Assembly (NCBI GenBank): GCA_944390935.1
Contig: CALXRU010000001.1
Coordinates: 62,001-126,000 of the forward strand
DNA: 64,000 nt
Direction of reading: 5' to 3'
DNA from: Acidaminococcaceae bacterium
GTDB lineage: Bacteria > Bacillota > Negativicutes > Acidaminococcales > Acidaminococcaceae
Position numbers and translations under genes: made by a program. Each line of letters opens with the position of its first letter. Within the stretch, counting starts at the first letter, position 1. Below the pieces are notes generated by a model. It searched no databases. It had not been told where the DNA came from and saw only the letters and a program-made list of their open reading frames with translations. Shown here one piece after another: positions 1-64,000 of the stretch.

Positions 1-1
1 C

Positions 2-556
2 GTTGACGCAATGGTTATCGAAGGCATGGAAGGCGGCGGCCATATCGGCCAGCAGACCACTATGGCATTGATGACCAATGTACTGCCGCTGGTTAAAAAT
101 GTACCGGTGCTGGTTGCAGGCGGTATCAGCGACGGGCGCGGTATTGCAGCAGCGCTTTTAATGGGCGCCGACGGCGTACAGATGGGTTCCCGCTTTATTC
201 TTACCACCGAATGCCCGACCCATCCGCGTGCAAAACAGGCCATTATCGACGCAACCGATACCGATTCCGCAGTTACCGGCTTCAGCCGCAACAACGCAGT
301 GCGCTGCCTTAAAAACGAATTTACCAAAGCATATCTTGAAAAAGAATGTGCAGGCGCGCCGCAGCAGGAACTTAACGACTTTGCCACCGGCACCAACCGC
401 ATGGGCGCAGTAGACGGCGACATCGAACACGGCGCAGTGCTTGTAGGCCAGAGCCTTAACGTGCTTAACGAAATCCTGCCCTGCAAAGAGGTTATGGAAA
501 AACTGGTCGCTGAAGCAAGAGCAACCCTTGCCAACGCCAAAAATATTGAACTGTAA
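2..556 (+). CDS. fabK: Enoyl-ACP reductase II FabK, C-terminal part (gene enters from the left edge)
   Basis: FMN-dependent enoyl-[acyl-carrier-protein] reductase of the nitronate monooxygenase-like TIM-barrel family, catalysing the last reductive step of fatty acid elongation in the cytosol. The frame is open to the window edge, so about 185 C-terminal residues are present and the start is missing. Visible family features are the EGMEGGGHIG segment with its conserved glycines and histidine (FMN/active-site loop), the VAGGISDGRG phosphate-binding strand-loop, the MGADGVQMGSRF segment, and the late FabK-type GDIEHGAVLVGQ stretch, which separates it from plain nitronate monooxygenases. A strong terminator follows directly, so this is the last gene of its operon. 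Family assignment is firm; the FabK rather than generic nitronate monooxygenase name is likely. Confidence 0.88.
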   Translation, partial: VDAMVIEGMEGGGHIGQQTTMALMTNVLPLVKNVPVLVAGGISDGRGIAAALLMGADGVQMGSRFILTTECPTHPRAKQAIIDATDTDSAVTGFSRNNAVRCLKNEFTKAYLEKECAGAPQQELNDFATGTNRMGAVDGDIEHGAVLVGQSLNVLNEILPCKEVMEKLVAEARATLANAKNIEL

Positions 557-570
557 TTGGTAAAAATAAA

Positions 571-616
571 CCCGAATGATATCTTTTAAAAGCTTAATCA
601 TTCGGGTTTTAATTTT
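571..616 (+). terminator. Rho-independent terminator of fabK
   Basis: A perfect 10-bp stem CCCGAATGAT (571-580) with ATCATTCGGG (597-606) is followed by a T-rich run. It begins 14 bp after the fabK stop. Confidence 0.9.
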
Positions 617-659
617 ACTGAAAATGCGTTAAAATTTAATTATTTTACCCGCAAAAAAT

Positions 660-689
660 TTGACTTACGCTGCCGTGAAGTGTTACAAT
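660..689 (+). promoter_or_regulatory. Promoter of the pyr operon
   Basis: The -35 box TTGACT (660-665) and the -10 box TACAAT (684-689) are separated by 18 bp, a good sigma-A-type promoter. Transcription would start near 696 and give a leader of about 170 nt before pyrB. Confidence 0.8.
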
Positions 690-705
690 AATAACAACAT
701 AAAAC

Positions 706-806
706 TTACCTTTAAATCGGTCCTGTGAGACTGTAAGGTAGACTTTTAGGTAACTTGTACTACAAGCCTTCCTATCCTCATGGGGACCGGAAGGCTTTTA
801 TTTTTT
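706..806 (+). promoter_or_regulatory. PyrR-type transcription attenuator in the pyr leader
   Basis: The leader contains GGTCCTGTGAGACT (719-732), close to the PyrR-binding consensus ARUCCNGNGAGGYU; it lies in a hairpin loop closed by TACCTT (707-712) with AAGGTA (735-740). Downstream is a terminator: AAGCCTTCC (764-772) pairs with GGAAGGCTT (789-797), followed by TTTATTTTTT. CGGTCC (718-723) can alternatively pair with GGACCG (784-789), which would break the terminator. These three mutually exclusive elements are what UMP-bound PyrR uses in other Firmicutes to shut off pyr genes. The sequence elements are seen; control by PyrR is inferred. Confidence 0.82.
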
Positions 807-865
807 GTAAGTAGGCGGGCATTCCCGCAGGTTTTGCTTAAATAATCATACAGGAGGTTTCTGCA

Positions 866-1822
866 ATGGCAAAAGCAACAGTTTCTCTCGGCGGCCGGGA
901 TATACTGGATCTGGATTCACTTTCCGTTGAGGAATATGAACTCATCCTTAAAACAGCAGCCGAGATGAAAAGAATTATGAAGCGTGATATCAAAAAGGTT
1001 CCCTCGCTGCGTGGCAAATCTATCATCAACCTGTTTTACGAACCAAGTACCAGAACACGTACTTCGTTTGAACTGGCAGGCAAATATTTGGGAGCGGACG
1101 TTGTAAACATTACCACTTCCAGCTCCAGCGTTGTTAAGGGCGAATGCCTGCGGGATACTATCCTTACCGTGCAGTCTATGGCATGCGACGCGATTGTTAT
1201 GCGCCACCCGATTGAAGGCGCTGCTGCTTATGCTGCAGATGTTTCTAAAGCAGTTATTATCAACGCGGGCGACGGTGCGCATGCACATCCTTCTCAGGGC
1301 TTACTGGATATGTTTACTATCCGTGAGCAGGGCAAGGATTTTAAAGGACTCAAAATGGCGATTGTCGGCGATATTTTATACAGCCGTGTTGCGCGCACCA
1401 ATATTGCCGCATGGACTAAGCTGGGTGCCGATGTGCATGTTGCAGGCCCGATGACCTTAATGCCGCATGATATTGAAGCTTTGGGCGTTACGGTTCACAA
1501 ACGTGTTGAAGACGCTATCGAAGGCGCGGACGTTATCGACATTCTGCGTATTCAGCTTGAACGCCAGCAGAAAGGTCTGTTTCCTTCGGCACGCGAATAT
1601 GCACGCATTTTTGGCATTAACGAAAAACGCTTGGCACTGGCAAAACCGGACGTTACCATTCTGCATCCGGGCCCGATGAACCGCGGCCTTGAAATTTCGT
1701 GGGACGTTGGTTACTGCGACAACGCCAAAATCAGGGACGAAGTACAAAACGGCGTTGCTGTGCGCATGGCTTTGCTGTTCTTAACGCTGACGGGAGGGAA
1801 ACAAATTGAAAACATTAATTAA
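866..1822 (+). CDS. pyrB: Aspartate carbamoyltransferase catalytic chain
   Basis: Condenses carbamoyl phosphate with L-aspartate to carbamoyl aspartate, the committed step of UMP synthesis. At 318 residues it is near the usual catalytic-chain length. The carbamoyl-phosphate loop FYEPSTRTRTSFE (about residues 56-68), the SSSSVVKGE loop and the later MRHP, HPSQ and HPGPMNRG segments are all present. ATG 866 has AGGAGG 8 bp upstream. It is the first gene after the attenuator. The 3' end overlaps pyrC by 17 nt, suggesting translational coupling. No pyrI regulatory-chain gene lies in the operon, as is usual in Firmicutes. Confidence 0.97.
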   Translation: MAKATVSLGGRDILDLDSLSVEEYELILKTAAEMKRIMKRDIKKVPSLRGKSIINLFYEPSTRTRTSFELAGKYLGADVVNITTSSSSVVKGECLRDTILTVQSMACDAIVMRHPIEGAAAYAADVSKAVIINAGDGAHAHPSQGLLDMFTIREQGKDFKGLKMAIVGDILYSRVARTNIAAWTKLGADVHVAGPMTLMPHDIEALGVTVHKRVEDAIEGADVIDILRIQLERQQKGLFPSAREYARIFGINEKRLALAKPDVTILHPGPMNRGLEISWDVGYCDNAKIRDEVQNGVAVRMALLFLTLTGGKQIENIN

Positions 1823-3098
1823 AAACGGACGTGTGGTTGACCCTTCGCAAAACCTTGACGCGGTAATGGACGTGCTGATTGAGGACGGCGTTGTTGCTGC
1901 GATTGATAAAAAAATCGAAACCGCTGCCGATGAAGTTTTTGACGCAAGCGGCCTTGTAGTTGCACCGGGCCTTGTTGACGTGCATACTCATCTGCGTGAG
2001 CCGGGTTTGGAAGCCAAAGAAGACATTGTTACCGGCACGATGGCGGCAGCGGCAGGCGGCGTAACGACGATTGCCTGCATGCCTAATACCAAACCGGTTG
2101 TTGATAACAGCATTATCGTAAGCGGCATTAAAGAACGCGCCGCACGCGAAGGCTATGTAAATGTCGAAGTTATCGGCGCAATCAGCAAGGGCGAGCAGGG
2201 AAAGGAACTGGCAGAACTTGGCGATATGGCCGAAAAAGGCGCGATGGCTTTCAGCGACGACGGGCATTATGTTGAAAGCAGCCGCCTGTTTTTGCTGGCA
2301 GCACGCTATGTAAGCGCTTTTGATAAGGTGCTGATTTCCCATTCTATCGAAGAAGAACTGAACCATGAAGGCTATATGCACGAAGGCGCTGTTTCCGCAC
2401 GTATCGGTGTGCCGGGGATTCCGTACATTTCCGAAGATATCGCGGTTGCGCGTGACTGCATAATTGCTGAATATACCGGTGCGCATGTGCATATCGCGCA
2501 TGTTGCTTCCAAAGGCGCGCTGGATATTATCCGCCGCGCGAAGGCAAGGGGCGTAAACGTAACCTGCGAAGTTACGGTGCACCACCTGACGCTGACGGAC
2601 GAAGCGTGCAGCGGTTACAGCACTGCAACGCGCGTATCGCCGCCGCTGCGCAGCATGGACCACGTTGAAGCATGCCGCCAGGCATTGAAAGACGGCACGG
2701 CCGACGCGATTGTTACCGACCACGCTCCGCATGCTCCGGAAGAAAAAGACGTTGAGTTCCGTTATGCGCCGAACGGTTTTACCGGTCTGGAAACTTCGCT
2801 GGGCGTAATTTTAACCGAACTTTATCATACAGGGCTCTTCACAATTAACGAAATTATTGATAAAATGAGTACAGCGCCTGCGAATATTTTTGCATTAAAT
2901 GCTGGAAGTTTAAAAGCAGGCAGTCCGGCAGATGTAACTGTCATCGACCTTGACAAGGAATGGACAGTTGATAATACGAAATTTTATACACGCGGCAACG
3001 TAACGCCTTTTAACGGAAAACACTGCAAAGGCAAAGCGGTTGCCACCATGGTAGCAGGTAAATTTGTTATGAGAGATGGTGTAGTATGCGGCAAGTAG
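1806..3098 (+). CDS. pyrC: Dihydroorotase
   Basis: Zinc amidohydrolase that cyclises carbamoyl aspartate to dihydroorotate. The 430-residue length and the metal motif DVHTHLREPG (about residues 58-67) mark the class I (long) dihydroorotase type, with further ligands in the ISHSIEEE, HIAHVAS and VTDHAPH segments. The start is TTG 1806, supported by GGGAGGG 5-11 bp upstream and by alignment of the LIKNGRVVDPSQNLD start with the family. It overlaps pyrB by 17 nt and carA by 13 nt, so the operon is read without gaps here. Confidence 0.96.
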   Translation: MKTLIKNGRVVDPSQNLDAVMDVLIEDGVVAAIDKKIETAADEVFDASGLVVAPGLVDVHTHLREPGLEAKEDIVTGTMAAAAGGVTTIACMPNTKPVVDNSIIVSGIKERAAREGYVNVEVIGAISKGEQGKELAELGDMAEKGAMAFSDDGHYVESSRLFLLAARYVSAFDKVLISHSIEEELNHEGYMHEGAVSARIGVPGIPYISEDIAVARDCIIAEYTGAHVHIAHVASKGALDIIRRAKARGVNVTCEVTVHHLTLTDEACSGYSTATRVSPPLRSMDHVEACRQALKDGTADAIVTDHAPHAPEEKDVEFRYAPNGFTGLETSLGVILTELYHTGLFTINEIIDKMSTAPANIFALNAGSLKAGSPADVTVIDLDKEWTVDNTKFYTRGNVTPFNGKHCKGKAVATMVAGKFVMRDGVVCGK

Positions 3099-4162
3099 GA
3101 AGAAAGGGTAAACTGGTTTTAAAAGACGGCAGCGTTTACAGGGGTACTTTGTACGGCAAACGCAATGCTGTCGGCGAAGTTGTTTTTACAACGGGCATGA
3201 GCGGGTATCAGGAAACTTTGACTGACCCGTCGTTCTGCGACCAGATTGTCGTTATGACTTATCCTCTGGTTGGCAATTACGGCATTAACCCCGAATTTAA
3301 TCAGGGCAGAAGGTGCTTCTTCCAGGGCTACGTTATCAGCGAGCTTTGCGACCACCCGAGCAACTGGAAAAACGAACAATCTCTGGAGGATTTTCTGGAT
3401 GAGCAGGATGTGCCTGTGCTTGTGGGCGTTGATACGCGCGCGATTACCAGAAAACTGAGAAACTACGGCGTATTGCAGGGTGTTATTGTGTCCGAAGAAA
3501 TGCCGCAGGAAGAAGTTGACAAACTGCTGGCACTGCCCGAAGTGCATGACCAGGTAGCAAAAGTTACCACGCCGGAAATTTATACAATGGGTGAGGGTAA
3601 ATACCATGTTGCGGTTATGGACTACGGTATTAAACAAAACATCCTTAATTATCTGGCAAGCTTCGGCTGCCGCCTGACCGTGTTCCCGGCGTTCACCGAC
3701 GCGCAGGAAGTTCTGGCTTCCCAGCCGGACGGAATTTTCCTTTCCAACGGACCGGGAGACCCGAAGGATTTGACTACGGTTATCGAAGAAGTTAAAAAAT
3801 TCATCGGCAAACGCCCGATTTTCGGTATCTGCCTTGGCCACCAGCTGATGGCGCTTGCCAACGGCTGCGATACTTATAAAATGAAGTTCGGCCACCGCGG
3901 CATTAACCACCCGGTTAAGGATTTGCTGGAACACAAAGTAATGATTACCTCCCAGAACCACGGCTATGCCGTTGATGAAAAATCGCTGGAAGGTAAGAAT
4001 ATTGAAATTACAAATATTTCGCTGAACGACCACACGATTGAAGGCGTGCGTTACCTTGACCACCCGACCTTTACCGTGCAGTACCATCCGGAGGCAAGCC
4101 CCGGACCGGGCGGCCACGAATATTTGTTTGAACGCTTTATTAAAATGATGGGAGGCCGCTGA
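3086..4162 (+). CDS. carA: Carbamoyl-phosphate synthase small (glutaminase) chain
   Basis: Hydrolyses glutamine and passes ammonia through a tunnel to CarB. The N-terminal CarA domain covers roughly residues 1-150. The class I glutamine amidotransferase domain follows, with nucleophile Cys in GICLGHQ and the His/Glu pair in [10 protein letters not shown] near the end. Length of 358 residues is typical. The ATG overlaps the end of pyrC; no strong Shine-Dalgarno sequence is apparent, fitting translational coupling. Its position inside the pyr operon implies control by pyrimidines; whether it also serves arginine synthesis cannot be seen. Confidence 0.97.
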
Positions 4163-4164
4163 TT

Positions 4165-7100
4165 ATGCCGAAGCTGCAAAATGTAAAAAAAGTACTGGTT
4201 ATCGGTTCGGGCCCGATTATTATCGGGCAGGCGGCAGAATTTGACTATTCCGGCACACAGGCCTGCCGCGCTTTGAAAGAAGAAGGGCTGGAGGTTGTAC
4301 TGGTTAACAGCAACCCGGCTACCATTATGACGGACGTGCATATTGCCGACCGCGTTTACGTTGAGCCTGTAAACGTAGAATTTTTGGAAAGCGTTATTAA
4401 ACGCGAACGCCCGGACGCCATGCTGGCAACTCTGGGCGGGCAGGTTGGCTTGAACCTTGCCATTGACCTTGACAAACAGGGCATTTTGCGCGAATACAAT
4501 GTTAAACTGCTGGGCACCCAGATTGAAAGCATTAAACGCGCCGAGGACCGCGAGCTGTTTAAGGAAACGATGGAAAAAATCAACCAGCCGATTCCGGAAA
4601 GCACGATTGTTGAAACCGTATCCGCAGCTAAAGAGTTTGCGCGTGAGGTTGGTTTCCCGCTTATCGTTCGCCCGGCTTATACTTTGGGCGGCACCGGCGG
4701 CGGCATTGCCGAAAACATGGACGAGCTGGACGACATCGTAAGCAAAGGTTTGCTTTATAGCCTTATCGGCCAGGCGCTGATTGAACGCAGCGTTGCCGGC
4801 TGGAAGGAAATTGAATATGAAGTTCTGCGCGACGCTGATGACAACTGCATTACCGTCTGCTCCATGGAAAACCTTGACCCGGTTGGTGTGCATACCGGTG
4901 ACTCCGTTGTTGCCGCACCGGCACAGACTTTGAGCGACCACGAAGTACAGATGCTGCGTCAGGCTTCCATTGACATAGTACGTGAGCTTGGCGTGCGCGG
5001 CGCGTGCAACGTACAGCTTGCGCTGGACCCGAACTCCTACCGTTATTATGTAATCGAAGTTAACCCGCGTGTAAGCCGTTCTTCGGCGCTGGCTTCCAAA
5101 GCAACCGGTTACCCGATTGCCAAGGTTGCAAGTAAAATTGCCGTTGGCTACACTCTGGACGAAATTCAGAACGCCGTTACCAAAAAGACGACGGCGTGCT
5201 TCGAGCCTTCGCTGGACTATGTAGTTTTGAAATTCCCGCGCTGGCCGTTTGATAAATTTGTTACCGCCGACCGCACTCTGGGCACCCAGATGAAAGCAAC
5301 CGGCGAGGTTATGGCTATCGAAAGAACGCTGGAAGCATCACTCTTAAAAGCAGTACGCTCTCTGGAAATCGGCCTTATCCATTTGGAAATGCCTGAACTG
5401 AAAGCGCTGAGCGACGAAGAAGTGCATGACCGCATCCACCTGATTGATGACCAGCGCCTGTTTGTTATCGCCGAAGCCTTCCGCCGTGGCGTGACGATTG
5501 ACGAAGTGCATGAAATTACCATGATTGACAAATGGTTCTTACAGAAGATTATGAACATCGTCAACATGGAAAAACGCATTAAGTCCGAACCGATGACGGA
5601 AGATTTGATGCGCGCTGCCAAAAAGATGGGCTTTGCAGACGTTGTTATTGCGGGCTACATTGGCAAAACATGGCAGGAAGTACGCGAAATGCGCAAAGGC
5701 TGGGGTATTATCCCGACTTATAAAATGGTTGATACCTGCGCCGCAGAATTTGAAGCTGCAACCCCGTATTATTATTCCACCTATGCGGAAGAAGACGAGG
5801 TTGAAGTAAGCGACAAGAAGAAAGTTGCCGTACTTGGTTCCGGCCCGATCCGTATCGGTCAGGGCGTTGAGTTCGACTACTGCTCCGTACATTCCGTATG
5901 GGCGCTGAAAGAGCTTGGCTACGAAACCATTATCATCAACAACAACCCTGAAACCGTAAGTACCGACTTTGACACCAGCGACCGCCTGTATTTTGAGCCG
6001 CTGACGATTGAGGACGTACTGAACATTCTGGATAAAGAAAAACCGGAAGGCGTTATTGTACAGTTTGGCGGACAGACTGCGATTAACCTTGCAGGCCCGC
6101 TGGAAAAAGCAGGCATTAAGATTTTGGGCAGCAGCGTGGAAAGCATTGACCGCGCCGAAGACCGCGAACGTTTTGATGAGCTGCTGACCTCCTGCAATAT
6201 TCCGCGCCCGAAAGGACATACTGTATTCGACACCGAAGGCGCTTTGAAAGCCGCTGCCGATGTCGGCTACCCGGTAATGGTGCGCCCGTCCTACGTACTC
6301 GGCGGCCGCGCTATGGAAATCGTTTACAACGACGACGAACTGAAATACTACATGACGAACGCTGTAAAGGCATCGCATGAACACCCGGTACTGGTTGACC
6401 ATTACTTACAGGGCACCGAGGTTGAAGTTGACGCTATCTGCGACGGCACCGACGTATTGATTCCGGGCATTATGGAGCATATCGAACGCGCAGGCGTACA
6501 CTCCGGCGACTCCATTGCCGTATATCCGCCGCGTACTCTGTCGGAATCCGTTATTAAAACGATTATCGACTATACCAACAGAATTTCCATCGGCCTTGAA
6601 GTTCACGGCATGATTAACATTCAGTACATCGTGCGCAACAACGAAGTGTTCGTTATCGAGGTTAACCCGCGTTCTTCCCGTACCGTGCCGTTCCTCAGCA
6701 AAGTTACCACTATTCAGATGGTTGACGTTGCAACCAAATGCGCAATGGGCCACGGCATCCGCGAGCAGGGCTTCCGCCCGGGCTTGCAGCTCTTCCCGGA
6801 TTACTATGCAGTTAAAGCGCCGGTATTCTCCTTCAACAAGATGAGCAACGTCGATATTACCCTTGGACCGGAAATGAAATCCACCGGCGAGGTTATGGCA
6901 ATCGACTACCAGTATTCGCGCGCGCTGTACAAAGCCTGCATTGCTGCCGGCATTAACGTGCCGCACGAAGGTTCGATTTTGATTACCGTTGCCGATATGG
7001 ACAAGGAAGAAGCGTGCGAAATTGCTGCGGGCTTTGCCGATTTGGGCTATGAAATTACCGCAACCGGCGGCACTGCAGAATATTTGCAGAGCCACGGCGT

Positions 7101-7374
7101 AAAAGTAAGGGTAGCCACCAAAGTAAGCGAAGGCAGCCCGAACATTCTGGACGAAATTAAAGAAGGCCATATCAGTATGGTTATCAATACAACAAACCAC
7201 GGGCGCGACGCCGAACGCGACGGTTTCAAAATCCGCCGCTCCACGGTTGAACATGCCATTGCCTGCCTGACTTCTCTGGATACGGCACGCGAATTGCAGC
7301 ATGTAATGAGCGCTATGCGCCGCCGCCGCGTTGTAAGCATCGTGGCTTTGCAGGATCTTGCCTGGGAGGGCTGA
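4165..7374 (+). CDS. carB: Carbamoyl-phosphate synthase large chain
   Basis: Makes carbamoyl phosphate from bicarbonate, ammonia and two ATP. At 1069 residues it is full length. The two homologous ATP-grasp halves are visible: each opens with a LGSGPI(R/I)IGQ nucleotide-binding strand (about residue 12 and residue 556), and each carries a glycine-rich ATP lid ([16 protein letters not shown]). The C-terminal MGS-like allosteric domain (about residues 935-1069) contains the TGGTAEYL loop that binds UMP/IMP/ornithine in relatives. ATG 4165 follows carA by 2 bp with GGAGG upstream. Confidence 0.98.
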
Positions 7375-7377
7375 TAT

Positions 7378-8145
7378 ATGCCTAAAAAAATAGTTGAAGC
7401 TAAAGTTGTAGGCCAGCGTGTCTTAAACAGTTCAACAAAATTAATAGAAGTTTATGCGCCGGAGCTGGCAGAGCTTGCCGTTCCGGGGCAGTTTGTAAAC
7501 GTGCAGGTGTTTAACCGTACTGCACCGCTGCTGCGCCGTCCGTTCGGCGTGGCAGCCGTTAACAAAAATGACGGCACCATTACCATGATTTACCGTATTA
7601 TCGGCGACGCTACCAAGCTGCTGGCAGAATATTGCAGCGGCGATAAATTAAGCATCGTCGGCCCGTTGGGGCACGGTTTTGACATGAATGCCGAGCACCC
7701 GCTGATTGTAGGCGGCGGGCTGGGGCTTGCACCGCTCTTGTATCTGGCATCTGCCTTTGGCAAAGGCAAGGCAGAGATTGTTATGGGCGGGCGTACTGCC
7801 GACGAGCTGTTCTGGACGGAGCTGTACGAAGATTTGTGCCCGGTTATGCACTTAACCACCGACGACGGCAGCTGCGGCACCAAAGGCACTGTTATGGCAG
7901 TGCTGCCGGAACTTTTGGCAAGCGGCAAATACGACATTGTTTATGTTTGCGGCCCAGTGCCGATGATGAAAGCCGTTGCGGAAGCAGCGCAAGAATACGG
8001 CGTTAAATGCCAGGTATCACTTGAAAAATACATGGCGTGCGGTTTGGGCGCGTGTCTGTCCTGCTCGTGCAGCGGCATTGGCAAACGCCTGAAGGTTTGC
8101 ACTGACGGCCCGGTATTCTGGGCTGAGGAGGTGGGCGAATGGTAA
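7378..8145 (+). CDS. pyrK: Dihydroorotate dehydrogenase B, electron-transfer subunit
   Basis: FAD and [2Fe-2S] subunit that links PyrD to NAD+. Order seen: N-terminal FAD-binding beta-barrel with LLRRPFGV (about residues 44-51), NAD-binding part beginning at [12 protein letters not shown] (about 108-119), and a C-terminal cluster motif with Cys in [13 protein letters not shown] plus KVCTDGP. Length 255 is normal. The gene is 3 bp after carB and overlaps pyrD by 7 nt. The partner PyrD is therefore the NAD-linked class 1B type. Confidence 0.95.
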
Positions 8146-9101
8146 ACGCAAAATTGTATGACGGACGCCTGGCGGTTGATATCGCCGGTTTAAAAATGCA
8201 GACGCCGGTTACCACTGCCTCCGGTACTTTTGGCTTTGGTTTGGAATTTACCGATTTTCTTGATTTGGAAAAAGTCGGCGCGGTGTGCGTTAAAGGCACG
8301 ACGCTGCTGCCGCGCGAAGGCAACAAAGGACAGCGAGCTGTGGAAACTCCGTCCGGCATGCTGAACTGCGTCGGTCTGGAAAACCCCGGCAGCGATTACT
8401 TTTTGACTGAAACGCTGCCCAAACTGCGTAAATATGACGTGCCCGTTATCGTCAACATTGCGGCATCTTCGCCGGAGGAATACGGCGAACTGGCACACAA
8501 ACTTGACGTTGACGGCGTTAACGCGGTGGAAATCAACATATCCTGTCCGAATGTAAAACAGGGCGGCATTGCTTTCGGCACATGTCCGGAAAGCGCCGCT
8601 GCCGTTGTAGAACAGGTTAAAAAGAATTTCAGCAAAACCGTTATCACCAAACTTTCCCCTAACGTAACCAGCATTACGGAAATGGCACTGGCTGTCGAAG
8701 CGGCAGGCACAGACGCTATCTCCTTAATCAATACGCTTATCGGCATGAAGATTGACATTGAACGCCAGCGCCCGATGCTTGGAAATATCACCGGCGGGTT
8801 AAGCGGCCCGGCAGTGCGCCCTGTTGCCGTGCGCATGTGCTACGAGGTAGCGCAGAAGGTGCATGTGCCTATTATCGGCATGGGCGGAATTGAAACTGCG
8901 GAGGACGCGATTGAGTTCTTCCTGTGCGGCGCCAGCGCCATTGCTGTCGGCACGGCCAACTTCCGTAATCCGACTATTGCCGAAACCATCAGCCACGGCA
9001 TTTTGAACTATATGGACAGGCACGGCATTGATAAACTTACCGACATGATCGGCGCGGCTCTGCCGGAAGGCAGCTTTGCCCTGCGCAGCGGAAAGGAGTA
9101 A
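8139..9101 (+). CDS. pyrD: Dihydroorotate dehydrogenase B, catalytic subunit
   Basis: FMN enzyme oxidising dihydroorotate to orotate. TIM-barrel family marks: TASGTFG near the start, LENPGSDYF, the [12 protein letters not shown] segment that carries the class 1 active-site Cys, and the FMN phosphate site [14 protein letters not shown] (about residues 248-261). Length 320 and adjacency to pyrK indicate class 1B. GAGGAGG precedes ATG 8139. Confidence 0.96.
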
Positions 9102-9104
9102 GCC

Positions 9105-9818
9105 ATGAGTGATGAACGTTTGATAGTTGCACTTGATTTCCCGACCGCTGAACTGGCAAAAGCCTGCGTCGAGGAGTTGGGCGACAGCGTCTGCCATTAT
9201 AAAGTCGGCATGGAGCTTTACTATGCCGCAGGCAGCGAGATGATCCGCTTTTTAAAAGAGCATAATAAAAAGGTGTTTCTGGATTTGAAGCTGCATGACA
9301 TTCCCAACACCGTTGCCAGCGCGCTTTCCGTTTTAACCACGCTTGGCGCGGATATGCTGAACGTACATGCCATCGGCGGTAAAAAGATGATGCAGGAAGC
9401 AGTAAAGGCTGTACACGCCAAAGCGGCGGAACTGGGACGCCCTGCACCTAAGCTGATTGCCGTTACCGTGCTGACCAGCATCGACGAAGAACAGTATGCA
9501 GACCTTAATTATAAAAACAGCATTGCCGAACAGGTAATCGCTTTGGCGAAACTTGCCAAAGAAGCAGGCATGGACGGCGTTGTTGCATCCCCGCAGGAAG
9601 CGGCAGGCATCCGCGAGGCGTGCGGCGAAGGCTTTTTGATTGTAACACCCGGCATCCGCCCTGCAGGCGCTGCCATTAACGACCAGAGCAGGATTGCCAC
9701 ACCGGCAGGCGCCCTGAAAAACGGTTCGACCCATATTGTTGTGGGCAGGCCGATTACCAAAGCAGAAGATAAAAAAGCTGCGGCACAAAGCATTGCAGCA
9801 GAAATAAGAGGTGTATAA
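9105..9818 (+). CDS. pyrF: Orotidine 5'-phosphate decarboxylase
   Basis: Decarboxylates OMP to UMP. The catalytic DLKLHDIPNT motif (Lys-Asp pair, about residues 60-69) and the phosphate-binding TPGIRP and HIVVGRPIT segments are present; 237 residues is the short bacterial type. AAGGAG lies 8 bp before ATG 9105. The stop lies 4 bp before the chosen pyrE start. Confidence 0.97.
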   Translation: MSDERLIVALDFPTAELAKACVEELGDSVCHYKVGMELYYAAGSEMIRFLKEHNKKVFLDLKLHDIPNTVASALSVLTTLGADMLNVHAIGGKKMMQEAVKAVHAKAAELGRPAPKLIAVTVLTSIDEEQYADLNYKNSIAEQVIALAKLAKEAGMDGVVASPQEAAGIREACGEGFLIVTPGIRPAGAAINDQSRIATPAGALKNGSTHIVVGRPITKAEDKKAAAQSIAAEIRGV

Positions 9819-9822
9819 ACTT

Positions 9823-10398
9823 ATGATGCAGGAAAAAGAAGTAATGCAGTTGTTGGAAGAAACCGAAGCAGTGCTGCACGGCCATTTTTTGCTGACCAGC
9901 GGCCTGCACAGCCCGATGTATGTTGAAAAATTCAACGTGCTGCAGCACCCGAAATATACGGAAATGCTGTGCCAGGAACTGGCTGAACGCTATGCGGCAG
10001 ACAATGTTGAACTGGTTGTAGGCCCTATGACCGGCGGCATTTTGCTGGCACACGAAGTTGGCAAGGCACTTGGCACCCGCGCTATTTTTACCGAACGCGA
10101 AAACGGCAAAATGACTTTGAAACGCGGCTTCCAGATTCCGGAAGGCACCCGTGTTTTAATTGTTGAAGACATTGTTACCACCGGCGGCAGCGTTAAAGAA
10201 GTGCTGGAAGTTGTTAAAGCACACGGCGGCGTGCCGGTTGGTATTGGACTGTTGGTTGACCGCAGCGGCGGCAAGGTTGATTTTGGCATGCGCACCGAAG
10301 CATTGCTACACCTTGATGTGCCTACCTACGACCCGAACGACTGCCCGCTTTGCAAAGAAGGCAAACCGTTTACCAAACGCGGCCGCACCGGCAAATAA
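9823..10398 (+). CDS. pyrE: Orotate phosphoribosyltransferase
   Basis: Adds ribose-5-phosphate from PRPP to orotate, giving OMP. The PRPP-binding loop VLIVEDIVTTGGS is clear, as are FLLTSGLHSP near the N-terminus and the GPMTGGI segment. A GTG at 9811 also opens the frame and overlaps pyrF, but AAGAGGTG (9805-9812) overlaps it; that same sequence is about 10 bp from ATG 9823, so 9823 is preferred (191 residues). The C-terminal DCPLCKEGKPFTKRG tail with two Cys is typical of Firmicute PyrE. It is the last gene of the operon and is followed by a terminator. Confidence 0.95.
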   Translation: MMQEKEVMQLLEETEAVLHGHFLLTSGLHSPMYVEKFNVLQHPKYTEMLCQELAERYAADNVELVVGPMTGGILLAHEVGKALGTRAIFTERENGKMTLKRGFQIPEGTRVLIVEDIVTTGGSVKEVLEVVKAHGGVPVGIGLLVDRSGGKVDFGMRTEALLHLDVPTYDPNDCPLCKEGKPFTKRGRTGK

Positions 10399-10427
10399 TT
10401 TATAATTTAATTTTTAACGAATTTGTG

Positions 10428-10468
10428 ACACCGGCGGATGTTTATTGCATCTGCCGGTGTTTTTGTTT
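10428..10468 (+). terminator. Terminator of the pyr operon
   Basis: A 13-bp stem with one G-U pair, ACACCGGCGGATG (10428-10440) with CATCTGCCGGTGT (10448-10460), is followed by TTTTGTTTT. Confidence 0.92.
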
Positions 10469-10529
10469 TATAATAATGACGCTGCCGCTTTTAACGCGCA
10501 GCAATATTTTTGTGTATGGTGATTAACCG

Positions 10530-11165
10530 GTGACAATTTGGTTGGCTTTTTATTTTGCGCTTGGCGCTGCTGCGGGCAGGCTTTTAAAATTATGTGCCAG
10601 CCGTTATTGCGGCACAGTTTACGGCAGAAGTAATTTATTGGCAGAATTTTTAACGGGCACAGCCTTTGCATTATGCGCCCTGCATTTTAAACCTGTTCTG
10701 CCGCTTGCGATGATGTTTGTTTTAATATCGTGCTTGATTTTGATAAGTTTAATTGATTATAAAACACAGATTATACCGGACGGATTGGTTGGCGTTATTG
10801 CCGTCAGCGGCGGGCTGTATAATTTACTGTATACGCCGCAGGACGTTATGGATATGTTGCTTGGGGGAGCAGTTGGTTTTGCAGTAATGCTGCTGATATT
10901 TGTTATTAGCAGCGGCGGCATGGGCGGAGGGGATGTTAAATTAAGCGCCGCTGTCGGTTTATGGCTGGGTGTGGAAGGGACGCTATTGTTTTTGCTGCTC
11001 GCTTTTATCATGGGCGGTATTATAAGCATGCTGCTGCTGGTAAGCGGCGTAAAAAGCAAAGGTGACGCAATTCCTTTCGGGCCGTTTTTGTGCTTTGCGG
11101 CATTTGTAACAATACTTTACCAGCCGTTTTTGTTTAATTTTTACTGGCAGTTATTTTTGTTTTAG
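10530..11165 (+). CDS. Prepilin peptidase (A24 family) with a reduced N-terminal domain
   Basis: Membrane aspartyl protease of the type IV prepilin peptidase/leader peptidase A24 family, which trims prepilins before assembly. The two catalytic aspartates are in LIDYKTQIIPD (about residues 72-82) and GMGGGDVKL (about 129-137), and IPFGPFL follows as in the family. Several hydrophobic segments are visible. The usual N-terminal methyltransferase/zinc region is almost gone: only a remnant RYCGTVYGRSNLLAEFLTG, resembling the end of that region, remains, giving 211 residues instead of about 250. The start is a weak GTG. Downstream pilus genes support the role. Cleavage without N-methylation is inferred. 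Confidence 0.85.
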   Translation: MTIWLAFYFALGAAAGRLLKLCASRYCGTVYGRSNLLAEFLTGTAFALCALHFKPVLPLAMMFVLISCLILISLIDYKTQIIPDGLVGVIAVSGGLYNLLYTPQDVMDMLLGGAVGFAVMLLIFVISSGGMGGGDVKLSAAVGLWLGVEGTLLFLLLAFIMGGIISMLLLVSGVKSKGDAIPFGPFLCFAAFVTILYQPFLFNFYWQLFLF

Positions 11166-11174
11166 GGGATGACG

Positions 11175-12608
11175 ATGAATTATAAAATTTTACTGAATAA
11201 ACTTTTGCAGAAACGTTTTAAAAAGCTGCTTGCTATCGATATCGGCGGCACTAACATCAAATTTGCCGTTGTGGACGGAGCAAAACGCACGCCTGTTGTT
11301 ACCGCACTTTATCAGGAAACATTGCCGCAGGAATTACAGGATACTGCTTTAAGTTATAAGGCTTCTGCTTTGGCAGATTTTATTAACGGCATTGTTAAGC
11401 ATGAAAAGATTAACGCTGATGCCGTTGTATTTACTGTTGGCGCAGATAATTCTGCCATTCTGACTTTGGAGATGCCAAATATGGCAGACAGTGAATTACA
11501 GGAAGCCGCACGATGGGAACTGGCACATGAATTGAACATCGAATCGGAAAGTTTTAATTATGCGGCGGCGTACTTAACGGAAAATACTGAAGGCCTGAAC
11601 AAAGTTACGGCAGCGGTAATGCCACAGACTGCTGCTAAAACATTTACGGAAATTGCCGCACAGCTTGATTTACCGTTATGCGGCGTATTTTTGCGTTCTG
11701 CCGCTGTTGAACAAACCTTTAATAAAAGCTATACGGATTTTATATTGTTTGATTGTACCGGCGAAAACGAAGCAGTACTAACGGCGTTTAATAATGCTTT
11801 ACCGGTATTGCAAAAGCAGTTTAACAGTGAAATTAACGCCGTAAATATAGTGGCTGGCATTGCAGAAATGCAGGCAGCTTTGCCTGAAACAGAATTTAAA
11901 CAGCTTGTTATCAACGGCAATATCAATGCTGATTTGCAGAAAGAATTAGAAACAGCTGGTTTACCGGTTGTTATCAACGATATAACTCACAGCGTTGGTT
12001 TTGCGGAAACTTTACCGGCAGAATATTTACAGCAGCTTGATAGTTTTGCCGCTGTTATTGGCACTGCACTGTGTTATTTAAATGGCTGTAAGCTAAATTT
12101 GCTGCCGCTAAAGCAAAACACTTTTACCGTTAACCGCTGGCAGGCATACCGTGCCGCTGCTGCCTGCTGCATAGCCTGCTTTTTAGCTGCGTGGGCGTGG
12201 CAGCTTGTACAGCTTTACAGCGTGCAAAACGATTTACAAAAAGTTCAGCAGCAAATTGCTGCGATGGGCAAATGGCAGCAGCGTTATGAAGATGCCGCTG
12301 CATTTAATGAAAAAATCAACCACCGCTTAAAACTGGCGGAAAATCTGCGCAAGCAAAATACAGACTGGCAGCAGGTTTTGTCAGACGTAGCGGAAAGTAC
12401 GCCAACAGGCTGCTGGCTGGAAAAGATAGAGCAGGGCAGTGAAAATATGGAAATTATAATCAGCGGCTACGCGCCGGATATGCCTAAAGCCGTTGAGTTT
12501 GCCGAAGCATTAGGTAAGCAAGCTGAAACAGAATTGACAGAACTTAAAACCGCGCAATTTGAAGGAAGAAGTTACGCCGCTTTTAATTTGCTGTTAGAGA
12601 GGAAGTAA
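11175..12608 (+). CDS. Type IV pilus PilM-PilN fusion protein
   Basis: The N-terminal ~300 residues are an actin-fold PilM-like ATPase beginning LLAIDIGGTNIKFAVVDG. From about residue 320 the protein changes character: a hydrophobic transmembrane helix (around 324-344), then a coiled-coil-like and globular part ending in NLLLERK, which is the layout of PilN. In most type IV pilus systems these are two proteins that bind each other, PilM in the cytosol and PilN in the inner membrane; here one polypeptide of 477 residues covers both. AGGGG sits 6 bp before ATG 11175; the in-frame ATG at 11169 touches it and is less likely. The stop is 3 bp before pilO. Confidence 0.8.
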   Translation: MNYKILLNKLLQKRFKKLLAIDIGGTNIKFAVVDGAKRTPVVTALYQETLPQELQDTALSYKASALADFINGIVKHEKINADAVVFTVGADNSAILTLEMPNMADSELQEAARWELAHELNIESESFNYAAAYLTENTEGLNKVTAAVMPQTAAKTFTEIAAQLDLPLCGVFLRSAAVEQTFNKSYTDFILFDCTGENEAVLTAFNNALPVLQKQFNSEINAVNIVAGIAEMQAALPETEFKQLVINGNINADLQKELETAGLPVVINDITHSVGFAETLPAEYLQQLDSFAAVIGTALCYLNGCKLNLLPLKQNTFTVNRWQAYRAAAACCIACFLAAWAWQLVQLYSVQNDLQKVQQQIAAMGKWQQRYEDAAAFNEKINHRLKLAENLRKQNTDWQQVLSDVAESTPTGCWLEKIEQGSENMEIIISGYAPDMPKAVEFAEALGKQAETELTELKTAQFEGRSYAAFNLLLERK

Positions 12609-12611
12609 TTG

Positions 12612-13178
12612 ATGCAGGAATTTTATTTGCAACTGCAAAATTTAAAACGCACCGATAAATACAGCCTGCTTTTAATCGCCGCCGTGGCGGTGTGTTTAGC
12701 AATAAAATTTTTAGCTATAGACCCGCTGCAAAACAGGGGGCAGCTTACACAAAATTTACTGGCGGAAGAACAACAGCGGCTTGTAAATTATCGCAGCTTT
12801 GCGGAAGAATACCGCGATTACGAAGCTTTTACGGCAGAACAGGCGCAGGCTGTGGAAATGGCATATAAACTTTTACCGGAAGAAGTAACGGCGGCAGAAC
12901 TCATCCGTGAATATACGGAGCTGGCAGGAAAATATAATCTGCGCGTGCAGAGCATTAAACCTGTGCCGCCGCAAAAACAAACCAAAAAAGCTTACGAAGC
13001 AGTGACCTTAAAAATAATTTTAAACGGCAATTTTTATAAAACGGCTGAATTTCTGGATGAATTGCAAAATAACGGACGGCTTGTAACCGTCAGCAACGCC
13101 GTTATGGAGCGCAATACGGAGGGTTTGCCCAGCGGCGTAACGCTTACCGCCGATTTGACGGCTTATGCGTTAAAATAA
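12612..13178 (+). CDS. PilO-like type IV pilus alignment protein
   Basis: A short cytosolic start, one transmembrane helix (about residues 19-37), a coiled-coil segment rich in Glu/Gln (about 45-85), then a ferredoxin-like-fold region with FYKTAEFLDELQNNGRLVTV, the usual PilO signature around its second half. Length 188 is typical. In other systems PilO dimerises with PilN and links the inner-membrane ring to the outer-membrane secretin. GAGAGGA precedes ATG 12612; the adjoining TTG 12609 is less likely. PilB, PilT, PilC, secretin and pilin genes are not in the window. Confidence 0.75.
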   Translation: MQEFYLQLQNLKRTDKYSLLLIAAVAVCLAIKFLAIDPLQNRGQLTQNLLAEEQQRLVNYRSFAEEYRDYEAFTAEQAQAVEMAYKLLPEEVTAAELIREYTELAGKYNLRVQSIKPVPPQKQTKKAYEAVTLKIILNGNFYKTAEFLDELQNNGRLVTVSNAVMERNTEGLPSGVTLTADLTAYALK

Positions 13179-13197
13179 CGCAAAGTAATTGAACTGC

Positions 13198-13227
13198 TTG
13201 CTATAAGCCCGCTTTAAGTTGTATAAT
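13198..13227 (+). promoter_or_regulatory. Promoter of larBC
   Basis: TTGCTA (13198-13203), 18 bp, TATAAT (13222-13227), 50 bp before the larB start. The -35 box matches only four of six positions. Confidence 0.6.
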
Positions 13228-13276
13228 TATATAGTTGGAAGAACTTATTTTTGAGAGTTAAAAAGGATTTTGAACT

Positions 13277-14032
13277 ATGGAATATAAAAAGCAGGTACAA
13301 GAATTACTGAACGATTTTAAAGCGGGTAAAATTGATGACGCAGCATTTTTGGAAAAGCTGCGCAGCAGTGAATACAGCGATTTGGGCTTTGCCATGATTG
13401 ACCACGAGCGCAGCCTGCGTCAGGGTTTTGCCGAGGTTGTCTACTGCGAAGGAAAGACGCCGGAACAGACAGCAGCAATTATGGCGCGTCTGGCAGAAGT
13501 GCATGACAATATCATCGGCACGCGCGCCAGCGAAGAAAAATTTGCCGCCGTTAAAGCGGTTGTGCCGGATGCCGAATATTACAAGGACGCCGGTTTTATT
13601 AAAATTGAACGCCGCCCGCTGCCGAAGGATGAAAAGCGTTACATTGCCGTTGTGACGGCAGGCACCAGCGATTTGCCGGTGTCGGAGGAAGCCGCACTGA
13701 CTGCTGAAATTATGGGCAACACCGTTAAGCGCGTGTACGATGTCGGTGTGGCAGGAATTCACCGCCTGTTCAGCAAAATTGATATCATCCGCGAGGCGAA
13801 TGTTGTTATCGTTGTTGCCGGTATGGAAGGCGCGCTGGCAAGCGTTGTCGGCGGTCTGGTGGATAAACCCGTTATTGCCGTGCCGACGAGCGTTGGTTAT
13901 GGCGCAAACTTCAAGGGCTTATCGGCGCTTTTGGGCATGCTGAACAGCTGCTCGGCAGGCGTGGCCGTTGTCAATATCGATAATGGGTTCGGCGCAGGCC
14001 GCATGGCAAGCATTATCAATCATATGAGGTGA
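13277..14032 (+). CDS. larB: Nickel-pincer cofactor biosynthesis protein LarB (P2CDN synthase)
   Basis: LarB carboxylates nicotinic acid adenine dinucleotide and releases AMP, the first step to the nickel-pincer nucleotide of lactate racemase-type enzymes. The C-terminal half is PurE-like: AGTSDLPVSEEAALTAE, then VAGMEGALASVVGGLV and a final GFGAGRMA. Length 251 is usual. AAAAGGA precedes ATG 13277. larC follows 4 bp later, confirming the assignment. No larA or larE is present here, so those steps must be encoded elsewhere. Confidence 0.93.
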   Translation: MEYKKQVQELLNDFKAGKIDDAAFLEKLRSSEYSDLGFAMIDHERSLRQGFAEVVYCEGKTPEQTAAIMARLAEVHDNIIGTRASEEKFAAVKAVVPDAEYYKDAGFIKIERRPLPKDEKRYIAVVTAGTSDLPVSEEAALTAEIMGNTVKRVYDVGVAGIHRLFSKIDIIREANVVIVVAGMEGALASVVGGLVDKPVIAVPTSVGYGANFKGLSALLGMLNSCSAGVAVVNIDNGFGAGRMASIINHMR

Positions 14033-14036
14033 GAAT

Positions 14037-15422
14037 ATGAAAAAAGCACTTTACATAGAAGCGTTTTCCGGCATCAGCGGCAACATGCTGCTGGGCGCGC
14101 TCTTGGATTTGGGCGCTGACGCGGATTTTATCGCAGCCGAGCTGCAAAAAATGAATTTGGGCGAATACGAACTTATTAACACGCGTGCCGATAAATGCGG
14201 CATTAACGCTACGTATTTTAACGTAAAAGTGCCGGGCGTAGTTGAAGCGGCAGAGCTGGAGGAACACGCTCACTGCCACGGTGGGCATGGCGGACACCAC
14301 TGCCATCATCACGAGGGCGAGGAACATCATCACCATGATGAAGACGGACAGCATTGCTGTCACCACCATGAGCATGAAGAAGGGCATGAACATCACTGCT
14401 GCCATGCGCATGACGGTGCAGAAACGGTAATGCATCACCATAACCACCACGAACACAGAGGCTTCAGCGAAATTAAAACCATCATAGAAAATTCAGCTTT
14501 GAGTGATAGCATTAAGGAAAAAGCTGTCGGCGTGTTCCGTATGCTGGGGCTTGCCGAAGCCAAAGTACACGGCAAAACGCTGGAAGAAGTGCATTTCCAT
14601 GAAGTCGGCGCGATTGATACGATTATCGACATCGTTGGCAGCTGCCTGGCACTGGAATACCTTGGCGTTGAAGAAATTTATGTATCCGAAATTAAAACCG
14701 GCTACGGCTTTGTGCAGTGTGCGCACGGTTTAATGCCGGTGCCTGCGCCCGCAACGGCGGAACTTTTGTCACACGGGCTGCGTTATGCGCAGGGCAACGT
14801 AGCGCGCGAGCTTACCACGCCGACCGGTGCTGCTTTAATGGCGGCGCTTGCCAAAACTTCCGTTGATATGCCGCAGGGCTTTACTGCGGAAAAAGTCGGC
14901 TACGGTGCGGGAACACGCAACCTTGAAATACCCAACGTGCTGCGCGTAACGTTTGGCAGCATTGAAGATAAACACGAAAGCGGGCTGACGGTCGCAGAAT
15001 GCAACATCGACGATATGAGCGGCGAAGTCTGGCCTTATGTGCAGGAAAAACTGATGGCTGCCGGTGCGCTTGACGCATGGATTACGCCTATAATTATGAA
15101 AAAGGGCCGCCCAGCGCAGATGCTTTCCGTACTGATGAAACCGGAAGCTTTGCCGGTGCTGGAAAAAATCATTTTAACAGAAACTACTACTTTGGGCATC
15201 CGTTATTACGATGTGGCGCGCCATTGCAGCGACAGAAGCTTTATCGAAGTTGCTCTGCCGCAGGGCATGGTAAAAGTTAAATACGCGCAGGACAGCGAAA
15301 GGATTTTAAACATTGCGCCGGAATTTGAGGACTGCCGCAAATTGGCGGAAACAAGCGGCGTACCGCTGAAAAAAATTATGCAGCTGGCAGCAGCCGCAGC
15401 GGAGGCAGAGCTTGAGCACTGA
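14037..15422 (+). CDS. larC: Nickel-pincer cofactor nickel chelatase LarC, with a His/Cys-rich insert
   Basis: Inserts nickel into the pincer nucleotide (CTP-dependent in the characterised enzyme). The family start YIEAFSGISGNMLLGALLDLG, the HFHEVGAIDTIIDIVG segment and the C-terminal half with ECNIDDMSGEVWPYV are all in a single frame, whereas the Lactobacillus plantarum gene needs a programmed frameshift between larC1 and larC2. Residues about 77-140 hold 29 histidines and 6 cysteines, a probable nickel-binding or storage segment. GAGGTGA lies before ATG 14037. The end overlaps rnhC by 11 nt. Confidence 0.94.
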   Translation: MKKALYIEAFSGISGNMLLGALLDLGADADFIAAELQKMNLGEYELINTRADKCGINATYFNVKVPGVVEAAELEEHAHCHGGHGGHHCHHHEGEEHHHHDEDGQHCCHHHEHEEGHEHHCCHAHDGAETVMHHHNHHEHRGFSEIKTIIENSALSDSIKEKAVGVFRMLGLAEAKVHGKTLEEVHFHEVGAIDTIIDIVGSCLALEYLGVEEIYVSEIKTGYGFVQCAHGLMPVPAPATAELLSHGLRYAQGNVARELTTPTGAALMAALAKTSVDMPQGFTAEKVGYGAGTRNLEIPNVLRVTFGSIEDKHESGLTVAECNIDDMSGEVWPYVQEKLMAAGALDAWITPIIMKKGRPAQMLSVLMKPEALPVLEKIILTETTTLGIRYYDVARHCSDRSFIEVALPQGMVKVKYAQDSERILNIAPEFEDCRKLAETSGVPLKKIMQLAAAAAEAELEH

Positions 15423-16329
15423 TTTTAAAGCCTACATTGCGGGGCTGGTACAAAATTTTGCAAACAACGGCATTGCCGCCGAAGAAAAAGATTTGCAGTA
15501 CGGCAGGCAGCTGGTGCTGACAAGCGGCATCGATAAAACAACGCTTTCCGTTTATAACGGAAAAAAGGGCATTAAACTGGTATGGAGCGGTAAAAACACC
15601 GACTTTACCGATAAATGCAAAAGCGTTTTAATGCAGGAGGACGCCGCTGGTGCTGATTACCGCCTGTTAAAGGATTTCCCTGATTTTCAGGGCATCTGGG
15701 CTGGCAGCGACGAATCAGGAAAGGGCGATTTTATCGGGCCGCTGGTTGTTGCCGCCGTTATCTGCGACGAAAAAAGCGCTGCACAGCTGTTCAACCTTGG
15801 CGTTAAGGACTGCAAAATTGTCAGCGATAAAGATGTATTGAAGTTGCGCACTGAAATTGAAAAAACGGCACTTGCTACTTCCGTTCTGGCGTTAACGCCG
15901 AAAATGTATAACTACCGTTACAGCCAGATAAAGGCAGCGGGGCAGAACTTAAACCATCTGCTCAGCAGCGGGCATTCGGCAGCTTTATGTGCCGCGCTGG
16001 CAAAATGCCCACAGTGCAATTACGCGCTGGTTGACCGTTTCGCCGCCAACAACAATATCCGCGGCATGGTAAACGCCAAATTCCCGCAGGTCAATGTAGT
16101 GCAAATGCCCAAGGCGGAAGCCGATATCGCCGTTGCGGCTGCGTCCGTACTGGCGCGCGCAGAATTTTTGCGCATTATGGCTGAACTTGAAGCGCAGGCG
16201 GGGATGCCGCTGCCGAAGGGCGGAGGACCTGCTGCAACAGACTGCGCCCGTATGCTGGCGCAAAAACTTGGCAAAGATGCACTGGGTAATTTTGTAAAGC
16301 TGCATTTTGCCAACTACAAACGCATTTAA
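15412..16329 (+). CDS. rnhC: Ribonuclease HIII
   Basis: Removes RNA from RNA-DNA hybrids. The N-terminal ~90 residues fit the TBP-like hybrid-binding domain of RNase HIII; the catalytic domain starts at GSDESGKGDFIGPLVVAAV with the Asp-Glu pair, continues with the Asp of VKDCKIVSDK, and includes ALVDRF and the ADIAVAAASVLARAEFL segment. Length 305 is typical. The start is TTG 15412 inside larC with GGAGG 6 bp upstream, and no better start exists in the frame. Overlap suggests co-translation with larC, though the functions are unrelated. Confidence 0.93.
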   Translation: MSTDFKAYIAGLVQNFANNGIAAEEKDLQYGRQLVLTSGIDKTTLSVYNGKKGIKLVWSGKNTDFTDKCKSVLMQEDAAGADYRLLKDFPDFQGIWAGSDESGKGDFIGPLVVAAVICDEKSAAQLFNLGVKDCKIVSDKDVLKLRTEIEKTALATSVLALTPKMYNYRYSQIKAAGQNLNHLLSSGHSAALCAALAKCPQCNYALVDRFAANNNIRGMVNAKFPQVNVVQMPKAEADIAVAAASVLARAEFLRIMAELEAQAGMPLPKGGGPAATDCARMLAQKLGKDALGNFVKLHFANYKRI

Positions 16330-16340
16330 CCGGAGAAACC

Positions 16341-17186
16341 ATGAAACAACTGATAATCAACGCCGATGATTTCGGACTGCATTCACTGATAAATAAAGGA
16401 ATTATTAAGGGTCACAGCGAAGGTATCATTACCAGTACTTCGCTGATGCCCAGCGCGCCGTATTTTGATGAAGCCGTGCAGCTTGCTAAGGCAAATCCGT
16501 CTTTGGGCGTGGGTATTCATCTCACTTTGGTGGGCGGCGTTAAGCCTGCCTGCACAAGCGGCGTAAATTCTTTATTAACTGCGGGCGGAGTTTTTGCGGA
16601 AGATTATACAGTTTTTGCAAAAAAATGGTATACTGGTAGTATAAAGAAAAATGAACTGGTAAAAGAACTGGAAACACAGATAGAAAAAGTGCTGATTGCC
16701 GGCATTAAACCGACGCATATCGACAGCCATCAGCATATGCACGTCCTGCCCGGCATCGCCGGTATAGTCGTGCGCCTGTGTGAAAAGTACGGTATCAAAA
16801 AAATCCGCATGCCGGGCGAAAATATTTTCTGGTCCGGCGGCTTTGAAGCAGGAATGGGCAGAAAAATCGGCCGTGACGGCCTGAGCTTTTGCGCGATGCT
16901 GGCAAAAGGCAAAGCCCAAAGCGCGGGGCTTATTTACCCGCAGCACTTTTTTGGCATGCTGGCAGGCGGCAATTTAAATGCGGAACTAGTAAAAAACATT
17001 TTGCTGAACCTGCCGGAAGGCACAAGCGAAATTATGACCCACCCGGGGCTTGACAGCGCAGAGCTGGTAAGGCATTTTACATGGGGTTACCACTGGCAGG
17101 ACGAGCTTGGCGCGTTTCTGGCGGCAGAAAATAAAGAGATAGTCAGGGAGCACGGAATAAAATTAATTAATTTTGGCGGGCTTTAA
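16341..17186 (+). CDS. ChbG/HpnK-family carbohydrate deacetylase (YdjC-like)
   Basis: Metal-dependent deacetylase of the YdjC/ChbG/HpnK family. It begins with the metal-binding NADDFGLHSLINKGI motif (Asp-Asp), with HLTLVGG and the metal-ligand histidines of THIDSHQHMH (about residues 119-128) and a C-terminal EIMTHPG. Length 281 fits HpnK-like members. It is the first gene of a compact four-gene set with a flippase-like protein, an epimerase and an ArnT-like transferase, suggesting that it deacetylates a lipid-linked N-acetyl sugar. The substrate is unknown. Confidence 0.82.
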   Translation: MKQLIINADDFGLHSLINKGIIKGHSEGIITSTSLMPSAPYFDEAVQLAKANPSLGVGIHLTLVGGVKPACTSGVNSLLTAGGVFAEDYTVFAKKWYTGSIKKNELVKELETQIEKVLIAGIKPTHIDSHQHMHVLPGIAGIVVRLCEKYGIKKIRMPGENIFWSGGFEAGMGRKIGRDGLSFCAMLAKGKAQSAGLIYPQHFFGMLAGGNLNAELVKNILLNLPEGTSEIMTHPGLDSAELVRHFTWGYHWQDELGAFLAAENKEIVREHGIKLINFGGL

Positions 17187-17188
17187 TT

Positions 17189-18190
17189 ATGAACAAAAAA
17201 TTGTTACGCAGGCTGCTGCTGGTTTTTGTAATTATTGTCCTGATTTCGGCGGCAGTTATCTACTTTACATTTGATATAAGGGCGCTTCAGTATTTAACCA
17301 TGTTTAAACCCTGGAGCATTGCGGCTGCCTTTGGCATTCTGGCTGTAGGGCTTATTTTTGACGGCCTGAGGCTGATGACACTGGCGCGCGTTACCGATGA
17401 ACGCCTGAGCGTTAAAGAGGTTATCAATGTAGTTTTAAGCAATTACTTTCTGGCGGTGCTTACGCCGGGCGCAAGCGGCGGCGCTATAGCGCAGATTATG
17501 TTTATGAAACGCGCTAATGTGCCTGTTGCCAAAGCAACGGTAATTGTTTTTGTGCGCACGATTATGTCGATAACTTTTTTAATTCTGCTGGTGCCGGTTG
17601 TGCTTTACAGCGACCCGTTCCTGAGCGAATGGATGCCGCCTGCAGTGATTGCCACGGTATCGGTAATCTTTATTTCCATACCGGTAGCCGTTGTGCTTTT
17701 AATGCGCACACGCTATCCGGAGTTCTGGCTGGTGGCGCTCACAAGCAAGTTTTCGCATGATTACCGGCGCAAATGCTTTAACAGTTATAACGAATTTAAA
17801 AAAGCGTCGTTCATTATCGGCAGGCACCCGCTGATGGTGCTGCGTGCCTTTATTGAATCCGGCTTCAGCCTTTTGGGCATTTACGCAACCGTGCCTATGT
17901 TCTTCCTCGGTATGAACATCCAGTTTGACTGGTTACAGGTAATGGGGCGCATGGTGCTGCTGAACCTTGTGCTGTACTTTTCGCCGACGCCAGGCGGCAG
18001 CGGCATTGCCGAAGCAGGCTTCCTTGTGCTGTTTACCGCGCTTCTGCCGGAAGGCACGGTTGGCATTATGGCCGTTTTGTGGCGTTTTACCGCGGAATAT
18101 TTTCCGTTTTTGCTGGGCGCGTTTGTTTCTATCCGTGCGTTCGGTTCCAATATTATGTCTGCCAATAATCTGAAAGAGAGAGACAGTTGA
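17189..18190 (+). CDS. Integral membrane protein of the LPG-synthase-TM/UPF0104 (AglD-like) family
   Basis: Polytopic protein of 333 residues with about seven or eight hydrophobic segments, starting at LLRRLLLVFVIIVLISAAVIYF. Family marks are LTPGASGGAIAQI (about residues 91-103) and the late FSPTPGGSGIAEAGF (about 264-278). Members resemble the membrane part of lysylphosphatidylglycerol synthase without its catalytic domain and are suspected lipid or glycolipid flippases. The stop codon overlaps the next start, so the envelope role is inferred mainly from context. Confidence 0.78.
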   Translation: MNKKLLRRLLLVFVIIVLISAAVIYFTFDIRALQYLTMFKPWSIAAAFGILAVGLIFDGLRLMTLARVTDERLSVKEVINVVLSNYFLAVLTPGASGGAIAQIMFMKRANVPVAKATVIVFVRTIMSITFLILLVPVVLYSDPFLSEWMPPAVIATVSVIFISIPVAVVLLMRTRYPEFWLVALTSKFSHDYRRKCFNSYNEFKKASFIIGRHPLMVLRAFIESGFSLLGIYATVPMFFLGMNIQFDWLQVMGRMVLLNLVLYFSPTPGGSGIAEAGFLVLFTALLPEGTVGIMAVLWRFTAEYFPFLLGAFVSIRAFGSNIMSANNLKERDS

Positions 18191-19125
18191 TGAAATTACT
18201 TGTTACGGGCGGCGCCGGTTTTATCGGCTCGCACCTGTTGGCGCACCTTGACGCGCAAAAAGAACATGAAACCGTTGTGCTTGATAATCTTTCCACCGGT
18301 TCAGCCAAACACGTCCCGCAGGGCATGAAGCTTTGCGTGGGCGATATTTGTGATTTGGGCACGGTTGACAAGCTGTTTGCAGCGGAAAAGTTTGACGCCG
18401 TTATTCACTTTGCGGCGCAGACAATGGTGCCGTATTCCCTGCAGCACCCGCAGGAGGATTGCAATACCAATCTTATCGGCCTGCTGAATATTCTGGAAAG
18501 CTGCCGTAAGTACGGCGTTAAAACCGTGGTATTTTCCTCCAGCGCCGCCGTTTACGGCGATAACCCCAACATCCCGCTGACGGAGGATTTGCCGCTTGTG
18601 CCGACATCATGCTATGGCATTACCAAAATGACCAGCGAGCATTACCTGCGCATGTACCATGACTTGTACGGCATAAACAGCATTGTGCTGCGCTTTGCCA
18701 ACGTGTACGGCGAACGTCAGGGCGAAGGTGGGGAAGGCGGCGTTATCAGCATTTTCTGCAAGCTGCTGGTGCAGGATAAGCCGCTGACAGTGTTCGGCAA
18801 CGGCGAGCAGACGCGCGATTTTGTGTACGCCGGTGATATTGCCCAAGCAGCCGCCAAAGCATTAAACCTGCAGGGCTTTAACGTAATCAACATTTCCACC
18901 AGCAGGGAAACCTCGCTGAATGAGCTTTTGGGCGCGTTTAAATCCGCCTGCGGGCATGATTTAACTGTAAACTATGCGCCTGCGCGCGAAGGCGATATTT
19001 TCCGCTCGGTTTTAAGCAATGATAAACTGAAAAGCCTGCTCGGCTTTGTGCCGCAAATGGATATTGAGCACGGCATACCCAAAACCTACAACGATTATTT
19101 AACACGCCGGAAGGAAGGTAATTGA
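18190..19125 (+). CDS. NAD-dependent sugar epimerase (UDP-glucose 4-epimerase-like)
   Basis: Extended short-chain dehydrogenase/reductase. The Rossmann motif GGAGFIGSH is at the N-terminus, followed by FAAQTMVPYS, the SSSAAVYGD strand with catalytic Ser, and the catalytic YxxxK in CYGITKM. Length 311 is usual for GalE/WbpP-like enzymes. ATG 18190 overlaps the previous TGA; AGAGAGA lies upstream. The exact sugar nucleotide cannot be read from the sequence. The neighbours suggest it supplies the sugar that the downstream transferase uses. Confidence 0.85.
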   Translation: MKLLVTGGAGFIGSHLLAHLDAQKEHETVVLDNLSTGSAKHVPQGMKLCVGDICDLGTVDKLFAAEKFDAVIHFAAQTMVPYSLQHPQEDCNTNLIGLLNILESCRKYGVKTVVFSSSAAVYGDNPNIPLTEDLPLVPTSCYGITKMTSEHYLRMYHDLYGINSIVLRFANVYGERQGEGGEGGVISIFCKLLVQDKPLTVFGNGEQTRDFVYAGDIAQAAAKALNLQGFNVINISTSRETSLNELLGAFKSACGHDLTVNYAPAREGDIFRSVLSNDKLKSLLGFVPQMDIEHGIPKTYNDYLTRRKEGN

Positions 19126-20675
19126 TGAAAAATTTAAACCTGCAAAGCCTGATTATTATTGCAGTTTTAGCACTGATAACCATTATGTGGGGCATCGGCT
19201 CCGTACCGCTGTTTGACCCGGACGAACCCGTTTATGCGGAAACGGCGCGCGAGATGATTAAGTACGGCGATTTCCTTTCGCCGCGTATTTTTGATAACTA
19301 TTGGTACGACAAGCCGCCTATGTATTACTGGCTCGTCAGCATTTCCTTCGGGTTGTTCGGCGACGGCGAAGCTGCGGCGCGTTTCCCGGCTGCGTTAATG
19401 GCGGTTGCCACCAGCGTTATGCTGTATTTTTCCGTCAGCAACATCTTCAGTGAACGCGCAGGCTTCTGGGCTTCCATCGTTTTAACTACCTGCGTGGAAT
19501 TTTTCTATCTGGGCAAGGCGGCCGTTACCGATACGACGCTGCTGTTTTTCATGACGGCGGCGCTTTTGTGCTACCTGCATAAATGGTACTGGGTAATGTA
19601 CATCGCCATGGCGCTGGCAACCGTTACCAAAGGGCCTATCGGCATTGTTTTCCCCGGTGCGATAATTTTTCTGCACCTTGTGTTTACCGGCAACCTGCGC
19701 GAAATTTTAAAAATGCACGTTATCCGCGGGCTGGTGCTGTATTTTGCCATTGCCGCGCCGTGGTACTACTTAATGTATCAGGTGCACGGCATGGATTTCA
19801 TCAACACTTTCCTTGGCTTCCATAACCTTACGCGCTTTACCACACCGGAACACCCCGACCGCGTACTGTGGTGGTATTATCTGCCGGTAATTATTCTCGG
19901 CATGTTCCCGTGGACGGGCATATTGCTTCAATCCCTGCGGGCGTCTATATCCGAAGCCAGCAGTGATGAGCTTGAAAAAATGTCCTTCTTCAACATCTGG
20001 TGGGTGTTTGTGCTGTTGTTCTTCAGCATTTCGCAGACCAAACTGGTTTCCTACATTCTGCCGATGTTCCCGGCGCTGGCGATTATCGTCGGCTGGAACT
20101 TGGCAAGGCTTGAAAGCCAGCGCGGCGAATCGCTTATCTCGTGGGTTATCGGCACGGTTGTAATGTTCGGCCTGCTTGGCGTAGGCTGGTACATTGGCGG
20201 CCAGCAGCTGCCGGAAGCAGCTTTGGAAGCCAGCGTTTTAAGCGGTACGACCATTGTTATCGGATTGGTAATCCTGTGGTTCCTGTGGCGCGAGCGCGAT
20301 GTAATTTTTGCAGGCTATCTGCATGCGGCAATGGGCTTTTTAACTATGCTGATTGCATTTTCGTTCATCCTGCCGCCGGTTGCTGATAAATTCAGTGTTA
20401 AAACCATGGCGGCGGAATACGTGGCAACCTGCGATACAACTAAAACGGTTTACGTTGATAAGTTCCTGCGCCCGGGCTTTATGTATTACACCGGCATAGC
20501 GGGCGAGGAGATGCTGCCGAAAACCGATGCTTTAAAGAACGCCGTTACCGACGCAGCACCGAAATACATTGTAGTGCGCCGCCTGGAATTTAAGCGCCTG
20601 CAAAATCCGGAAGCAGTACAGAATCTTCGCATCGTTAAAGAAAAAGACGGCATTATGATTTTAGAAAAATATTGA
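19125..20675 (+). CDS. ArnT-like membrane glycosyltransferase (GT39/GT83, PMT superfamily)
   Basis: Inner-membrane GT-C glycosyltransferase that uses a polyprenyl-phosphate sugar donor. The N-terminal extracytoplasmic loop with catalytic acid residues, PLFDPDEPVYAETAREM (about residues 30-46), and the following YDKPPMYYWL are diagnostic of the ArnT/PMT group. There are about ten further hydrophobic segments and a soluble C-terminal part. ATG 19125 overlaps the epimerase stop (TGATG). In Gram-negatives ArnT modifies lipid A; a lipid A or surface-glycan target here is inferred from the family and the diderm context. Confidence 0.84.
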   Translation: MKNLNLQSLIIIAVLALITIMWGIGSVPLFDPDEPVYAETAREMIKYGDFLSPRIFDNYWYDKPPMYYWLVSISFGLFGDGEAAARFPAALMAVATSVMLYFSVSNIFSERAGFWASIVLTTCVEFFYLGKAAVTDTTLLFFMTAALLCYLHKWYWVMYIAMALATVTKGPIGIVFPGAIIFLHLVFTGNLREILKMHVIRGLVLYFAIAAPWYYLMYQVHGMDFINTFLGFHNLTRFTTPEHPDRVLWWYYLPVIILGMFPWTGILLQSLRASISEASSDELEKMSFFNIWWVFVLLFFSISQTKLVSYILPMFPALAIIVGWNLARLESQRGESLISWVIGTVVMFGLLGVGWYIGGQQLPEAALEASVLSGTTIVIGLVILWFLWRERDVIFAGYLHAAMGFLTMLIAFSFILPPVADKFSVKTMAAEYVATCDTTKTVYVDKFLRPGFMYYTGIAGEEMLPKTDALKNAVTDAAPKYIVVRRLEFKRLQNPEAVQNLRIVKEKDGIMILEKY

Positions 20676-20686
20676 CGGCATGATTA

Positions 20687-20725
20687 TGGCGGTTTTGAGA
20701 AATCAAAGCCGCCAATCTTTATTTT
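20687..20725 (+). terminator. Terminator after the glycosyltransferase
   Basis: An 11-bp stem, TGGCGGTTTTG (20687-20697) with CAAAGCCGCCA (20704-20714), one G-U pair, followed by a T-rich run. It separates the sugar cassette from the SAM-salvage operon. Confidence 0.82.
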
Positions 20726-20783
20726 AGGGCGCATTTATGGTATCATTAAAAGATAAAGCCCATGTGATTTTAAGGAGATTTTT

Positions 20784-21446
20784 GTGAAGATAAAGGGAGT
20801 TTTATTTGACCTTGACGGCACGCTGGTAAATACCACGCCGCTGATTCTGGAATCGTTCCGCCATACGTTTAAGCAGTTTGGCATGCCGGTTCCGAGTGAC
20901 AGCGAACTGGTTGCCGGTTTCGGCCTGCCGATGCGCACAGCCGTTACGGCTTACATGCCGGATGAAATGGCAGACAAGTTTTGCGATGCCTACCGTGCCT
21001 ATCAGCGCACGCGGCATGATGAATTGATAGAAAGCATTGACGGCGTTGGCGAAACACTTTCCGCGTTAAAGCAGAGTGGCATTAAAATGGCAGTTGTCAC
21101 TTCCAAAAAGCGGCCGGCGGCAATCCGCGACTTGGGCTGTTATGATTTGGTTAAATACTTCGATAGGATCATAGCCTGTGACGATTGCTCCGAAAACAAG
21201 CCTTTGCCCGGCCCAAGCCTGATGGCGCTCAAAAGCCTCGGTTTAACAGGTGCGGACTGCCTTGCGGTCGGCGACAGCCCTTATGATTTGCAGAGTGCAA
21301 GGGCGGCAGGCTGCCAAACGGCTGCCGTGCGTTATACCAGCTTTGACTGGAATTTTATTTTAACAGAAGGCAAGCCCGATTACGTTTTAAACAAAATGAC
21401 CGACTTACTAACATTGATAGATATTTTAAACAAACAGGAGGATTAA
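20784..21446 (+). CDS. HAD-superfamily hydrolase, PpaX/phosphoglycolate-phosphatase-like
   Basis: Subfamily IA haloacid-dehalogenase-type phosphatase of 220 residues. Motif I is LFDLDGTLVNTT at the N-terminus, motif II is VVTSKKRPA, and motifs III/IV are ENKPLPGPS and AVGDSPYDLQSA. A four-helix cap lies between motifs I and II. GTG 20784 has AAGGAG 7 bp upstream. It is 1 bp before the nucleoside phosphorylase gene and heads the operon, so a substrate among sugar phosphates of the methylthioribose or deoxyribose type is possible; the sequence does not settle it, and a PpaX-like pyrophosphatase is equally possible. Confidence 0.8.
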   Translation: MKIKGVLFDLDGTLVNTTPLILESFRHTFKQFGMPVPSDSELVAGFGLPMRTAVTAYMPDEMADKFCDAYRAYQRTRHDELIESIDGVGETLSALKQSGIKMAVVTSKKRPAAIRDLGCYDLVKYFDRIIACDDCSENKPLPGPSLMALKSLGLTGADCLAVGDSPYDLQSARAAGCQTAAVRYTSFDWNFILTEGKPDYVLNKMTDLLTLIDILNKQED

Positions 21447-21447
21447 C

Positions 21448-22245
21448 ATGCGCAAAATAGCAATTATCGGCGGCACCGGCGTTTACAGCCCGGACGCGCT
21501 GGCAGGATTTGAAGAAAAGGTTATTGCCACGCCTTACGGCGACGCGCTTTGCAAAATTGGCACACTGCACGGCAATCAGGTGGTGTTCATTACCCGCCAC
21601 GGTGTTGGGCACAGCGTACCGCCGCACAAAGTAAATTACCGCGCCAATATCTGGGCGCTGAAAAGCCTCGGCACGGAAGAAATTTTTGCCACTACGGCAG
21701 TAGGTTCTTTGAACAAAGAGATGAAAGCCGGGCATTTTGTCGTGTGCGACCAGGCGATTGACTTTACCAAAAGCCGTGTCAACACCTTTTATGATACACC
21801 GGAACGTGGCGTGGCACATGTGGATTTTACCAATCCGTACTGCCCGCGCCTGCGTGCAAAAGTTATCAAATGCCTCGAAAAAACGGCAATCCCGTTCCAT
21901 AAAACAGGCTGCTATGTCTGCACGGAAGGCCCACGTTTTGAAACCGCGGCCGAAATTAAAATGTTCGCCATGCTGGGCGGCGACCTTGTTGGCATGACCA
22001 ACCTGCCGGAATCCGTACTGGCGCGCGAAGCCGAAATGTGCTACACCAACTGCAGCATTGTTACCAATATGGCGGCAGGCATTTCGCCGACGCCGCTGAG
22101 CCACAGCGAAGTTGTGGAAGCAATGGCGCAGAGCGGCAAAAACATGGCACAGCTGATTGAAGCCTTTATTGCCGATAACAGCGAGGACAGCGAAAGCTGC
22201 AGCTGCGCACACTGCATGGCAGAATTCGGCGGTTTTAAACTGTAA
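21448..22245 (+). CDS. MTA/methylthioinosine phosphorylase (PNP family), 6-oxopurine type likely
   Basis: Trimeric purine-nucleoside-phosphorylase fold of the MTA phosphorylase family: GGTGVY at the start, ITRHGVGHSVPPHKVNYRAN (about residues 48-67), and the CTEGPRFETAAEI phosphate/ribose segment. In MTA-specific enzymes two aspartates in a TDYD motif bind the 6-amino group of adenine; the aligned segment here is NMAAGIS (207-213), with Gly and Ser at those places. That favours a 6-oxopurine, hence methylthioinosine, which fits the MTA deaminase gene in the same operon. The protein ends in an odd Cys-rich tail (CSCAHC, 251-256). Confidence 0.85.
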   Translation: MRKIAIIGGTGVYSPDALAGFEEKVIATPYGDALCKIGTLHGNQVVFITRHGVGHSVPPHKVNYRANIWALKSLGTEEIFATTAVGSLNKEMKAGHFVVCDQAIDFTKSRVNTFYDTPERGVAHVDFTNPYCPRLRAKVIKCLEKTAIPFHKTGCYVCTEGPRFETAAEIKMFAMLGGDLVGMTNLPESVLAREAEMCYTNCSIVTNMAAGISPTPLSHSEVVEAMAQSGKNMAQLIEAFIADNSEDSESCSCAHCMAEFGGFKL

Positions 22246-22254
22246 GAGGCAGCC

Positions 22255-23319
22255 ATGGTTAAAACAATGGAGTGGCAGCACGACGCGCTGGAGATTTTAG
22301 ACCAGACGAAGCTGCCGGTGGAAATAAGCTTTATAAAATGCACAACTTACCGGCGTGTTGCCGAAGCCATTAAAAGGCTGGAAGTTCGCGGCGCACCCGC
22401 TATCGGCGCTGCGGCAGGTTTTGCCATGGTGCTGGGCTGGCAACAGCTTATGCAGGAAGGAAAGGCAAATTTACAGGCTTTTGCCGCTGTGCGCAACGAA
22501 CTTACCGCCGCCCGCCCAACGGCAGTAAACCTTGCGTGGGCAGCCAACAAGCTGTACGCCAAAGCGGATGAACTGGCAGGGCAGGGCAGAACACCGGATG
22601 AAATTGCAGCACAGCTGGAAACGCTTGCCATAAAAATTTACGATGACGATATCGCCTGCAACAAAAAAATGGGCGAGTACGGCGCAGAACTTTTGCCACC
22701 GCATACCCGCATCCTGACGCACTGCAACGCCGGTGCGCTGGCAACCTGCGGCTGGGGCACGGCTCTTGGCGTTATTCGTGCTGCGTACGCACAGGGCAAA
22801 ATTGACATGGTTTATTCCGATGAAACACGCCCGCTTTTGCAGGGCGCGCGCCTGACGGTGTGGGAACTGATGCAGGACAAGATCCCGGTAACGGTTATTA
22901 CCGATAATATGGCGGCATGGACGATGAAACAAAAGGGCATTAACGCCGTCGTTACCGGTGCGGATCGCATTGCCTTAAACGGCGATACCGCCAATAAAAT
23001 TGGCACATATGGCGTGGCATTGGCAGCAAAGCACCACGGCATACCTTTTTACATCGCCGCACCAGTCAACACGTTTGATTTTAATATCGCCACGGGGGCG
23101 GATATACCAATTGAAGAACGCAGCGCGGACGAAGTTAAGCGCTTGCAGGGCGTTGTTACAGCGCCGCAGGACGCACTTGCCTATAACCCTGCGTTTGACG
23201 TTACGCCCGCTGAACTTATAACAGGCATTATTACCGAATACGGCGTTATTAAGCCGCCTTATTTGGAAAACATAAAAAAATTGCAGCTTAAAACCAAGGA
23301 GGAAAATTTTAATGGATAG
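22255..23319 (+). CDS. mtnA: 5-Methylthioribose-1-phosphate isomerase
   Basis: Isomerises methylthioribose-1-phosphate to methylthioribulose-1-phosphate. Family marks are KRLEVRGAPAIGAAAG (about residues 38-53), the active-site Cys region THCNAGALATCGWGTALG, and VTGADRIALNGDTANKIGT with its catalytic Asp. Length 354 is normal. AGAGG precedes ATG 22255. It overlaps ahcY by 8 nt. Relatives also accept 5-deoxyribose-1-phosphate, so it may handle the 5'-deoxyadenosine product of radical-SAM enzymes too. Confidence 0.96.
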   Translation: MVKTMEWQHDALEILDQTKLPVEISFIKCTTYRRVAEAIKRLEVRGAPAIGAAAGFAMVLGWQQLMQEGKANLQAFAAVRNELTAARPTAVNLAWAANKLYAKADELAGQGRTPDEIAAQLETLAIKIYDDDIACNKKMGEYGAELLPPHTRILTHCNAGALATCGWGTALGVIRAAYAQGKIDMVYSDETRPLLQGARLTVWELMQDKIPVTVITDNMAAWTMKQKGINAVVTGADRIALNGDTANKIGTYGVALAAKHHGIPFYIAAPVNTFDFNIATGADIPIEERSADEVKRLQGVVTAPQDALAYNPAFDVTPAELITGIITEYGVIKPPYLENIKKLQLKTKEENFNG

Positions 23320-24556
23320 TATGATTAAAGACATTGCCCTTGCGCCTTCCGGCCATCAAAAAATCGCCTGGGTAAAAGAGCATATGCCGCTGCTGAATAT
23401 TTTAAACGAACGCTACGGCGGTAAAAAAATATTCGACGGTTTGAATATGGTTGTAACCATTCATCTGGAAGCAAAAACCGCGTACCTTGCGCAGACTTTG
23501 AAAAACTGCGGCGCTAATGTTGTCGTTACCGGCAGCAACCCGCTTTCCACGCAGGACGACGTTGCCGCAGCGCTGGCAGACAGCGGCGTTACCGTTTATG
23601 CAACCCATGCCTGCAGCCAGGAAGAATACGATTTGTATTTGAGTAAAGCGCTGGATACCAAACCGTCTTTAATTATCGACGACGGCGGCGACCTTGTTAA
23701 CATGCTGCACAATTCCCGCCGCGAGCTGATTCCGAACCTTATCGGCGGCAGTGAAGAAACCACTACCGGCGTGCACCGCTTAAAAGCGCTGGACGAAGCC
23801 GGTAAACTGGCTTTCCCGATGATTGCCGTTAACGACGCTTACTGCAAATACCTGTTTGATAACAGATACGGCACGGGCCAATCCTCCTGGGACGGCATTA
23901 TGCGCACCACCAACCTTGTTGTGGCAGGCAAAACCGTTGTTGTTGCAGGCTACGGCTGGTGCGGCAAAGGCGTTGCCATGCGTGCCAAAGGTTTGGGCGC
24001 TAATGTCATCGTTACGGAAATTGACCCGATTAAAGGCATTGAAGCTGTGTTCGACGGCTTCCGCGTAATGCCGATGAAGGAAGCTGCCAAATACGGCGAC
24101 TTCTTTGTAACCGTTACCGGCTGCAAGGATGTTATTACCAAAGAACACTTCCCGCTGATGAAGGACGGCGTTGTACTGAGCAACGCAGGCCATTTTGACG
24201 TAGAAGTTAACGTAAAAGACCTTGAAGAAATGACTGTTGAAGCGCCTTACGAAGTGCGCAAAAACATTACCACCTACACCATGCCCAACGGTCACAAACT
24301 GAACCTGCTGGGCGAAGGCCGCCTTGTAAATCTTGCCTGCGGCGACGGCCATCCGGCAGAAGTAATGGACCTGTCCTTTGCCATGCAGTTCCTTGCCATG
24401 AAGTACCTGCTGGAGCACAAGGGCGAGCTGAAAAACAATCTGTACGTACTGCCGGAAGAACTGAACACCGAAGTTGCGGCGCTGAAACTGGAAGCAATGG
24501 GCTACGGCATCGACACCTTAACGCCGGAGCAGTACGCTTACCTGCACGCTGAATAA
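23312..24556 (+). CDS. ahcY: Adenosylhomocysteinase (S-adenosylhomocysteine hydrolase)
   Basis: Splits S-adenosylhomocysteine into homocysteine and adenosine with bound NAD+. Substrate-domain marks include NMVVTIHLEAKTA and GSNPLSTQDDVAAAL; the NAD-binding Rossmann motif is VVVAGYGWCGKGVAMRAKG (about residues 209-227); the end carries NLACGDGHPAEVMD. At 414 residues it is the shorter bacterial form. AAGGAGG lies upstream of ATG 23312. The same operon also encodes a deaminase able to act on S-adenosylhomocysteine in relatives, so there are two potential routes for this product. Confidence 0.96.
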   Translation: MDSMIKDIALAPSGHQKIAWVKEHMPLLNILNERYGGKKIFDGLNMVVTIHLEAKTAYLAQTLKNCGANVVVTGSNPLSTQDDVAAALADSGVTVYATHACSQEEYDLYLSKALDTKPSLIIDDGGDLVNMLHNSRRELIPNLIGGSEETTTGVHRLKALDEAGKLAFPMIAVNDAYCKYLFDNRYGTGQSSWDGIMRTTNLVVAGKTVVVAGYGWCGKGVAMRAKGLGANVIVTEIDPIKGIEAVFDGFRVMPMKEAAKYGDFFVTVTGCKDVITKEHFPLMKDGVVLSNAGHFDVEVNVKDLEEMTVEAPYEVRKNITTYTMPNGHKLNLLGEGRLVNLACGDGHPAEVMDLSFAMQFLAMKYLLEHKGELKNNLYVLPEELNTEVAALKLEAMGYGIDTLTPEQYAYLHAE

Positions 24557-24557
24557 T

Positions 24558-25226
24558 ATGAACAACATAGCAATTAACAAAGCGCGCGTGGAAATTATAA
24601 GCGCCGCTAAAAAAATGGCAGGGCAGAACATGCTGCCCGGTTCGTGGGGCAACATCAGCGTCAGGGTTGACGAAGAAACCTTTGCTGTAACGCCTTCCGG
24701 GCACGGCTACGATAATTTAATGCCGCAGGATATAGTAATAGTGGACGCGGCAGGCAACACGCTGGACGGCAATTTAATCCCCAGCAGCGAACTGCCGCTG
24801 CATCTGGCGATTTACAAAGCACAGCCGGACGCCGAAGCAGTAGTACACACGCACAGCATTTACGCCAGTGCCTGTGCCGCTGCCCGCAGGGATATACCGC
24901 CTTTAATTGAAGACATGGTACAGATTATGGGCGGGCCGGTGCACTGCGCAGAATACGCTTTACCCGGCACGGATGAGCTTGCGCAGAACGTCATTAACGC
25001 CATGGGCGGCAAGCGCGCGGCACTGATGGCAAACCACGGCGTTGCCTGCTGGGGCACAACGCTTGACGAAGCCATGATGGTGGCAGGCATTGTGGAAAAA
25101 GCAGCGCAGCTTTACTGCATTACGCAGTCCATAGGCGGCGCGGTACTGCTGCCGCAAAGCGATATCGACGCTATGCACGGCTTTTACGAAGCGCATTACC
25201 GCAAACGCCAGTTAGGAGAAGAATAA
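24558..25226 (+). CDS. Class II aldolase, probable 5-methylthioribulose-1-phosphate/5-deoxyribulose-1-phosphate aldolase
   Basis: Zinc aldolase of the fuculose-phosphate aldolase family: GSWGNISVR near the N-terminus, VTPSGHGYDNL, the catalytic-Glu region SSELPLHLAIY, zinc histidines in VVHTHS, and a further His in MANHGVACWG. It follows mtnA and ahcY with 1-bp spacing and overlaps mtaD. In Rhodospirillum-type and E. coli DHAP shunts the enzyme after MtnA is exactly such an aldolase, splitting methylthioribulose-1-phosphate into DHAP and methylthio-acetaldehyde. The assignment rests on that operon order; MtnB-like dehydratases share the fold but would need MtnC/MtnD partners, which are absent here. 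Confidence 0.8.
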   Translation: MNNIAINKARVEIISAAKKMAGQNMLPGSWGNISVRVDEETFAVTPSGHGYDNLMPQDIVIVDAAGNTLDGNLIPSSELPLHLAIYKAQPDAEAVVHTHSIYASACAAARRDIPPLIEDMVQIMGGPVHCAEYALPGTDELAQNVINAMGGKRAALMANHGVACWGTTLDEAMMVAGIVEKAAQLYCITQSIGGAVLLPQSDIDAMHGFYEAHYRKRQLGEE

Positions 25227-26506
25227 TGGCAAAATTACTGATTAAAAACGCTGAAATCATTTCAGCAAAAGATACCGGTAAATACTATATCGGCATCGAA
25301 GATAATTTAATTAAAACCATCAGCAAAGAGCTGCCGCAGGGCTATGAAGGCGCGGAAGTTATCGACGCGGACGGCAAAATTGCCGTGCCCGGCATGGTAA
25401 ACACCCATACGCACGCCGCTATGACGCTTTTGCGCAGCTATGCGGACGACATGGTGCTGATGGACTGGCTGCAAAATAAAATCTGGCCTGCCGAAGACGG
25501 TTTGACAGCCGACGATATTTACTGGGGCACCATGCTTTCCATTGCGGAGATGTTAAAAAGCGGCACCACCTGCTTTGCCGATATGTATTTTTCCATGGAC
25601 CGTGTGGCAGACGCAGTTGCGGAAACAGGCATCCGCGCTGCTTTAAGCCGCGGTCTGACAGGCTTCAGCGATGAAAACTTTGCCAAGCTGGAAGAAAACG
25701 CAGCACTGTTCAAAGAACGCCACAACAGCTGCAACGGACGCATCCGCGTAATGCTTGGGCCTCACGCTCCTTATACCTGCTCCATGGATTACCTGAAAAA
25801 AGTTGTTGCCAAAGCGCAGGAGCTGGGCAGTGAAATACATATGCACCTTGCGGAAACCCGCGGCGAAGTGGACGACTGCATTAAGGAACACGGCATGAGC
25901 CCGATTAAACTGATGGACAGCATCGGTATGTTTGAATGCGGCACGCTGGCAGCGCACTGCGTACATGTCGATGAGGAAGACATGGCGCTGATGGCTGCCA
26001 AACATGTGCGCGTGGCACATAACCCGCAGAGCAACCTGAAACTTGCCAGCGGCATCGCGCCCGTGCCTGCCATGCTTAAACATGGCATTACCGTCGGCCT
26101 TGGCACGGACGGCACCAGCAGCAACAACAATCTTGACATGCTGGAAGAATGCCGCCTTGCCGCCATGCTGCACAAAAACATGACGGGTGACCCGCAAATC
26201 CTGCCTGCGGCAGAAGCGCTTGCCCTTGCAACAAGCGAAGGCGCAAAAGCACTGGGCTTTAAAAACCTTGGCAAAATTGAAGCCGGGCAGATTGCCGACA
26301 TTGTACTTTATGATATGGATAAACCTTACTGGCACCCGCGCCACGACAGAACCTCGCTGTTTGTATATGCCGCCAGCGCCGGTGACGCCGATACGGTCAT
26401 CATCGACGGCAAAGTGCTTATGCAAAACGGCAAATTGCTTAACATGGATCTGGAGAAAATCTATGCCGAAGCAGACGTGCGCGCACACCGTTTGACCAAT
26501 AAATAA
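25226..26506 (+). CDS. mtaD: 5-Methylthioadenosine/S-adenosylhomocysteine deaminase
   Basis: Amidohydrolase-superfamily deaminase removing the 6-amino group of methylthioadenosine, S-adenosylhomocysteine and often adenosine or 5'-deoxyadenosine. Metal motif PGMVNTHTHAAM (about residues 56-67), MHLAETRGEVDD, AAHCVHVDEED and the late GTDGTSSNNNLDM with the metal Asp are typical; the WLQNKIWPAE segment is specific for the MTA/SAH group. Length 426 is usual. AGGAGA lies before ATG 25226, which overlaps the aldolase stop. Together with the preceding phosphorylase it points to a methylthioinosine route. Confidence 0.93.
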   Translation: MAKLLIKNAEIISAKDTGKYYIGIEDNLIKTISKELPQGYEGAEVIDADGKIAVPGMVNTHTHAAMTLLRSYADDMVLMDWLQNKIWPAEDGLTADDIYWGTMLSIAEMLKSGTTCFADMYFSMDRVADAVAETGIRAALSRGLTGFSDENFAKLEENAALFKERHNSCNGRIRVMLGPHAPYTCSMDYLKKVVAKAQELGSEIHMHLAETRGEVDDCIKEHGMSPIKLMDSIGMFECGTLAAHCVHVDEEDMALMAAKHVRVAHNPQSNLKLASGIAPVPAMLKHGITVGLGTDGTSSNNNLDMLEECRLAAMLHKNMTGDPQILPAAEALALATSEGAKALGFKNLGKIEAGQIADIVLYDMDKPYWHPRHDRTSLFVYAASAGDADTVIIDGKVLMQNGKLLNMDLEKIYAEADVRAHRLTNK

Positions 26507-26525
26507 TTTAGGGAGGGAAACACAA

Positions 26526-27368
26526 GTGGCTAAAATTTTATCTAAAAGTTGTTTAGCACCTGCTGTTTACGAATTTTTAGTAGACACGCCCCTGATTGCT
26601 CATAAATGCCAGCCGGGGCAGTTTGTAATGATACGCACCGAAGAAAACAGCGAGCGTATTCCGCTGACCATTGCCGATTTTGACCGCGAAAAAGGCACTA
26701 TCACCTTAATCGTACAGGCAGTGGGCAACACCACCAAACACCTTTGCGAAACCTTTGAAGAAGGCGACGATATTCTCGACGTTGTTGGCCCGCTCGGACG
26801 CCCGTCCGAAATGGGCAAGTTCGGCACTGTTGTCTGCGTTGGCGGCGGCATCGGCGTTGCGCCGGTGTACCCGATTGCCCGCGCTTACCACGAGCTTGGC
26901 AACAAGGTAATCTCTGTTATCGGCGCGCGCAATAAGGATTTAATTATCTGGCGCGACAAAATGGAAGCCATCAGCGACGAAGTAATTATTACCACCGATG
27001 ACGGCAGCGAAGGGCATAAGGGCTTTGTAACCGACCCCGTGCGCGAAATGCTGGAAAAAGGCGAGCAGGTTGACCTTGTACTTGCCATCGGCCCGGTAAT
27101 TATGATGAAAAACGTTGCCGCAACCACAAAACCGTTCGGCACCAAAACCACGGTAAGCCTTAACACCATCATGGTAGACGGCACCGGCATGTGCGGCGGC
27201 TGCCGCGTAACCGTCGGCGATGAAACCAAATTCGCCTGCGTGGATGGCCCGGAATTTGACGGACACAAAGTTGACTTTGCCAACTTAATGCAGCGCCAGC
27301 TGATGTACAAAGACCAGGAAAGCCTGGAATATAGCTGCGGAGGTCATTGCAAATGCGTGGAGGAATGA
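26526..27368 (+). CDS. nfnA: NfnA-like FAD/NAD subunit (electron-bifurcating ferredoxin:NADP oxidoreductase small subunit)
   Basis: Ferredoxin-NADP-reductase-like protein with an FAD barrel (RIPLTIADFD, about residues 40-49), NAD-binding VCVGGGIGVAPVYPIARAY (about 103-121) and a C-terminal [2Fe-2S] motif (MCGGCRVTVG, KFACVDGPEFDG). GTG 26526 is preceded by GGGAGGG. The next gene is the matching glutamate-synthase-like large subunit, the arrangement of NfnAB/NfnSL, which couples NADH, NADPH and ferredoxin. SudA/SudB sulfide dehydrogenase shares this architecture, so the physiological electron partner is not certain. Confidence 0.88.
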   Translation: MAKILSKSCLAPAVYEFLVDTPLIAHKCQPGQFVMIRTEENSERIPLTIADFDREKGTITLIVQAVGNTTKHLCETFEEGDDILDVVGPLGRPSEMGKFGTVVCVGGGIGVAPVYPIARAYHELGNKVISVIGARNKDLIIWRDKMEAISDEVIITTDDGSEGHKGFVTDPVREMLEKGEQVDLVLAIGPVIMMKNVAATTKPFGTKTTVSLNTIMVDGTGMCGGCRVTVGDETKFACVDGPEFDGHKVDFANLMQRQLMYKDQESLEYSCGGHCKCVEE

Positions 27369-28744
27369 GAAACCCGATGCCGGAACAACCGGCTGACGTA
27401 AGAAATAAAAACTTTAAGGAAGTAGCCCTTGGCTACGACATGAAAACCGCCGTTGACGAAGCTGAACGCTGCCTGCATTGCCCCAAACCGCTGTGCGTAA
27501 CCGGCTGCCCCGTTAACGTGGAAATTCCAAACTTTATTGCCGCCGTTAAGGAAGGCAATATGGAAGAAGCCATTAAAATTTTAAAACGCAAAAACAGCCT
27601 GCCCGCCGTTTGCGGCCGCGTCTGCCCACAGGAAAACCAGTGCGAAAGCAAATGCGTGCTGGGCATTAAAGGGCAAAGCGTCGCAATCGGGCGCCTGGAA
27701 CGCTTTGTAGCGGATTATGCGCGCGAGCATGGCTTGGATAATGTAGATAACGAAAAAGCCGCTCCTAACGGCAAAAAAGTCGCTATCGTTGGCAGCGGCC
27801 CGTCCGGCCTTACCGCCGCAGGCGACCTTGCAAAAATGGGCTATGATGTAACGATTTTTGAAGCGCTGCATGCGCCCGGCGGCGTACTGATGTACGGTAT
27901 TCCGGAATTCCGCCTGCCGAAAGAAATCGTGCAGCACGAAATAGACTCGCTGAAAAAACTGGGCGTAAAAGTAATGGTAGACGCAGTTATCGGCCGCGTA
28001 TTCACCATTCAGGAGCTGTTTGAAGAAGAAGGCTTTGACGCTATCTATGTCGGCACCGGTGCAGGCCTGCCGCATTTTATGAATATCGAAGGCGAAAACC
28101 TCAACGGCGTATATTCCGCCAACGAATTTTTAACACGCGTTAACTTAATGCGCGCTTACCAGTTCCCGAAAGTTGCAACGCCTGTTTATGTAGGTAAAAA
28201 AGTTGCCGTTGTCGGCGCTGGCAACGTGGCAATGGACGCAGCGCGTACCGCCAAACGCCTCGGTGCGGAACAGGTTTACATTGTTTACCGCCGCAGCGAA
28301 GAAGAAATGCCGGCGCGTAAGGAAGAAATCGGCCACGCGCGCGAAGAAGGCATTGAACTGCGCCTTTTGAACAACCCGGTACGCATTTTAGGCAACGAAA
28401 AAGGCTGGGTAACCGGCATGGAATGCATTAAAATGGAATTGGGCGAACCCGACGCCAGCGGACGCCGCAGCCCGGTAGCCATTAAAGGCAGCGAATACGT
28501 GCTTGACGTTGACATGGTTGTTATGGCGATAGGGCAGGGGCCGAACCCGTTGTTAAAACAAACCACGCACGACCTTGAAACCAACAAGCGCGGCAACATC
28601 GTTGCGGATGAAAACGGCGCAACGTCCATCCCCGGCGTATTTGCGGGCGGCGACATCGTAACCGGCGCAGCCACCGTAATATCCGCTATGGGCGCAGGCA
28701 AAAAAGCCGCCCACGCCATTGACGAATACCTTAAAAATAAATAA
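27353..28744 (+). CDS. nfnB: NfnB-like large subunit (GltD/NADPH-dependent glutamate-synthase-like flavoprotein)
   Basis: The N-terminal two-cluster [4Fe-4S] domain has ERCLHCPKPLCVTGCPVNV and CGRVCPQENQCESKC; the FAD site is VAIVGSGPSGLTAAGDLAKMG and the NADPH site is VAVVGAGNVAMDAARTAKRLG. The end GGDIVTGAATVISAMGAGKKAA is typical. ATG 27353 has CGGAGGT 8 bp upstream and overlaps nfnA by 16 nt; an upstream TTG (27347) is less likely. It closes the SAM-salvage operon, just before a strong terminator. No large glutamate-synthase alpha gene is adjacent, supporting Nfn over GltBD. Confidence 0.9.
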   Translation: MRGGMRNPMPEQPADVRNKNFKEVALGYDMKTAVDEAERCLHCPKPLCVTGCPVNVEIPNFIAAVKEGNMEEAIKILKRKNSLPAVCGRVCPQENQCESKCVLGIKGQSVAIGRLERFVADYAREHGLDNVDNEKAAPNGKKVAIVGSGPSGLTAAGDLAKMGYDVTIFEALHAPGGVLMYGIPEFRLPKEIVQHEIDSLKKLGVKVMVDAVIGRVFTIQELFEEEGFDAIYVGTGAGLPHFMNIEGENLNGVYSANEFLTRVNLMRAYQFPKVATPVYVGKKVAVVGAGNVAMDAARTAKRLGAEQVYIVYRRSEEEMPARKEEIGHAREEGIELRLLNNPVRILGNEKGWVTGMECIKMELGEPDASGRRSPVAIKGSEYVLDVDMVVMAIGQGPNPLLKQTTHDLETNKRGNIVADENGATSIPGVFAGGDIVTGAATVISAMGAGKKAAHAIDEYLKNK

Positions 28745-28757
28745 TTTGCTGTAAAAC

Positions 28758-28797
28758 AAAATGGTTTACCTGTTGATTTTCAGGTAAACCATTTTTA
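28758..28797 (+). terminator. Terminator of the salvage/nfn operon
   Basis: A perfect 15-bp stem, AAAATGGTTTACCTG (28758-28772) with CAGGTAAACCATTTT (28781-28795), in an A...T frame that can act in both directions, here also for the convergent AbiTii gene. Confidence 0.93.
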
Positions 28798-28827
28798 TGT
28801 TTATAATAAAAAATTATTACTATAAAA

Positions 28828-29478
28828 TTAATTTTTATTTGTTATTTGAGTCGAACCTAATGTATTTTGCTGTATTTGTGAATTTTCAACATTACCTGAA
28901 ATATTAATATAATAATTTTTAATTTCAGGTGTAGCACTTGCTATTTCTTTTTCTTTTATTGAAAAATTTATATTATCACCAGTTATACCTTTATCTGATA
29001 ATAATAATCCCCAATTTAATATTTCGTTTTTAACCATTTCAATAACATCTAAAATTGAACTTCTGTCGATAATTAAATATGTTTCCATCTGTAAAGATGG
29101 ATTATGTTTCCAGAATTCATTTAATACCTCTGGCGCAAATGACATCATTAAAATACCCTTTTCTTTACTAATTAAATCCAAACATTTTGGAATGGAGTCA
29201 GCTATTTTTCTTGTAGAAAAATAAAGTTCTGATTCAAGTGAATCAAAAATCATAGGACACCATCCATGAAAAGGATTAAAAAATTTTACTGTTCCTTTTA
29301 TATTTCTGTATTCCGGTATTAATTCATTTCCTTTGTATCCTTCAAGTTCATTTTTTATCCATTTTTCAGTTTCTTTTAAATCTAATTTGTGACTAATTAT
29401 TAAAGATTTTCTTAAGATAGAGACAACATCACAGTTAGGATTACTAACTTCTTTTAGCAAATCGTCAATTAAACTCAT
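28828..29478 (-). CDS. AbiTii-domain protein (putative phage-defence/abortive-infection protein)
   Basis: The N-terminal ~90 residues match what I know of the AbiTii domain: an LLRKSLIISHKL-like helix, ETEKWIKNELEGY, PEYRNIKG and FNPFHGWCPMIFD. The rest is less distinctive. The C-terminus (191-211) is a beta-like, Asn/Gln-rich motif, I-x-I-x-G...IQQ....S-x-Q, repeated in register in the divergently numbered partner encoded just upstream. AAAGGAGG precedes the ATG. Base composition is strongly AT-rich and codon use differs from all flanking genes, a sign of recent transfer. The biochemical activity is unknown; a defence role is inferred from the domain name and from the neighbouring restriction system. 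Confidence 0.75.
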   Translation of the reverse strand: MSLIDDLLKEVSNPNCDVVSILRKSLIISHKLDLKETEKWIKNELEGYKGNELIPEYRNIKGTVKFFNPFHGWCPMIFDSLESELYFSTRKIADSIPKCLDLISKEKGILMMSFAPEVLNEFWKHNPSLQMETYLIIDRSSILDVIEMVKNEILNWGLLLSDKGITGDNINFSIKEKEIASATPEIKNYYINISGNVENSQIQQNTLGSTQITNKN

Positions 29479-29496
29479 TTGTTCCTCCTTTTATCA

Positions 29497-29847
29497 TTAA
29501 GATAGTTGTGATAATAATGCATAAATCCCTGAAGAAATGACACCTGTTGCAATATCGCTACAAGAATTTTTTAATTTCGCTATATAGCTTTTTACTTTTG
29601 ATGGTTCTTCCTTTTCTTTAACTAATGCTATGGTTTTATCTAATAAACTCTTAAAATCTTCTGCTGTTATATCAAATTCATTGGCAAATTCATCAGTAGA
29701 TGTATAGGTTTTTATTTTATTAAGAGTTTGTAAAATTTTATTATAGTCTAAACTTTCAATATTGATACTTTGAACAGAATTCTGATTCCCCTGTTGAATA
29801 ATCGTTTGATTAGTTGTACCTTTAATTATTATAGTATTATTGTTCAT
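29497..29847 (-). CDS. Small protein paired with the AbiTii gene; unknown function
   Basis: A 116-residue protein I do not recognise. The N-terminus (residues 6-26) carries I-x-I-x-G...IQQ....S-x-Q, the same motif at the same spacing as the C-terminus of the AbiTii protein. The middle is helical and charged (about 32-92, EFANEFDITAEDFKSLLDKT), and the C-terminal ~20 residues are small and hydrophobic (IATGVISSGIYALLSQL), possibly membrane-contacting. AGGTGA lies 5 bp before the ATG. It is 18 bp upstream of the AbiTii gene on the same strand, so the two form an operon. It is as AT-rich as its partner. Confidence 0.65.
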   Translation of the reverse strand: MNNNTIIIKGTTNQTIIQQGNQNSVQSINIESLDYNKILQTLNKIKTYTSTDEFANEFDITAEDFKSLLDKTIALVKEKEEPSKVKSYIAKLKNSCSDIATGVISSGIYALLSQLS

Positions 29848-29914
29848 TATATCACCTCAAAACATTTCACTAATTTCATTATACTACAATTACATAATTA
29901 TTTTATATATAAAT

Positions 29915-29944
29915 TTGTAAATTCAGGCAATTTACCTGTATAAT
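29915..29944 (+). promoter_or_regulatory. Promoter of the type III restriction-modification operon
   Basis: TTGTAA (29915-29920), 18 bp, TATAAT (29939-29944), 45 bp before mod. The 142-bp gap also holds a reverse-strand TATAAT (complement of 29879-29884) that could drive the divergent AbiTii pair; its -35 box is poor. Confidence 0.6.
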
Positions 29945-29989
29945 ATAAAGGTAAACTGCTTTTAATTTATAGGTAAAGGATTGAAACTA

Positions 29990-31750
29990 ATGGCTAATAA
30001 ACTGGAACTTACATGGTACGGTAAAGAGAATGAACCCAAAATAGAACCGCGCCTGCTGATTGAAAATAAAGAACTTTCCAATACAGAAAATGACCCGCAA
30101 ACTGAAAATATGCTTATACACGGCGATAATTTGCTGGCACTGAAAGCATTGGAAAATAAATATGCCGGTAAGGTAAAGTGCATTTATATCGATCCTCCGT
30201 ATAATACTGGCAGCGCTTTTGAACATTACGATGATAATTTAGAACATAGCCAATGGTTAAGTTTGATGAAACCAAGGCTTGAATTATTAAAAAATTTATT
30301 ATGTGATAATGGTTGTATTTTTTTACAAATTGATGATGAAGAACAAGCTTATTTGAAAGTGTTATGTGACGAAGTATTTGGACGTAATAATTTTGTGAAT
30401 ATGATTTCAGTAAACATGAAAAATACTGCTGGTGCCTCTGGTGGTGGAGAAGATAAAAGATTAAAAAAGAATTGTGAATATATTTTAATATACTCAAAGA
30501 ATTATAACTATTTTGAAAATTTTAATCCAATATTTGAATATACAGAAATGATAAAAGTTGTAGAAGATTACCGAAAACAAAATAAAACATGGCATTATAA
30601 TTCTATATTAATTGACGCAGGTAAAAAATTTTATATTGGCTCAACTGAAACAGGTAACGGTAGTGAAATAAAAGTATATGTTAGAAAAAATCCTATTATA
30701 AAATCTATTAAGCAAACAATGAAAGAAGAAAATCTTACAGAAGAAGAAGTATATTATAAGTATTCTAATTTTATTTTTGAAGCAAAAGATGCACAAACAT
30801 CTATTAGAGACAGAGTAATAAATGCAAAAACTAATTTTAAAATCATAGATGATTTAGTTTCGATAGAATATGTACCAACAACAGGGAAAAACAAAGGAAA
30901 AATTTATGAACAATTTTATAAAGGTAATAAATGCAGATTATTAGCATGGTTAAAAGATATAGGTGAAATTAGAAACAGTATTTTATATAAAAAAGATTTA
31001 CAAGGAACTTATTGGGATTTAACTGCACAAATAAATAATGTAACTAAAGAAGGAACTGTTATTTTCCCTAACGGAAAAAAGCCAGAAGAATTAATTAAAC
31101 GTATTATTTACATGTCTACAACAAACCCCAGCGACCTTGTACTCGACAGCTTTCTTGGTAGTGGCACAACCGCAGCAGTAGCACATAAAATGGGGCGTAA
31201 ATGGATTGGTATTGAAATGGGCGACCATGCATACACCCATTGCAAAGTGCGCCTTGATAAAGTTATCAGCGGCGAAGATAAGGGCGGCATAACAAAAGCT
31301 GCCAACTGGCAGGGTGGGGGCGGCTACCGTTTTTACGAACTGGCACCGTCCTTAATCAACGAGGACGCTTTCGGCGAATACATAATCAATAAAGATTACA
31401 ATGCTGATATGCTGGCAGCCGCAGTTGCCCTGCACGAAGGTTTTACTTATAACCCTTCGGAAGAAACCTTTTGGAAGCAATCAACCGGCAGCGAAAACAG
31501 CTATTTGTTTGTTACAACAAAACATGTAACAACAGCATACTTGCAGGCTATTGCCGATACCATGCAGGAAGGCGAATATTTAATTATCGCCTGCAAATCT
31601 TTTGATAAAACTGCTGAAAACGCCTTTAAAAACATAGTTGTTAAAAAGATACCGCAAATGCTGTTAAGCCGCTGCGAGTTCAACAAAGATAATTATAATT
31701 TAAATATTGTTCATCCGCCTGTATATGATGAGGTTGAAGATGATGACTAA
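29990..31750 (+). CDS. mod: Type III restriction-modification system, DNA adenine methyltransferase subunit
   Basis: Beta-class N6-adenine methyltransferase that gives the type III complex its sequence recognition. Motif IV is YIDPPYNTGSAF (about residues 66-77); the target-recognition region lies between about residues 85 and 365; motif I, DSFLGSGTTAAVAHKMGRKWIGIE, follows. ATG 29990 has AAAGGA 9 bp upstream; TTG 29981 abuts it and is rejected. The ends have the base composition of the genome, while the recognition region (about 30.24-31.09 kb) is markedly AT-rich, as if exchanged as a block. The stop overlaps res. No simple-sequence repeat for phase variation is visible. Confidence 0.93.
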   Translation: MANKLELTWYGKENEPKIEPRLLIENKELSNTENDPQTENMLIHGDNLLALKALENKYAGKVKCIYIDPPYNTGSAFEHYDDNLEHSQWLSLMKPRLELLKNLLCDNGCIFLQIDDEEQAYLKVLCDEVFGRNNFVNMISVNMKNTAGASGGGEDKRLKKNCEYILIYSKNYNYFENFNPIFEYTEMIKVVEDYRKQNKTWHYNSILIDAGKKFYIGSTETGNGSEIKVYVRKNPIIKSIKQTMKEENLTEEEVYYKYSNFIFEAKDAQTSIRDRVINAKTNFKIIDDLVSIEYVPTTGKNKGKIYEQFYKGNKCRLLAWLKDIGEIRNSILYKKDLQGTYWDLTAQINNVTKEGTVIFPNGKKPEELIKRIIYMSTTNPSDLVLDSFLGSGTTAAVAHKMGRKWIGIEMGDHAYTHCKVRLDKVISGEDKGGITKAANWQGGGGYRFYELAPSLINEDAFGEYIINKDYNADMLAAAVALHEGFTYNPSEETFWKQSTGSENSYLFVTTKHVTTAYLQAIADTMQEGEYLIIACKSFDKTAENAFKNIVVKKIPQMLLSRCEFNKDNYNLNIVHPPVYDEVEDDD

Positions 31751-34415
31751 AGCCGATTTTTTTAAATATACAACTGAATATATCAGCGGCGTACTTTCGC
31801 TGCGTAAACCGCAAAGCGAATCGCTGAAAATTTTAGATAATATCGTTAAAAGCGTTAACTTAAACAAAAATGCTGATATAAGCAGCAATTTAAGCATTGT
31901 AAACAGCTTGTACCCAATCTGCACCAGCTTTGAAAGGGATTTTATGTCCCTGACTTTCGCGCTGGCAACCGGTGTAGGCAAAACAAGGCTGATGGGTGCA
32001 TTTATTGCTTATTTATATACGCAGCATAATATCCGCAACTTTTTTGTGGTTGCGCCGGGCACTACGGTTTACGAAAAATTAAAACAGGATTTGGGCAACC
32101 CTGCTAACCCCAAATATGTGTTTAAGGGCTTGGGTTGTTTCAGCAGTACGCCTTATATCATTGCCGATGATGATTACCGCGATAAAAGCATTAAGCTTGA
32201 TGTAAACGATATTAACATTTTTGTTTTCAACATTGATAAATTCAACAAAGAAGAAAGCAAAATGCGTTCTATCAATGAATATCTCGGTCAATCGTTTTAT
32301 GATGAACTGGCTGCGCTTGACGACCTTGTAATTATCATGGACGAATCGCACCATTATCGCGCTAAACGCGGTGCAGCAGCTTTAAATGACCTGCACCCCC
32401 TTATGGGGCTGGAGCTTACCGCCACGCCGTATGTAAAAAGCGGTACGCGGCAGGTAAATTTTAAAAACGTAGTTTATGAATATCCGCTGTCGGCGGCTAT
32501 CGCTGACGGTTATACCCGCACGCCTAAAGCAATGACGCGCCGTGATGTAAATTTTTATAATTTCGGCGATGAAGAAACTGATATTTTAATGCTGCAAGAT
32601 GGGCTTTTATCGCATGAAAGAATTAAAGAAGAATTAAAAGCCTATGCCGAAAATAATGGTTTACCTGTTGTTAAACCCTTTATGCTTGTTGTTTGCAAAG
32701 ATACCGAACACGCAAAATGGGTGGAGGATTATATTAAATCAGATGCTTTTGGCAATGGTGCATATAAAAATAAGGTTATAACCGTTCATTCCAAGCAGAG
32801 TGGGGCAGAGAGCGAAGCTAATTTAAGCCTTCTGCTTTCGGTTGAAAGCCCAGAAAATCCGGTAGAAATTGTTATTCATGTCAACATGCTTAAAGAAGGT
32901 TGGGATGTTAACAACCTTTATACCATTGTGCCTTTACGCACGGCAGCTTCTAAAATCCTGCGCGAGCAAATGGTTGGGCGAGGGTTAAGGCTGCCTTACG
33001 GCAAACGAACTGGCAACGAGGTAGTTGATACTGTTGTTTTAACGGCGCACAGAAATTTTAACGATATTTTAGAAGAAGCTAAACGCGGCGATTCTATTTT
33101 TAAAGCCGGTAATGTTATTTACGTTGAAACAATCGAAAAACAGCATACGGAAGCGGCACAAATTGCTTTGATTGAAACAACAGATGAAGAAACGGAAGCT
33201 GTTTGTGAGAAACTTGATTTGCCGAAAAATACAAAGACATACGATTTTGTAGACGATATAAAATTTGACATAATTGAAGCAATGTCAGGTTTCTTAACCT
33301 ATTCACAAAAAGCTAAAACAGAAGAAAGCAAAACTTATAAATCTGTAAAAGAAAAAATTGTTAATAATATTGTACAAAAAGCCAAAGAAAATAAAGACCT
33401 TGGCGAGCATTTTATGGAAAATGCCCATCCTTTGGCTGCATGGGTTGATAAAAAAGTTGATGAAGTTAAAAAGAAAATGCAGGAGAAGTTTATTCCTATT
33501 CCGCAAATTAAAGTTTCAGACAGCGGAACGCAGGAATACTGCTTTACTGATTTTGACCTTGATGTAAACGCTTTTAAACGTTTTACGCCTATTGACAATG
33601 AAATACTTATCCAAAGCCTTACAGACCCGACAGAAATAAAACTTGTTAAAGGCAAAGCTATTGATTTTGGCGGATATAATCCGCTTAAGAAGGTACTGAA
33701 CTTTTTGCGTGAAAAGCCTGAAATTGATTATGAAAAATGTTCAGACCTTTTATTTAAACTTATCAGCCAGTGCTGTGCTTATTTGCAAACAAAGCACGGC
33801 GAAAACGGGTTGCATAACATTGTTATGATGTATAAACGCGATATAGCAGAAACAATTTACAAACAAATGATGCAGCATTTTTATTGTGACGACGGTTTGA
33901 TTGCTGATGAGGTTATGAGCGGGCGTGATTACAATTTGCGCCCGAACTATACACACACTAAAAGGTTGGATTTGTATGATAGTTTTGAAGCAGGAAAGGT
34001 AAAAAGTATTTTGTTTACCGGCATAAAAAAAGGCGTGTTTGCAACTGCCGGTTTTGACAGCGCCCCGGAAGTTTATTTTGCACGCTTATTGGAGCGCGAC
34101 GCTGATGTTAAAAACTGGCTGCGTCCATCTGCCAAAGAGTTCAATTTAACTTATAACAACGGCAGGCAGTACGAACCGGACTTTGTTGTGGAAACAGACG
34201 ATTTAATTTATCTGACGGAAGTAAAAGGCGAAGATAAATTAAATGACCCTGATGTTATCGCCAAGAAGAAAACCGGTATCCGTTATTGCCGTATTGTTTC
34301 CGACTGGTCTAAAGCCAACGGTTATAAAGAATGGCGGTATTTGTTCATACCTTCACAGCAGATACATTCAAATTCTACTTTTAAAACACTGGCAAAACAG
34401 TTTACTGAAGAATAA
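31740..34415 (+). CDS. res: Type III restriction-modification system, restriction/helicase subunit
   Basis: Superfamily 2 helicase-nuclease that translocates or diffuses along DNA and cuts when two unmethylated sites are encountered. Walker A is ATGVGKTRLMG, the DEAD-like box is IIMDESHHYR, and helicase motifs V-VI are HVNMLKEGWDVNNLY and EQMVGRGLRLPYG. The C-terminal PD-(D/E)xK nuclease is YEPDFVVETDDLIYLTEVKG. About 891 residues, a normal size. The start is ATG 31740 or 31743 inside the end of mod; TTG 31707 is too far into mod. The gene appears intact, so with mod the system should be active. Confidence 0.93.
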   Translation: MMTKADFFKYTTEYISGVLSLRKPQSESLKILDNIVKSVNLNKNADISSNLSIVNSLYPICTSFERDFMSLTFALATGVGKTRLMGAFIAYLYTQHNIRNFFVVAPGTTVYEKLKQDLGNPANPKYVFKGLGCFSSTPYIIADDDYRDKSIKLDVNDINIFVFNIDKFNKEESKMRSINEYLGQSFYDELAALDDLVIIMDESHHYRAKRGAAALNDLHPLMGLELTATPYVKSGTRQVNFKNVVYEYPLSAAIADGYTRTPKAMTRRDVNFYNFGDEETDILMLQDGLLSHERIKEELKAYAENNGLPVVKPFMLVVCKDTEHAKWVEDYIKSDAFGNGAYKNKVITVHSKQSGAESEANLSLLLSVESPENPVEIVIHVNMLKEGWDVNNLYTIVPLRTAASKILREQMVGRGLRLPYGKRTGNEVVDTVVLTAHRNFNDILEEAKRGDSIFKAGNVIYVETIEKQHTEAAQIALIETTDEETEAVCEKLDLPKNTKTYDFVDDIKFDIIEAMSGFLTYSQKAKTEESKTYKSVKEKIVNNIVQKAKENKDLGEHFMENAHPLAAWVDKKVDEVKKKMQEKFIPIPQIKVSDSGTQEYCFTDFDLDVNAFKRFTPIDNEILIQSLTDPTEIKLVKGKAIDFGGYNPLKKVLNFLREKPEIDYEKCSDLLFKLISQCCAYLQTKHGENGLHNIVMMYKRDIAETIYKQMMQHFYCDDGLIADEVMSGRDYNLRPNYTHTKRLDLYDSFEAGKVKSILFTGIKKGVFATAGFDSAPEVYFARLLERDADVKNWLRPSAKEFNLTYNNGRQYEPDFVVETDDLIYLTEVKGEDKLNDPDVIAKKKTGIRYCRIVSDWSKANGYKEWRYLFIPSQQIHSNSTFKTLAKQFTEE

Positions 34416-34422
34416 TTTTCAC

Positions 34423-34459
34423 GCAGCCTGCTTTAAACGGCGGGCTGCTTTTTATTTTG
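34423..34459 (+). terminator. Terminator of mod-res
   Basis: GCAGCCTGC (34423-34431) pairs with GCGGGCTGC (34440-34448), one G-U, followed by TTTTTATTTTGT. Confidence 0.88.
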
Positions 34460-34493
34460 TAAAAATTTTTGATGGCGGGCATAGGATATTGGT

Positions 34494-34505
34494 ATTGTAT
34501 ACAAT
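34494..34505 (+). promoter_or_regulatory. Palindromic operator candidate upstream of pduL
   Basis: A perfect 12-bp palindrome, ATTGTATACAAT, ends 9 bp before the -35 box of the pduL promoter. The TTGTATACAA core resembles operators of GntR-family regulators. No regulator gene is adjacent. Confidence 0.5.
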
Positions 34506-34514
34506 AGAAAGTAA

Positions 34515-34544
34515 ATGACAAGGGGCATAAATTTGTTGTATAAT
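34515..34544 (+). promoter_or_regulatory. Promoter of pduL
   Basis: ATGACA (34515-34520), 18 bp, TATAAT (34539-34544), 46 bp before the start codon. Confidence 0.7.
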
Positions 34545-34590
34545 ATTATCGAAAAAGTGTAAAATTTTTTATGATTATGAGGTGAAGTAT

Positions 34591-35166
34591 ATGCGTTTTA
34601 AATTAAGAATGGGCGTTTCCGGACGTCATTGCCATTTAAAAAGAGAAGATATGGATATTTTGTTCGGCTTCGGCAGTGAGCTGCATCCGCTTAAACCGAT
34701 TGTTCAGCCGGGCCAGTTTACCAGCGAAGAATGTGTATACCTTGAAACCGATAAAGGCAAAATGAAACTGCGCGTTATCGGGCCGCTGCGTCCCTATACG
34801 CAGGTGGAGCTTGCCAAAACCGATGCCCGCACGCTTGGCATTAACCCGCCGATTTGCTTCTCCGGTTATCTGGACGGCTCTTTGGGCGGCAGGCTGGTCG
34901 GTCCCAAGGGCGAAGTTGTTTTGAAGGAAGGCATTATGCTGGTTCAGCGCCACATTCACCTGTGCCCTGAAACCGCTGCCAAATACCATTTGAAAAACCA
35001 TGACATTGTTGCGATGGAAACCACCGGCGCGCGTGCCCTGCGTTTTGAGCATGTTTATGTGCGTACCGGCCCGGACCATGCCGACGAAATTCATATCGAC
35101 ACCGACGAGGGCAATGCTTGCGGGCTTGAAAACGGCGCTCTTGTCGATATCGTAACCAAATATTGA
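34591..35166 (+). CDS. pduL: PduL-type phosphate acyltransferase
   Basis: Interconverts acyl-CoA and acyl phosphate (propanoyl or acetyl). Both PduL repeats are visible: VSGRHCHLKREDMDILFG near the N-terminus and VQRHIHLCPETAAKYHLKN in the second half, each with zinc-ligand His, plus LRVIGPLRPYTQVE. ATG 34591 is preceded by GAGGTGAAG; the frame also opens at GTG 34582, which is inside that ribosome binding site. No microcompartment genes surround it, and there is no encapsulation peptide obvious at the start (it begins directly with MRFKLRMGVSG), so it is probably the cytosolic phosphotransacylase for acetate/propionate formation. Confidence 0.92.
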   Translation: MRFKLRMGVSGRHCHLKREDMDILFGFGSELHPLKPIVQPGQFTSEECVYLETDKGKMKLRVIGPLRPYTQVELAKTDARTLGINPPICFSGYLDGSLGGRLVGPKGEVVLKEGIMLVQRHIHLCPETAAKYHLKNHDIVAMETTGARALRFEHVYVRTGPDHADEIHIDTDEGNACGLENGALVDIVTKY

Positions 35167-35178
35167 TGAGGCGTTAAA

Positions 35179-36432
35179 ATGCGTAAAGTTTTATGTATGT
35201 CGCTGCTGCTGGTTCAACTGGCGGCAACGGCATTTGCCTATACAGACAAAGAATCCGGCTTTAAGGCGTTAAGCCCCGCGGGCGATAATTACATTACCGC
35301 CGTCGGCAAAGGCTTTTACGGCTTTGTTGAAGACGGCGGCGCAAGTGCTGGTTATGCCGAAGTTATAGCGCAGGAGCAGGCTGACAAGTTTTTTGGCAGC
35401 CCGTTTACTACTGCCGTTTTTGAAAAGAAATATAACGATATTTTGCTTTTGCAGCGTAACGGGGTAAGCCAACAGCAAATTTTAAAATTGGTTGATAACG
35501 TATTTGTTTCGCCGCTGTTCGCCCTGGAGGATGGGGAAGACCCTGAATACAGCCTTGAAGCGCAGAAACTTGGAGGCAACAAATATATCGTTGTTAAATA
35601 TGAAGCGGGTGAGGGCGGCGAGCAGAGCCTGTATTTTACATCTGCCAACGATAAACTGTATATGCTGATGGCACCGCAGCAGCCTGCCAAAGCGCAGAAC
35701 CTACCGGAAAGCACTGTCGGCGTTATCGCCGGTGCGGATGAAAATCCTGCAAGTTTGCCGGGCGAAAAATTTTTAAAGAAGTTTAAAACCATTAAGCCGC
35801 AGCCGCAAAGCCGGCCTTTAAGCTTTAGCGATAAAACCGCAGGCTATACCGTAAGCCTGCCGGACGACTGGTTTTACCTGCAATTAAAGGACGATTACAA
35901 CGGCCAGACCGTTTGTTTTACCGCAGCGCTGCCGCTTGAGGCAATGCGCGAACTTGGCGCACAGGCGCTTGATTTGGGCGTGACTGACCTTGATTCTGCA
36001 ATCACTGCGGCGCAGGAAGCAAACAGCAACGACGTAAAAGCTGCCAAAGCAGATTATTATGACATTTTGCGCCACGGAATTTTGCTGTGCAGCGTAAAAA
36101 TGGACGACAGCCGCTGGACTGATGAGCTGTTTGCCAACCCCAATAAGACGGCTTTGGAAACAAGGCAGATGCTGGAGGAGTTTAAAACCTACCTTGCTGA
36201 ATACCAGCGCGACGTAAAAAGTTATGCTTACGATGTTAATGTAGAAGACGGGCAGGGGAGCTTTTATGTGCAGACCGAGTTAAGCCCGCTTGATACTGAT
36301 TTTTACTACCACCTGTTTGCCGAAGGCAAAGTGTTTGATAAAACTGCCGTTGCAGCGCTTGTATACCACCGTACCGATGCCGAAGGCGAAAGCATGGCTT
36401 ACAAGTTTTGGAACAATAAAATAACTGATTGA
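35179..36432 (+). CDS. Exported protein of unknown function (paralogue of the next gene)
   Basis: I do not recognise a named family. Signal peptide: basic start MRK, hydrophobic core, cleavage likely after TAFA (residue 20). The mature protein contains two similar halves, each opening with an S/K-x-x-G-(F/Y)-x-x-x-x-P pattern (DKESGFKALSPAG near 24 and DKTAGYTVSLPDDW near 218), a layout shared with the following gene. Rich in acidic residues, no transmembrane helix after the signal. It is 12 bp after pduL and may be co-transcribed. The location is the periplasm or cell surface by inference. Confidence 0.75.
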   Translation: MRKVLCMSLLLVQLAATAFAYTDKESGFKALSPAGDNYITAVGKGFYGFVEDGGASAGYAEVIAQEQADKFFGSPFTTAVFEKKYNDILLLQRNGVSQQQILKLVDNVFVSPLFALEDGEDPEYSLEAQKLGGNKYIVVKYEAGEGGEQSLYFTSANDKLYMLMAPQQPAKAQNLPESTVGVIAGADENPASLPGEKFLKKFKTIKPQPQSRPLSFSDKTAGYTVSLPDDWFYLQLKDDYNGQTVCFTAALPLEAMRELGAQALDLGVTDLDSAITAAQEANSNDVKAAKADYYDILRHGILLCSVKMDDSRWTDELFANPNKTALETRQMLEEFKTYLAEYQRDVKSYAYDVNVEDGQGSFYVQTELSPLDTDFYYHLFAEGKVFDKTAVAALVYHRTDAEGESMAYKFWNNKITD

Positions 36433-36464
36433 TAAGTTTTACTTATAAAAGAAGGTGTACATGT

Positions 36465-38138
36465 ATGAAAAAATTGTACGCAGGAATTTTAATGACCGGC
36501 GTTTTGTGCAGCTGCACGCTGCCTGCCGGTGCTTTTGAATACGTCAGCCGGGAAGCAGGCTTTTCGGTAACAATCCCTGACCAGAACATTATGGTAGTCG
36601 GCGAAAACATGTTTGCCGCCGAAAACCGTGTTTTTGACATGGACAAGCAAGCTGTAAAAACCAACGGCATGCACATGGTAACCTGCCTGACGCCGGAGCA
36701 GCTTAAACGCAATTTCAGCGCTGATTTTTCCACCGAAAAATTCAATGCCGACCTGCAAAACATCAAGCAGGCGTTAAAAACAACTAAAAATCCGCTGCAA
36801 AGCGACGCTTATAAATACCTTAAACAGGCATCTGCCGGTGCTTATGTAAATTACAACGGCGAAGCCGGTGATTTGGGCGGGCTTTTGCAGTTAAATAATC
36901 AGCTTGGCGAGCTGGCGCAGATTGATAAAGTTGCTGTAGAAAATATCAACGGCAACGCTGCTTTAATGGTTGAATCCAGCATCGGCCAAATGGGCTTTGA
37001 ACTGAAAATGCCGCTAAAAAAATCGGAACTGATACCTGACACGCCGGAAGATAAGGCAGAGCGCGACAAAATGGCCGAACAGGGCATGAAGGTTGAATTT
37101 AGCGACGACGGTTATGTAGTTGCGAAATTTGATAATCTGTACAGGCTGAAAGAAAAAACTTATCTGCTTTCCGCTAACGATAATCTGTACGCCGTAACCA
37201 GCATTTACGCTGCCGCGGACAGCCTGCCGGGCATGGAAAACCTGTACAAACTTGATAATAAGGGCTTCAATAAATTGAACAAGGCACTTGTTAAAGGGCT
37301 TAAATTCAGCGTTCCGCAGCAGGCGCAGGCTTTGACGATTAACGATAACGTAAGCGGGCGCACGCTGAACCTGCCTGAAAAATGGCTGTATACCAGGACT
37401 GATTTCAGCAGTATTTACGATATGGAAAAAGGCGGCTTTGAGCTGACTGCTTACAGCGCGCTGCCGGAAACTTCGCTGGAAAAAGCTGACGAAGCCGTTA
37501 AAACCTTCGGCGTCAGCTTTGATGACGAGGCTAAAACCTTAAAAATGGATTTATCGCAGTTTACCCTGCCTGATTTGCTGAACCTTGTAGAGGAAGGCGT
37601 GGTAATGGCCAGCGGCAATTTTAACGGCGTAGCGCAGATTAAACCTGAGTTTCAGCAGTATGTTGATGAGTACAAGCTGATTTTTGACATGCCGGAAATA
37701 ACGAAGGCCTCGTTTGAGAACGCCGTGCAGCAAGTCAGGTACAGCCTTACGGCGCAGGACGTTGCAGCCATTGAAAAATACTTAAAGGCAGAAAACTTTA
37801 ATTATACCTTTGATATCAATAATTACAATGGACGTTTGGTCTGCGACGCAAATCTGCACGCCAACATTCCGGACTTCTTTAAGGTAATCCAGCAGGCAAG
37901 CATTTTGGCAGAACAATCCGCAACGGCTGAAGAAGCCAAAGGCGCTTTTAACAGCGATGCGCTTTTTGCAATGATGAATGATAATCTTGTTCCGTTTGAC
38001 TGCTATTTTAAAAACCAGCTTTACTTTGACAGAAGCCAGCGCTTTAACAACCTGTTTTATTTTACCAGGGGTGATAAGGCAGCTGCCAATGCGCAAATTA
38101 TGAAGCAGTTTGATACGACCGATTTATATTTGTACTGA
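36465..38138 (+). CDS. Exported protein of unknown function (paralogue of the previous gene)
   Basis: 557 residues from ATG 36465, which has GAAGGTG 7 bp upstream; an in-frame ATG at 36429 overlaps the previous gene and would bury the signal peptide. Signal peptide MKKLYAGILMTGVLC... with cleavage likely after PAGA (residue 23); the two cysteines near residues 15-17 do not form a good lipobox. The mature start (REAGFSVTIPDQN) and an internal segment (NVSGRTLNLPEKW) repeat the pattern of the gene before it. It is followed by a strong terminator. Function unknown. Confidence 0.75.
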   Translation: MKKLYAGILMTGVLCSCTLPAGAFEYVSREAGFSVTIPDQNIMVVGENMFAAENRVFDMDKQAVKTNGMHMVTCLTPEQLKRNFSADFSTEKFNADLQNIKQALKTTKNPLQSDAYKYLKQASAGAYVNYNGEAGDLGGLLQLNNQLGELAQIDKVAVENINGNAALMVESSIGQMGFELKMPLKKSELIPDTPEDKAERDKMAEQGMKVEFSDDGYVVAKFDNLYRLKEKTYLLSANDNLYAVTSIYAAADSLPGMENLYKLDNKGFNKLNKALVKGLKFSVPQQAQALTINDNVSGRTLNLPEKWLYTRTDFSSIYDMEKGGFELTAYSALPETSLEKADEAVKTFGVSFDDEAKTLKMDLSQFTLPDLLNLVEEGVVMASGNFNGVAQIKPEFQQYVDEYKLIFDMPEITKASFENAVQQVRYSLTAQDVAAIEKYLKAENFNYTFDINNYNGRLVCDANLHANIPDFFKVIQQASILAEQSATAEEAKGAFNSDALFAMMNDNLVPFDCYFKNQLYFDRSQRFNNLFYFTRGDKAAANAQIMKQFDTTDLYLY

Positions 38139-38164
38139 TTTATGTTATAATTGAACAGTGATTT

Positions 38165-38204
38165 AGAGGCTTAAGCAATAAAATGCCTGAGCCTCTAATT
38201 TTTT
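38165..38204 (+). terminator. Terminator after the exported-protein pair
   Basis: AGAGGCTTAAGCA (38165-38177) pairs with TGCCTGAGCCTCT (38184-38196) with G-U wobble, followed by AATTTTTT. Confidence 0.88.
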
Positions 38205-38633
38205 GCGGATTTACCAAAAACACGCCTTCATAAATCGCTTGTAAGATGATTTTAGATATACGCGCAACTAACTTATACTAAAATTATCGTAAAAACGCTT
38301 GAAACGAAAATATGAAGGCGTAAGATAAAAAGCATATAAAATAATGACTTGATGATTTAAAACGGTTAATTTTTAGATAAAAGTACAGTTTAAAGGTAGT
38401 GAACGAAAGCAGGTTGGTAAAATTTTCAGTCCGATATAATTTTTGATGTAAAAATCAAACGATAATTTAATTACTTGATTGGTGCAGTGATTTATAAGCA
38501 AAATCCCTTGTTTAGAAATTCTAAAATTTTACATAATATATATTATCGGACGTTGTAAATTATATTTTTCTCATTCTTTCCAATCGGCTTACTCCTGCCA
38601 TCAGCAAAAAGCAAAACAAATTTTGCGAAACAG
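38205..38633. other. AT-rich intergenic stretch with two long-range inverted repeats
   Basis: I see no convincing coding frame here. Two imperfectly spaced structures stand out: ACGCCTTCATA (38222-38232) with TATGAAGGCGT (38311-38321), perfect over 11 bp, and GTCCGATA (38429-38436) with TATCGGAC (38544-38551), perfect over 8 bp. Each encloses about 80-107 bp. A short hairpin GCAAAA/TTTTGC lies at 38611-38626. A small RNA or decayed mobile element is possible; neither is supported enough to name. Confidence 0.4.
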
Positions 38634-38674
38634 CAAACAAATGTTTTGACTACTCCGCTGATTACTGTTATAAT
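38634..38674 (+). promoter_or_regulatory. lexA promoter with overlapping SOS box
   Basis: TTGACT (38646-38651), 17 bp, TATAAT (38669-38674). CAAACAAATGTTTT (38634-38647) overlaps the -35 box and matches 12 of 14 positions of the Gram-positive LexA consensus CGAACRNRYGTTYG. The same variant lies in the recA promoter. Autoregulation by LexA is expected. Confidence 0.82.
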
Positions 38675-38712
38675 AAATATATAACAAATAAACTTTCAGG
38701 AGGCTCTCATCA

Positions 38713-39372
38713 ATGGCCAGACATAAACGCTTTTCAAATTTTGAAGGACAGATTACCGAAGATATGCTGACCGAACGCCAGCGTCAGATTTTAGAATATA
38801 TCCGCGAATGCGTTGCTACTAAAGGTTATCCGCCTGCTGTGCGTGAAATTGGCCAGCATGTTGGTTTATCTTCCAGCGCAAGCGTGCATAACCACCTGCA
38901 TAAATTAGAAGAATACGGCTTTTTACAGCGCGACCCTGCAAAACCACGTGCTTTGGAACTTACTCAGGACGCTGAATGGCGCCAGAAAACGGTTGTGCCC
39001 GTTCCGCTTGTTGGCCGTGTTACCGCAGGTATGCCTATTTTAGCCGTTGAAAATATTGAGGATACCTATCCTATTCCGCTTGATTTGCTTGGCAACGCCG
39101 AAGATGTGTTCATGCTTTCCGTGAATGGCGACAGCATGATTAAAGCCGGTATTTTGGACCACGACTATATTGTGGTACGTAAACAGAACTATGCCAATAA
39201 CGGTGATATTGTTGTTGCGCTTATTGACGGTGAGGAAACTACCGTTAAGCGTTATTTCCGTGAGCTTCGCTGCGTACGTTTGCAGCCGGAAAACGATGCT
39301 TATGCTCCTATTGTTGGCGGTGATAACATTCAGGTTATCGGTAAGGTAATTGCTGTTTTCAGGATGCTATGA
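38713..39372 (+). CDS. lexA: LexA repressor
   Basis: SOS repressor that self-cleaves when RecA forms filaments on single-stranded DNA. The N-terminal winged-helix DNA-binding domain includes TERQRQILEYI and PPAVREIGQHVGLSSSASVHNHL; the cleavage site is Ala105-Gly106 (VTAGMP); catalytic Ser141 (NGDSMI) and Lys179 (TTVKRY) form the S24 dyad. Length 219 is slightly longer than usual because of an N-terminal extension of about 14 residues (RHKRFSNFEGQITE). AGGAGG lies 9 bp before the ATG. Confidence 0.97.
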   Translation: MARHKRFSNFEGQITEDMLTERQRQILEYIRECVATKGYPPAVREIGQHVGLSSSASVHNHLHKLEEYGFLQRDPAKPRALELTQDAEWRQKTVVPVPLVGRVTAGMPILAVENIEDTYPIPLDLLGNAEDVFMLSVNGDSMIKAGILDHDYIVVRKQNYANNGDIVVALIDGEETTVKRYFRELRCVRLQPENDAYAPIVGGDNIQVIGKVIAVFRML

Positions 39373-39510
39373 TTTTAGAATGGTTTTAGAATAACGCTTA
39401 TATAATTTTAATTGAGTTTATATATAATGTTTGTATGATGTCATTAAAACATCAATAATAAATCAAATAAAAAATAAGCCCCTGCTTTTCAGCAAAGGCT
39501 TACGGATTTT

Positions 39511-39545
39511 AAGCAGAACTTTTTGGTTCTGCTTTTTCGTTTTTA
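39511..39545 (+). terminator. Terminator downstream of lexA
   Basis: A perfect 9-bp stem, AAGCAGAAC (39511-39519) with GTTCTGCTT (39526-39534), followed by TTTCGTTTTT. It stands 138 bp after lexA; just before it TAAGCC/GGCTTA forms a second weak hairpin. On the other strand it would sit after the small membrane peptide gene but with a poor T-run. Confidence 0.8.
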
Positions 39546-39552
39546 TTGTAGA

Positions 39553-39657
39553 TTATTTAATAAAAAATGAGGAAAGCGTATTCATGAATATCACGGCAGC
39601 GGCAAGGCTGACCAGTAAAACTACTATGAAGATGATGAGTCTTAAAATCTTTTTCAT
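39553..39657 (-). CDS. Possible 34-residue single-pass membrane peptide
   Basis: On the minus strand a short frame starts ATG at 39657 and ends at 39553. The peptide begins MKKILRLIIFIVVLLVSLAA, continues AVIFMNTLSS and ends FFIK: a basic start, one long hydrophobic helix and a short polar end. It lies 23 bp downstream of the thioesterase stop on the same strand, with only a weak GGTG-type ribosome site about 9 bp upstream. The amphipathic logic is that of a real small membrane protein, but conservation is needed to be sure. It could also be the vestige of a longer gene. Confidence 0.4.
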   Translation of the reverse strand: MKKILRLIIFIVVLLVSLAAAVIFMNTLSSFFIK

Positions 39658-39680
39658 AACTTTGCACCATTAAAACTGAT

Positions 39681-40118
39681 TTACCATTTTTCAGGTATGT
39701 TTTCAAACTGGCCGATAACGTACATCGTGCCGGTCATTTCAGTAAGCAGCGTACCTTCTTTATTAAAGGTTTCAACGTTGATGATGATAGTTTTATGACC
39801 GCGGTGAATTACCGTGCCAATAGCCGTTGCCACGTCGCCTGCATGCAGGTTTTTGATGAAGTTAATAGTGTAGTTGATGGTAACTACTCTTGCCCCCACG
39901 CTGGCACTGGCCATGCCAAGCGCTGTATCGGCAAGTGCCGCCAGTGAACCGCCGTGAGCAACTTCATAAAGGTTGGTATGCTTGGCTGCGTCAATCGGCA
40001 TTTGCAGCTTCACTTTGCCGCATTCCACATCTACCAGCTCCATGCCGCACAGTTTCACAAAGCTGTTGATGCTGTATACGTTTTTGATTGTTTGCGTATA
40101 TTCTTCTTTCGCGCTCAT
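39681..40118 (-). CDS. PaaI-family hotdog-fold thioesterase
   Basis: 145-residue acyl-CoA thioesterase of the PaaI/4HBT group. The hotdog helix segment YEVAHGGSLAALADTALGMAS carries the conserved HGG and the acidic residue of the active site, and TINYTINFIKNLHAGD forms the following strands. GGAGGTG lies 7 bp before the ATG. The gene follows the PLP-enzyme gene by 18 bp on the same strand. The substrate is not known; phenylacetyl-CoA genes are absent, so the PaaI name indicates only the family. Confidence 0.87.
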   Translation of the reverse strand: MSAKEEYTQTIKNVYSINSFVKLCGMELVDVECGKVKLQMPIDAAKHTNLYEVAHGGSLAALADTALGMASASVGARVVTINYTINFIKNLHAGDVATAIGTVIHRGHKTIIINVETFNKEGTLLTEMTGTMYVIGQFENIPEKW

Positions 40119-40136
40119 AAATACACCTCCGTTGAT

Positions 40137-41375
40137 TTACGCTTTCGGGCCTACCATCTGCGCTGCGCTCATAATGGCAATGCGCCCGTGTTCAAAGGTC
40201 AGGCCGCCCTGAAAATAAACATTGTAAGGCTCGCGGCACGGGCCATCGGCGCTTAATTCAATGGACGCGCCCTGCACAAACGTACCTGCCGCCATAATAA
40301 TTTCGTCCTGATAGCCCGGAATCATGGCCGGTACAGGCTCTACATGCGCATCTACCGGCGAATTGGTCTGAATTGCTATACAGAAGTTGCACAGGCGTTC
40401 GCGCGTTTCCAGACGGATTGCCTGAATAATGTCGCTGCGGTTTTCTTCCGGCAGCGGTTTAACGGCGTAGCCCAGATTTTTAAACACTGCCGCTGCAAAG
40501 ATTGCCGTTTTAACAGCCTGAGTTACAACATGCGGCGCCATAAACAAGCCCTGATAAAATTCACGCGCCGTATCGCCCAGCGTTGCGCCCATTTCTCCGC
40601 CCAATCCGGGAGCGGTAAGGCGGTAGGAAGCAAGCTCTACAAGGTCGGCACGGCCAACGATATAACCGCCGGTCGGCGCAAAGCCACCGCCCATATTTTT
40701 GATTAACGAACCTGCCATCAGGTCTGCACCTACTTCGGTAGGCTCCTGTTTTTCGATAAATTCTCCGTAGCAGTTATCAACAAAACAGATAACGTCAGGT
40801 TTTACCTTTTTAACGGCGCTGCAAATCTCCCCTATCTGCGCCACGTTCAGCGTTTTGCGCACGCTACTGTATCCGCAGGAGCGCTGGATATGGATGAGCT
40901 TTGTTTTATCCGTAATGGCGCTGCAAATGGCTTCAATATCCGGTTTATCGTCCTGCATGTGGATTTCCTTATAAATTACGCCCATATCAACCAGCGAACC
41001 GGGAGTTTTTACCGGGCTGCCGATAATGGTCTGCATGGTGTCGTAAGGCGTACCGGTTGCAGCAATCATTTCATCGCCTGCGCGCAGCACTCCCAAAAGC
41101 GCAACTGCCAGCGCATGCGTGCCGCTGACGAACTGCGAACGCACAAGCGCAGCTTCCGCTTTAAAAATATCGGCGTAAATCAAATCCAAATTTTCGCGCC
41201 CAACATCGCTGTATGCGTAACCGGTGGTCGGTTTCAGGTAAAAGTCCGAAACCATGTGGCTGCGGAATGCTTTCATAACCTTTGCAGTATTGAACAGCGC
41301 GGCTTCTTCATAAATTTTGGCGTGTTTGTTTACTTCTTCAAGGGCAAGTTTTTCAATTTCCGTATAGTCTGTCAT
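40137..41375 (-). CDS. PLP enzyme of the methionine gamma-lyase/aluminium-resistance family
   Basis: Fold-type I PLP protein of the Met_gamma_lyase family often annotated aluminium-resistance protein. The N-terminal half has GYAYSDVGRENLD and RSQFVSGTHALAVAL; the PLP-binding Asp is in VICFVDNCYGEF, and the Schiff-base Lys is in GSLIKNMGGG. Length 412 is usual. ATG 41375 is preferred to GTG 41387, which overlaps the hflX stop. In Firmicutes this gene commonly sits next to hflX, as here. A C-S lyase reaction on methionine or cystathionine is the family expectation, not shown. Confidence 0.87.
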   Translation of the reverse strand: MTDYTEIEKLALEEVNKHAKIYEEAALFNTAKVMKAFRSHMVSDFYLKPTTGYAYSDVGRENLDLIYADIFKAEAALVRSQFVSGTHALAVALLGVLRAGDEMIAATGTPYDTMQTIIGSPVKTPGSLVDMGVIYKEIHMQDDKPDIEAICSAITDKTKLIHIQRSCGYSSVRKTLNVAQIGEICSAVKKVKPDVICFVDNCYGEFIEKQEPTEVGADLMAGSLIKNMGGGFAPTGGYIVGRADLVELASYRLTAPGLGGEMGATLGDTAREFYQGLFMAPHVVTQAVKTAIFAAAVFKNLGYAVKPLPEENRSDIIQAIRLETRERLCNFCIAIQTNSPVDAHVEPVPAMIPGYQDEIIMAAGTFVQGASIELSADGPCREPYNVYFQGGLTFEHGRIAIMSAAQMVGPKA

Positions 41376-41383
41376 TAAAATTT

Positions 41384-43198
41384 TCACTCACTTTTTACGA
41401 TGTATTCGTTATAATCGTCCAAATCTTCCACGGGCAGAATGACTTTCAGCACTGTCCCCCGCTCCGAATATTCCTGCGACAGCACGTTGGCCGTTTCGTG
41501 CAGGCGCGCGGCCCTGGCGCTTTCGGCGTAAGGTATTTCCAGCGTAACCTCAACGGCTTTACTTTTTAAGTGCTTTTCAATCTGCTGCTGCAAGGCTTCC
41601 AAATTCAGCCGCTTAACAGCGGATATGCAGACGGTGTCTTCCTCCTGCGCCAGACGTTCTGCCAGCATGCTTTCCGGCGGCAGCTTGTCGATTTTATTGT
41701 AAACGGTTATTACAGGCTTTGTTTCCGCACCGATTTCCTTTAAAACCTCATGCACGGCGGCTGCCTGCTCTTTGTAAAGCTCGTGGCTGACGTCGATAAC
41801 ATGTACCAGAAGGTCAGCCTCCGTTACAACCTCCAGCGTGGAGCGGAACGCGGCAATCAGCTGATGCGGCAAGCGCTGAATAAAACCAACGGTGTCCGTC
41901 AGGATGATTTCCTGTTTGTTCGGCAGGGTAAGCTGCCTTGTCGTCGGATCCAGCGTGGCAAAAAGCTGGTCCTGCGCGTAAATGTCGGAATCCGTCAGCG
42001 TGTTGAGCAGCGTAGATTTACCGGCGTTGGTATAGCCGACAAGGCTTACCTCAAACACGTTGTTCTTTTTGCGCCCTGCGCGATGCAGCGAACGCACGGA
42101 TTTGACCTTTTCAATCTGCTCTTTAATAAAAGCAATGCGGTCACGGATTCTGCGGCGGTCTACTTCAAGTTTTGTTTCGCCCGGTCCGCGCGTACCGATG
42201 CCGCCGCCCAGACGCGAGAGCATAAGCCCCTTGCCCATAATGCGCGGCAATGTGTACTGTAATTGTGCCAGTTCAACCTGCAATTTACCTTCGTTAGTGC
42301 GGGCACGCTGCGCAAAAATATCAAGTATCAGCGCCGTCCTGTCCAGAATCCTGATACCCATCACGCCTTCAATATTGCGCTGCTGCGCCGGTGAAAGCTC
42401 GTCGTCAAAAATGCACAGGTCGATGTTTTCCTGCTGGGCAAAAAGCGCCAGCTCCTGCACCTTGCCGCGGCCGATATAAAATGCCGGGTCGGGCTTGGGG
42501 CGCTTCTGGATAAACTTTTTAATAACGGTTGCGCCTGCGGTATCGGCAAGCTGTTTAAGTTCTTCCAGTGAATCCTCAACCGTCCACAGCGAGTCGTTCT
42601 TGCCCCACTCCATGCCGATTAAAATGGCACGTTCGGACATTACCTGCAAGGATGATCCGCCGGTCTGCTTATCCAAAATGCGTTCAATCGTAGCGACGGT
42701 ATTTACAAAATTAATGTTTTCCGCTTCTTCCAGCGTGTACGGACCGTAACATTCGGCAGTGTAGTTTTCGTTGCTGTCAATGCCGGTAATCAACCCAAAG
42801 GTCAGCGTGGACTGCGTAATATCCGGCGATGCCACGCCGATAGCGGCCATAGCGTCATATTTATTGTTTTTCAACGCCGAAATATCGACGCCGCTTAAAT
42901 TTGGGTTGCCGCCCGGGTGAGTATGCACGCAGCGGATACCGCTTAAACGTCCGGCACCGCGCCTGCCGCTGAACGTCGGCAGCTCAACGGTAGCGTTATC
43001 GCCGATGGAAATTTCAATAATCTGCCCGCTGCGGGTGATGTAAACGGAAATTTCGCGGTTGATAAACTCCGTAATATCGGCAAGTTTAAGCGCCAGCTCC
43101 GTTGAAACCAGCTGCGGCGACTGAAGGTCGTATAATTTTTGCAGTTCGGCCAAAACGCTGTCGCGTATGCCTTTTTTGTTGCCTGAAATCTCGCGCAT
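41384..43198 (-). CDS. hflX: GTPase HflX with an N-terminal JAMM/MPN-like domain
   Basis: The C-terminal ~410 residues are a normal HflX ribosome-splitting/rescue GTPase: HflX domain with FDDELSPAQQRNIE and GGGIGTRGPGETKLE, then P-loop GYTNAGKST (388-396), DTVGFI (G3) and NKID (G4). The first ~190 residues are extra. They contain HTHPGGNPNLSGVD (92-105), an exact fit to the JAMM metalloprotease motif H-x-H-x7-S-x2-D, with an upstream Glu49 in a REISVYI strand that could be the catalytic acid. So the protein looks like an MPN/RadC-like domain fused to HflX. The role of the fusion is unknown; linkage to the methionine gamma-lyase-like gene is typical of Firmicutes. Confidence 0.9.
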   Translation of the reverse strand: MREISGNKKGIRDSVLAELQKLYDLQSPQLVSTELALKLADITEFINREISVYITRSGQIIEISIGDNATVELPTFSGRRGAGRLSGIRCVHTHPGGNPNLSGVDISALKNNKYDAMAAIGVASPDITQSTLTFGLITGIDSNENYTAECYGPYTLEEAENINFVNTVATIERILDKQTGGSSLQVMSERAILIGMEWGKNDSLWTVEDSLEELKQLADTAGATVIKKFIQKRPKPDPAFYIGRGKVQELALFAQQENIDLCIFDDELSPAQQRNIEGVMGIRILDRTALILDIFAQRARTNEGKLQVELAQLQYTLPRIMGKGLMLSRLGGGIGTRGPGETKLEVDRRRIRDRIAFIKEQIEKVKSVRSLHRAGRKKNNVFEVSLVGYTNAGKSTLLNTLTDSDIYAQDQLFATLDPTTRQLTLPNKQEIILTDTVGFIQRLPHQLIAAFRSTLEVVTEADLLVHVIDVSHELYKEQAAAVHEVLKEIGAETKPVITVYNKIDKLPPESMLAERLAQEEDTVCISAVKRLNLEALQQQIEKHLKSKAVEVTLEIPYAESARAARLHETANVLSQEYSERGTVLKVILPVEDLDDYNEYIVKSE

Positions 43199-43211
43199 GA
43201 TTATACCTCAA

Positions 43212-43235
43212 AGAGCAGACATTACTGCCTGCTCT
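43212..43235 (-). other. Hairpin between hflX and the helicase gene
   Basis: On the minus strand AGAGCAGGCA and TGTCTGCTCT form a 10-bp stem with one G-U around a 4-nt loop. It lies between the helicase stop and the hflX start, with no T-run, so it is not a terminator; an RNA-processing or stabilising stem is possible. Confidence 0.45.
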
Positions 43236-43251
43236 CTTTCATAGTAAGATT

Positions 43252-44847
43252 TTATTGGCGGCTGCGTGCCGGTTCTACATTAACCTTGTAGCCCTTAATC
43301 GTGTTGCGGTGCATTACGCCCAGCACTTTTTCGGCCACGTCTTCCGGCACTTCCACAAAAGTAAATTTATCGTAAATGTTAATTTTGCCCACGTCTTTAG
43401 CCGGAATATCGGCTTCGATGGCAATGGTGCGGACAATGTCCTGCACGCTGATTTTCTGGCTGCGGCCGATATTCATAAAGAAGCGTACCATGCCGGGGCG
43501 CGCGCCGGTGTTGGATAAATCCTTCGCCAGAGTATCTTCTTTCGGAGCTTCCAGTGCCTTGTTGCCTTCCTGCATCAGTTTCAAAGCTGCTGCCAGTACA
43601 TCTTCCGGCGCGTATTCGTCGCTTAAAAGCGTGTCGGCAATCGGCATATAGTCGTGATAATTGTTCAGTTCCAGCACAGCCTGCATGCGCGATACGATAA
43701 TCTCGCGCTGGCGTTCCACAACATTGGCAGTAGTCGGCAGCTGGCGGCGCGTAATTCTGGTGTTGGCAGCGCGTTCAATCAGCTTAAGCTGACGGAATTC
43801 ACGCGGCGTGATAAAGGTCATGGCAATGCCGGTGTTGCCTGCCCTGCCGGTACGTCCGATGCGGTGTACATAGCTTTCCGGGTCCTGCGGGATATCAAAG
43901 TTGATAACATGGGTAATGTTGTCGATATCAATGCCGCGGGCTGCAACGTCGGTGGCAATCAAAATATCAGCCGTGCCTTCGCGGAATTTTTTCATAACGC
44001 GGTCGCGCTGGGTCTGGCTTAAATCGCCGTGCAGGCCTTCGGCCATATAGCCGCGGCTGGCAAGGGCAATCGCCAGATCGTCAACGCCTTTTTTAGTGCG
44101 GCAGAAGATGATAATTTTGCCGTCGATTTCCGCATCAAGCAGGCGGCAAAGCCCTTCTACCTTGTCCTTGGTTTCAAAATAATACTGCTCAATCAGCGGC
44201 ACAGTCAGTTCTTCCTTGCTGACGGCAACGTTTTTGGGCGCTTTCATATATTTTTTGGTAAGGCTCAAAATCGGGCGCGGCATGGTTGCCGAAAACAGCA
44301 GCGTCTGGCGTTCAACCGGCAGGTTGCGCATAATTTCTTCCATGTCGTCAACAAAGCCCATGTCCAGCATTTCGTCGGCTTCGTCCAGTACCAAAAACTT
44401 AATATGGTCAAGTTTGATGGTTTTGCGGTTAATATGGTCAATCAAACGCCCCGGCGTGCCGATAACAATTTGTACGCCGCTTTTCAGCGCGCGGATTTGC
44501 CTTTCAATCGGCTGGCCGCCGTAAACCGGCAGCGCCTTAATGCGCGAGGTTCTGCCGATTTTGCCGACTTCTTCCGCAACCTGAATTGCCAGTTCACGGG
44601 TCGGCGTCATAATCAGCGCCTGAATGTGTTTGTGGTCAGTGATGCTTTGTACCAGCGGAATACCGAAGGCCGCTGTTTTACCGGTACCGGTCTGCGCCTG
44701 ACCGATAACGTCGTAACCATCCAGTACCAGCGGAATGGTCTGTTCCTGAATCGGCGACGGCTCCTCAAAGCCCATATCGGTTAAAGCGTTAACTATTTTT
44801 TTATCCAGCAGCAGACTGCCGAACATTTCCTGTTGATTTGTTGTCAT
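43252..44847 (-). CDS. DEAD-box RNA helicase (CshA/DeaD type) with DbpA RNA-binding domain
   Basis: ATP-dependent RNA helicase. Q motif GFEEPSPIQEQ, Walker A AQTGTGKTAAF, DEAD box VLDEADEML, SAT motif LFSATMP, and motif VI HRIGRTGRAG are all present. The C-terminal ~75 residues (VRFFMNIGRSQKISVQDIV to GYKVNVEPA) are a DbpA-type RNA-binding domain. Length 531. It overlaps cinA by 4 nt (ATGA), so the two are co-translated. Roles in ribosome assembly or RNA decay are the family expectation; RNase J and RNase Y genes are in the same gene neighbourhood. Confidence 0.94.
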   Translation of the reverse strand: MTTNQQEMFGSLLLDKKIVNALTDMGFEEPSPIQEQTIPLVLDGYDVIGQAQTGTGKTAAFGIPLVQSITDHKHIQALIMTPTRELAIQVAEEVGKIGRTSRIKALPVYGGQPIERQIRALKSGVQIVIGTPGRLIDHINRKTIKLDHIKFLVLDEADEMLDMGFVDDMEEIMRNLPVERQTLLFSATMPRPILSLTKKYMKAPKNVAVSKEELTVPLIEQYYFETKDKVEGLCRLLDAEIDGKIIIFCRTKKGVDDLAIALASRGYMAEGLHGDLSQTQRDRVMKKFREGTADILIATDVAARGIDIDNITHVINFDIPQDPESYVHRIGRTGRAGNTGIAMTFITPREFRQLKLIERAANTRITRRQLPTTANVVERQREIIVSRMQAVLELNNYHDYMPIADTLLSDEYAPEDVLAAALKLMQEGNKALEAPKEDTLAKDLSNTGARPGMVRFFMNIGRSQKISVQDIVRTIAIEADIPAKDVGKINIYDKFTFVEVPEDVAEKVLGVMHRNTIKGYKVNVEPARSRQ

Positions 44848-46100
44848 TTGTCTGTGTTCTCCGTTTCTTTAATTCTATCAATAACCATCGAAATGGCTGT
44901 TAATGCGCTGCGCATTTTGTTATCGGTGCGGGTGCCGCCAAAAATATGTTTGGCCCATTTCACGCCGTGCTCATCGGCAACGGCCATATAAACCAGCCCC
45001 ACCGGTTTATCCTTGGTAGCTCCGCCCGGCCCTGCAATGCCGGTAATGCCTACGCCGTAGGTTGTGCCAAAAAGCTCACGCACGCCCTGCGCCATCTCAC
45101 AGGCCACCTGTTCGCTGACCGCACCGTAAGTATCAAGGCTCTCCTGCGATACGTTTATCAGCTTGTGCTTGGCCATGTTGCTGTAAGTAACGGCGCTGCC
45201 CAAAAGGTAGTCGCTGCTGCCCGGCACATCGGTAATCAGGCTGCTGGCCAGCCCGCCCGTGCACGATTCCGCAAAGGCAATGGTGCTGCCGGTACGCAAA
45301 AGCTCCCTGCCTAAATAGGAAGCCAGCGTTTCATCGTCCGTACCGTAAATATATTGTCCTAAACGGTTGTTTACCAGCGCTTCCATGGCGGCAATCAGCG
45401 TTTTGGCTTCGTTAACCTCCATGCATTTCGCCGTCAGGCGGATAATAATTTCACCCCTGCGGGCGTAAATGGCAATGGTAGGATTGGTTTGCGATGTTAT
45501 AATATCGTCCAGCTTTTCGGCAACCGTGCTTTCGCCGATACCGCGCAGACGGATGATATGCGAATAAATAACGCCCTGTTTTGTAAAATGGTTAATTAAA
45601 AAGGGCTCCAGCTGTTTTTCGTAAACATGCTGCATTTCAGAAGGCGGCCCGGGCAAAAGCGCAATCAGTTTTTCGCCGTGGCGGATTGCCAGCCCCGGCG
45701 CAGTACCGACTTCGTTGGTCAAAATTTCCGCGCCAAGAGGCACCATAGCCTGCTTATCGTTATTGCCGCTCATGCACAGCCCGCGTTTGGCAAAATAGTT
45801 GTTAATGCGGTTCCAGGTGTCCAAATCAAGGTAAGTGCCAAGGTTCAGCGTTTCGCACAAAACCTCTTTGGTTATATCGCCGCGGGTAGGGCCAAGTCCG
45901 CCGGTGGTAATGATAATATCGGCGCGCTCCAAAGCCGTTTTAAACACATCTTTTAAGCGCCCGGCATTATCGCCGACCGTCGTCTGGTACAGTACATCAA
46001 AGCCAAGCTGGTTTAACCGGCGCGATAAATACTGAAAATTGGTATTTAAAATTTCGCCTAAAAGCAGCTCTGTACCTGTATTGATTACTTCAACCTTCAT
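44844..46100 (-). CDS. cinA: CinA: nicotinamide-nucleotide amidase with MoCF-like domain
   Basis: The N-terminal ~170 residues are the molybdopterin-binding-like (MoCF) domain: INTGTELLLGEI, TTGGLGPTRGDIT and LLPGPPSEM; the C-terminal domain is PncC-like with FAESCTGGLASSLITDVPGSS and GITGIAGPGG, which deamidates NMN or clears damaged nucleotides. Length 418 is typical of full CinA. GGGGGATGGG lies before the ATG. In many Firmicutes cinA precedes recA; here recA is 12 kb further on. Confidence 0.95.
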   Translation of the reverse strand: MKVEVINTGTELLLGEILNTNFQYLSRRLNQLGFDVLYQTTVGDNAGRLKDVFKTALERADIIITTGGLGPTRGDITKEVLCETLNLGTYLDLDTWNRINNYFAKRGLCMSGNNDKQAMVPLGAEILTNEVGTAPGLAIRHGEKLIALLPGPPSEMQHVYEKQLEPFLINHFTKQGVIYSHIIRLRGIGESTVAEKLDDIITSQTNPTIAIYARRGEIIIRLTAKCMEVNEAKTLIAAMEALVNNRLGQYIYGTDDETLASYLGRELLRTGSTIAFAESCTGGLASSLITDVPGSSDYLLGSAVTYSNMAKHKLINVSQESLDTYGAVSEQVACEMAQGVRELFGTTYGVGITGIAGPGGATKDKPVGLVYMAVADEHGVKWAKHIFGGTRTDNKMRSALTAISMVIDRIKETENTDK

Positions 46101-46116
46101 GGCCCATCCCCCTTTG

Positions 46117-47460
46117 TTATATTCTTTCGCCTACCGATTCGTAGGTAAAGCCCTGCAGGATGTTTACTTTAACAAAATCTCCCGGTGCAAGTTCGCCGGG
46201 GTTTTCAATAAATATCAAGCCGTCGATGTCGGGAGCTTCGCGGTAGGAACGCCCGTAATGCAGACCGGAACCTTCCTCCTCGATGCCTTCCACCAAAACT
46301 TCCAGCGTCATGCCTTCGGTATCCTGATGCAGTTCTTCGGAAATCTGCGCCTGCAAAGCCATCAGTTCGTGGTAACGGTTCTGCTTGATTTCCTCCGGAA
46401 TCTGGTTCGGCATAACGCCTGCCACCGTGCCTTCTTCCTGCGAATAAGCAAACACACCGGCGTTTTCAAATTGCTGCTGCTCCACAAACTCTTTCAGTTC
46501 TTCAAAGTCCTCGTCCGTTTCACCGGGGAAACCGACAATAAACGTCGTCCTGATAACGATGCCTGGGATACGCTCGCGCAGTTTGGCAAGCAGGGACGAT
46601 ACTTCTTCCTTCGTGTCATAACGGTTCATGGAAGCAAGCAGGCGGTTGCTGGCGTGCTGCAAAGGCAAATCTACGTATTTGCAAACCTTGTCAAGCGTGG
46701 CAAAGGTTTCAATCAGTTCATCCGTAAAATTATTGGGGTAACAATACATTACCCTGATCCATTTCAGGCTTTCAATTTTGTTAAGTTCTTTCAGCAAATC
46801 TGCCAGAAGCAGTTTGCCGCCGGGTAAATCTTCGCCATAGCGGGTGGTGTCCTGCGCAACTACAATCAGCTCTTTAACGCCGCCATCAGCGAGTGCGCGT
46901 GCTTCCTTCAGCACCTGCTCCATCGGTTTGCTGCGGTAAGGCCCGCGGATAGACGGAATGGCGCAGTAAGAGCAGCAGTTGTCGCAGCCTTCGGCAATTT
47001 TTAAATACGCCGTATAAGGCGGCGTGGTTAAAATTCGCGGCAAAAAGGTATCTTTGCTGGTGTAAATTACATCCGGCTTGCTGCGTTCCAGCATTATAAA
47101 GCGTTCACCGTTCATGACGCGTTTTATAATGCTGCCGATTTCGTCATAAACCTCAACACCGGCAATAGCGTCAACCTCAGGCAGCTCGTTAAAAAGCTCA
47201 TCGGCATAACGCTGGCCGAGGCAGCCGGTAACAATAATATGGCGGCAGCTGCCGAATTTTTTATATTCTGCCATCTGCAAAATCGTGTTGATGGATTCTT
47301 CCTTGGCAGATTCAATAAACCCGCAGGTATTGACGATAATGATTTCCGCCTCTGACGGGTCGTTGGTTATTTCAAAATTATCTTCGTGAATCAGCCCCAG
47401 CATGGTTTCAGAATCGACCAGATTTTTGGGGCAGCCCAAACTTACTACGCCTATTTTCAC
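46117..47460 (-). CDS. rimO: Ribosomal protein S12 methylthiotransferase
   Basis: Radical-SAM enzyme that methylthiolates Asp of ribosomal protein S12. N-terminal MTTase domain with SLGCPKNLVDSE, NTCGFIESAKEES and VTGCLGQRY (three Cys for the auxiliary cluster), radical-SAM motif CDNCCSYC (C-x3-C-x2-C), and a C-terminal TRAM-like domain. GTG 47460 has GGAGGA 7 bp upstream; no ATG lies nearby. Its reaction yields S-adenosylhomocysteine and 5'-deoxyadenosine, substrates for the salvage operon at 21-26 kb. Confidence 0.96.
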   Translation of the reverse strand: MKIGVVSLGCPKNLVDSETMLGLIHEDNFEITNDPSEAEIIIVNTCGFIESAKEESINTILQMAEYKKFGSCRHIIVTGCLGQRYADELFNELPEVDAIAGVEVYDEIGSIIKRVMNGERFIMLERSKPDVIYTSKDTFLPRILTTPPYTAYLKIAEGCDNCCSYCAIPSIRGPYRSKPMEQVLKEARALADGGVKELIVVAQDTTRYGEDLPGGKLLLADLLKELNKIESLKWIRVMYCYPNNFTDELIETFATLDKVCKYVDLPLQHASNRLLASMNRYDTKEEVSSLLAKLRERIPGIVIRTTFIVGFPGETDEDFEELKEFVEQQQFENAGVFAYSQEEGTVAGVMPNQIPEEIKQNRYHELMALQAQISEELHQDTEGMTLEVLVEGIEEEGSGLHYGRSYREAPDIDGLIFIENPGELAPGDFVKVNILQGFTYESVGERI

Positions 47461-47475
47461 TGTTTATCCTCCGCT

Positions 47476-48453
47476 TTAATTTTCAAACCTTACGGTTTCC
47501 AGCCACTTGTTAATCAGGGTATCGGCCTTATCCTGCGTAAGGTAATGCGTGTTCAGCCACAATTTACTGCTGTCGGTGTTATCGCCGTTAAGGCTTTCAA
47601 GCCCGGTGTTCTGCTGCAAAAGCAGGCGTTTTACCGCTTCGTCCGTTAAAAGCCAGCGGCAAAAATCATGCGCGGCTTTGTTTTCGCTGCTTTTAGCGTC
47701 AATGGCAACGCCCCACAGGTTTACCGGCGTGCCTTCAACAGGCCGTGCAACATAAGCCGGAAACGAGTTTTCCAGATACTGAAAAATATAACTGCTGCGT
47801 GTTAAGGCAATATCGGCATCGCCCGTCGCCGTCATACGGATGGACGTAAACGGAAATTTGCCGTACTGCTCAATGCTTTTTTGCAGCTCACGCAGGTAAT
47901 TCATGGCGTTTTCCTCGCCAAAATGGCTGGCAAAAGCGCATAAAAAGTTGCGCGTGCCTTCGGTATCGCTTAAATTTTCCAGCGCAATACGCACGTCACG
48001 GATTTGCACCAAATCCTCCCAGGTGCGGATGTTCTCCTGCCCCACACGGCGCGCAAAGCTCTGGTTAACCAAAAGCACTACCGGGTCGTAAAAAACGCCG
48101 TGCCAGCAGCCTTCCGCACTTTTAAAGCCTTCCGGCAGATCAGCCGCTTCCGGCATATCAAGCTGCAGCAGTTTTTTATCATTTTCCAGCTGCACCAGCT
48201 TGCTGAACTCCAAAAGATAAATATCAGGCTCTTTGGGGTTCTTGTCATCAGCCGTTGCCAGCCAGACTTTATATTCATGCGTTTTGTTGTATTCTTCCGC
48301 CAGTGCCTGCAATAATGCGGCATTCTGGTCGGAAGCAAGTATCGCCTCGTTGTCGTTTTTTAAATGCACAACGTCGTCAAAAACAGAACATCCTGCCATG
48401 CACAAGGTAAAAACAAACAACAGGCAGCTTATTGCAAGCTTTTTTAAAGCCAT
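47476..48453 (-). CDS. Extracellular substrate-binding lipoprotein of ABC-transporter type
   Basis: ATG 48453 has GAGGA 6 bp upstream; the ATG at 48465 touches it. Signal peptide with a lipobox-like CMAG-Cys22, then a periplasmic-binding-protein-like sequence: AALLQALAEEYNKTH, a VVLLVNQSFARR segment, TWEDLVQI and, near the end, a conserved-looking SSENKAAHDFCRWLL. It resembles iron(III)/spermidine-type binding proteins. No permease or ATPase gene is adjacent, so it is either an orphan component or a lipoprotein of other function. The ligand is unknown. Confidence 0.72.
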   Translation of the reverse strand: MALKKLAISCLLFVFTLCMAGCSVFDDVVHLKNDNEAILASDQNAALLQALAEEYNKTHEYKVWLATADDKNPKEPDIYLLEFSKLVQLENDKKLLQLDMPEAADLPEGFKSAEGCWHGVFYDPVVLLVNQSFARRVGQENIRTWEDLVQIRDVRIALENLSDTEGTRNFLCAFASHFGEENAMNYLRELQKSIEQYGKFPFTSIRMTATGDADIALTRSSYIFQYLENSFPAYVARPVEGTPVNLWGVAIDAKSSENKAAHDFCRWLLTDEAVKRLLLQQNTGLESLNGDNTDSSKLWLNTHYLTQDKADTLINKWLETVRFEN

Positions 48454-48461
48454 AAACTTCC

Positions 48462-50312
48462 TCATCTTTTTTTCGGTCTGCCGCCGGTGCGCGAATGGTT
48501 CTGCGTCCTTGCACGGTGGCCGTCATTAACTTTCAGCAGGCATTTTTCGCCGCTGCCGATTAAATCATTACGCCCCGCTTTCAGCAAAGCTTCTTTAACA
48601 AGCTGGCGGTTGCGCGGGTTTTTATACTGCATCAGCGCGCGCTGCATAGCCTTTTCGTGCGGGTTGCGCGCCACAAAAATATCGCGTCCGGTTTCCGGGT
48701 TGTAGCCGGAATAATACATTGCCGTGGAAAGGCTGCCCGGCGTCGGGATGAAGTCCTGCACCTGCTCCGGCTGATGGCCGATATCGCGCAGAAACTCAGC
48801 CAGCTCGATAGCGTCGTCCAAAGTACAGCCCGGATGGCTGGAAATAAAATACGGCACCAAAAACTGCTTTAAGCCGATTTCCTTATTCTTTTTGGCAAAT
48901 GCGCGCATAAATTTCAGGTAAACCTCTTTGCCGGGTTTGCCCATATTCTTTAAAGCGCGCGGCGCAACATGTTCCGGCGCAATTTTAAGCTGCCCGCTGA
49001 CGTGATAACGGCACAGTTCGTCCATAAATTCACCCGTTTTTTCTTCCAGCAGGTAATCGTAACGGATACCGGAACGGATGAACACTTTTTTTATGCCGGG
49101 AATGGCGCGGATTTTGCGCAAAAGTTCAATGTAATCGCTGTGGTCGCTGTCCAGATTTGGGCACGGTTTAGGGAACAGGCACTGCCTGTCGCGGCACGCA
49201 CCAACTTTTAACTGCTTGGCGCAGGCCGGATGGCGGAAATTAGCCGTCGGCCCGCCCACATCGTGAATATAGCCTTTAAAATCAGGCATGGCGGCAATTA
49301 TCTTTGCTTCGCGCAGAATGGATTCATGGCTGCGCGACTGGATAATGCGCCCCTGATGGCTGTGAATGGCGCAGAATGAACAACTGCCGAAACAGCCGCG
49401 GCAGCTGATAATGCTGAATTTTACTTCTTCAATGGCAGGCACGCCGCCCAAAGCGTCATAAGCCGGGTGCCAGGTACGCTGATAGTCAAGGTCATAAATC
49501 GCGTCCATTTCTTCCTGCGTCAGCGGATATTGCGGCGGATTCTGCACTAAATATTTACCGCCGTTTTTCTGCACCACGGTTTTGCCGTAAAACGGATCCT
49601 GCTCCTTGCTTTGCAAAAGATGCGCCTTTGCAAACAGCCTGCGGTTTTTAAAGATTGCCTCATAAGAAGGCAGCTCCACATATTCGTCAAGGCCTTCAAG
49701 ATTATCCGCTAAATAAGCCGTGCCGCGGATATAACGCATATCCTGCAGGGAAGCGCCGCCGCTTAAATAATCGGCAGCTTCCACAATCTGCTTTTCGCCC
49801 ATGCCGTAAATCAAAAGGTCGGCGCCACAGTCTGCTAAAATCGAAGGCAGCAGCTTGTCCTCCCAGTAATCGTAATGGGCAAAACGGCGCAGGCTGGCCT
49901 CAATACCACCGATAATCACCGGCATATCAGGCCATAATTTCTTTATCTGGCGCGCATAAACAGCCGTGGCGTGGTCAGGGCGTTTGCCCATCTCGCCGCC
50001 CGGCGTGTAATTATCTTTTTTACGTTCTTTTTTTGCTGCTGTGTAATGGCACAGCATGGAATCAAGATTGCCTCCGGAAATAAGCACGGCTAAACGCGGC
50101 TTGCCCAAAACGGCAAAGTTTTCCGCCCTGCGCCAGTCCGGCTGGCACAAAAGCGCAACCTTATAACCCTGCGCTTCCAGCACACGGCAGATAACCGCCG
50201 GTCCGAAGGAAGGGTGGTCAACATAAGCATCGCCGCTGACGAACAGAAAATCAATCTGCTCCCAGCCGCGCTGCTGTATTTCTTCTATTGTAATTGGCAG
50301 AAAATCTTTCAT
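48462..50312 (-). CDS. YgiQ-family radical SAM protein
   Basis: Large radical-SAM protein of unknown reaction. The N-terminal cobalamin-binding-like region (LFVSGDAYVDHPSFGPAVI, RVLEAQGYKV) precedes the radical-SAM core with CFGSCSFC (C-x3-C-x2-C), and a C-terminal basic tail (GGRPKKR) ends it. Length 616 is usual for YgiQ. Like other radical-SAM enzymes it would release 5'-deoxyadenosine or methionine. It ends 8 bp before the lipoprotein start on the same strand. Confidence 0.9.
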   Translation of the reverse strand: MKDFLPITIEEIQQRGWEQIDFLFVSGDAYVDHPSFGPAVICRVLEAQGYKVALLCQPDWRRAENFAVLGKPRLAVLISGGNLDSMLCHYTAAKKERKKDNYTPGGEMGKRPDHATAVYARQIKKLWPDMPVIIGGIEASLRRFAHYDYWEDKLLPSILADCGADLLIYGMGEKQIVEAADYLSGGASLQDMRYIRGTAYLADNLEGLDEYVELPSYEAIFKNRRLFAKAHLLQSKEQDPFYGKTVVQKNGGKYLVQNPPQYPLTQEEMDAIYDLDYQRTWHPAYDALGGVPAIEEVKFSIISCRGCFGSCSFCAIHSHQGRIIQSRSHESILREAKIIAAMPDFKGYIHDVGGPTANFRHPACAKQLKVGACRDRQCLFPKPCPNLDSDHSDYIELLRKIRAIPGIKKVFIRSGIRYDYLLEEKTGEFMDELCRYHVSGQLKIAPEHVAPRALKNMGKPGKEVYLKFMRAFAKKNKEIGLKQFLVPYFISSHPGCTLDDAIELAEFLRDIGHQPEQVQDFIPTPGSLSTAMYYSGYNPETGRDIFVARNPHEKAMQRALMQYKNPRNRQLVKEALLKAGRNDLIGSGEKCLLKVNDGHRARTQNHSRTGGRPKKR

Positions 50313-50334
50313 TAGTTATGAAAGCCCTCCAAAA

Positions 50335-51060
50335 TTATTTATTGTAAGTCCTCACAACGGAACCTTCTTCAGGGTCCTTGGGCAAAGTTTTGCCGTTCAC
50401 GGTAATTTCCATCGCGCCGATGTTGCCATAGTGTACGCTGATATTCTCTTTGGCTTCATAGGTCTGCGTCTGACCTTCTTCCATAATGCCGCTGAACACT
50501 ACTTCGCCGTCAGAAGTTACTTCCAGCCAGCAGTTATCGCGTACGCATTTTAACACAAGGTTTACGCCTTCATAAACAGGTGCCTGCGCTGCGTTATTGC
50601 CTTCAACGGAAGTTTTCTGCTGTGTGGGCGCGGCAATATCGGGCGTGGAATCGCTGTTCATAAACCAGGCAATGCCGCCAGCCACAACCAAAACAACAGC
50701 CAGTACGGCAGCATAGCTCATCCAGTTACCGGAAGATACCCTCTCCGGTTTAATCTGCGGCGATACGCTGATTTTTTCAACCATGCGGATAGGTTTGGGG
50801 GCAACGGCTTCTTTGGTAAGACCGCTGGTCTGCGCTTTGTAAATATTGACAAGCTCAGGCCCGTTGAGGCCCAAAAAATTACCGTATGTGCGGATGATGC
50901 CTTTGGTAAAAACTTCTCCGGGAACTTTTTCAAACTCACCTTTTTCTACCGCATCCAGGTAAAGTTTACGGATACTGGTTGCCGCTTCGGCTTCTTCCAG
51001 CGTCAACCCTTTCGCCAGTCGTGCTTCAAGCAGCATATTGCTGACATTTTCCATATCCAT
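50335..51060 (-). CDS. rodZ: RodZ-like cytoskeletal/shape protein
   Basis: An N-terminal helix-turn-helix of the XRE type (LLEARLAKGLTLEEAEAAT, IRKLYLDAVEKGEFEKVPG, FTKGIIRTYGNFLGLN), one transmembrane helix at about residues 116-136 (WMSYAAVLAVVLVVAGGIAWF), and a C-terminal beta-rich DUF4115-like domain outside the membrane. ATG 51060 is chosen because GGAGGA lies 7 bp upstream; an in-frame ATG 51075 starts within that site. It follows ftsK by 14 bp. In rod cells RodZ ties MreB to the membrane. Confidence 0.9.
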   Translation of the reverse strand: MDMENVSNMLLEARLAKGLTLEEAEAATSIRKLYLDAVEKGEFEKVPGEVFTKGIIRTYGNFLGLNGPELVNIYKAQTSGLTKEAVAPKPIRMVEKISVSPQIKPERVSSGNWMSYAAVLAVVLVVAGGIAWFMNSDSTPDIAAPTQQKTSVEGNNAAQAPVYEGVNLVLKCVRDNCWLEVTSDGEVVFSGIMEEGQTQTYEAKENISVHYGNIGAMEITVNGKTLPKDPEEGSVVRTYNK

Positions 51061-51074
51061 ATCAGTTTCCTCCA

Positions 51075-53618
51075 TTAGTTATTTGGTGTAAAAAATTTAT
51101 CTTCGATAACAGCCCTTGGCATAATAAGTTCGCGCGGTTTGCTGCCCGCCGCATGGCTGATAATGCCTAATTCTTCCATGGTGTCCACCAGCCTTGCAGC
51201 CCTGGTGTAGCCAATGCGGAATTTACGCTGCAGCATGGACGACGACGCTTGTCCCGTATCCATTACAAGACGTACCGCATCTTCAAATAATTCGTCGCGG
51301 TCGTTGTCAATTCCTGCTAACTGCCCATTGCTGTTTTTATCACTTTCCAAAGCCTGTTCGGTAACTTCATTGCTGTATTCCACAGGTATCGCCTGCTCTT
51401 TGATAAAGCTTACAACCCTGTTCAGCTCGTCGTCGCTTACAAAAGCGCCCTGCACCCTCACCGGCTTGTTAACGCCAATCGGGTAGAACAGCATATCGCC
51501 CTTGCCCAAAAGTTTTTCGGCACCGCCCATATCCAGAATAGTGCGCGAATCCGTCTGCGAAGAAACCGCAAATGCTATGCGCGAAGGGATGTTTGCCTTG
51601 ACAATGCCGGTAATAACGTCTACCGACGGGCGTTGCGTTGCCAGAATCAGATGAATACCGGCTGCCCTCGCCTTCTGCGCCAGACGCAGGATAGCATCCT
51701 CGACGTCTACCTTGGCAACCATCATCAAATCTGCCAGCTCGTCGATAATGATAACGATGAACGGCATTTTTTCTTCGGCGTTTTCGTTATAGCTGTTAAT
51801 GTCGCGCACATGGCTGTCGGCAAAAGCCTTATACCTGCGCTCCATTTCGGCAACCGCCCAATGCAGTGCGGAAGCAGCTTTTTTACTGTCGGTAACAACT
51901 GGCGTCAACAGCTGCGGTATGCCATTATAGTTAGAAAGTTCTACAACCTTCGGGTCTACCAGAATAAGTTTTACATAATCGGGCGGATATTTGCACAAAA
52001 GCCCGGCAATAATGGTATTGATGCAAACGGACTTGCCGCTGCCGGTAGAGCCTGCCACCAAAAGATGCGGCATTTTGCTTAAATCAGCCGTGATAATGTT
52101 GCCGCTGATATCCTTGCCCAGGCCAATGCACAGCTTGCCGCCGGAATGTTTTACGGCTTCGCAGTCTACCACTTCTTTAAAGAAAACAGTGTCATTTTTC
52201 AGGTTCGGCACTTCAATGCCGATAGCCGCTTTGCCCGGTATCGGCGCTTCAATACGCACGCCCGGTGCTGCCAGCTTCAAAGCAATATCGTCCGCCAGAT
52301 TTACAACGGAGCTTACCTTAACGCCCGGCGCAGGTTCAAGTTCAAATCGCGTTACGGACGGGCCGCGCGTAACGGCAACTACGTTGGCACGCACTTTAAA
52401 ATCTGCCAGCGTCTGTTCCAAAATGCCGCACTGGTGGCGGATGCCTTCTTCAAGGTTCCGGTCTTTGGTAACAACCGGCGTATTTAACAGAGTCAGCGGT
52501 GGGAATTTGTAACCGCTGTCTGCCGCAGGTTTTTCTGCTTCGTCTGCTTGCGGAAGTTGTTCGGCTTTTTCTTTGATTAAATCTGCCGAATCGGCAATAT
52601 TCAAAGGCCTGTCAACCAAAGCTTCTTCCTGCTTTTCTTCCGGTTCGGTGTACTGTGCGGCTTTTGCTTCCGTATCGGTAAAATCAATTATTTTCTCCTT
52701 ATACGGGTTTAAAAAGCTGCCGGAAGGCGGCTTGATATTGTCCGGTTCGATAAATTTTTCCACAACAGGTTTAACCTGTGGTTTTACCTTGTTGTAATCA
52801 TCTTCTGCCGGTGCGGCAAAAAATACCTGCCGCGCTTTGGTTTCGATTGTTTCTTCATCCAAACCATCGTTTTGATAATCGTCAAAACTTTCTTCGTTAT
52901 AATTTACAAGGTGCTCGTTAACAACAGGCTTTTTGTTTTTGCCGAACAGCTTTTTAAATGTACTCTGCTTTTCCAGCCCTTCCGTAAATTCCGAAAATTC
53001 TCCGTCGCGGTAAGGGTTGAACTGCCTGTCGCTGTTTGCAGGCCTGGCAATAGTTGCTTTAGTGCTTGCGGAAGCAGCCGCTTCTTTTCTTTCATCGCGT
53101 TTGCGCATGGAAGAAAACGAATTTTTAATTTTCATCAGCAAAAGCTGCAAGGAAAGACGGCTTAACAAAAGAACGCTTGTCAGGCTCAACACAATCAAAA
53201 TAATCAGCGCACCGGCAGTACCGGCAATTTTATGCAAAGTCCATAAAATAATGCCGCCAATAAAACCGCCGCCCTCTGGCCATGAATACGGGTCTAATTC
53301 CTGCCCGTTCGGCGTAAATATATGGTGCGCAATGCCAAGCAGGCACAGCAGCAAAAGCACCAGCGCAAACGCCCGGCGCGAAATGCTGAACGGTCCGGAA
53401 AAGGCAATCAGGTAAATGCCGCAGATAATCAGCGTCAGCGGTGCCAGAAAAGCGCCCATGCCCAACAGGTATGCGCATATTTCCGAAAGGAAATCGCCGG
53501 TTACGCCGATAAAGGACGACGCAACCAACAGCCCTGCCAGCACCATAACAATACCGCTGATTTTTCTGTGGCGGCCTTTATTCTTTTGTTCTTCCTGTAC
53601 TTTTCTTGTTCTTGCCAA
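51075..53618 (-). CDS. ftsK: DNA translocase FtsK/SpoIIIE
   Basis: Septal DNA pump that clears and orients chromosomes. Four transmembrane helices in the first ~165 residues, a linker rich in charged residues (about 170-350), the RecA-like motor with Walker A GSTGSGKSV (about residue 500) and Walker B IIIDELADLM, and a C-terminal winged-helix gamma domain (GQASSSMLQRKFRIGYTRAARLVDTMEELGII) for KOPS/SRS reading. Two starts are possible: GTG 53627 overlaps AGAGG, whereas TTG 53618 is 8 bp from it and is preferred (847 residues). Confidence 0.95.
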   Translation of the reverse strand: MARTRKVQEEQKNKGRHRKISGIVMVLAGLLVASSFIGVTGDFLSEICAYLLGMGAFLAPLTLIICGIYLIAFSGPFSISRRAFALVLLLLCLLGIAHHIFTPNGQELDPYSWPEGGGFIGGIILWTLHKIAGTAGALIILIVLSLTSVLLLSRLSLQLLLMKIKNSFSSMRKRDERKEAAASASTKATIARPANSDRQFNPYRDGEFSEFTEGLEKQSTFKKLFGKNKKPVVNEHLVNYNEESFDDYQNDGLDEETIETKARQVFFAAPAEDDYNKVKPQVKPVVEKFIEPDNIKPPSGSFLNPYKEKIIDFTDTEAKAAQYTEPEEKQEEALVDRPLNIADSADLIKEKAEQLPQADEAEKPAADSGYKFPPLTLLNTPVVTKDRNLEEGIRHQCGILEQTLADFKVRANVVAVTRGPSVTRFELEPAPGVKVSSVVNLADDIALKLAAPGVRIEAPIPGKAAIGIEVPNLKNDTVFFKEVVDCEAVKHSGGKLCIGLGKDISGNIITADLSKMPHLLVAGSTGSGKSVCINTIIAGLLCKYPPDYVKLILVDPKVVELSNYNGIPQLLTPVVTDSKKAASALHWAVAEMERRYKAFADSHVRDINSYNENAEEKMPFIVIIIDELADLMMVAKVDVEDAILRLAQKARAAGIHLILATQRPSVDVITGIVKANIPSRIAFAVSSQTDSRTILDMGGAEKLLGKGDMLFYPIGVNKPVRVQGAFVSDDELNRVVSFIKEQAIPVEYSNEVTEQALESDKNSNGQLAGIDNDRDELFEDAVRLVMDTGQASSSMLQRKFRIGYTRAARLVDTMEELGIISHAAGSKPRELIMPRAVIEDKFFTPNN

Positions 53619-53642
53619 CTGCGGCACCTCTTAAAATTTATG

Positions 53643-55307
53643 TTAAACTTCCATGATAATCGGTAAAATCATCGGACGGCGGCGGGTTCTCTCGTATAAA
53701 AAGCGCCCAAGGCTGTCGCGGATTGCGCCTTTCAGCACGCTCCACTCCGTCACGTTGTTGTCGGCGCAGCGGTCCAGCGCCATTTCTACTTTTTCCTTCG
53801 CCGTTACCATCAGGTCCTCGGCTTCGCGCACGTAAACAAACCCGCGCGAAACGATATCCGGTCCGGAAACAATGCGGCAGGAATTTTTCTCAATTGTTAC
53901 AACGACAATCATAATGCCGTCCTGCGAAAGCTGGCGGCGGTCGCGCAGTACGATGTTACCTACGTCGCCGACGCCAAGCCCGTCAACCAGAATCTTGCCG
54001 GCAGGCACACGCCCTGCAATGCCGATGCTGTTGCGGGTAAGCTCAATAACAGCGCCGTTTTCGCCAATAACGATATTCTCGCGCGGCATACCCAGCGACT
54101 GTGCCAGCTGCGCATGCTTAACCAGATGGCGGTATTCGCCGTGTACCGGCATAAAGAAACGCGGACGCACAAGGTTGTGCATCATTTTAATTTCTTCCTG
54201 GCTGGCGTGGCCGGATACATGCACGCCGTTGCTCTTTTCGTAAATAACGTCCGCGCCCAGCTTGTAAAGGTTATCAATCGTGCGCGAAACAAGTTTTTCG
54301 TTGCCCGGAATCGGCGTTGCGGAAATAATAACCGTATCGCCCGGCATAATATCAACTTTTTTGTGGTCGTTCATCGCCATACGTGTCAGTGCGGACATAG
54401 GCTCGCCCTGGCTGCCGGTGGTGATGATAACAATCTGGCTCGGCTGGTAATTGCTGGTTTCGTCTATGTCAATCAGCACGCCTTCCGGCACTTTCAGATA
54501 GCCAAGCTCAATAGAAATATTAACAACATTAACCATGCTGCGGCCGATAACCGCAACTTTGCGTTTGTATCTTACCGCGCTGTCAACAATTTGCTGAATG
54601 CGGTGTACGTTGGACGAGAAAGTCGCCACAATAATACGGTTTTTGGCATAGCGGAACTCATCGTCAAAGGTCTGCCCTACCATTTTTTCGCTCGGCGTAA
54701 AGCCGGGGCGCTCAGCATTGGTGCTGTCTGCCATTAACAGCAGCACGCCTTCGTCGCCGTATTCGGCAAAACGGTTAAATTCAGTAACCTGCCCGTCAAC
54801 CGGGGTCTGGTCAAATTTAAAGTCACCCGTGTGGATAATAAGCCCGATAGGAGTACGGATAGCAAGGGCTATTGCATCAGGGATACTGTGATTGACACGG
54901 ATAAAGCCAAGTTTGAATGCACCGGCAACAACCCTGTCGCCGGGTTTGATAACATGGCAGTTTTCGGAGCTTACGCCGTTTTCCTTCAGGCGGCCCTGCA
55001 AAATGCCAAGCGTTAACGCCGTGCCGTAAACAGGCACATCAAACTGTTTCATTACATAAGGCAATGCGCCGATATGGTCTTCGTGGCCGTGCGTTAAAAA
55101 AATTGCCTTTACTTTGTCCTTATTTTCCAAAAGATAAGTTATATCAGGTATTACTAAATCAATACCAAGCATATCCTCTTCAGGGAACATTAAACCGGCA
55201 TCGACAAGAATGATATCGTCGCCGTAACGGAACGCCGTCATGTTTTTGCCGATTTCGCCAAGCCCGCCGAGAGGAATGATATTTACTTTATGTTGTGTTT
55301 TACTCAA
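53643..55307 (-). CDS. rnj: Ribonuclease J
   Basis: Metallo-beta-lactamase/beta-CASP ribonuclease with 5'-exonuclease and endonuclease activity. Marks: PLGGLGEIGKNM, the metal motif THGHEDHIGALPY (H-x-H-x-D-H), HTGDFKFDQT, and the beta-CASP HVSGHASQEE segment; the C-terminal domain follows. The ATG at 55364 would add 19 uncharacteristic residues; TTG 55307 has GGAGGTG 9 bp upstream and gives the usual SKTQHKVNIIPLGG start (554 residues). Confidence 0.94.
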   Translation of the reverse strand: MSKTQHKVNIIPLGGLGEIGKNMTAFRYGDDIILVDAGLMFPEEDMLGIDLVIPDITYLLENKDKVKAIFLTHGHEDHIGALPYVMKQFDVPVYGTALTLGILQGRLKENGVSSENCHVIKPGDRVVAGAFKLGFIRVNHSIPDAIALAIRTPIGLIIHTGDFKFDQTPVDGQVTEFNRFAEYGDEGVLLLMADSTNAERPGFTPSEKMVGQTFDDEFRYAKNRIIVATFSSNVHRIQQIVDSAVRYKRKVAVIGRSMVNVVNISIELGYLKVPEGVLIDIDETSNYQPSQIVIITTGSQGEPMSALTRMAMNDHKKVDIMPGDTVIISATPIPGNEKLVSRTIDNLYKLGADVIYEKSNGVHVSGHASQEEIKMMHNLVRPRFFMPVHGEYRHLVKHAQLAQSLGMPRENIVIGENGAVIELTRNSIGIAGRVPAGKILVDGLGVGDVGNIVLRDRRQLSQDGIMIVVVTIEKNSCRIVSGPDIVSRGFVYVREAEDLMVTAKEKVEMALDRCADNNVTEWSVLKGAIRDSLGRFLYERTRRRPMILPIIMEV

Positions 55308-55395
55308 AAAAAATACACCTCCAAATTTATTTATTTTCCGATCAAGTATCACACACTTTAACAAGAGTCTAAGCCGTACACTTACTCTACCCTAT

Positions 55396-55424
55396 ATTAT
55401 ACATTAAAATCAATTTTAAAACAA
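55396..55424 (-). promoter_or_regulatory. Promoter of RNase J, overlapping an SOS-like palindrome
   Basis: On the minus strand TTGTTT (55419-55424), 17 bp, TATAAT (55396-55401). AAACAAATGTTT (55419-55430) covers the -35 box and resembles the lexA and recA SOS boxes. Confidence 0.65.
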
Positions 55425-55487
55425 ATGTTTCCCTGCTGAAAACCATGTTTTTTGTAAATGTTTTGTGAATAAATATCTATATAAAGC

Positions 55488-55513
55488 AAAAACGCCCCAA
55501 AAGGAGCGTTTTT
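55488..55513 (-). terminator. Terminator of rny
   Basis: AAAAACGCCCC (55488-55498) and GGAGCGTTTTT (55503-55513) pair with one mismatch; the A/T flanks make it bidirectional. On the minus strand it follows the rny stop by about 15 bp. Confidence 0.8.
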
Positions 55514-55528
55514 AAAAAGTATTCAAAA

Positions 55529-57073
55529 TTATTTTGCGTAATCAACAGCGCGCGTTTCGCGGATGATAACAACTTTAATCTGACCGGGGTATTCCATTTC
55601 GGCTTCAATCTTCTTGGCTACATCGCGTGCCAGAAGCACCGCCGAAGCATCGTCAATCTGTTCCGGTTTAACCATGATGCGGATTTCCCTGCCGGCCTGT
55701 ACTGCATAACATTTTTCAACGCCATCAAACGATTCAGAAATTTCTTCCAAACGTGTCAATCGTTTCAAATAGCTTTCCAAAGTTTCCCTGCGGGCACCCG
55801 GACGTGCGGCGGAAACAGCATCGCATGCGGAAATAAGCACCGCTTCAACGCTTTTCGGCTCGGTATCGCCGTGGTGGGCTGCAATTGCATTGATAACAAG
55901 CTCGGATTCACGGTATTTTTTAGCGATTTCCACGCCAAGTTCAACGTGGGAACCTTCAACTTCGTGGTCAACGGCCTTGCCGATATCGTGCAGCAAGCCT
56001 GCGCGTTTGGCAAGATTAACGTCAACGCCGAGTTCGGAAGCCATAATGCCTGCCAGATGCGCAACCTCAACCGAATGGTTAAGTACGTTCTGGCCATAGC
56101 TGGTACGGTATTTCAGGCGGCCGATAAGTTTAACCATTTCGGGGTGCAAACCGTGCACGCCGACGGAGAACATTGCCTGTTCGCCGGCCTCCTTAATACG
56201 CTGTTCAACTTCCTTCTGTGCTTTTTCTACCATTTCCTCAATGCGGGACGGATGGATACGCCCGTCATTGATGAGTTTTTCAAGAGCTATACGTGCAACT
56301 TCACGCCTTACAGGGTCAAACCCGGAGATAATAACAGCTTCCGGGGTATCGTCTATAATAAGATCTATACCTGTCAGTGTTTCCAGAGTCCTGATGTTTC
56401 TGCCCTCGCGGCCGATAATGCGGCCCTTCATTTCATCGTTAGGCAGTGCCACAACAGAAACAGTGGTTTCGGCAACATGGTCCGCAGCACAACGCTGAAT
56501 TGCAAGGGAAATGATTTCACGGGCTTTTCTGTCCGCTTCATCCTTCGCCTGCTGTTCCAGCTCTTTAATCATCATGGCGGATTCATGTTTAACCTGTTCT
56601 TCAACAGACAGCAGCAATTCTTTTTTTGCATCTTCGGTAGACAAACCGGACAGACGTTCCAGTTCGCCCAATTGTTTCTGGTATAACTCGTCCACCTTGG
56701 CCTGGCTTTCGTTAAGTTTGGTTTCTTTCAAAGCCAGATGTTCCTCTTTCTTTTCAAAGGAATCAATTTTGCGGTCAAGGTTTTCTTCTTTTTGCAGAAG
56801 CCTGCGTTCCTGACGCTGCAAATCGCTGCGGCGTTCTTTATTTTCGCGTTCCATTTCGCTGCGCAGGCGGTGGATTTCTTCCTTAGCCTCCATCAGCGCT
56901 TCTTTGCGTTTTGCTTCACCGGTCTGTTCCGCTTCCTGAATAATGCGGATAGCAGTTTCTTCGGCGGTAGCTATTTTGCTTTCGGCAACATTTTTGCGGA
57001 CAAAGTAACCTACAATGCCGCCAGCTGCGCCTGCACCGGCAATAGTTATGAACAACTCTAAAATGGTACTCAC
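55529..57073 (-). CDS. rny: Ribonuclease Y
   Basis: Membrane-anchored endoribonuclease that starts mRNA decay. An N-terminal transmembrane helix ([17 protein letters not shown]), a long coiled coil (about residues 30-180), a KH domain ([16 protein letters not shown]), and the HD domain with [15 protein letters not shown] and AHHGD are in the usual order. Length 514 is typical. The start is ambiguous: GTG 57073 overlaps the AAGGAGG ribosome site, and the codon at ideal distance (8 nt) is ATT at 57064; both are within 4 residues, so the product hardly changes. Confidence 0.94.
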
Positions 57074-57090
57074 CTCCTTAATAAAATTCT

Positions 57091-57122
57091 AAAAAAAATG
57101 AGGCAACCTGCTTAGTCGCCTC
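57091..57122 (-). terminator. Hairpin with T-run in the rny leader (recX terminator or rny attenuator)
   Basis: On the minus strand GAGGCGAC (57115-57122) pairs with GTTGCCTC (57100-57107), one G-U, followed by ATTTTTTTT. It ends 18 bp before the rny frame, and the rny promoter lies upstream of it, so it would terminate recX transcripts and also interrupt the rny leader. Confidence 0.7.
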
Positions 57123-57164
57123 GTGGTTAACTTTGAATCTTTATTAACACGATTGGATACTATA

Positions 57165-57193
57165 ATTTTAAATGTATTTTAAGCAAAAGTCAA
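57165..57193 (-). promoter_or_regulatory. Promoter of rny
   Basis: On the minus strand TTGACT (57188-57193), 17 bp, TAAAAT (57165-57170), directly after the recX stop. Confidence 0.65.
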
Positions 57194-57200
57194 GTTTGTA

Positions 57201-57734
57201 TCAATAATCGCAATTATCTTCCGCAGTAAAACTTATTTTATCAGCCATAGTTTTTTTGATTAAATCAATTGCAAAACCTCTGGCAAATAAAAACCTGCCC
57301 AAACCTGCTTTTACTTTCATCGCGTCTTCAAAGCTGTTTATTTTTTTCTTTTTAAGGTAAGTATCCGCTGCCGCCATGCAGCGCGCCAGTTCCGCTTCTT
57401 CCTGCGCCTGCCCTGTAACTTCGGCAATCAGCTCATCGCTGATATTACGCTTTTGCAAATCCGTTTTTAAACGCCCTTTGCCGTAATATTTTTTAGAGAG
57501 CCAACTGTCGTAAACCCGCTGGGCATAGCGTTTTTCATCCAAAAAGCCATACCCGCAAAGTTTATCAATTACCGCTTTGATATCGCTTTCGGAAACGGAG
57601 CATTTTTTTAATCTTTCCTGCATTTCCCAAATGCTGTAATCGCGGTAATTTAAAAGCGTCAGCGCATAATTATAAGCGTCTTTTTCGTTGTCGAATGTTT
57701 TATTATTCTTCCGGCTCAGCAATTTCAGCTTCAC
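57201..57734 (-). CDS. recX: RecX regulatory protein
   Basis: Binds and modulates RecA filaments. 177 residues of mainly three-helix repeats: [61 protein letters not shown], and [11 protein letters not shown]. The frame opens at GTG 57734 inside recA; TTG 57722, 9 bp after AAGGTG, is an alternative start. It overlaps recA by 32 nt, so the pair is translated together. Confidence 0.9.
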
Positions 57735-58749
57735 CTTCCGGCGCAGTCTGTTTCGTAATAGTCATGGCGCGGATTCTGTTTTCAATCTCCTGCAAAAGTT
57801 CAGGATTATCCTTCAGATATTCCTTGGCTTTTTCCTTTCCTTGTCCCAAACGTACATCGCCGTAAGAATACCATGCGCCGCTCTTGGTGATTAAATCCAT
57901 CTCGGTGCCGAGGTCCACAATGCAGCCCTCGTGAGAGATGCCTTCGCCGTACATGATATCAAATTCCGCCTGTTTGAACGGAGGCGCAACTTTGTTTTTA
58001 ACGATTTTAACGCGGGTACGGCTGCCAATCATATCGTTACCGTTTTTCAGCGTTTCCACGCGGCGTACGTCCATGCGGACGGTAGCGTAGAATTTCAGCG
58101 CACGGCCGCCGGTAGTGGTTTCCGGGTTGCCGAACATAACGCCGACTTTTTCACGGATTTGGTTAATAAATACGGTTGCGCATTTGGATTTTGCAATCAA
58201 ACCGGTCAGTTTGCGCAGCGCCTGGCTCATCAAACGCGCCTGCAAACCAACATGGCTGTCGCCCATTTCGCCTTCAATTTCAGCACGCGGCACCAGTGCG
58301 GCAACGGAGTCGATAACGATAATGTCAATCGCGCCGCTGCGTACCAGTGCGTCGGCAATTTCCAGCGCCTGTTCGCCGTTATCCGGCTGGGAAATCAAAA
58401 GGTTATCAACATCAACGCCCAGACGGCGTGCATATTCAGGGTCAAGCGCATGTTCAGCGTCGATAAACGCAGCATAGCCGCCCAGCTTTTGTGCTTCTGC
58501 AATCATGTGCAGGGCAACGGTGGTTTTACCGGAGGATTCAGGGCCGTAAATTTCAACAACCCTGCCGCGCGGAATACCGCCGACGCCAAGCGCAATATCC
58601 AGCGACAAAGCGCCCGTCGGGATTACTTCGATATTCATTTTGGTGCTGGCTTCGCCAAGCTTCATAATCGAACCTTTGCCGAAGTCCTTTTCAATCTGGC
58701 GCATGGCAAGGTCGAGGGCTCTCATTTTATCTATGTTTTCAGATGCCAT
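57703..58749 (-). CDS. recA: Recombinase RecA
   Basis: Central recombination ATPase and co-protease for LexA. Walker [32 protein letters not shown], Walker [13 protein letters not shown], and the DNA-binding loops ([42 protein letters not shown]) are complete. The frame extends upstream to 58821, but the family start [11 protein letters not shown] and GGAGGTATTGTAT in front of ATG 58749 fix the start; 348 residues. It lies directly downstream of hslO with its own SOS-type promoter. Confidence 0.97.
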
Positions 58750-58788
58750 ATACAATACCTCCACAGTTGTTTCGCTCTTTCTAAAGAT

Positions 58789-58817
58789 ATTATACAAACA
58801 GTTGTTTGCTTTGTCAA
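58789..58817 (-). promoter_or_regulatory. recA promoter with SOS box in its spacer
   Basis: On the minus strand TTGACA (58812-58817), 17 bp, TATAAT (58789-58794). The spacer holds the perfect inverted repeat CAAACA-AC-TGTTTG (58795-58808), the same variant as at lexA, so LexA would block RNA polymerase directly. Confidence 0.88.
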
Positions 58818-58823
58818 GCAAAT

Positions 58824-59678
58824 TTATTTGACGTTCAACTGTTTCAGTTCGTCGCTGCTGATGCGGTAAATCTTATTGCAGTACTGGCAGTGTACTTCTG
58901 CGTCCGGCTGTTCGGTCAGGTAATCAATGTCGCTCTGCTTCAAAGTTGCCAGCATGTTCAGAATTTTTTCGCGCGAGCAGCTGCACTCAAATTTTACCGG
59001 CAGGCTTTCTTTAATGTCGTATTCCAAACCGCGCGCCAGTGTTTCAATAATTTTTTCCGGCGTATAGCCAAGCTCCAGCAGCTGCGTTACATACGGCGTT
59101 TTACTTACATTGTCGCCCAGTTTTTCCAGCACAGCTTCATCACAATCAGGCATGGCCTGAATAAAATAACCGCCCGCAGCCAGCACCTTACCGTCCTTAT
59201 CAACCAGCACGCCCAGCGCGACGGAGGACGGAGTCTGCTCGGACATATAAAGGTAGTTGGTAATGTCGGTGGCAATTTCACCGTTGGCAAGTTCCGCATG
59301 GCCGGTAAACGATTCACCGTTCTGCAGATAGCGCGTCAGCGTAATTGTGCCTTGCCCCAGCGCGCCGCCGATATCCAGCTTGCCATCCTTCAGCGGCATA
59401 AACACATCAGGGTTGCCTACATAGCCGCGCACGGAAGTTCCCTGCGCTTCGGCGACAACTTCGCCCATCGGGCCGTCGCCCTTAAATTTTAAGGAAATAC
59501 GCTCGCCGTCCTTCATCGTAGCGGCCAGCATTAAAGCACCGCTCATGGCCCTGCCCAGTGCCGCCGTTGCCAAATGGCTGGTGTGGTGGCGGTCAGCGGC
59601 GTCCTGAACTAAATTTTTGGTGGTGATGGCGTAAATGCGCACGCCTTCAACCGTTGCAATTGTTAAAATATCTTCCAT
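58824..59678 (-). CDS. hslO: Redox-regulated chaperone Hsp33
   Basis: Oxidation-activated holdase. The N-terminal domain ([41 protein letters not shown]) is followed by the redox zinc centre in the C-terminus: CSCSREK and CQYC (Cys-x-Cys and Cys-x2-Cys). Length 284 is normal. It ends 7 bp from the recA -35 box and starts 12 bp after ribH on the same strand. Confidence 0.95.
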
Positions 59679-59690
59679 ACAAATTCCTTC

Positions 59691-60152
59691 TTACATTTCA
59701 CGCATCAGGTTAACCATTTCGATAGCGCACATAGCGGCGTCGGCACCTTTGTTGCCGGCTTTGGTGCCAGCACGTTCAACAGCCTGTTCAATATTGTCGG
59801 TAGTTAAAACGCCAAACGCAACCGGCACTCCGGTTTCAAGACTTACATGCGCAATGCCCTTGCTTGCTTCGGCGCAGACATAATCAAAATGCGGGGTCGC
59901 GCCGCGGATTACCGCACCCACGCACACAACAGCATCGTATTTGCCGCTTTTTGCAAGTTTCTGTGCCGCCAGTGGGATTTCAAATGCGCCCGGCACCCAT
60001 GCCAGAGTCAGGTCGTCGCTGTCAGCGCCGTGGCGCAGCAGGCAGTCTTCCGCACCGCCGATAAGTTTGCTGGTGATAAATTCGTTAAAACGGGAAGCTA
60101 CGATAGCCACCTTCATGCCTTTTGCAGATAATTTTCCTTCTAAAACTTTCAT
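59691..60152 (-). CDS. ribH: 6,7-Dimethyl-8-ribityllumazine synthase
   Basis: Condenses 5-amino-6-ribitylamino-uracil with dihydroxybutanone phosphate. The [16 protein letters not shown] start, [37 protein letters not shown], and [12 protein letters not shown] are family signatures. ATG 60152 is 6 bp after GGAGGA; ATG 60158 abuts that site. 153 residues. It is the last gene of the riboflavin operon. Confidence 0.97.
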
Positions 60153-60167
60153 GTTCATTCCTCCAAT

Positions 60168-61376
60168 TTATTTTTCGTGTAATTTATGGCCCATTTTTTC
60201 TTCTTTAACGTCAAGGTAATGCTCGTTGTAGCAGTTGGCTTCCATTACAATCGGCACCCTGCCGGTAACGGTAATGCCGTAGCCGGTAAGCCCCGCGCGC
60301 TTGGCGGGATTATTGGTAATCAGGCGGATGCTGGTCAGCCCGAGGTCTGCCAGAATCTGCGCGCCAATGCCGTAATCGCGTAAATCCGGCGCAAAGCCGA
60401 GTTTGATATTGGCTTCAACGGTATCAAGCCCCTGGTCCTGCAATGCGTAAGCACGGATTTTGTTGGCAAGGCCGATGCCGCGCCCTTCCTGACGCATATA
60501 AACAACAACGCCGCAGCCTTCTTTTTCAATCATGCGCAGCGCGGTAGCCAGCTGATCGCCGCAGTCACAGCGCAGCGAACCGAGCGCGTCACCCGTAAGG
60601 CATTCGCTGTGCACGCGCACCATAACATCTTTTTTACCGGCGATATCGCCTTTCACGATTGCCACATGGCATTGGTTATCCAAATCATTTTCGTAAGCAA
60701 TAATGCGGAAGGTGCCGTATTTGCTCGGCAAATCCGCTTCGGCAACGCGGTGTACCATTTTTTCGTGCTTTTTGCGGTAAGCAACCAGCGAAGCCACAGT
60801 GATGAACACCAGATTATGCTCTTTGGCAAACTTAATCAGCTCCGGCGTGCGCGCCATATTGCCGTCGTCGCTCATAATCTCGCAGCAAATGCCGACCGGC
60901 GTCAAACCGGCAAGGCGGCACAAATCGGTAGTAGCTTCCGTATGGCCGGTGCGCCTTAAAACGCCGCCCACCCTGCTGCGCAGCGGGAACACATGCCCCG
61001 GACGGCGGAAATCCTTCGGCTGAGCGGCGGGGTCAGCACATTTGCGCATGGTCAGCGCGCGTTCGTAAGCCGAAATGCCGGTCGTGGTTTCCACATGGTC
61101 GATAGAAACGGAAAACGCCGTTTCGTGGTTATCGGTGTTGTTGGCAACCATCGCGCCGAATTGCAGCTTGTCCATAATCTGCGGGTCTGCCGGCATGCAA
61201 ATCAGCCCGCGGGCGTATTTTGCCATAAAGTTAACATCATCGCCGGTGCAGAACTGCGCCGCCATAATCAGGTCGCCCTCGTTCTCGCGGTCTTCGTCGT
61301 CCGTTACCAGAACCATTTTGCCGTTTTTAATCGCTTCAATGGCTTCTTCAACGGTGTTGAATTTAAAATCGTCCAT
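60168..61376 (-). CDS. ribBA: Bifunctional DHBP synthase / GTP cyclohydrolase II
   Basis: N-terminal 3,4-dihydroxy-2-butanone-4-phosphate synthase (about residues 1-200: [42 protein letters not shown]) fused to a C-terminal GTP cyclohydrolase II domain with zinc Cys in [18 protein letters not shown] and the catalytic [16 protein letters not shown]. 402 residues. TAGGAGG precedes the ATG. It supplies both precursors of riboflavin. Confidence 0.97.
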
Positions 61377-61385
61377 TTTTACCTC

Positions 61386-62033
61386 CTAAATAAATCCGTT
61401 TTCAAAAAGTTTGGCTTTGCTCAAGCCCTGTTTATTGTCAGGAGCTTTAAAATTCAGTAAATGCTCCACGTATTTGCCAATAATGTCAGTTTCAAGGTTT
61501 ACCTCGTCGCCCGGCTTTTTAAAGCCCAGCGTTGTTTCTGCCGCCGTATGCGGGATAAGCGAAACACTGAAACCCGTTGCCGTTACTTCCGTCACCGTCA
61601 GGCTGATGCCGTCAATGGCGATGCTGCCTTTTTTGATGATGTATTTTAACAGCTTCGGCGGCGTTTTTATCGTGACGACTTCGGCAATGCCTTCCGCTTT
61701 TTTGGAAGCGATAACGCCCACGCCTTCCACATGCCCGCTGACGATGTGCCCGTCCAGCCCGTCACACAGGCGCAGAGTGCGTTCAAGATTAACCTTATCG
61801 CCGCTTTTTAAATGGCGCAGGTTCGTCAGCTTGACCGTTTCCGGCATTACGTCCGCGGTAAAATCGCTGCCGCTGATTTTTACCACCGTCAGGCACGCGC
61901 CATTAACGGCAACGCTGTCGCCGATTTTTAAATTGTTCAGCACTTTATTGGCTTTAACGGTAATGTTATAGCTCTGGTTCAGCGGTTTTAAGGCAACAAC
62001 CGTGCCCAGTTCCGCCACAAGCCCTGTAAACAT
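61386..62033 (-). CDS. ribE: Riboflavin synthase alpha chain
   Basis: Dismutates two lumazine molecules to riboflavin. Two similar beta-barrel halves, each with a GVCLTV-like strand (VNGACLTVVKI; IDGISLTVTEV), and GHVEGVGVI. The family start MFTGLVAELGTV fixes ATG 62033; a frame-open GTG at 62042 overlaps ribD. Length 215. Confidence 0.96.
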   Translation of the reverse strand: MFTGLVAELGTVVALKPLNQSYNITVKANKVLNNLKIGDSVAVNGACLTVVKISGSDFTADVMPETVKLTNLRHLKSGDKVNLERTLRLCDGLDGHIVSGHVEGVGVIASKKAEGIAEVVTIKTPPKLLKYIIKKGSIAIDGISLTVTEVTATGFSVSLIPHTAAETTLGFKKPGDEVNLETDIIGKYVEHLLNFKAPDNKQGLSKAKLFENGFI

Positions 62034-62034
62034 A

Positions 62035-63129
62035 TCAGTCACGCTCCGTTCTGCCGGTAATTAAAAAATCCGTACCCAGCTGTTCGTATTCAACATCTCG
62101 CAGCTTTAATGCTTTGCCCATGTCGCTGCTGCCAATGCCGCCCACCGGGCCGATTGCATCTTTGCCGCCGATAATTTTCGGCGCGATAAAAGCATAAACC
62201 CTTTCAGCCAGACCGGCGTCAATAAACGCTCCGTGTACTTCGCTGCCGCCTTCAACCAGAACGCTGGTAATCTCCATAGCAGCCAGTTTTTCCAGCAGCA
62301 CCTGTAAATCCAGATGACCGTTCCTCTGCGGCAATTTTAAAACTTCAACATTTGTAAGTTTTTGCAGCTCATCAAGTTTATCCTGCGGCGCGGCTTCGCT
62401 TACAGCGACAATCGTTTTCGCTTCGCTGTTTAATATTTTGGCGTTCAGCGGTATAACGGCATTGCTGTCCAGCACAATGCGGATGGGATTTTTGCCTACC
62501 ACCATGCGCGTCGTCAGTTCGCAGTCGTCTTGCAGCACGGTGTTTTTACCAACCAGAACAGCGTCGTGCGTTTTGCGCAGGTAATGCGCGTAAGTACGTG
62601 CTTCCGCGCCGGTAATCCATTTGGAATCACCGCCAGCAGCGGCAAGCCTGCCGTCCAGCGTCATGGCGTATTTAAGCGATACAAACGGCCGCTTATGCGT
62701 AATCCAGAAGAAAAACTTTTCGTTTAGCTTTTTCGCTTCGTCTTCGCAAACATGTTCAGTCACTTCTATTCCAGCTTCGCGCAGGCGGTTCAAGCCGCGC
62801 CCCGCCACCAGCGGATTAGGGTCTGTTACAGCGCTGACCACACGTTTAACGCCTGCTTTAATCAGCGCTTCGCAGCACGGGCCGGTTCTGCCGTAATGGG
62901 AACACGGCTCCAGCGTAACGTAAACCGTCGCGCCTTTTGCCTTATCGCCTGCCGCTGCCAAAGCGTTAATCTCCGCGTGCGGCTGGCCTGCTTTGTGGTG
63001 GTAGCCTTCGCCGACGATGTTACCGTTACCGTCAACTATCACCGCACCGACCATCGGGTTCGGGCTGGTGTCGCCCTCTGCCATCTGCGCCAACTCCAGC
63101 GCGCGCCGCATAAATTTTATATCGTCCAT
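62035..63129 (-). CDS. ribD: Bifunctional riboflavin deaminase/reductase
   Basis: N-terminal zinc deaminase (HAEINALAAAGDKAKG, PCSHYGRTGPCCEALI) and C-terminal reductase (SLKYAMTLDGRLAA, ITSVLVEGGSEVHGAFIDAGL). Length 364 is typical. AAGGTG lies upstream of ATG 63129. It is the first gene after the FMN riboswitch and its terminator. Confidence 0.97.
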   Translation of the reverse strand: MDDIKFMRRALELAQMAEGDTSPNPMVGAVIVDGNGNIVGEGYHHKAGQPHAEINALAAAGDKAKGATVYVTLEPCSHYGRTGPCCEALIKAGVKRVVSAVTDPNPLVAGRGLNRLREAGIEVTEHVCEDEAKKLNEKFFFWITHKRPFVSLKYAMTLDGRLAAAGGDSKWITGAEARTYAHYLRKTHDAVLVGKNTVLQDDCELTTRMVVGKNPIRIVLDSNAVIPLNAKILNSEAKTIVAVSEAAPQDKLDELQKLTNVEVLKLPQRNGHLDLQVLLEKLAAMEITSVLVEGGSEVHGAFIDAGLAERVYAFIAPKIIGGKDAIGPVGGIGSSDMGKALKLRDVEYEQLGTDFLITGRTERD

Positions 63130-63142
63130 TTACACACCTTCT

Positions 63143-63183
63143 TTAAAACAAAAACAGCCAAAACCTCCGGGGTTTCAGCTGTT
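63143..63183 (-). terminator. Riboswitch-controlled terminator before ribD
   Basis: On the minus strand AACAGCTGAAACC (63171-63183) pairs with GGTTTTGGCTGTT (63153-63165) with two G-U pairs, followed by TTTGTTTTA. It should form when FMN is bound. Confidence 0.85.
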
Positions 63184-63197
63184 AAAAACATAGTTCT

Positions 63198-63303
63198 GCC
63201 TTTTCTCATCCAGACTCTACTGTCGGTACCGGAATTGCACCGGTTCGTGCTTGCGCTCGCGGACTGTCACCGCCGGTCGGGAATTTCACCCTACCCCAAA
63301 GGC
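63198..63303 (-). ncRNA. FMN riboswitch (RFN element)
   Basis: Minus-strand RNA contains the conserved blocks AGGGTGAAATTCCCGACC, GGCGGTGACAGTCCGCGAGCG, GAACCGGTGCAATTCCGG and GAGTCTGGATGAGAAAAGG, closed by P1 GCCTTT (63298-63303) with AAAGGC (63198-63203). A terminator follows directly, so it acts by transcription attenuation on ribD-ribE-ribBA-ribH. Confidence 0.97.
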
Positions 63304-63324
63304 TGATATTAAATTACTACCATA

Positions 63325-63353
63325 AGTATCTACCATTGGCAAAGATTTGTCAA
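63325..63353 (-). promoter_or_regulatory. Promoter of the rib operon
   Basis: On the minus strand TTGACA (63348-63353), 17 bp, GATACT (63325-63330), about 20 bp before the riboswitch. Confidence 0.7.
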
Positions 63354-63383
63354 GAACCTTAAAAGCAAAATATCTGTGACGCG

Positions 63384-63947
63384 TTAAATAAACTGCGGGT
63401 TTTGCAGCAGCATCATGCACAACGCGCTTAAAGTTTTGGCGTCAAAAATTTCTTCGTTTTGCAGCATAGCGCGCACCTCTGCCGGTTTCAGCGCCGCGAT
63501 GTCGATAAACTCATCTTCATCGGTATGCTGGTTAAATTTTTCCAGTCCGGTTGCTGCATAAAGATGGATTACTTCATCGGTAAAGCCCGGCGTGGTAACA
63601 ATGCTGGTCAGCTTCTGCCAGTTCTTGGCGGTGTAGCCGGTTTCCTCCGACAGTTCGCGTTTAGCGCAGTCCAGCGGGTCTTCGTCCGGTTTGTCCAGCT
63701 TGCCTGCGGGCAGCTCATACAGCACACTGCCGACCGCATAACGGTACTGCTTAACAAAAATGATACTGCCGTCCTCCAGCACCGGCACAACGCACACTGC
63801 ACCCGGATGGGCAATTATTTCGCGCGTCGTTTCCCTGCCGTTGGGCAGCGTTACGGTATCAACCATTACCTTTAAAAGCCTGCCGTCAAAGCCCTGCTTG
63901 CGGCTGACAAATTTTTCATCAAGGTTCTCCTGATGTATTTTTTTCAT
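63384..63947 (-). CDS. Nudix hydrolase, ADP-ribose pyrophosphatase type
   Basis: Hydrolyses ADP-ribose and related nucleotide sugars. N-terminal FVKQYRYAVG, YELPAGK, and the Nudix box ending RELSEETGY. The box has one extra residue between the first Gly and the first Glu (GKLDKPDE) compared with the standard G-x5-E spacing. Length 187 is usual. AGGGTGA lies before the ATG. It lies 30 bp upstream of the rib promoter on the same strand. Confidence 0.9.
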   Translation of the reverse strand: MKKIHQENLDEKFVSRKQGFDGRLLKVMVDTVTLPNGRETTREIIAHPGAVCVVPVLEDGSIIFVKQYRYAVGSVLYELPAGKLDKPDEDPLDCAKRELSEETGYTAKNWQKLTSIVTTPGFTDEVIHLYAATGLEKFNQHTDEDEFIDIAALKPAEVRAMLQNEEIFDAKTLSALCMMLLQNPQFI

Positions 63948-63951
63948 AATA

Positions 63952-64000
63952 TCACCCTGCGTTTTTAAATTTTGCGGCGTTTTCCAAAAGTTCTTCCGCA
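63952..64000 (-). CDS. End of an unidentified gene running off the right edge
   Basis: The last 15 residues of a minus-strand frame, ending LLENAAKFKNAG and stopping at 63952. It ends 4 bp before the Nudix start, so the two are likely an operon. Too short to name. Confidence 0.4.
   Translation of the reverse strand, partial: AEELLENAAKFKNAG

Follow-up and report, generated by a model that had tools for sequence, protein, structure and literature searches.

AbiT is an abortive-infection system of lactococci known from studies of 2002 and 2012. Its two proteins in Lactococcus lactis, AbiTi and AbiTii, are reportedly 127 and 213 residues long, respectively, and the hydrophobic C-terminus of AbiTi is said to be essential, both according to the 2002 work of Bouchard. 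In E. coli, the AbiTi of Coprococcus catus has been shown to act as a toxin that its AbiTii does not neutralise (PMC3985639); AbiTi is therefore likely to be the effector, and the pair is unlikely to be a classical toxin-antitoxin system. In other proteins, AbiTii domains are joined to HEPN RNase domains (PMC3710099), in keeping with AbiTii acting as a sensor or adaptor. AbiT itself is thus already known; in the searchable literature, which is mostly open-access, we found no molecular link given between AbiTi and AbiTii, no tie of AbiT to homotypic or amyloid motifs and no description of AbiTii-AbiTi fusions, so that neither the fusion relation nor the motif reading presented here had been published there.

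Amyloid signalling has been described in fungi and in bacteria with BASS/BELL pairs, where a sensor and a helical killer protein share a motif of ~25 residues (PMC7889193; PMC8086366), and the field itself asks whether amyloids also serve as signals in Archaea and independently of NLR pathways (PMC7889193). In this paper, we have analysed a two-gene locus in a DNA stretch of 64,000 nucleotides (hereafter the window, i.e. the whole of that stretch) together with its relatives, and we propose, with a probability of roughly 0.58, that in AbiT a homotypic, probably amyloid-like motif couples the sensor AbiTii to the toxic effector AbiTi without an NLR. Such a conserved homotypic motif is a directly testable mechanism and would account for the requirement for two genes.

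The AbiT locus and the motif shared by its two proteins

By its profile matches the two-gene locus is the known AbiT system, because the larger protein is recognised as AbiTii by PF18864 (127.5 bits, cut-off 27.6, in the Pfam scan) and the smaller one as AbiTi by PADLOC over its whole length, residues 2-115 being aligned to positions 1-113 of the 114 of PDLC02333 (Table 1); the same Pfam scan gave no significant match for AbiTi. An earlier note on this DNA had read the pair as a two-gene defence module of AbiTii and a 116-residue protein that it left unnamed. This reading is borne out, both open reading frames being recovered at the positions it gave on the minus strand, and the unnamed partner is AbiTi (PDLC02333). 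AbiTi lies upstream of AbiTii on the same strand with 18 bases separating the open reading frames, forming a putative operon, and the pair is the sole match to the AbiTi and AbiTii families in its own genome.

The pair is flanked by a glutamate-synthase-like gene and, divergently, by a type III restriction-modification pair at 29981-34415 on the plus strand (N6_N4_Mtase, E 1.9e-48; ResIII, E 2.4e-22), with which it makes up a small defence islet amid housekeeping genes. Terminator-like sites number three in the region, against 0.2 expected.

Table 1. Coordinates of the AbiT features in the window
Feature	Position	Strand	Evidence
AbiTii gene, 216 aa, proposed sensor half	28828..29478	-	Pfam PF18864 E 9.3e-37; PADLOC AbiTii E 5.8e-37
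AbiTii globular domain, residues 2-182	28933..29475	-	extent of Pfam match; homologous L043 domain with pLDDT mostly >90
AbiTii C-terminal motif, residues 191-211	28846..28908	-	in-register match to AbiTi; AbiTi profile matches
AbiTi gene, 116 aa, proposed toxic effector half	29497..29847	-	PADLOC PDLC02333 E 9.6e-26
AbiTi N-terminal motif, residues 6-26	29770..29832	-	in-register match to AbiTii tail; conservation; pLDDT <50
AbiTi four-helix bundle (predicted), residues 35-113, last helix hydrophobic	29509..29745	-	AlphaFold2, pLDDT ~88-95
Shine-Dalgarno-like AGGAGG before AbiTii	29484..29489	-	sequence
Shine-Dalgarno-like GAGGTG before AbiTi	29853..29858	-	sequence
Terminator-like perfect 15-bp stem-loop, between AbiTii and convergent gene	28758..28795	.	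stem-loop count

The tail of AbiTii (INISGNVENSQIQQNTLGSTQ, residues 191-211) and the head of AbiTi (IIIKGTTNQTIIQQGNQNSVQ, residues 6-26) share eight identities in register, in the form of I-x-I-x-G-x6-I-Q-Q-x4-S-x-Q, exactly as the earlier note had described. N, Q, S, T and I abound in both 35-residue ends of the pair. At least 8 of 21 identities arise in 9% of composition-preserving shuffles of these ends, and the local-alignment score has p ~0.11-0.13 against such shuffles; taken from the window pair alone, the match is within chance and suggestive only. It is the homologues that make the motif real and significant. The first 28 positions of the PADLOC AbiTi profile match residues 187-214 of the AbiTii tail at E 2.8e-4, and a module profile built without AbiTii tails matches this tail at E 1.7e-4 in a whole-genome search, where just two places in the genome were matched. 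Furthermore, 11 other split pairs bear the motif, in Clostridia, a cyanobacterium, a Patescibacterium and an archaeon, and all 11 beat shuffled tails (each p <= 0.0055). The motif is conserved and recurs in homologous pairs, where it ends one protein and begins its partner, as the earlier note had it.

The motif has the consensus G-x-[VIM]-x-x-S-Q-[ILF]-Q-[QI]-x-[ST]-x-x-[SG]-x-Q. Among 45 AbiTi modules, Q hardly varies at aligned positions 16, 18 and 26 (the window AbiTi has I at position 16), and conservation is higher in the motif block than in the bundle (mean relative entropy 2.10 vs 1.54). In the AlphaFold2 model of the window AbiTi a confident four-helix bundle spans residues 35-113 and the motif has a pLDDT below 50, while the model of an AbiTii-AbiTi fusion (L043, see below) has a confident AbiTii domain, the same four helices and a disordered segment at 197-216 that coincides with the motif; in both models the motif is predicted to be disordered between folded parts. 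A structure-library search with the AbiTi bundle returned generic four-helix bundles only, and searches with the fusion model and with AbiTii sequences returned nothing significant. The hydrophobic end of the small protein, which the earlier note had thought could meet a membrane, is present and modest: its best 19-residue Kyte-Doolittle mean is 1.11, below the usual transmembrane values, and reaches up to 2.1 in relatives. The C-terminus is better described as amphipathic to hydrophobic than as a clear transmembrane helix. On the proteins tried, there was no Pfam match to RHIM or another amyloid-motif family; weak Pfam matches, e.g. to GIT1_C and HeLo (E 0.01-0.2), were below the cut-off and were set aside.

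Fused and split forms of AbiT and their motif classes

The window AbiTi, used as a query, had no match in plasmids, phages or viral contigs, and the family was therefore reached via AbiTii and profiles, which yielded ~100 AbiTii loci in a sample that spans plasmids, viral contigs and genomes. Among 398 genomes of the same phylum, AbiTi was found in its own genome, the only other match being weak and false (a sugar transporter); weak matches of the AbiTi profile to PTS sugar-transporter proteins in L004 and L132 are likewise probably due to chance, from hydrophobic helices.

The commonest form of AbiTii homologue found is a fusion of ~300 residues, in which the AbiTii domain is followed by a single motif at the junction (e.g. 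NSQIQQNTTNSTQ) and then by the AbiTi helical domain with its hydrophobic end; that most homologues are such single proteins was not recognised in the earlier note. The PADLOC AbiTi profile covers the C-terminal part of these fusions (L043, E 6.5e-14; L005, E 1.1e-7), and a genome-wide run matched the fusion of G405 at E 8.2e-14; since the profile matches these regions, fusion AbiTii is AbiTii and AbiTi in one chain. In the other main architecture, AbiTii ends just after the motif, and the neighbouring gene encodes the motif and the helical region. As judged from these homologies, AbiT is the split form of a system that otherwise consists of one protein, and each half bears the motif. Split pairs occur in Clostridia, among them [Eubacterium] tenue and Paraclostridium (L082, L085), as well as in an archaeon (L069); both genes of the split pairs carry the motif in all but L130, where the AbiTii tail is worn. 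Many proteins filed only as AbiTii hence already contain an AbiTi-like effector, which would alter the counts of defence-annotation tools.

Several split loci have an extra domain before the AbiTi module, of ~165 residues (L049, L052, L129, L131), ~95 residues (L082, L085) or ~90 residues (L130). The ~165-residue N-terminal domain (MAQGIIGGATSYEEQSL...) is conserved (L049 2634-3485, L052 2636-3484, L129 1489-2337, L131 1486-2340), has no Pfam match in L049, and is perhaps a second sensor. A second type of C-terminal domain, W[IL]GxMxxKAAxGxW...YYG, follows AbiTii with different junction sequences (L008 3992-4876, L014 3995-4882, L061 3501-4424, L081 3480-4382, L017 1444-2397) and probably represents a further class of effector that goes with this sensor. 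Two copies are decayed, one being a fused AbiTii with an in-frame TAG inside the junction motif (L055 430-1320) and the other an AbiTii without its start and with no adjoining AbiTi (L065 3504-4085). In addition, the PADLOC candidate PDC-M14B matches the motif and the helical module at L043 3486-4397 (residues 187-287) and L085 2862-3488, a hint that such an output cassette may occur in a broader set of defence proteins.

The distribution of the motif was followed with the module profile from whose building the short AbiTii tails had been left out, run on 13 whole genomes at E <= 0.01. Each of the nine genomes with intact SQIQQ-class split pairs had exactly two matches, one in the partner that covers the full module and one at the AbiTii tail that covers positions ~3-30. 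One match each was obtained in the fusion genomes G405 and G1086 and in G559, which holds the split pair with the worn tail. Motifs of unrelated sequence are also matched within a locus, i.e. GAVQxG in the cyanobacterial pair (L009) and VGAMGD in the Patescibacterial pair (L105), and a NIID-MTNSS motif is common to the members of a Fibrobacter tandem (L151). As natural negative controls, two short AbiTii without the motif (L138 1477-2680, L140 1489-2674) are paired with membrane partners that also lack it. Cognate scores exceed permuted scores over 12 pairs (p 0.0034) and over 14 pairs (p 0.0001); inside the SQIQQ class, pair-by-pair specificity or co-variation was not found, cognates scoring no higher than non-cognates (p 0.46). 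The common ancestry of the two halves may explain some of the class matching.

At the two control loci, the partner gene beside AbiTii encodes an N-terminal hydrophobic helix. In Fibrobacter, three AbiTii paralogues with another motif variant stand in a row (L106 2847-5292, L151 41-2100), in the order short-fused-short in L151 and downstream of a restriction specificity-like gene in L106.

A proposed coupling of sensor and effector, and its alternatives

In the coupling that we propose, AbiTii, with its folded alpha/beta domain and short tail motif, would most likely sense a phage product, upon which the AbiTii tails would nucleate a beta-rich, probably amyloid-like stack. This stack would recruit and template the AbiTi motifs and thus concentrate the helical bundles, which would then damage the membrane and halt phage production; in split AbiT, the motif would be needed on both halves to reconnect sensor and effector. 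Homotypic assembly is favoured because a sensor and a helical toxic partner that share a conserved, disordered stretch of ~25 residues with many N, Q, G, S and T have the layout of amyloid signalling in fungi and BASS/BELL bacteria. Such a coupling would resemble the amyloid-type immune signals of fungi and animals, and the amyloid-like or stacking module that the earlier note had suggested is plausible. The points against it are that the window pair is within chance, that the SQIQQ class lacks pair specificity, that no amyloid family of Pfam is matched by the proteins tried, that the bundle resembles generic bundles only and that the hydrophobic end of the window AbiTi falls short of the usual transmembrane values; a scar of gene fission would likewise leave the motif on both halves. 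If the assembly reading is true, it partly answers the question of NLR-independent and archaeal signalling amyloids (PMC7889193). A farther-reaching version, which we hold as tentative and somewhat short of an even chance, has AbiT as an NLR-independent, prion-like signalosome in which a RHIM-related amyloid would be templated onto the membrane-active AbiTi, and takes the motif-bundle module for a general output cassette of bacteria and archaea, which most relatives would have fused to AbiTii and other defence candidates to different N-terminal domains.

The conservation and class-matching data would also fit if the two proteins were joined by a closed beta structure, e.g. a trimeric or hexameric beta-helix or a strand-swapped hetero-oligomer, giving a complex of fixed stoichiometry with no open-ended templating. 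Fused proteins with one motif could also oligomerise in this way, and fibrils of the motif are a prediction only. We consider it unlikely, though a serious contender, as a globular fold of the motif is not predicted in the models of the window AbiTi and L043, and as the length, the N/Q/G/S make-up, the disorder of the monomer and the layout of sensor and killer are those of published amyloid motifs (PMC8086366, PMC7889193).

The motif could also be an inherited linker: an AbiTii-AbiTi fusion would have been duplicated and trimmed, its junction being left on both halves and tolerated with no role in signalling. Three observations agree with this: fusions predominate among the homologues found and have the motif right at their junction, the AbiTii tail of L130 is worn, and pair-level specificity is absent. 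The linker reading is rather improbable given that the helical bundle is less conserved than the motif block, that the motif is kept at AbiTii tails in Clostridia and an archaeon with AbiTii ending right after it, and that AbiTii without the motif accompanies partners without it.

The operon layout and the toxicity of the C. catus AbiTi (PMC3985639) would suit a toxin-antitoxin system, in which AbiTii would keep AbiTi bound and inactive until a phage infects, with the motif as the neutralising contact. We give this very little credence: AbiTii gave no neutralisation in the published co-expression test (PMC3985639), and the fusions would bind toxin to antitoxin permanently. Finally, chance similarity of two segments rich in N, Q, S, T and I, which the window pair alone would allow (p ~0.09-0.13), is refuted by the profile matches and by the 11 of 11 other motif-bearing pairs.

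Comparison with described systems

The AbiT of L. lactis has the same two protein families by profile, the same gene order (AbiTi then AbiTii) and proteins of similar sizes, while its host lineage, to judge from gene content, differs within Bacillota from that of the window. The C-terminal part of PDC-M14B, which has candidate status, matches the motif and the AbiTi-like module (L043, E 3.7e-10), whereas its N-terminal region differs from the AbiT proteins. With RHIM and the fungal PP motif, the likeness is one of sequence: SQIQ[QI]G-x-x-N resembles the RHIM core, which is G-(I,V)-Q-(I,V)-G (PMC7885112), and several fusions read SQIQIG with the motif in a central position, as noted for RHIM. 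However, the AbiT motif usually has Q where RHIM has I or V, the window pair departs from the core, and Pfam gives no match.

There is a parallel in layout with the BASS/BELL pairs (Dyrka 2020, reviewed in PMC7889193), which like AbiT consist of adjacent genes for a sensor and a small helical killer-like protein, with a motif of 20-30 residues matched within the locus. The BASS receptor, however, is an NLR (NB-ARC/NACHT) with an N-terminal motif, whereas AbiTii has the AbiTii domain as its sole domain and the motif at its C-terminus; and in the BASS effector the BELL helical bundle with its hydrophobic helix is N-terminal to the motif, whereas the AbiTi bundle is C-terminal to it. The position of the motif in AbiT, at the C-terminus of the sensor and the N-terminus of the effector, is thus the reverse of that in BASS. 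BASS pairs occur mainly in filamentous bacteria, and the AbiT motif pairs in unicellular Clostridia and an archaeon. As the defining NLR feature is missing, AbiT is not filed as a BASS pair; it may nonetheless work like one.
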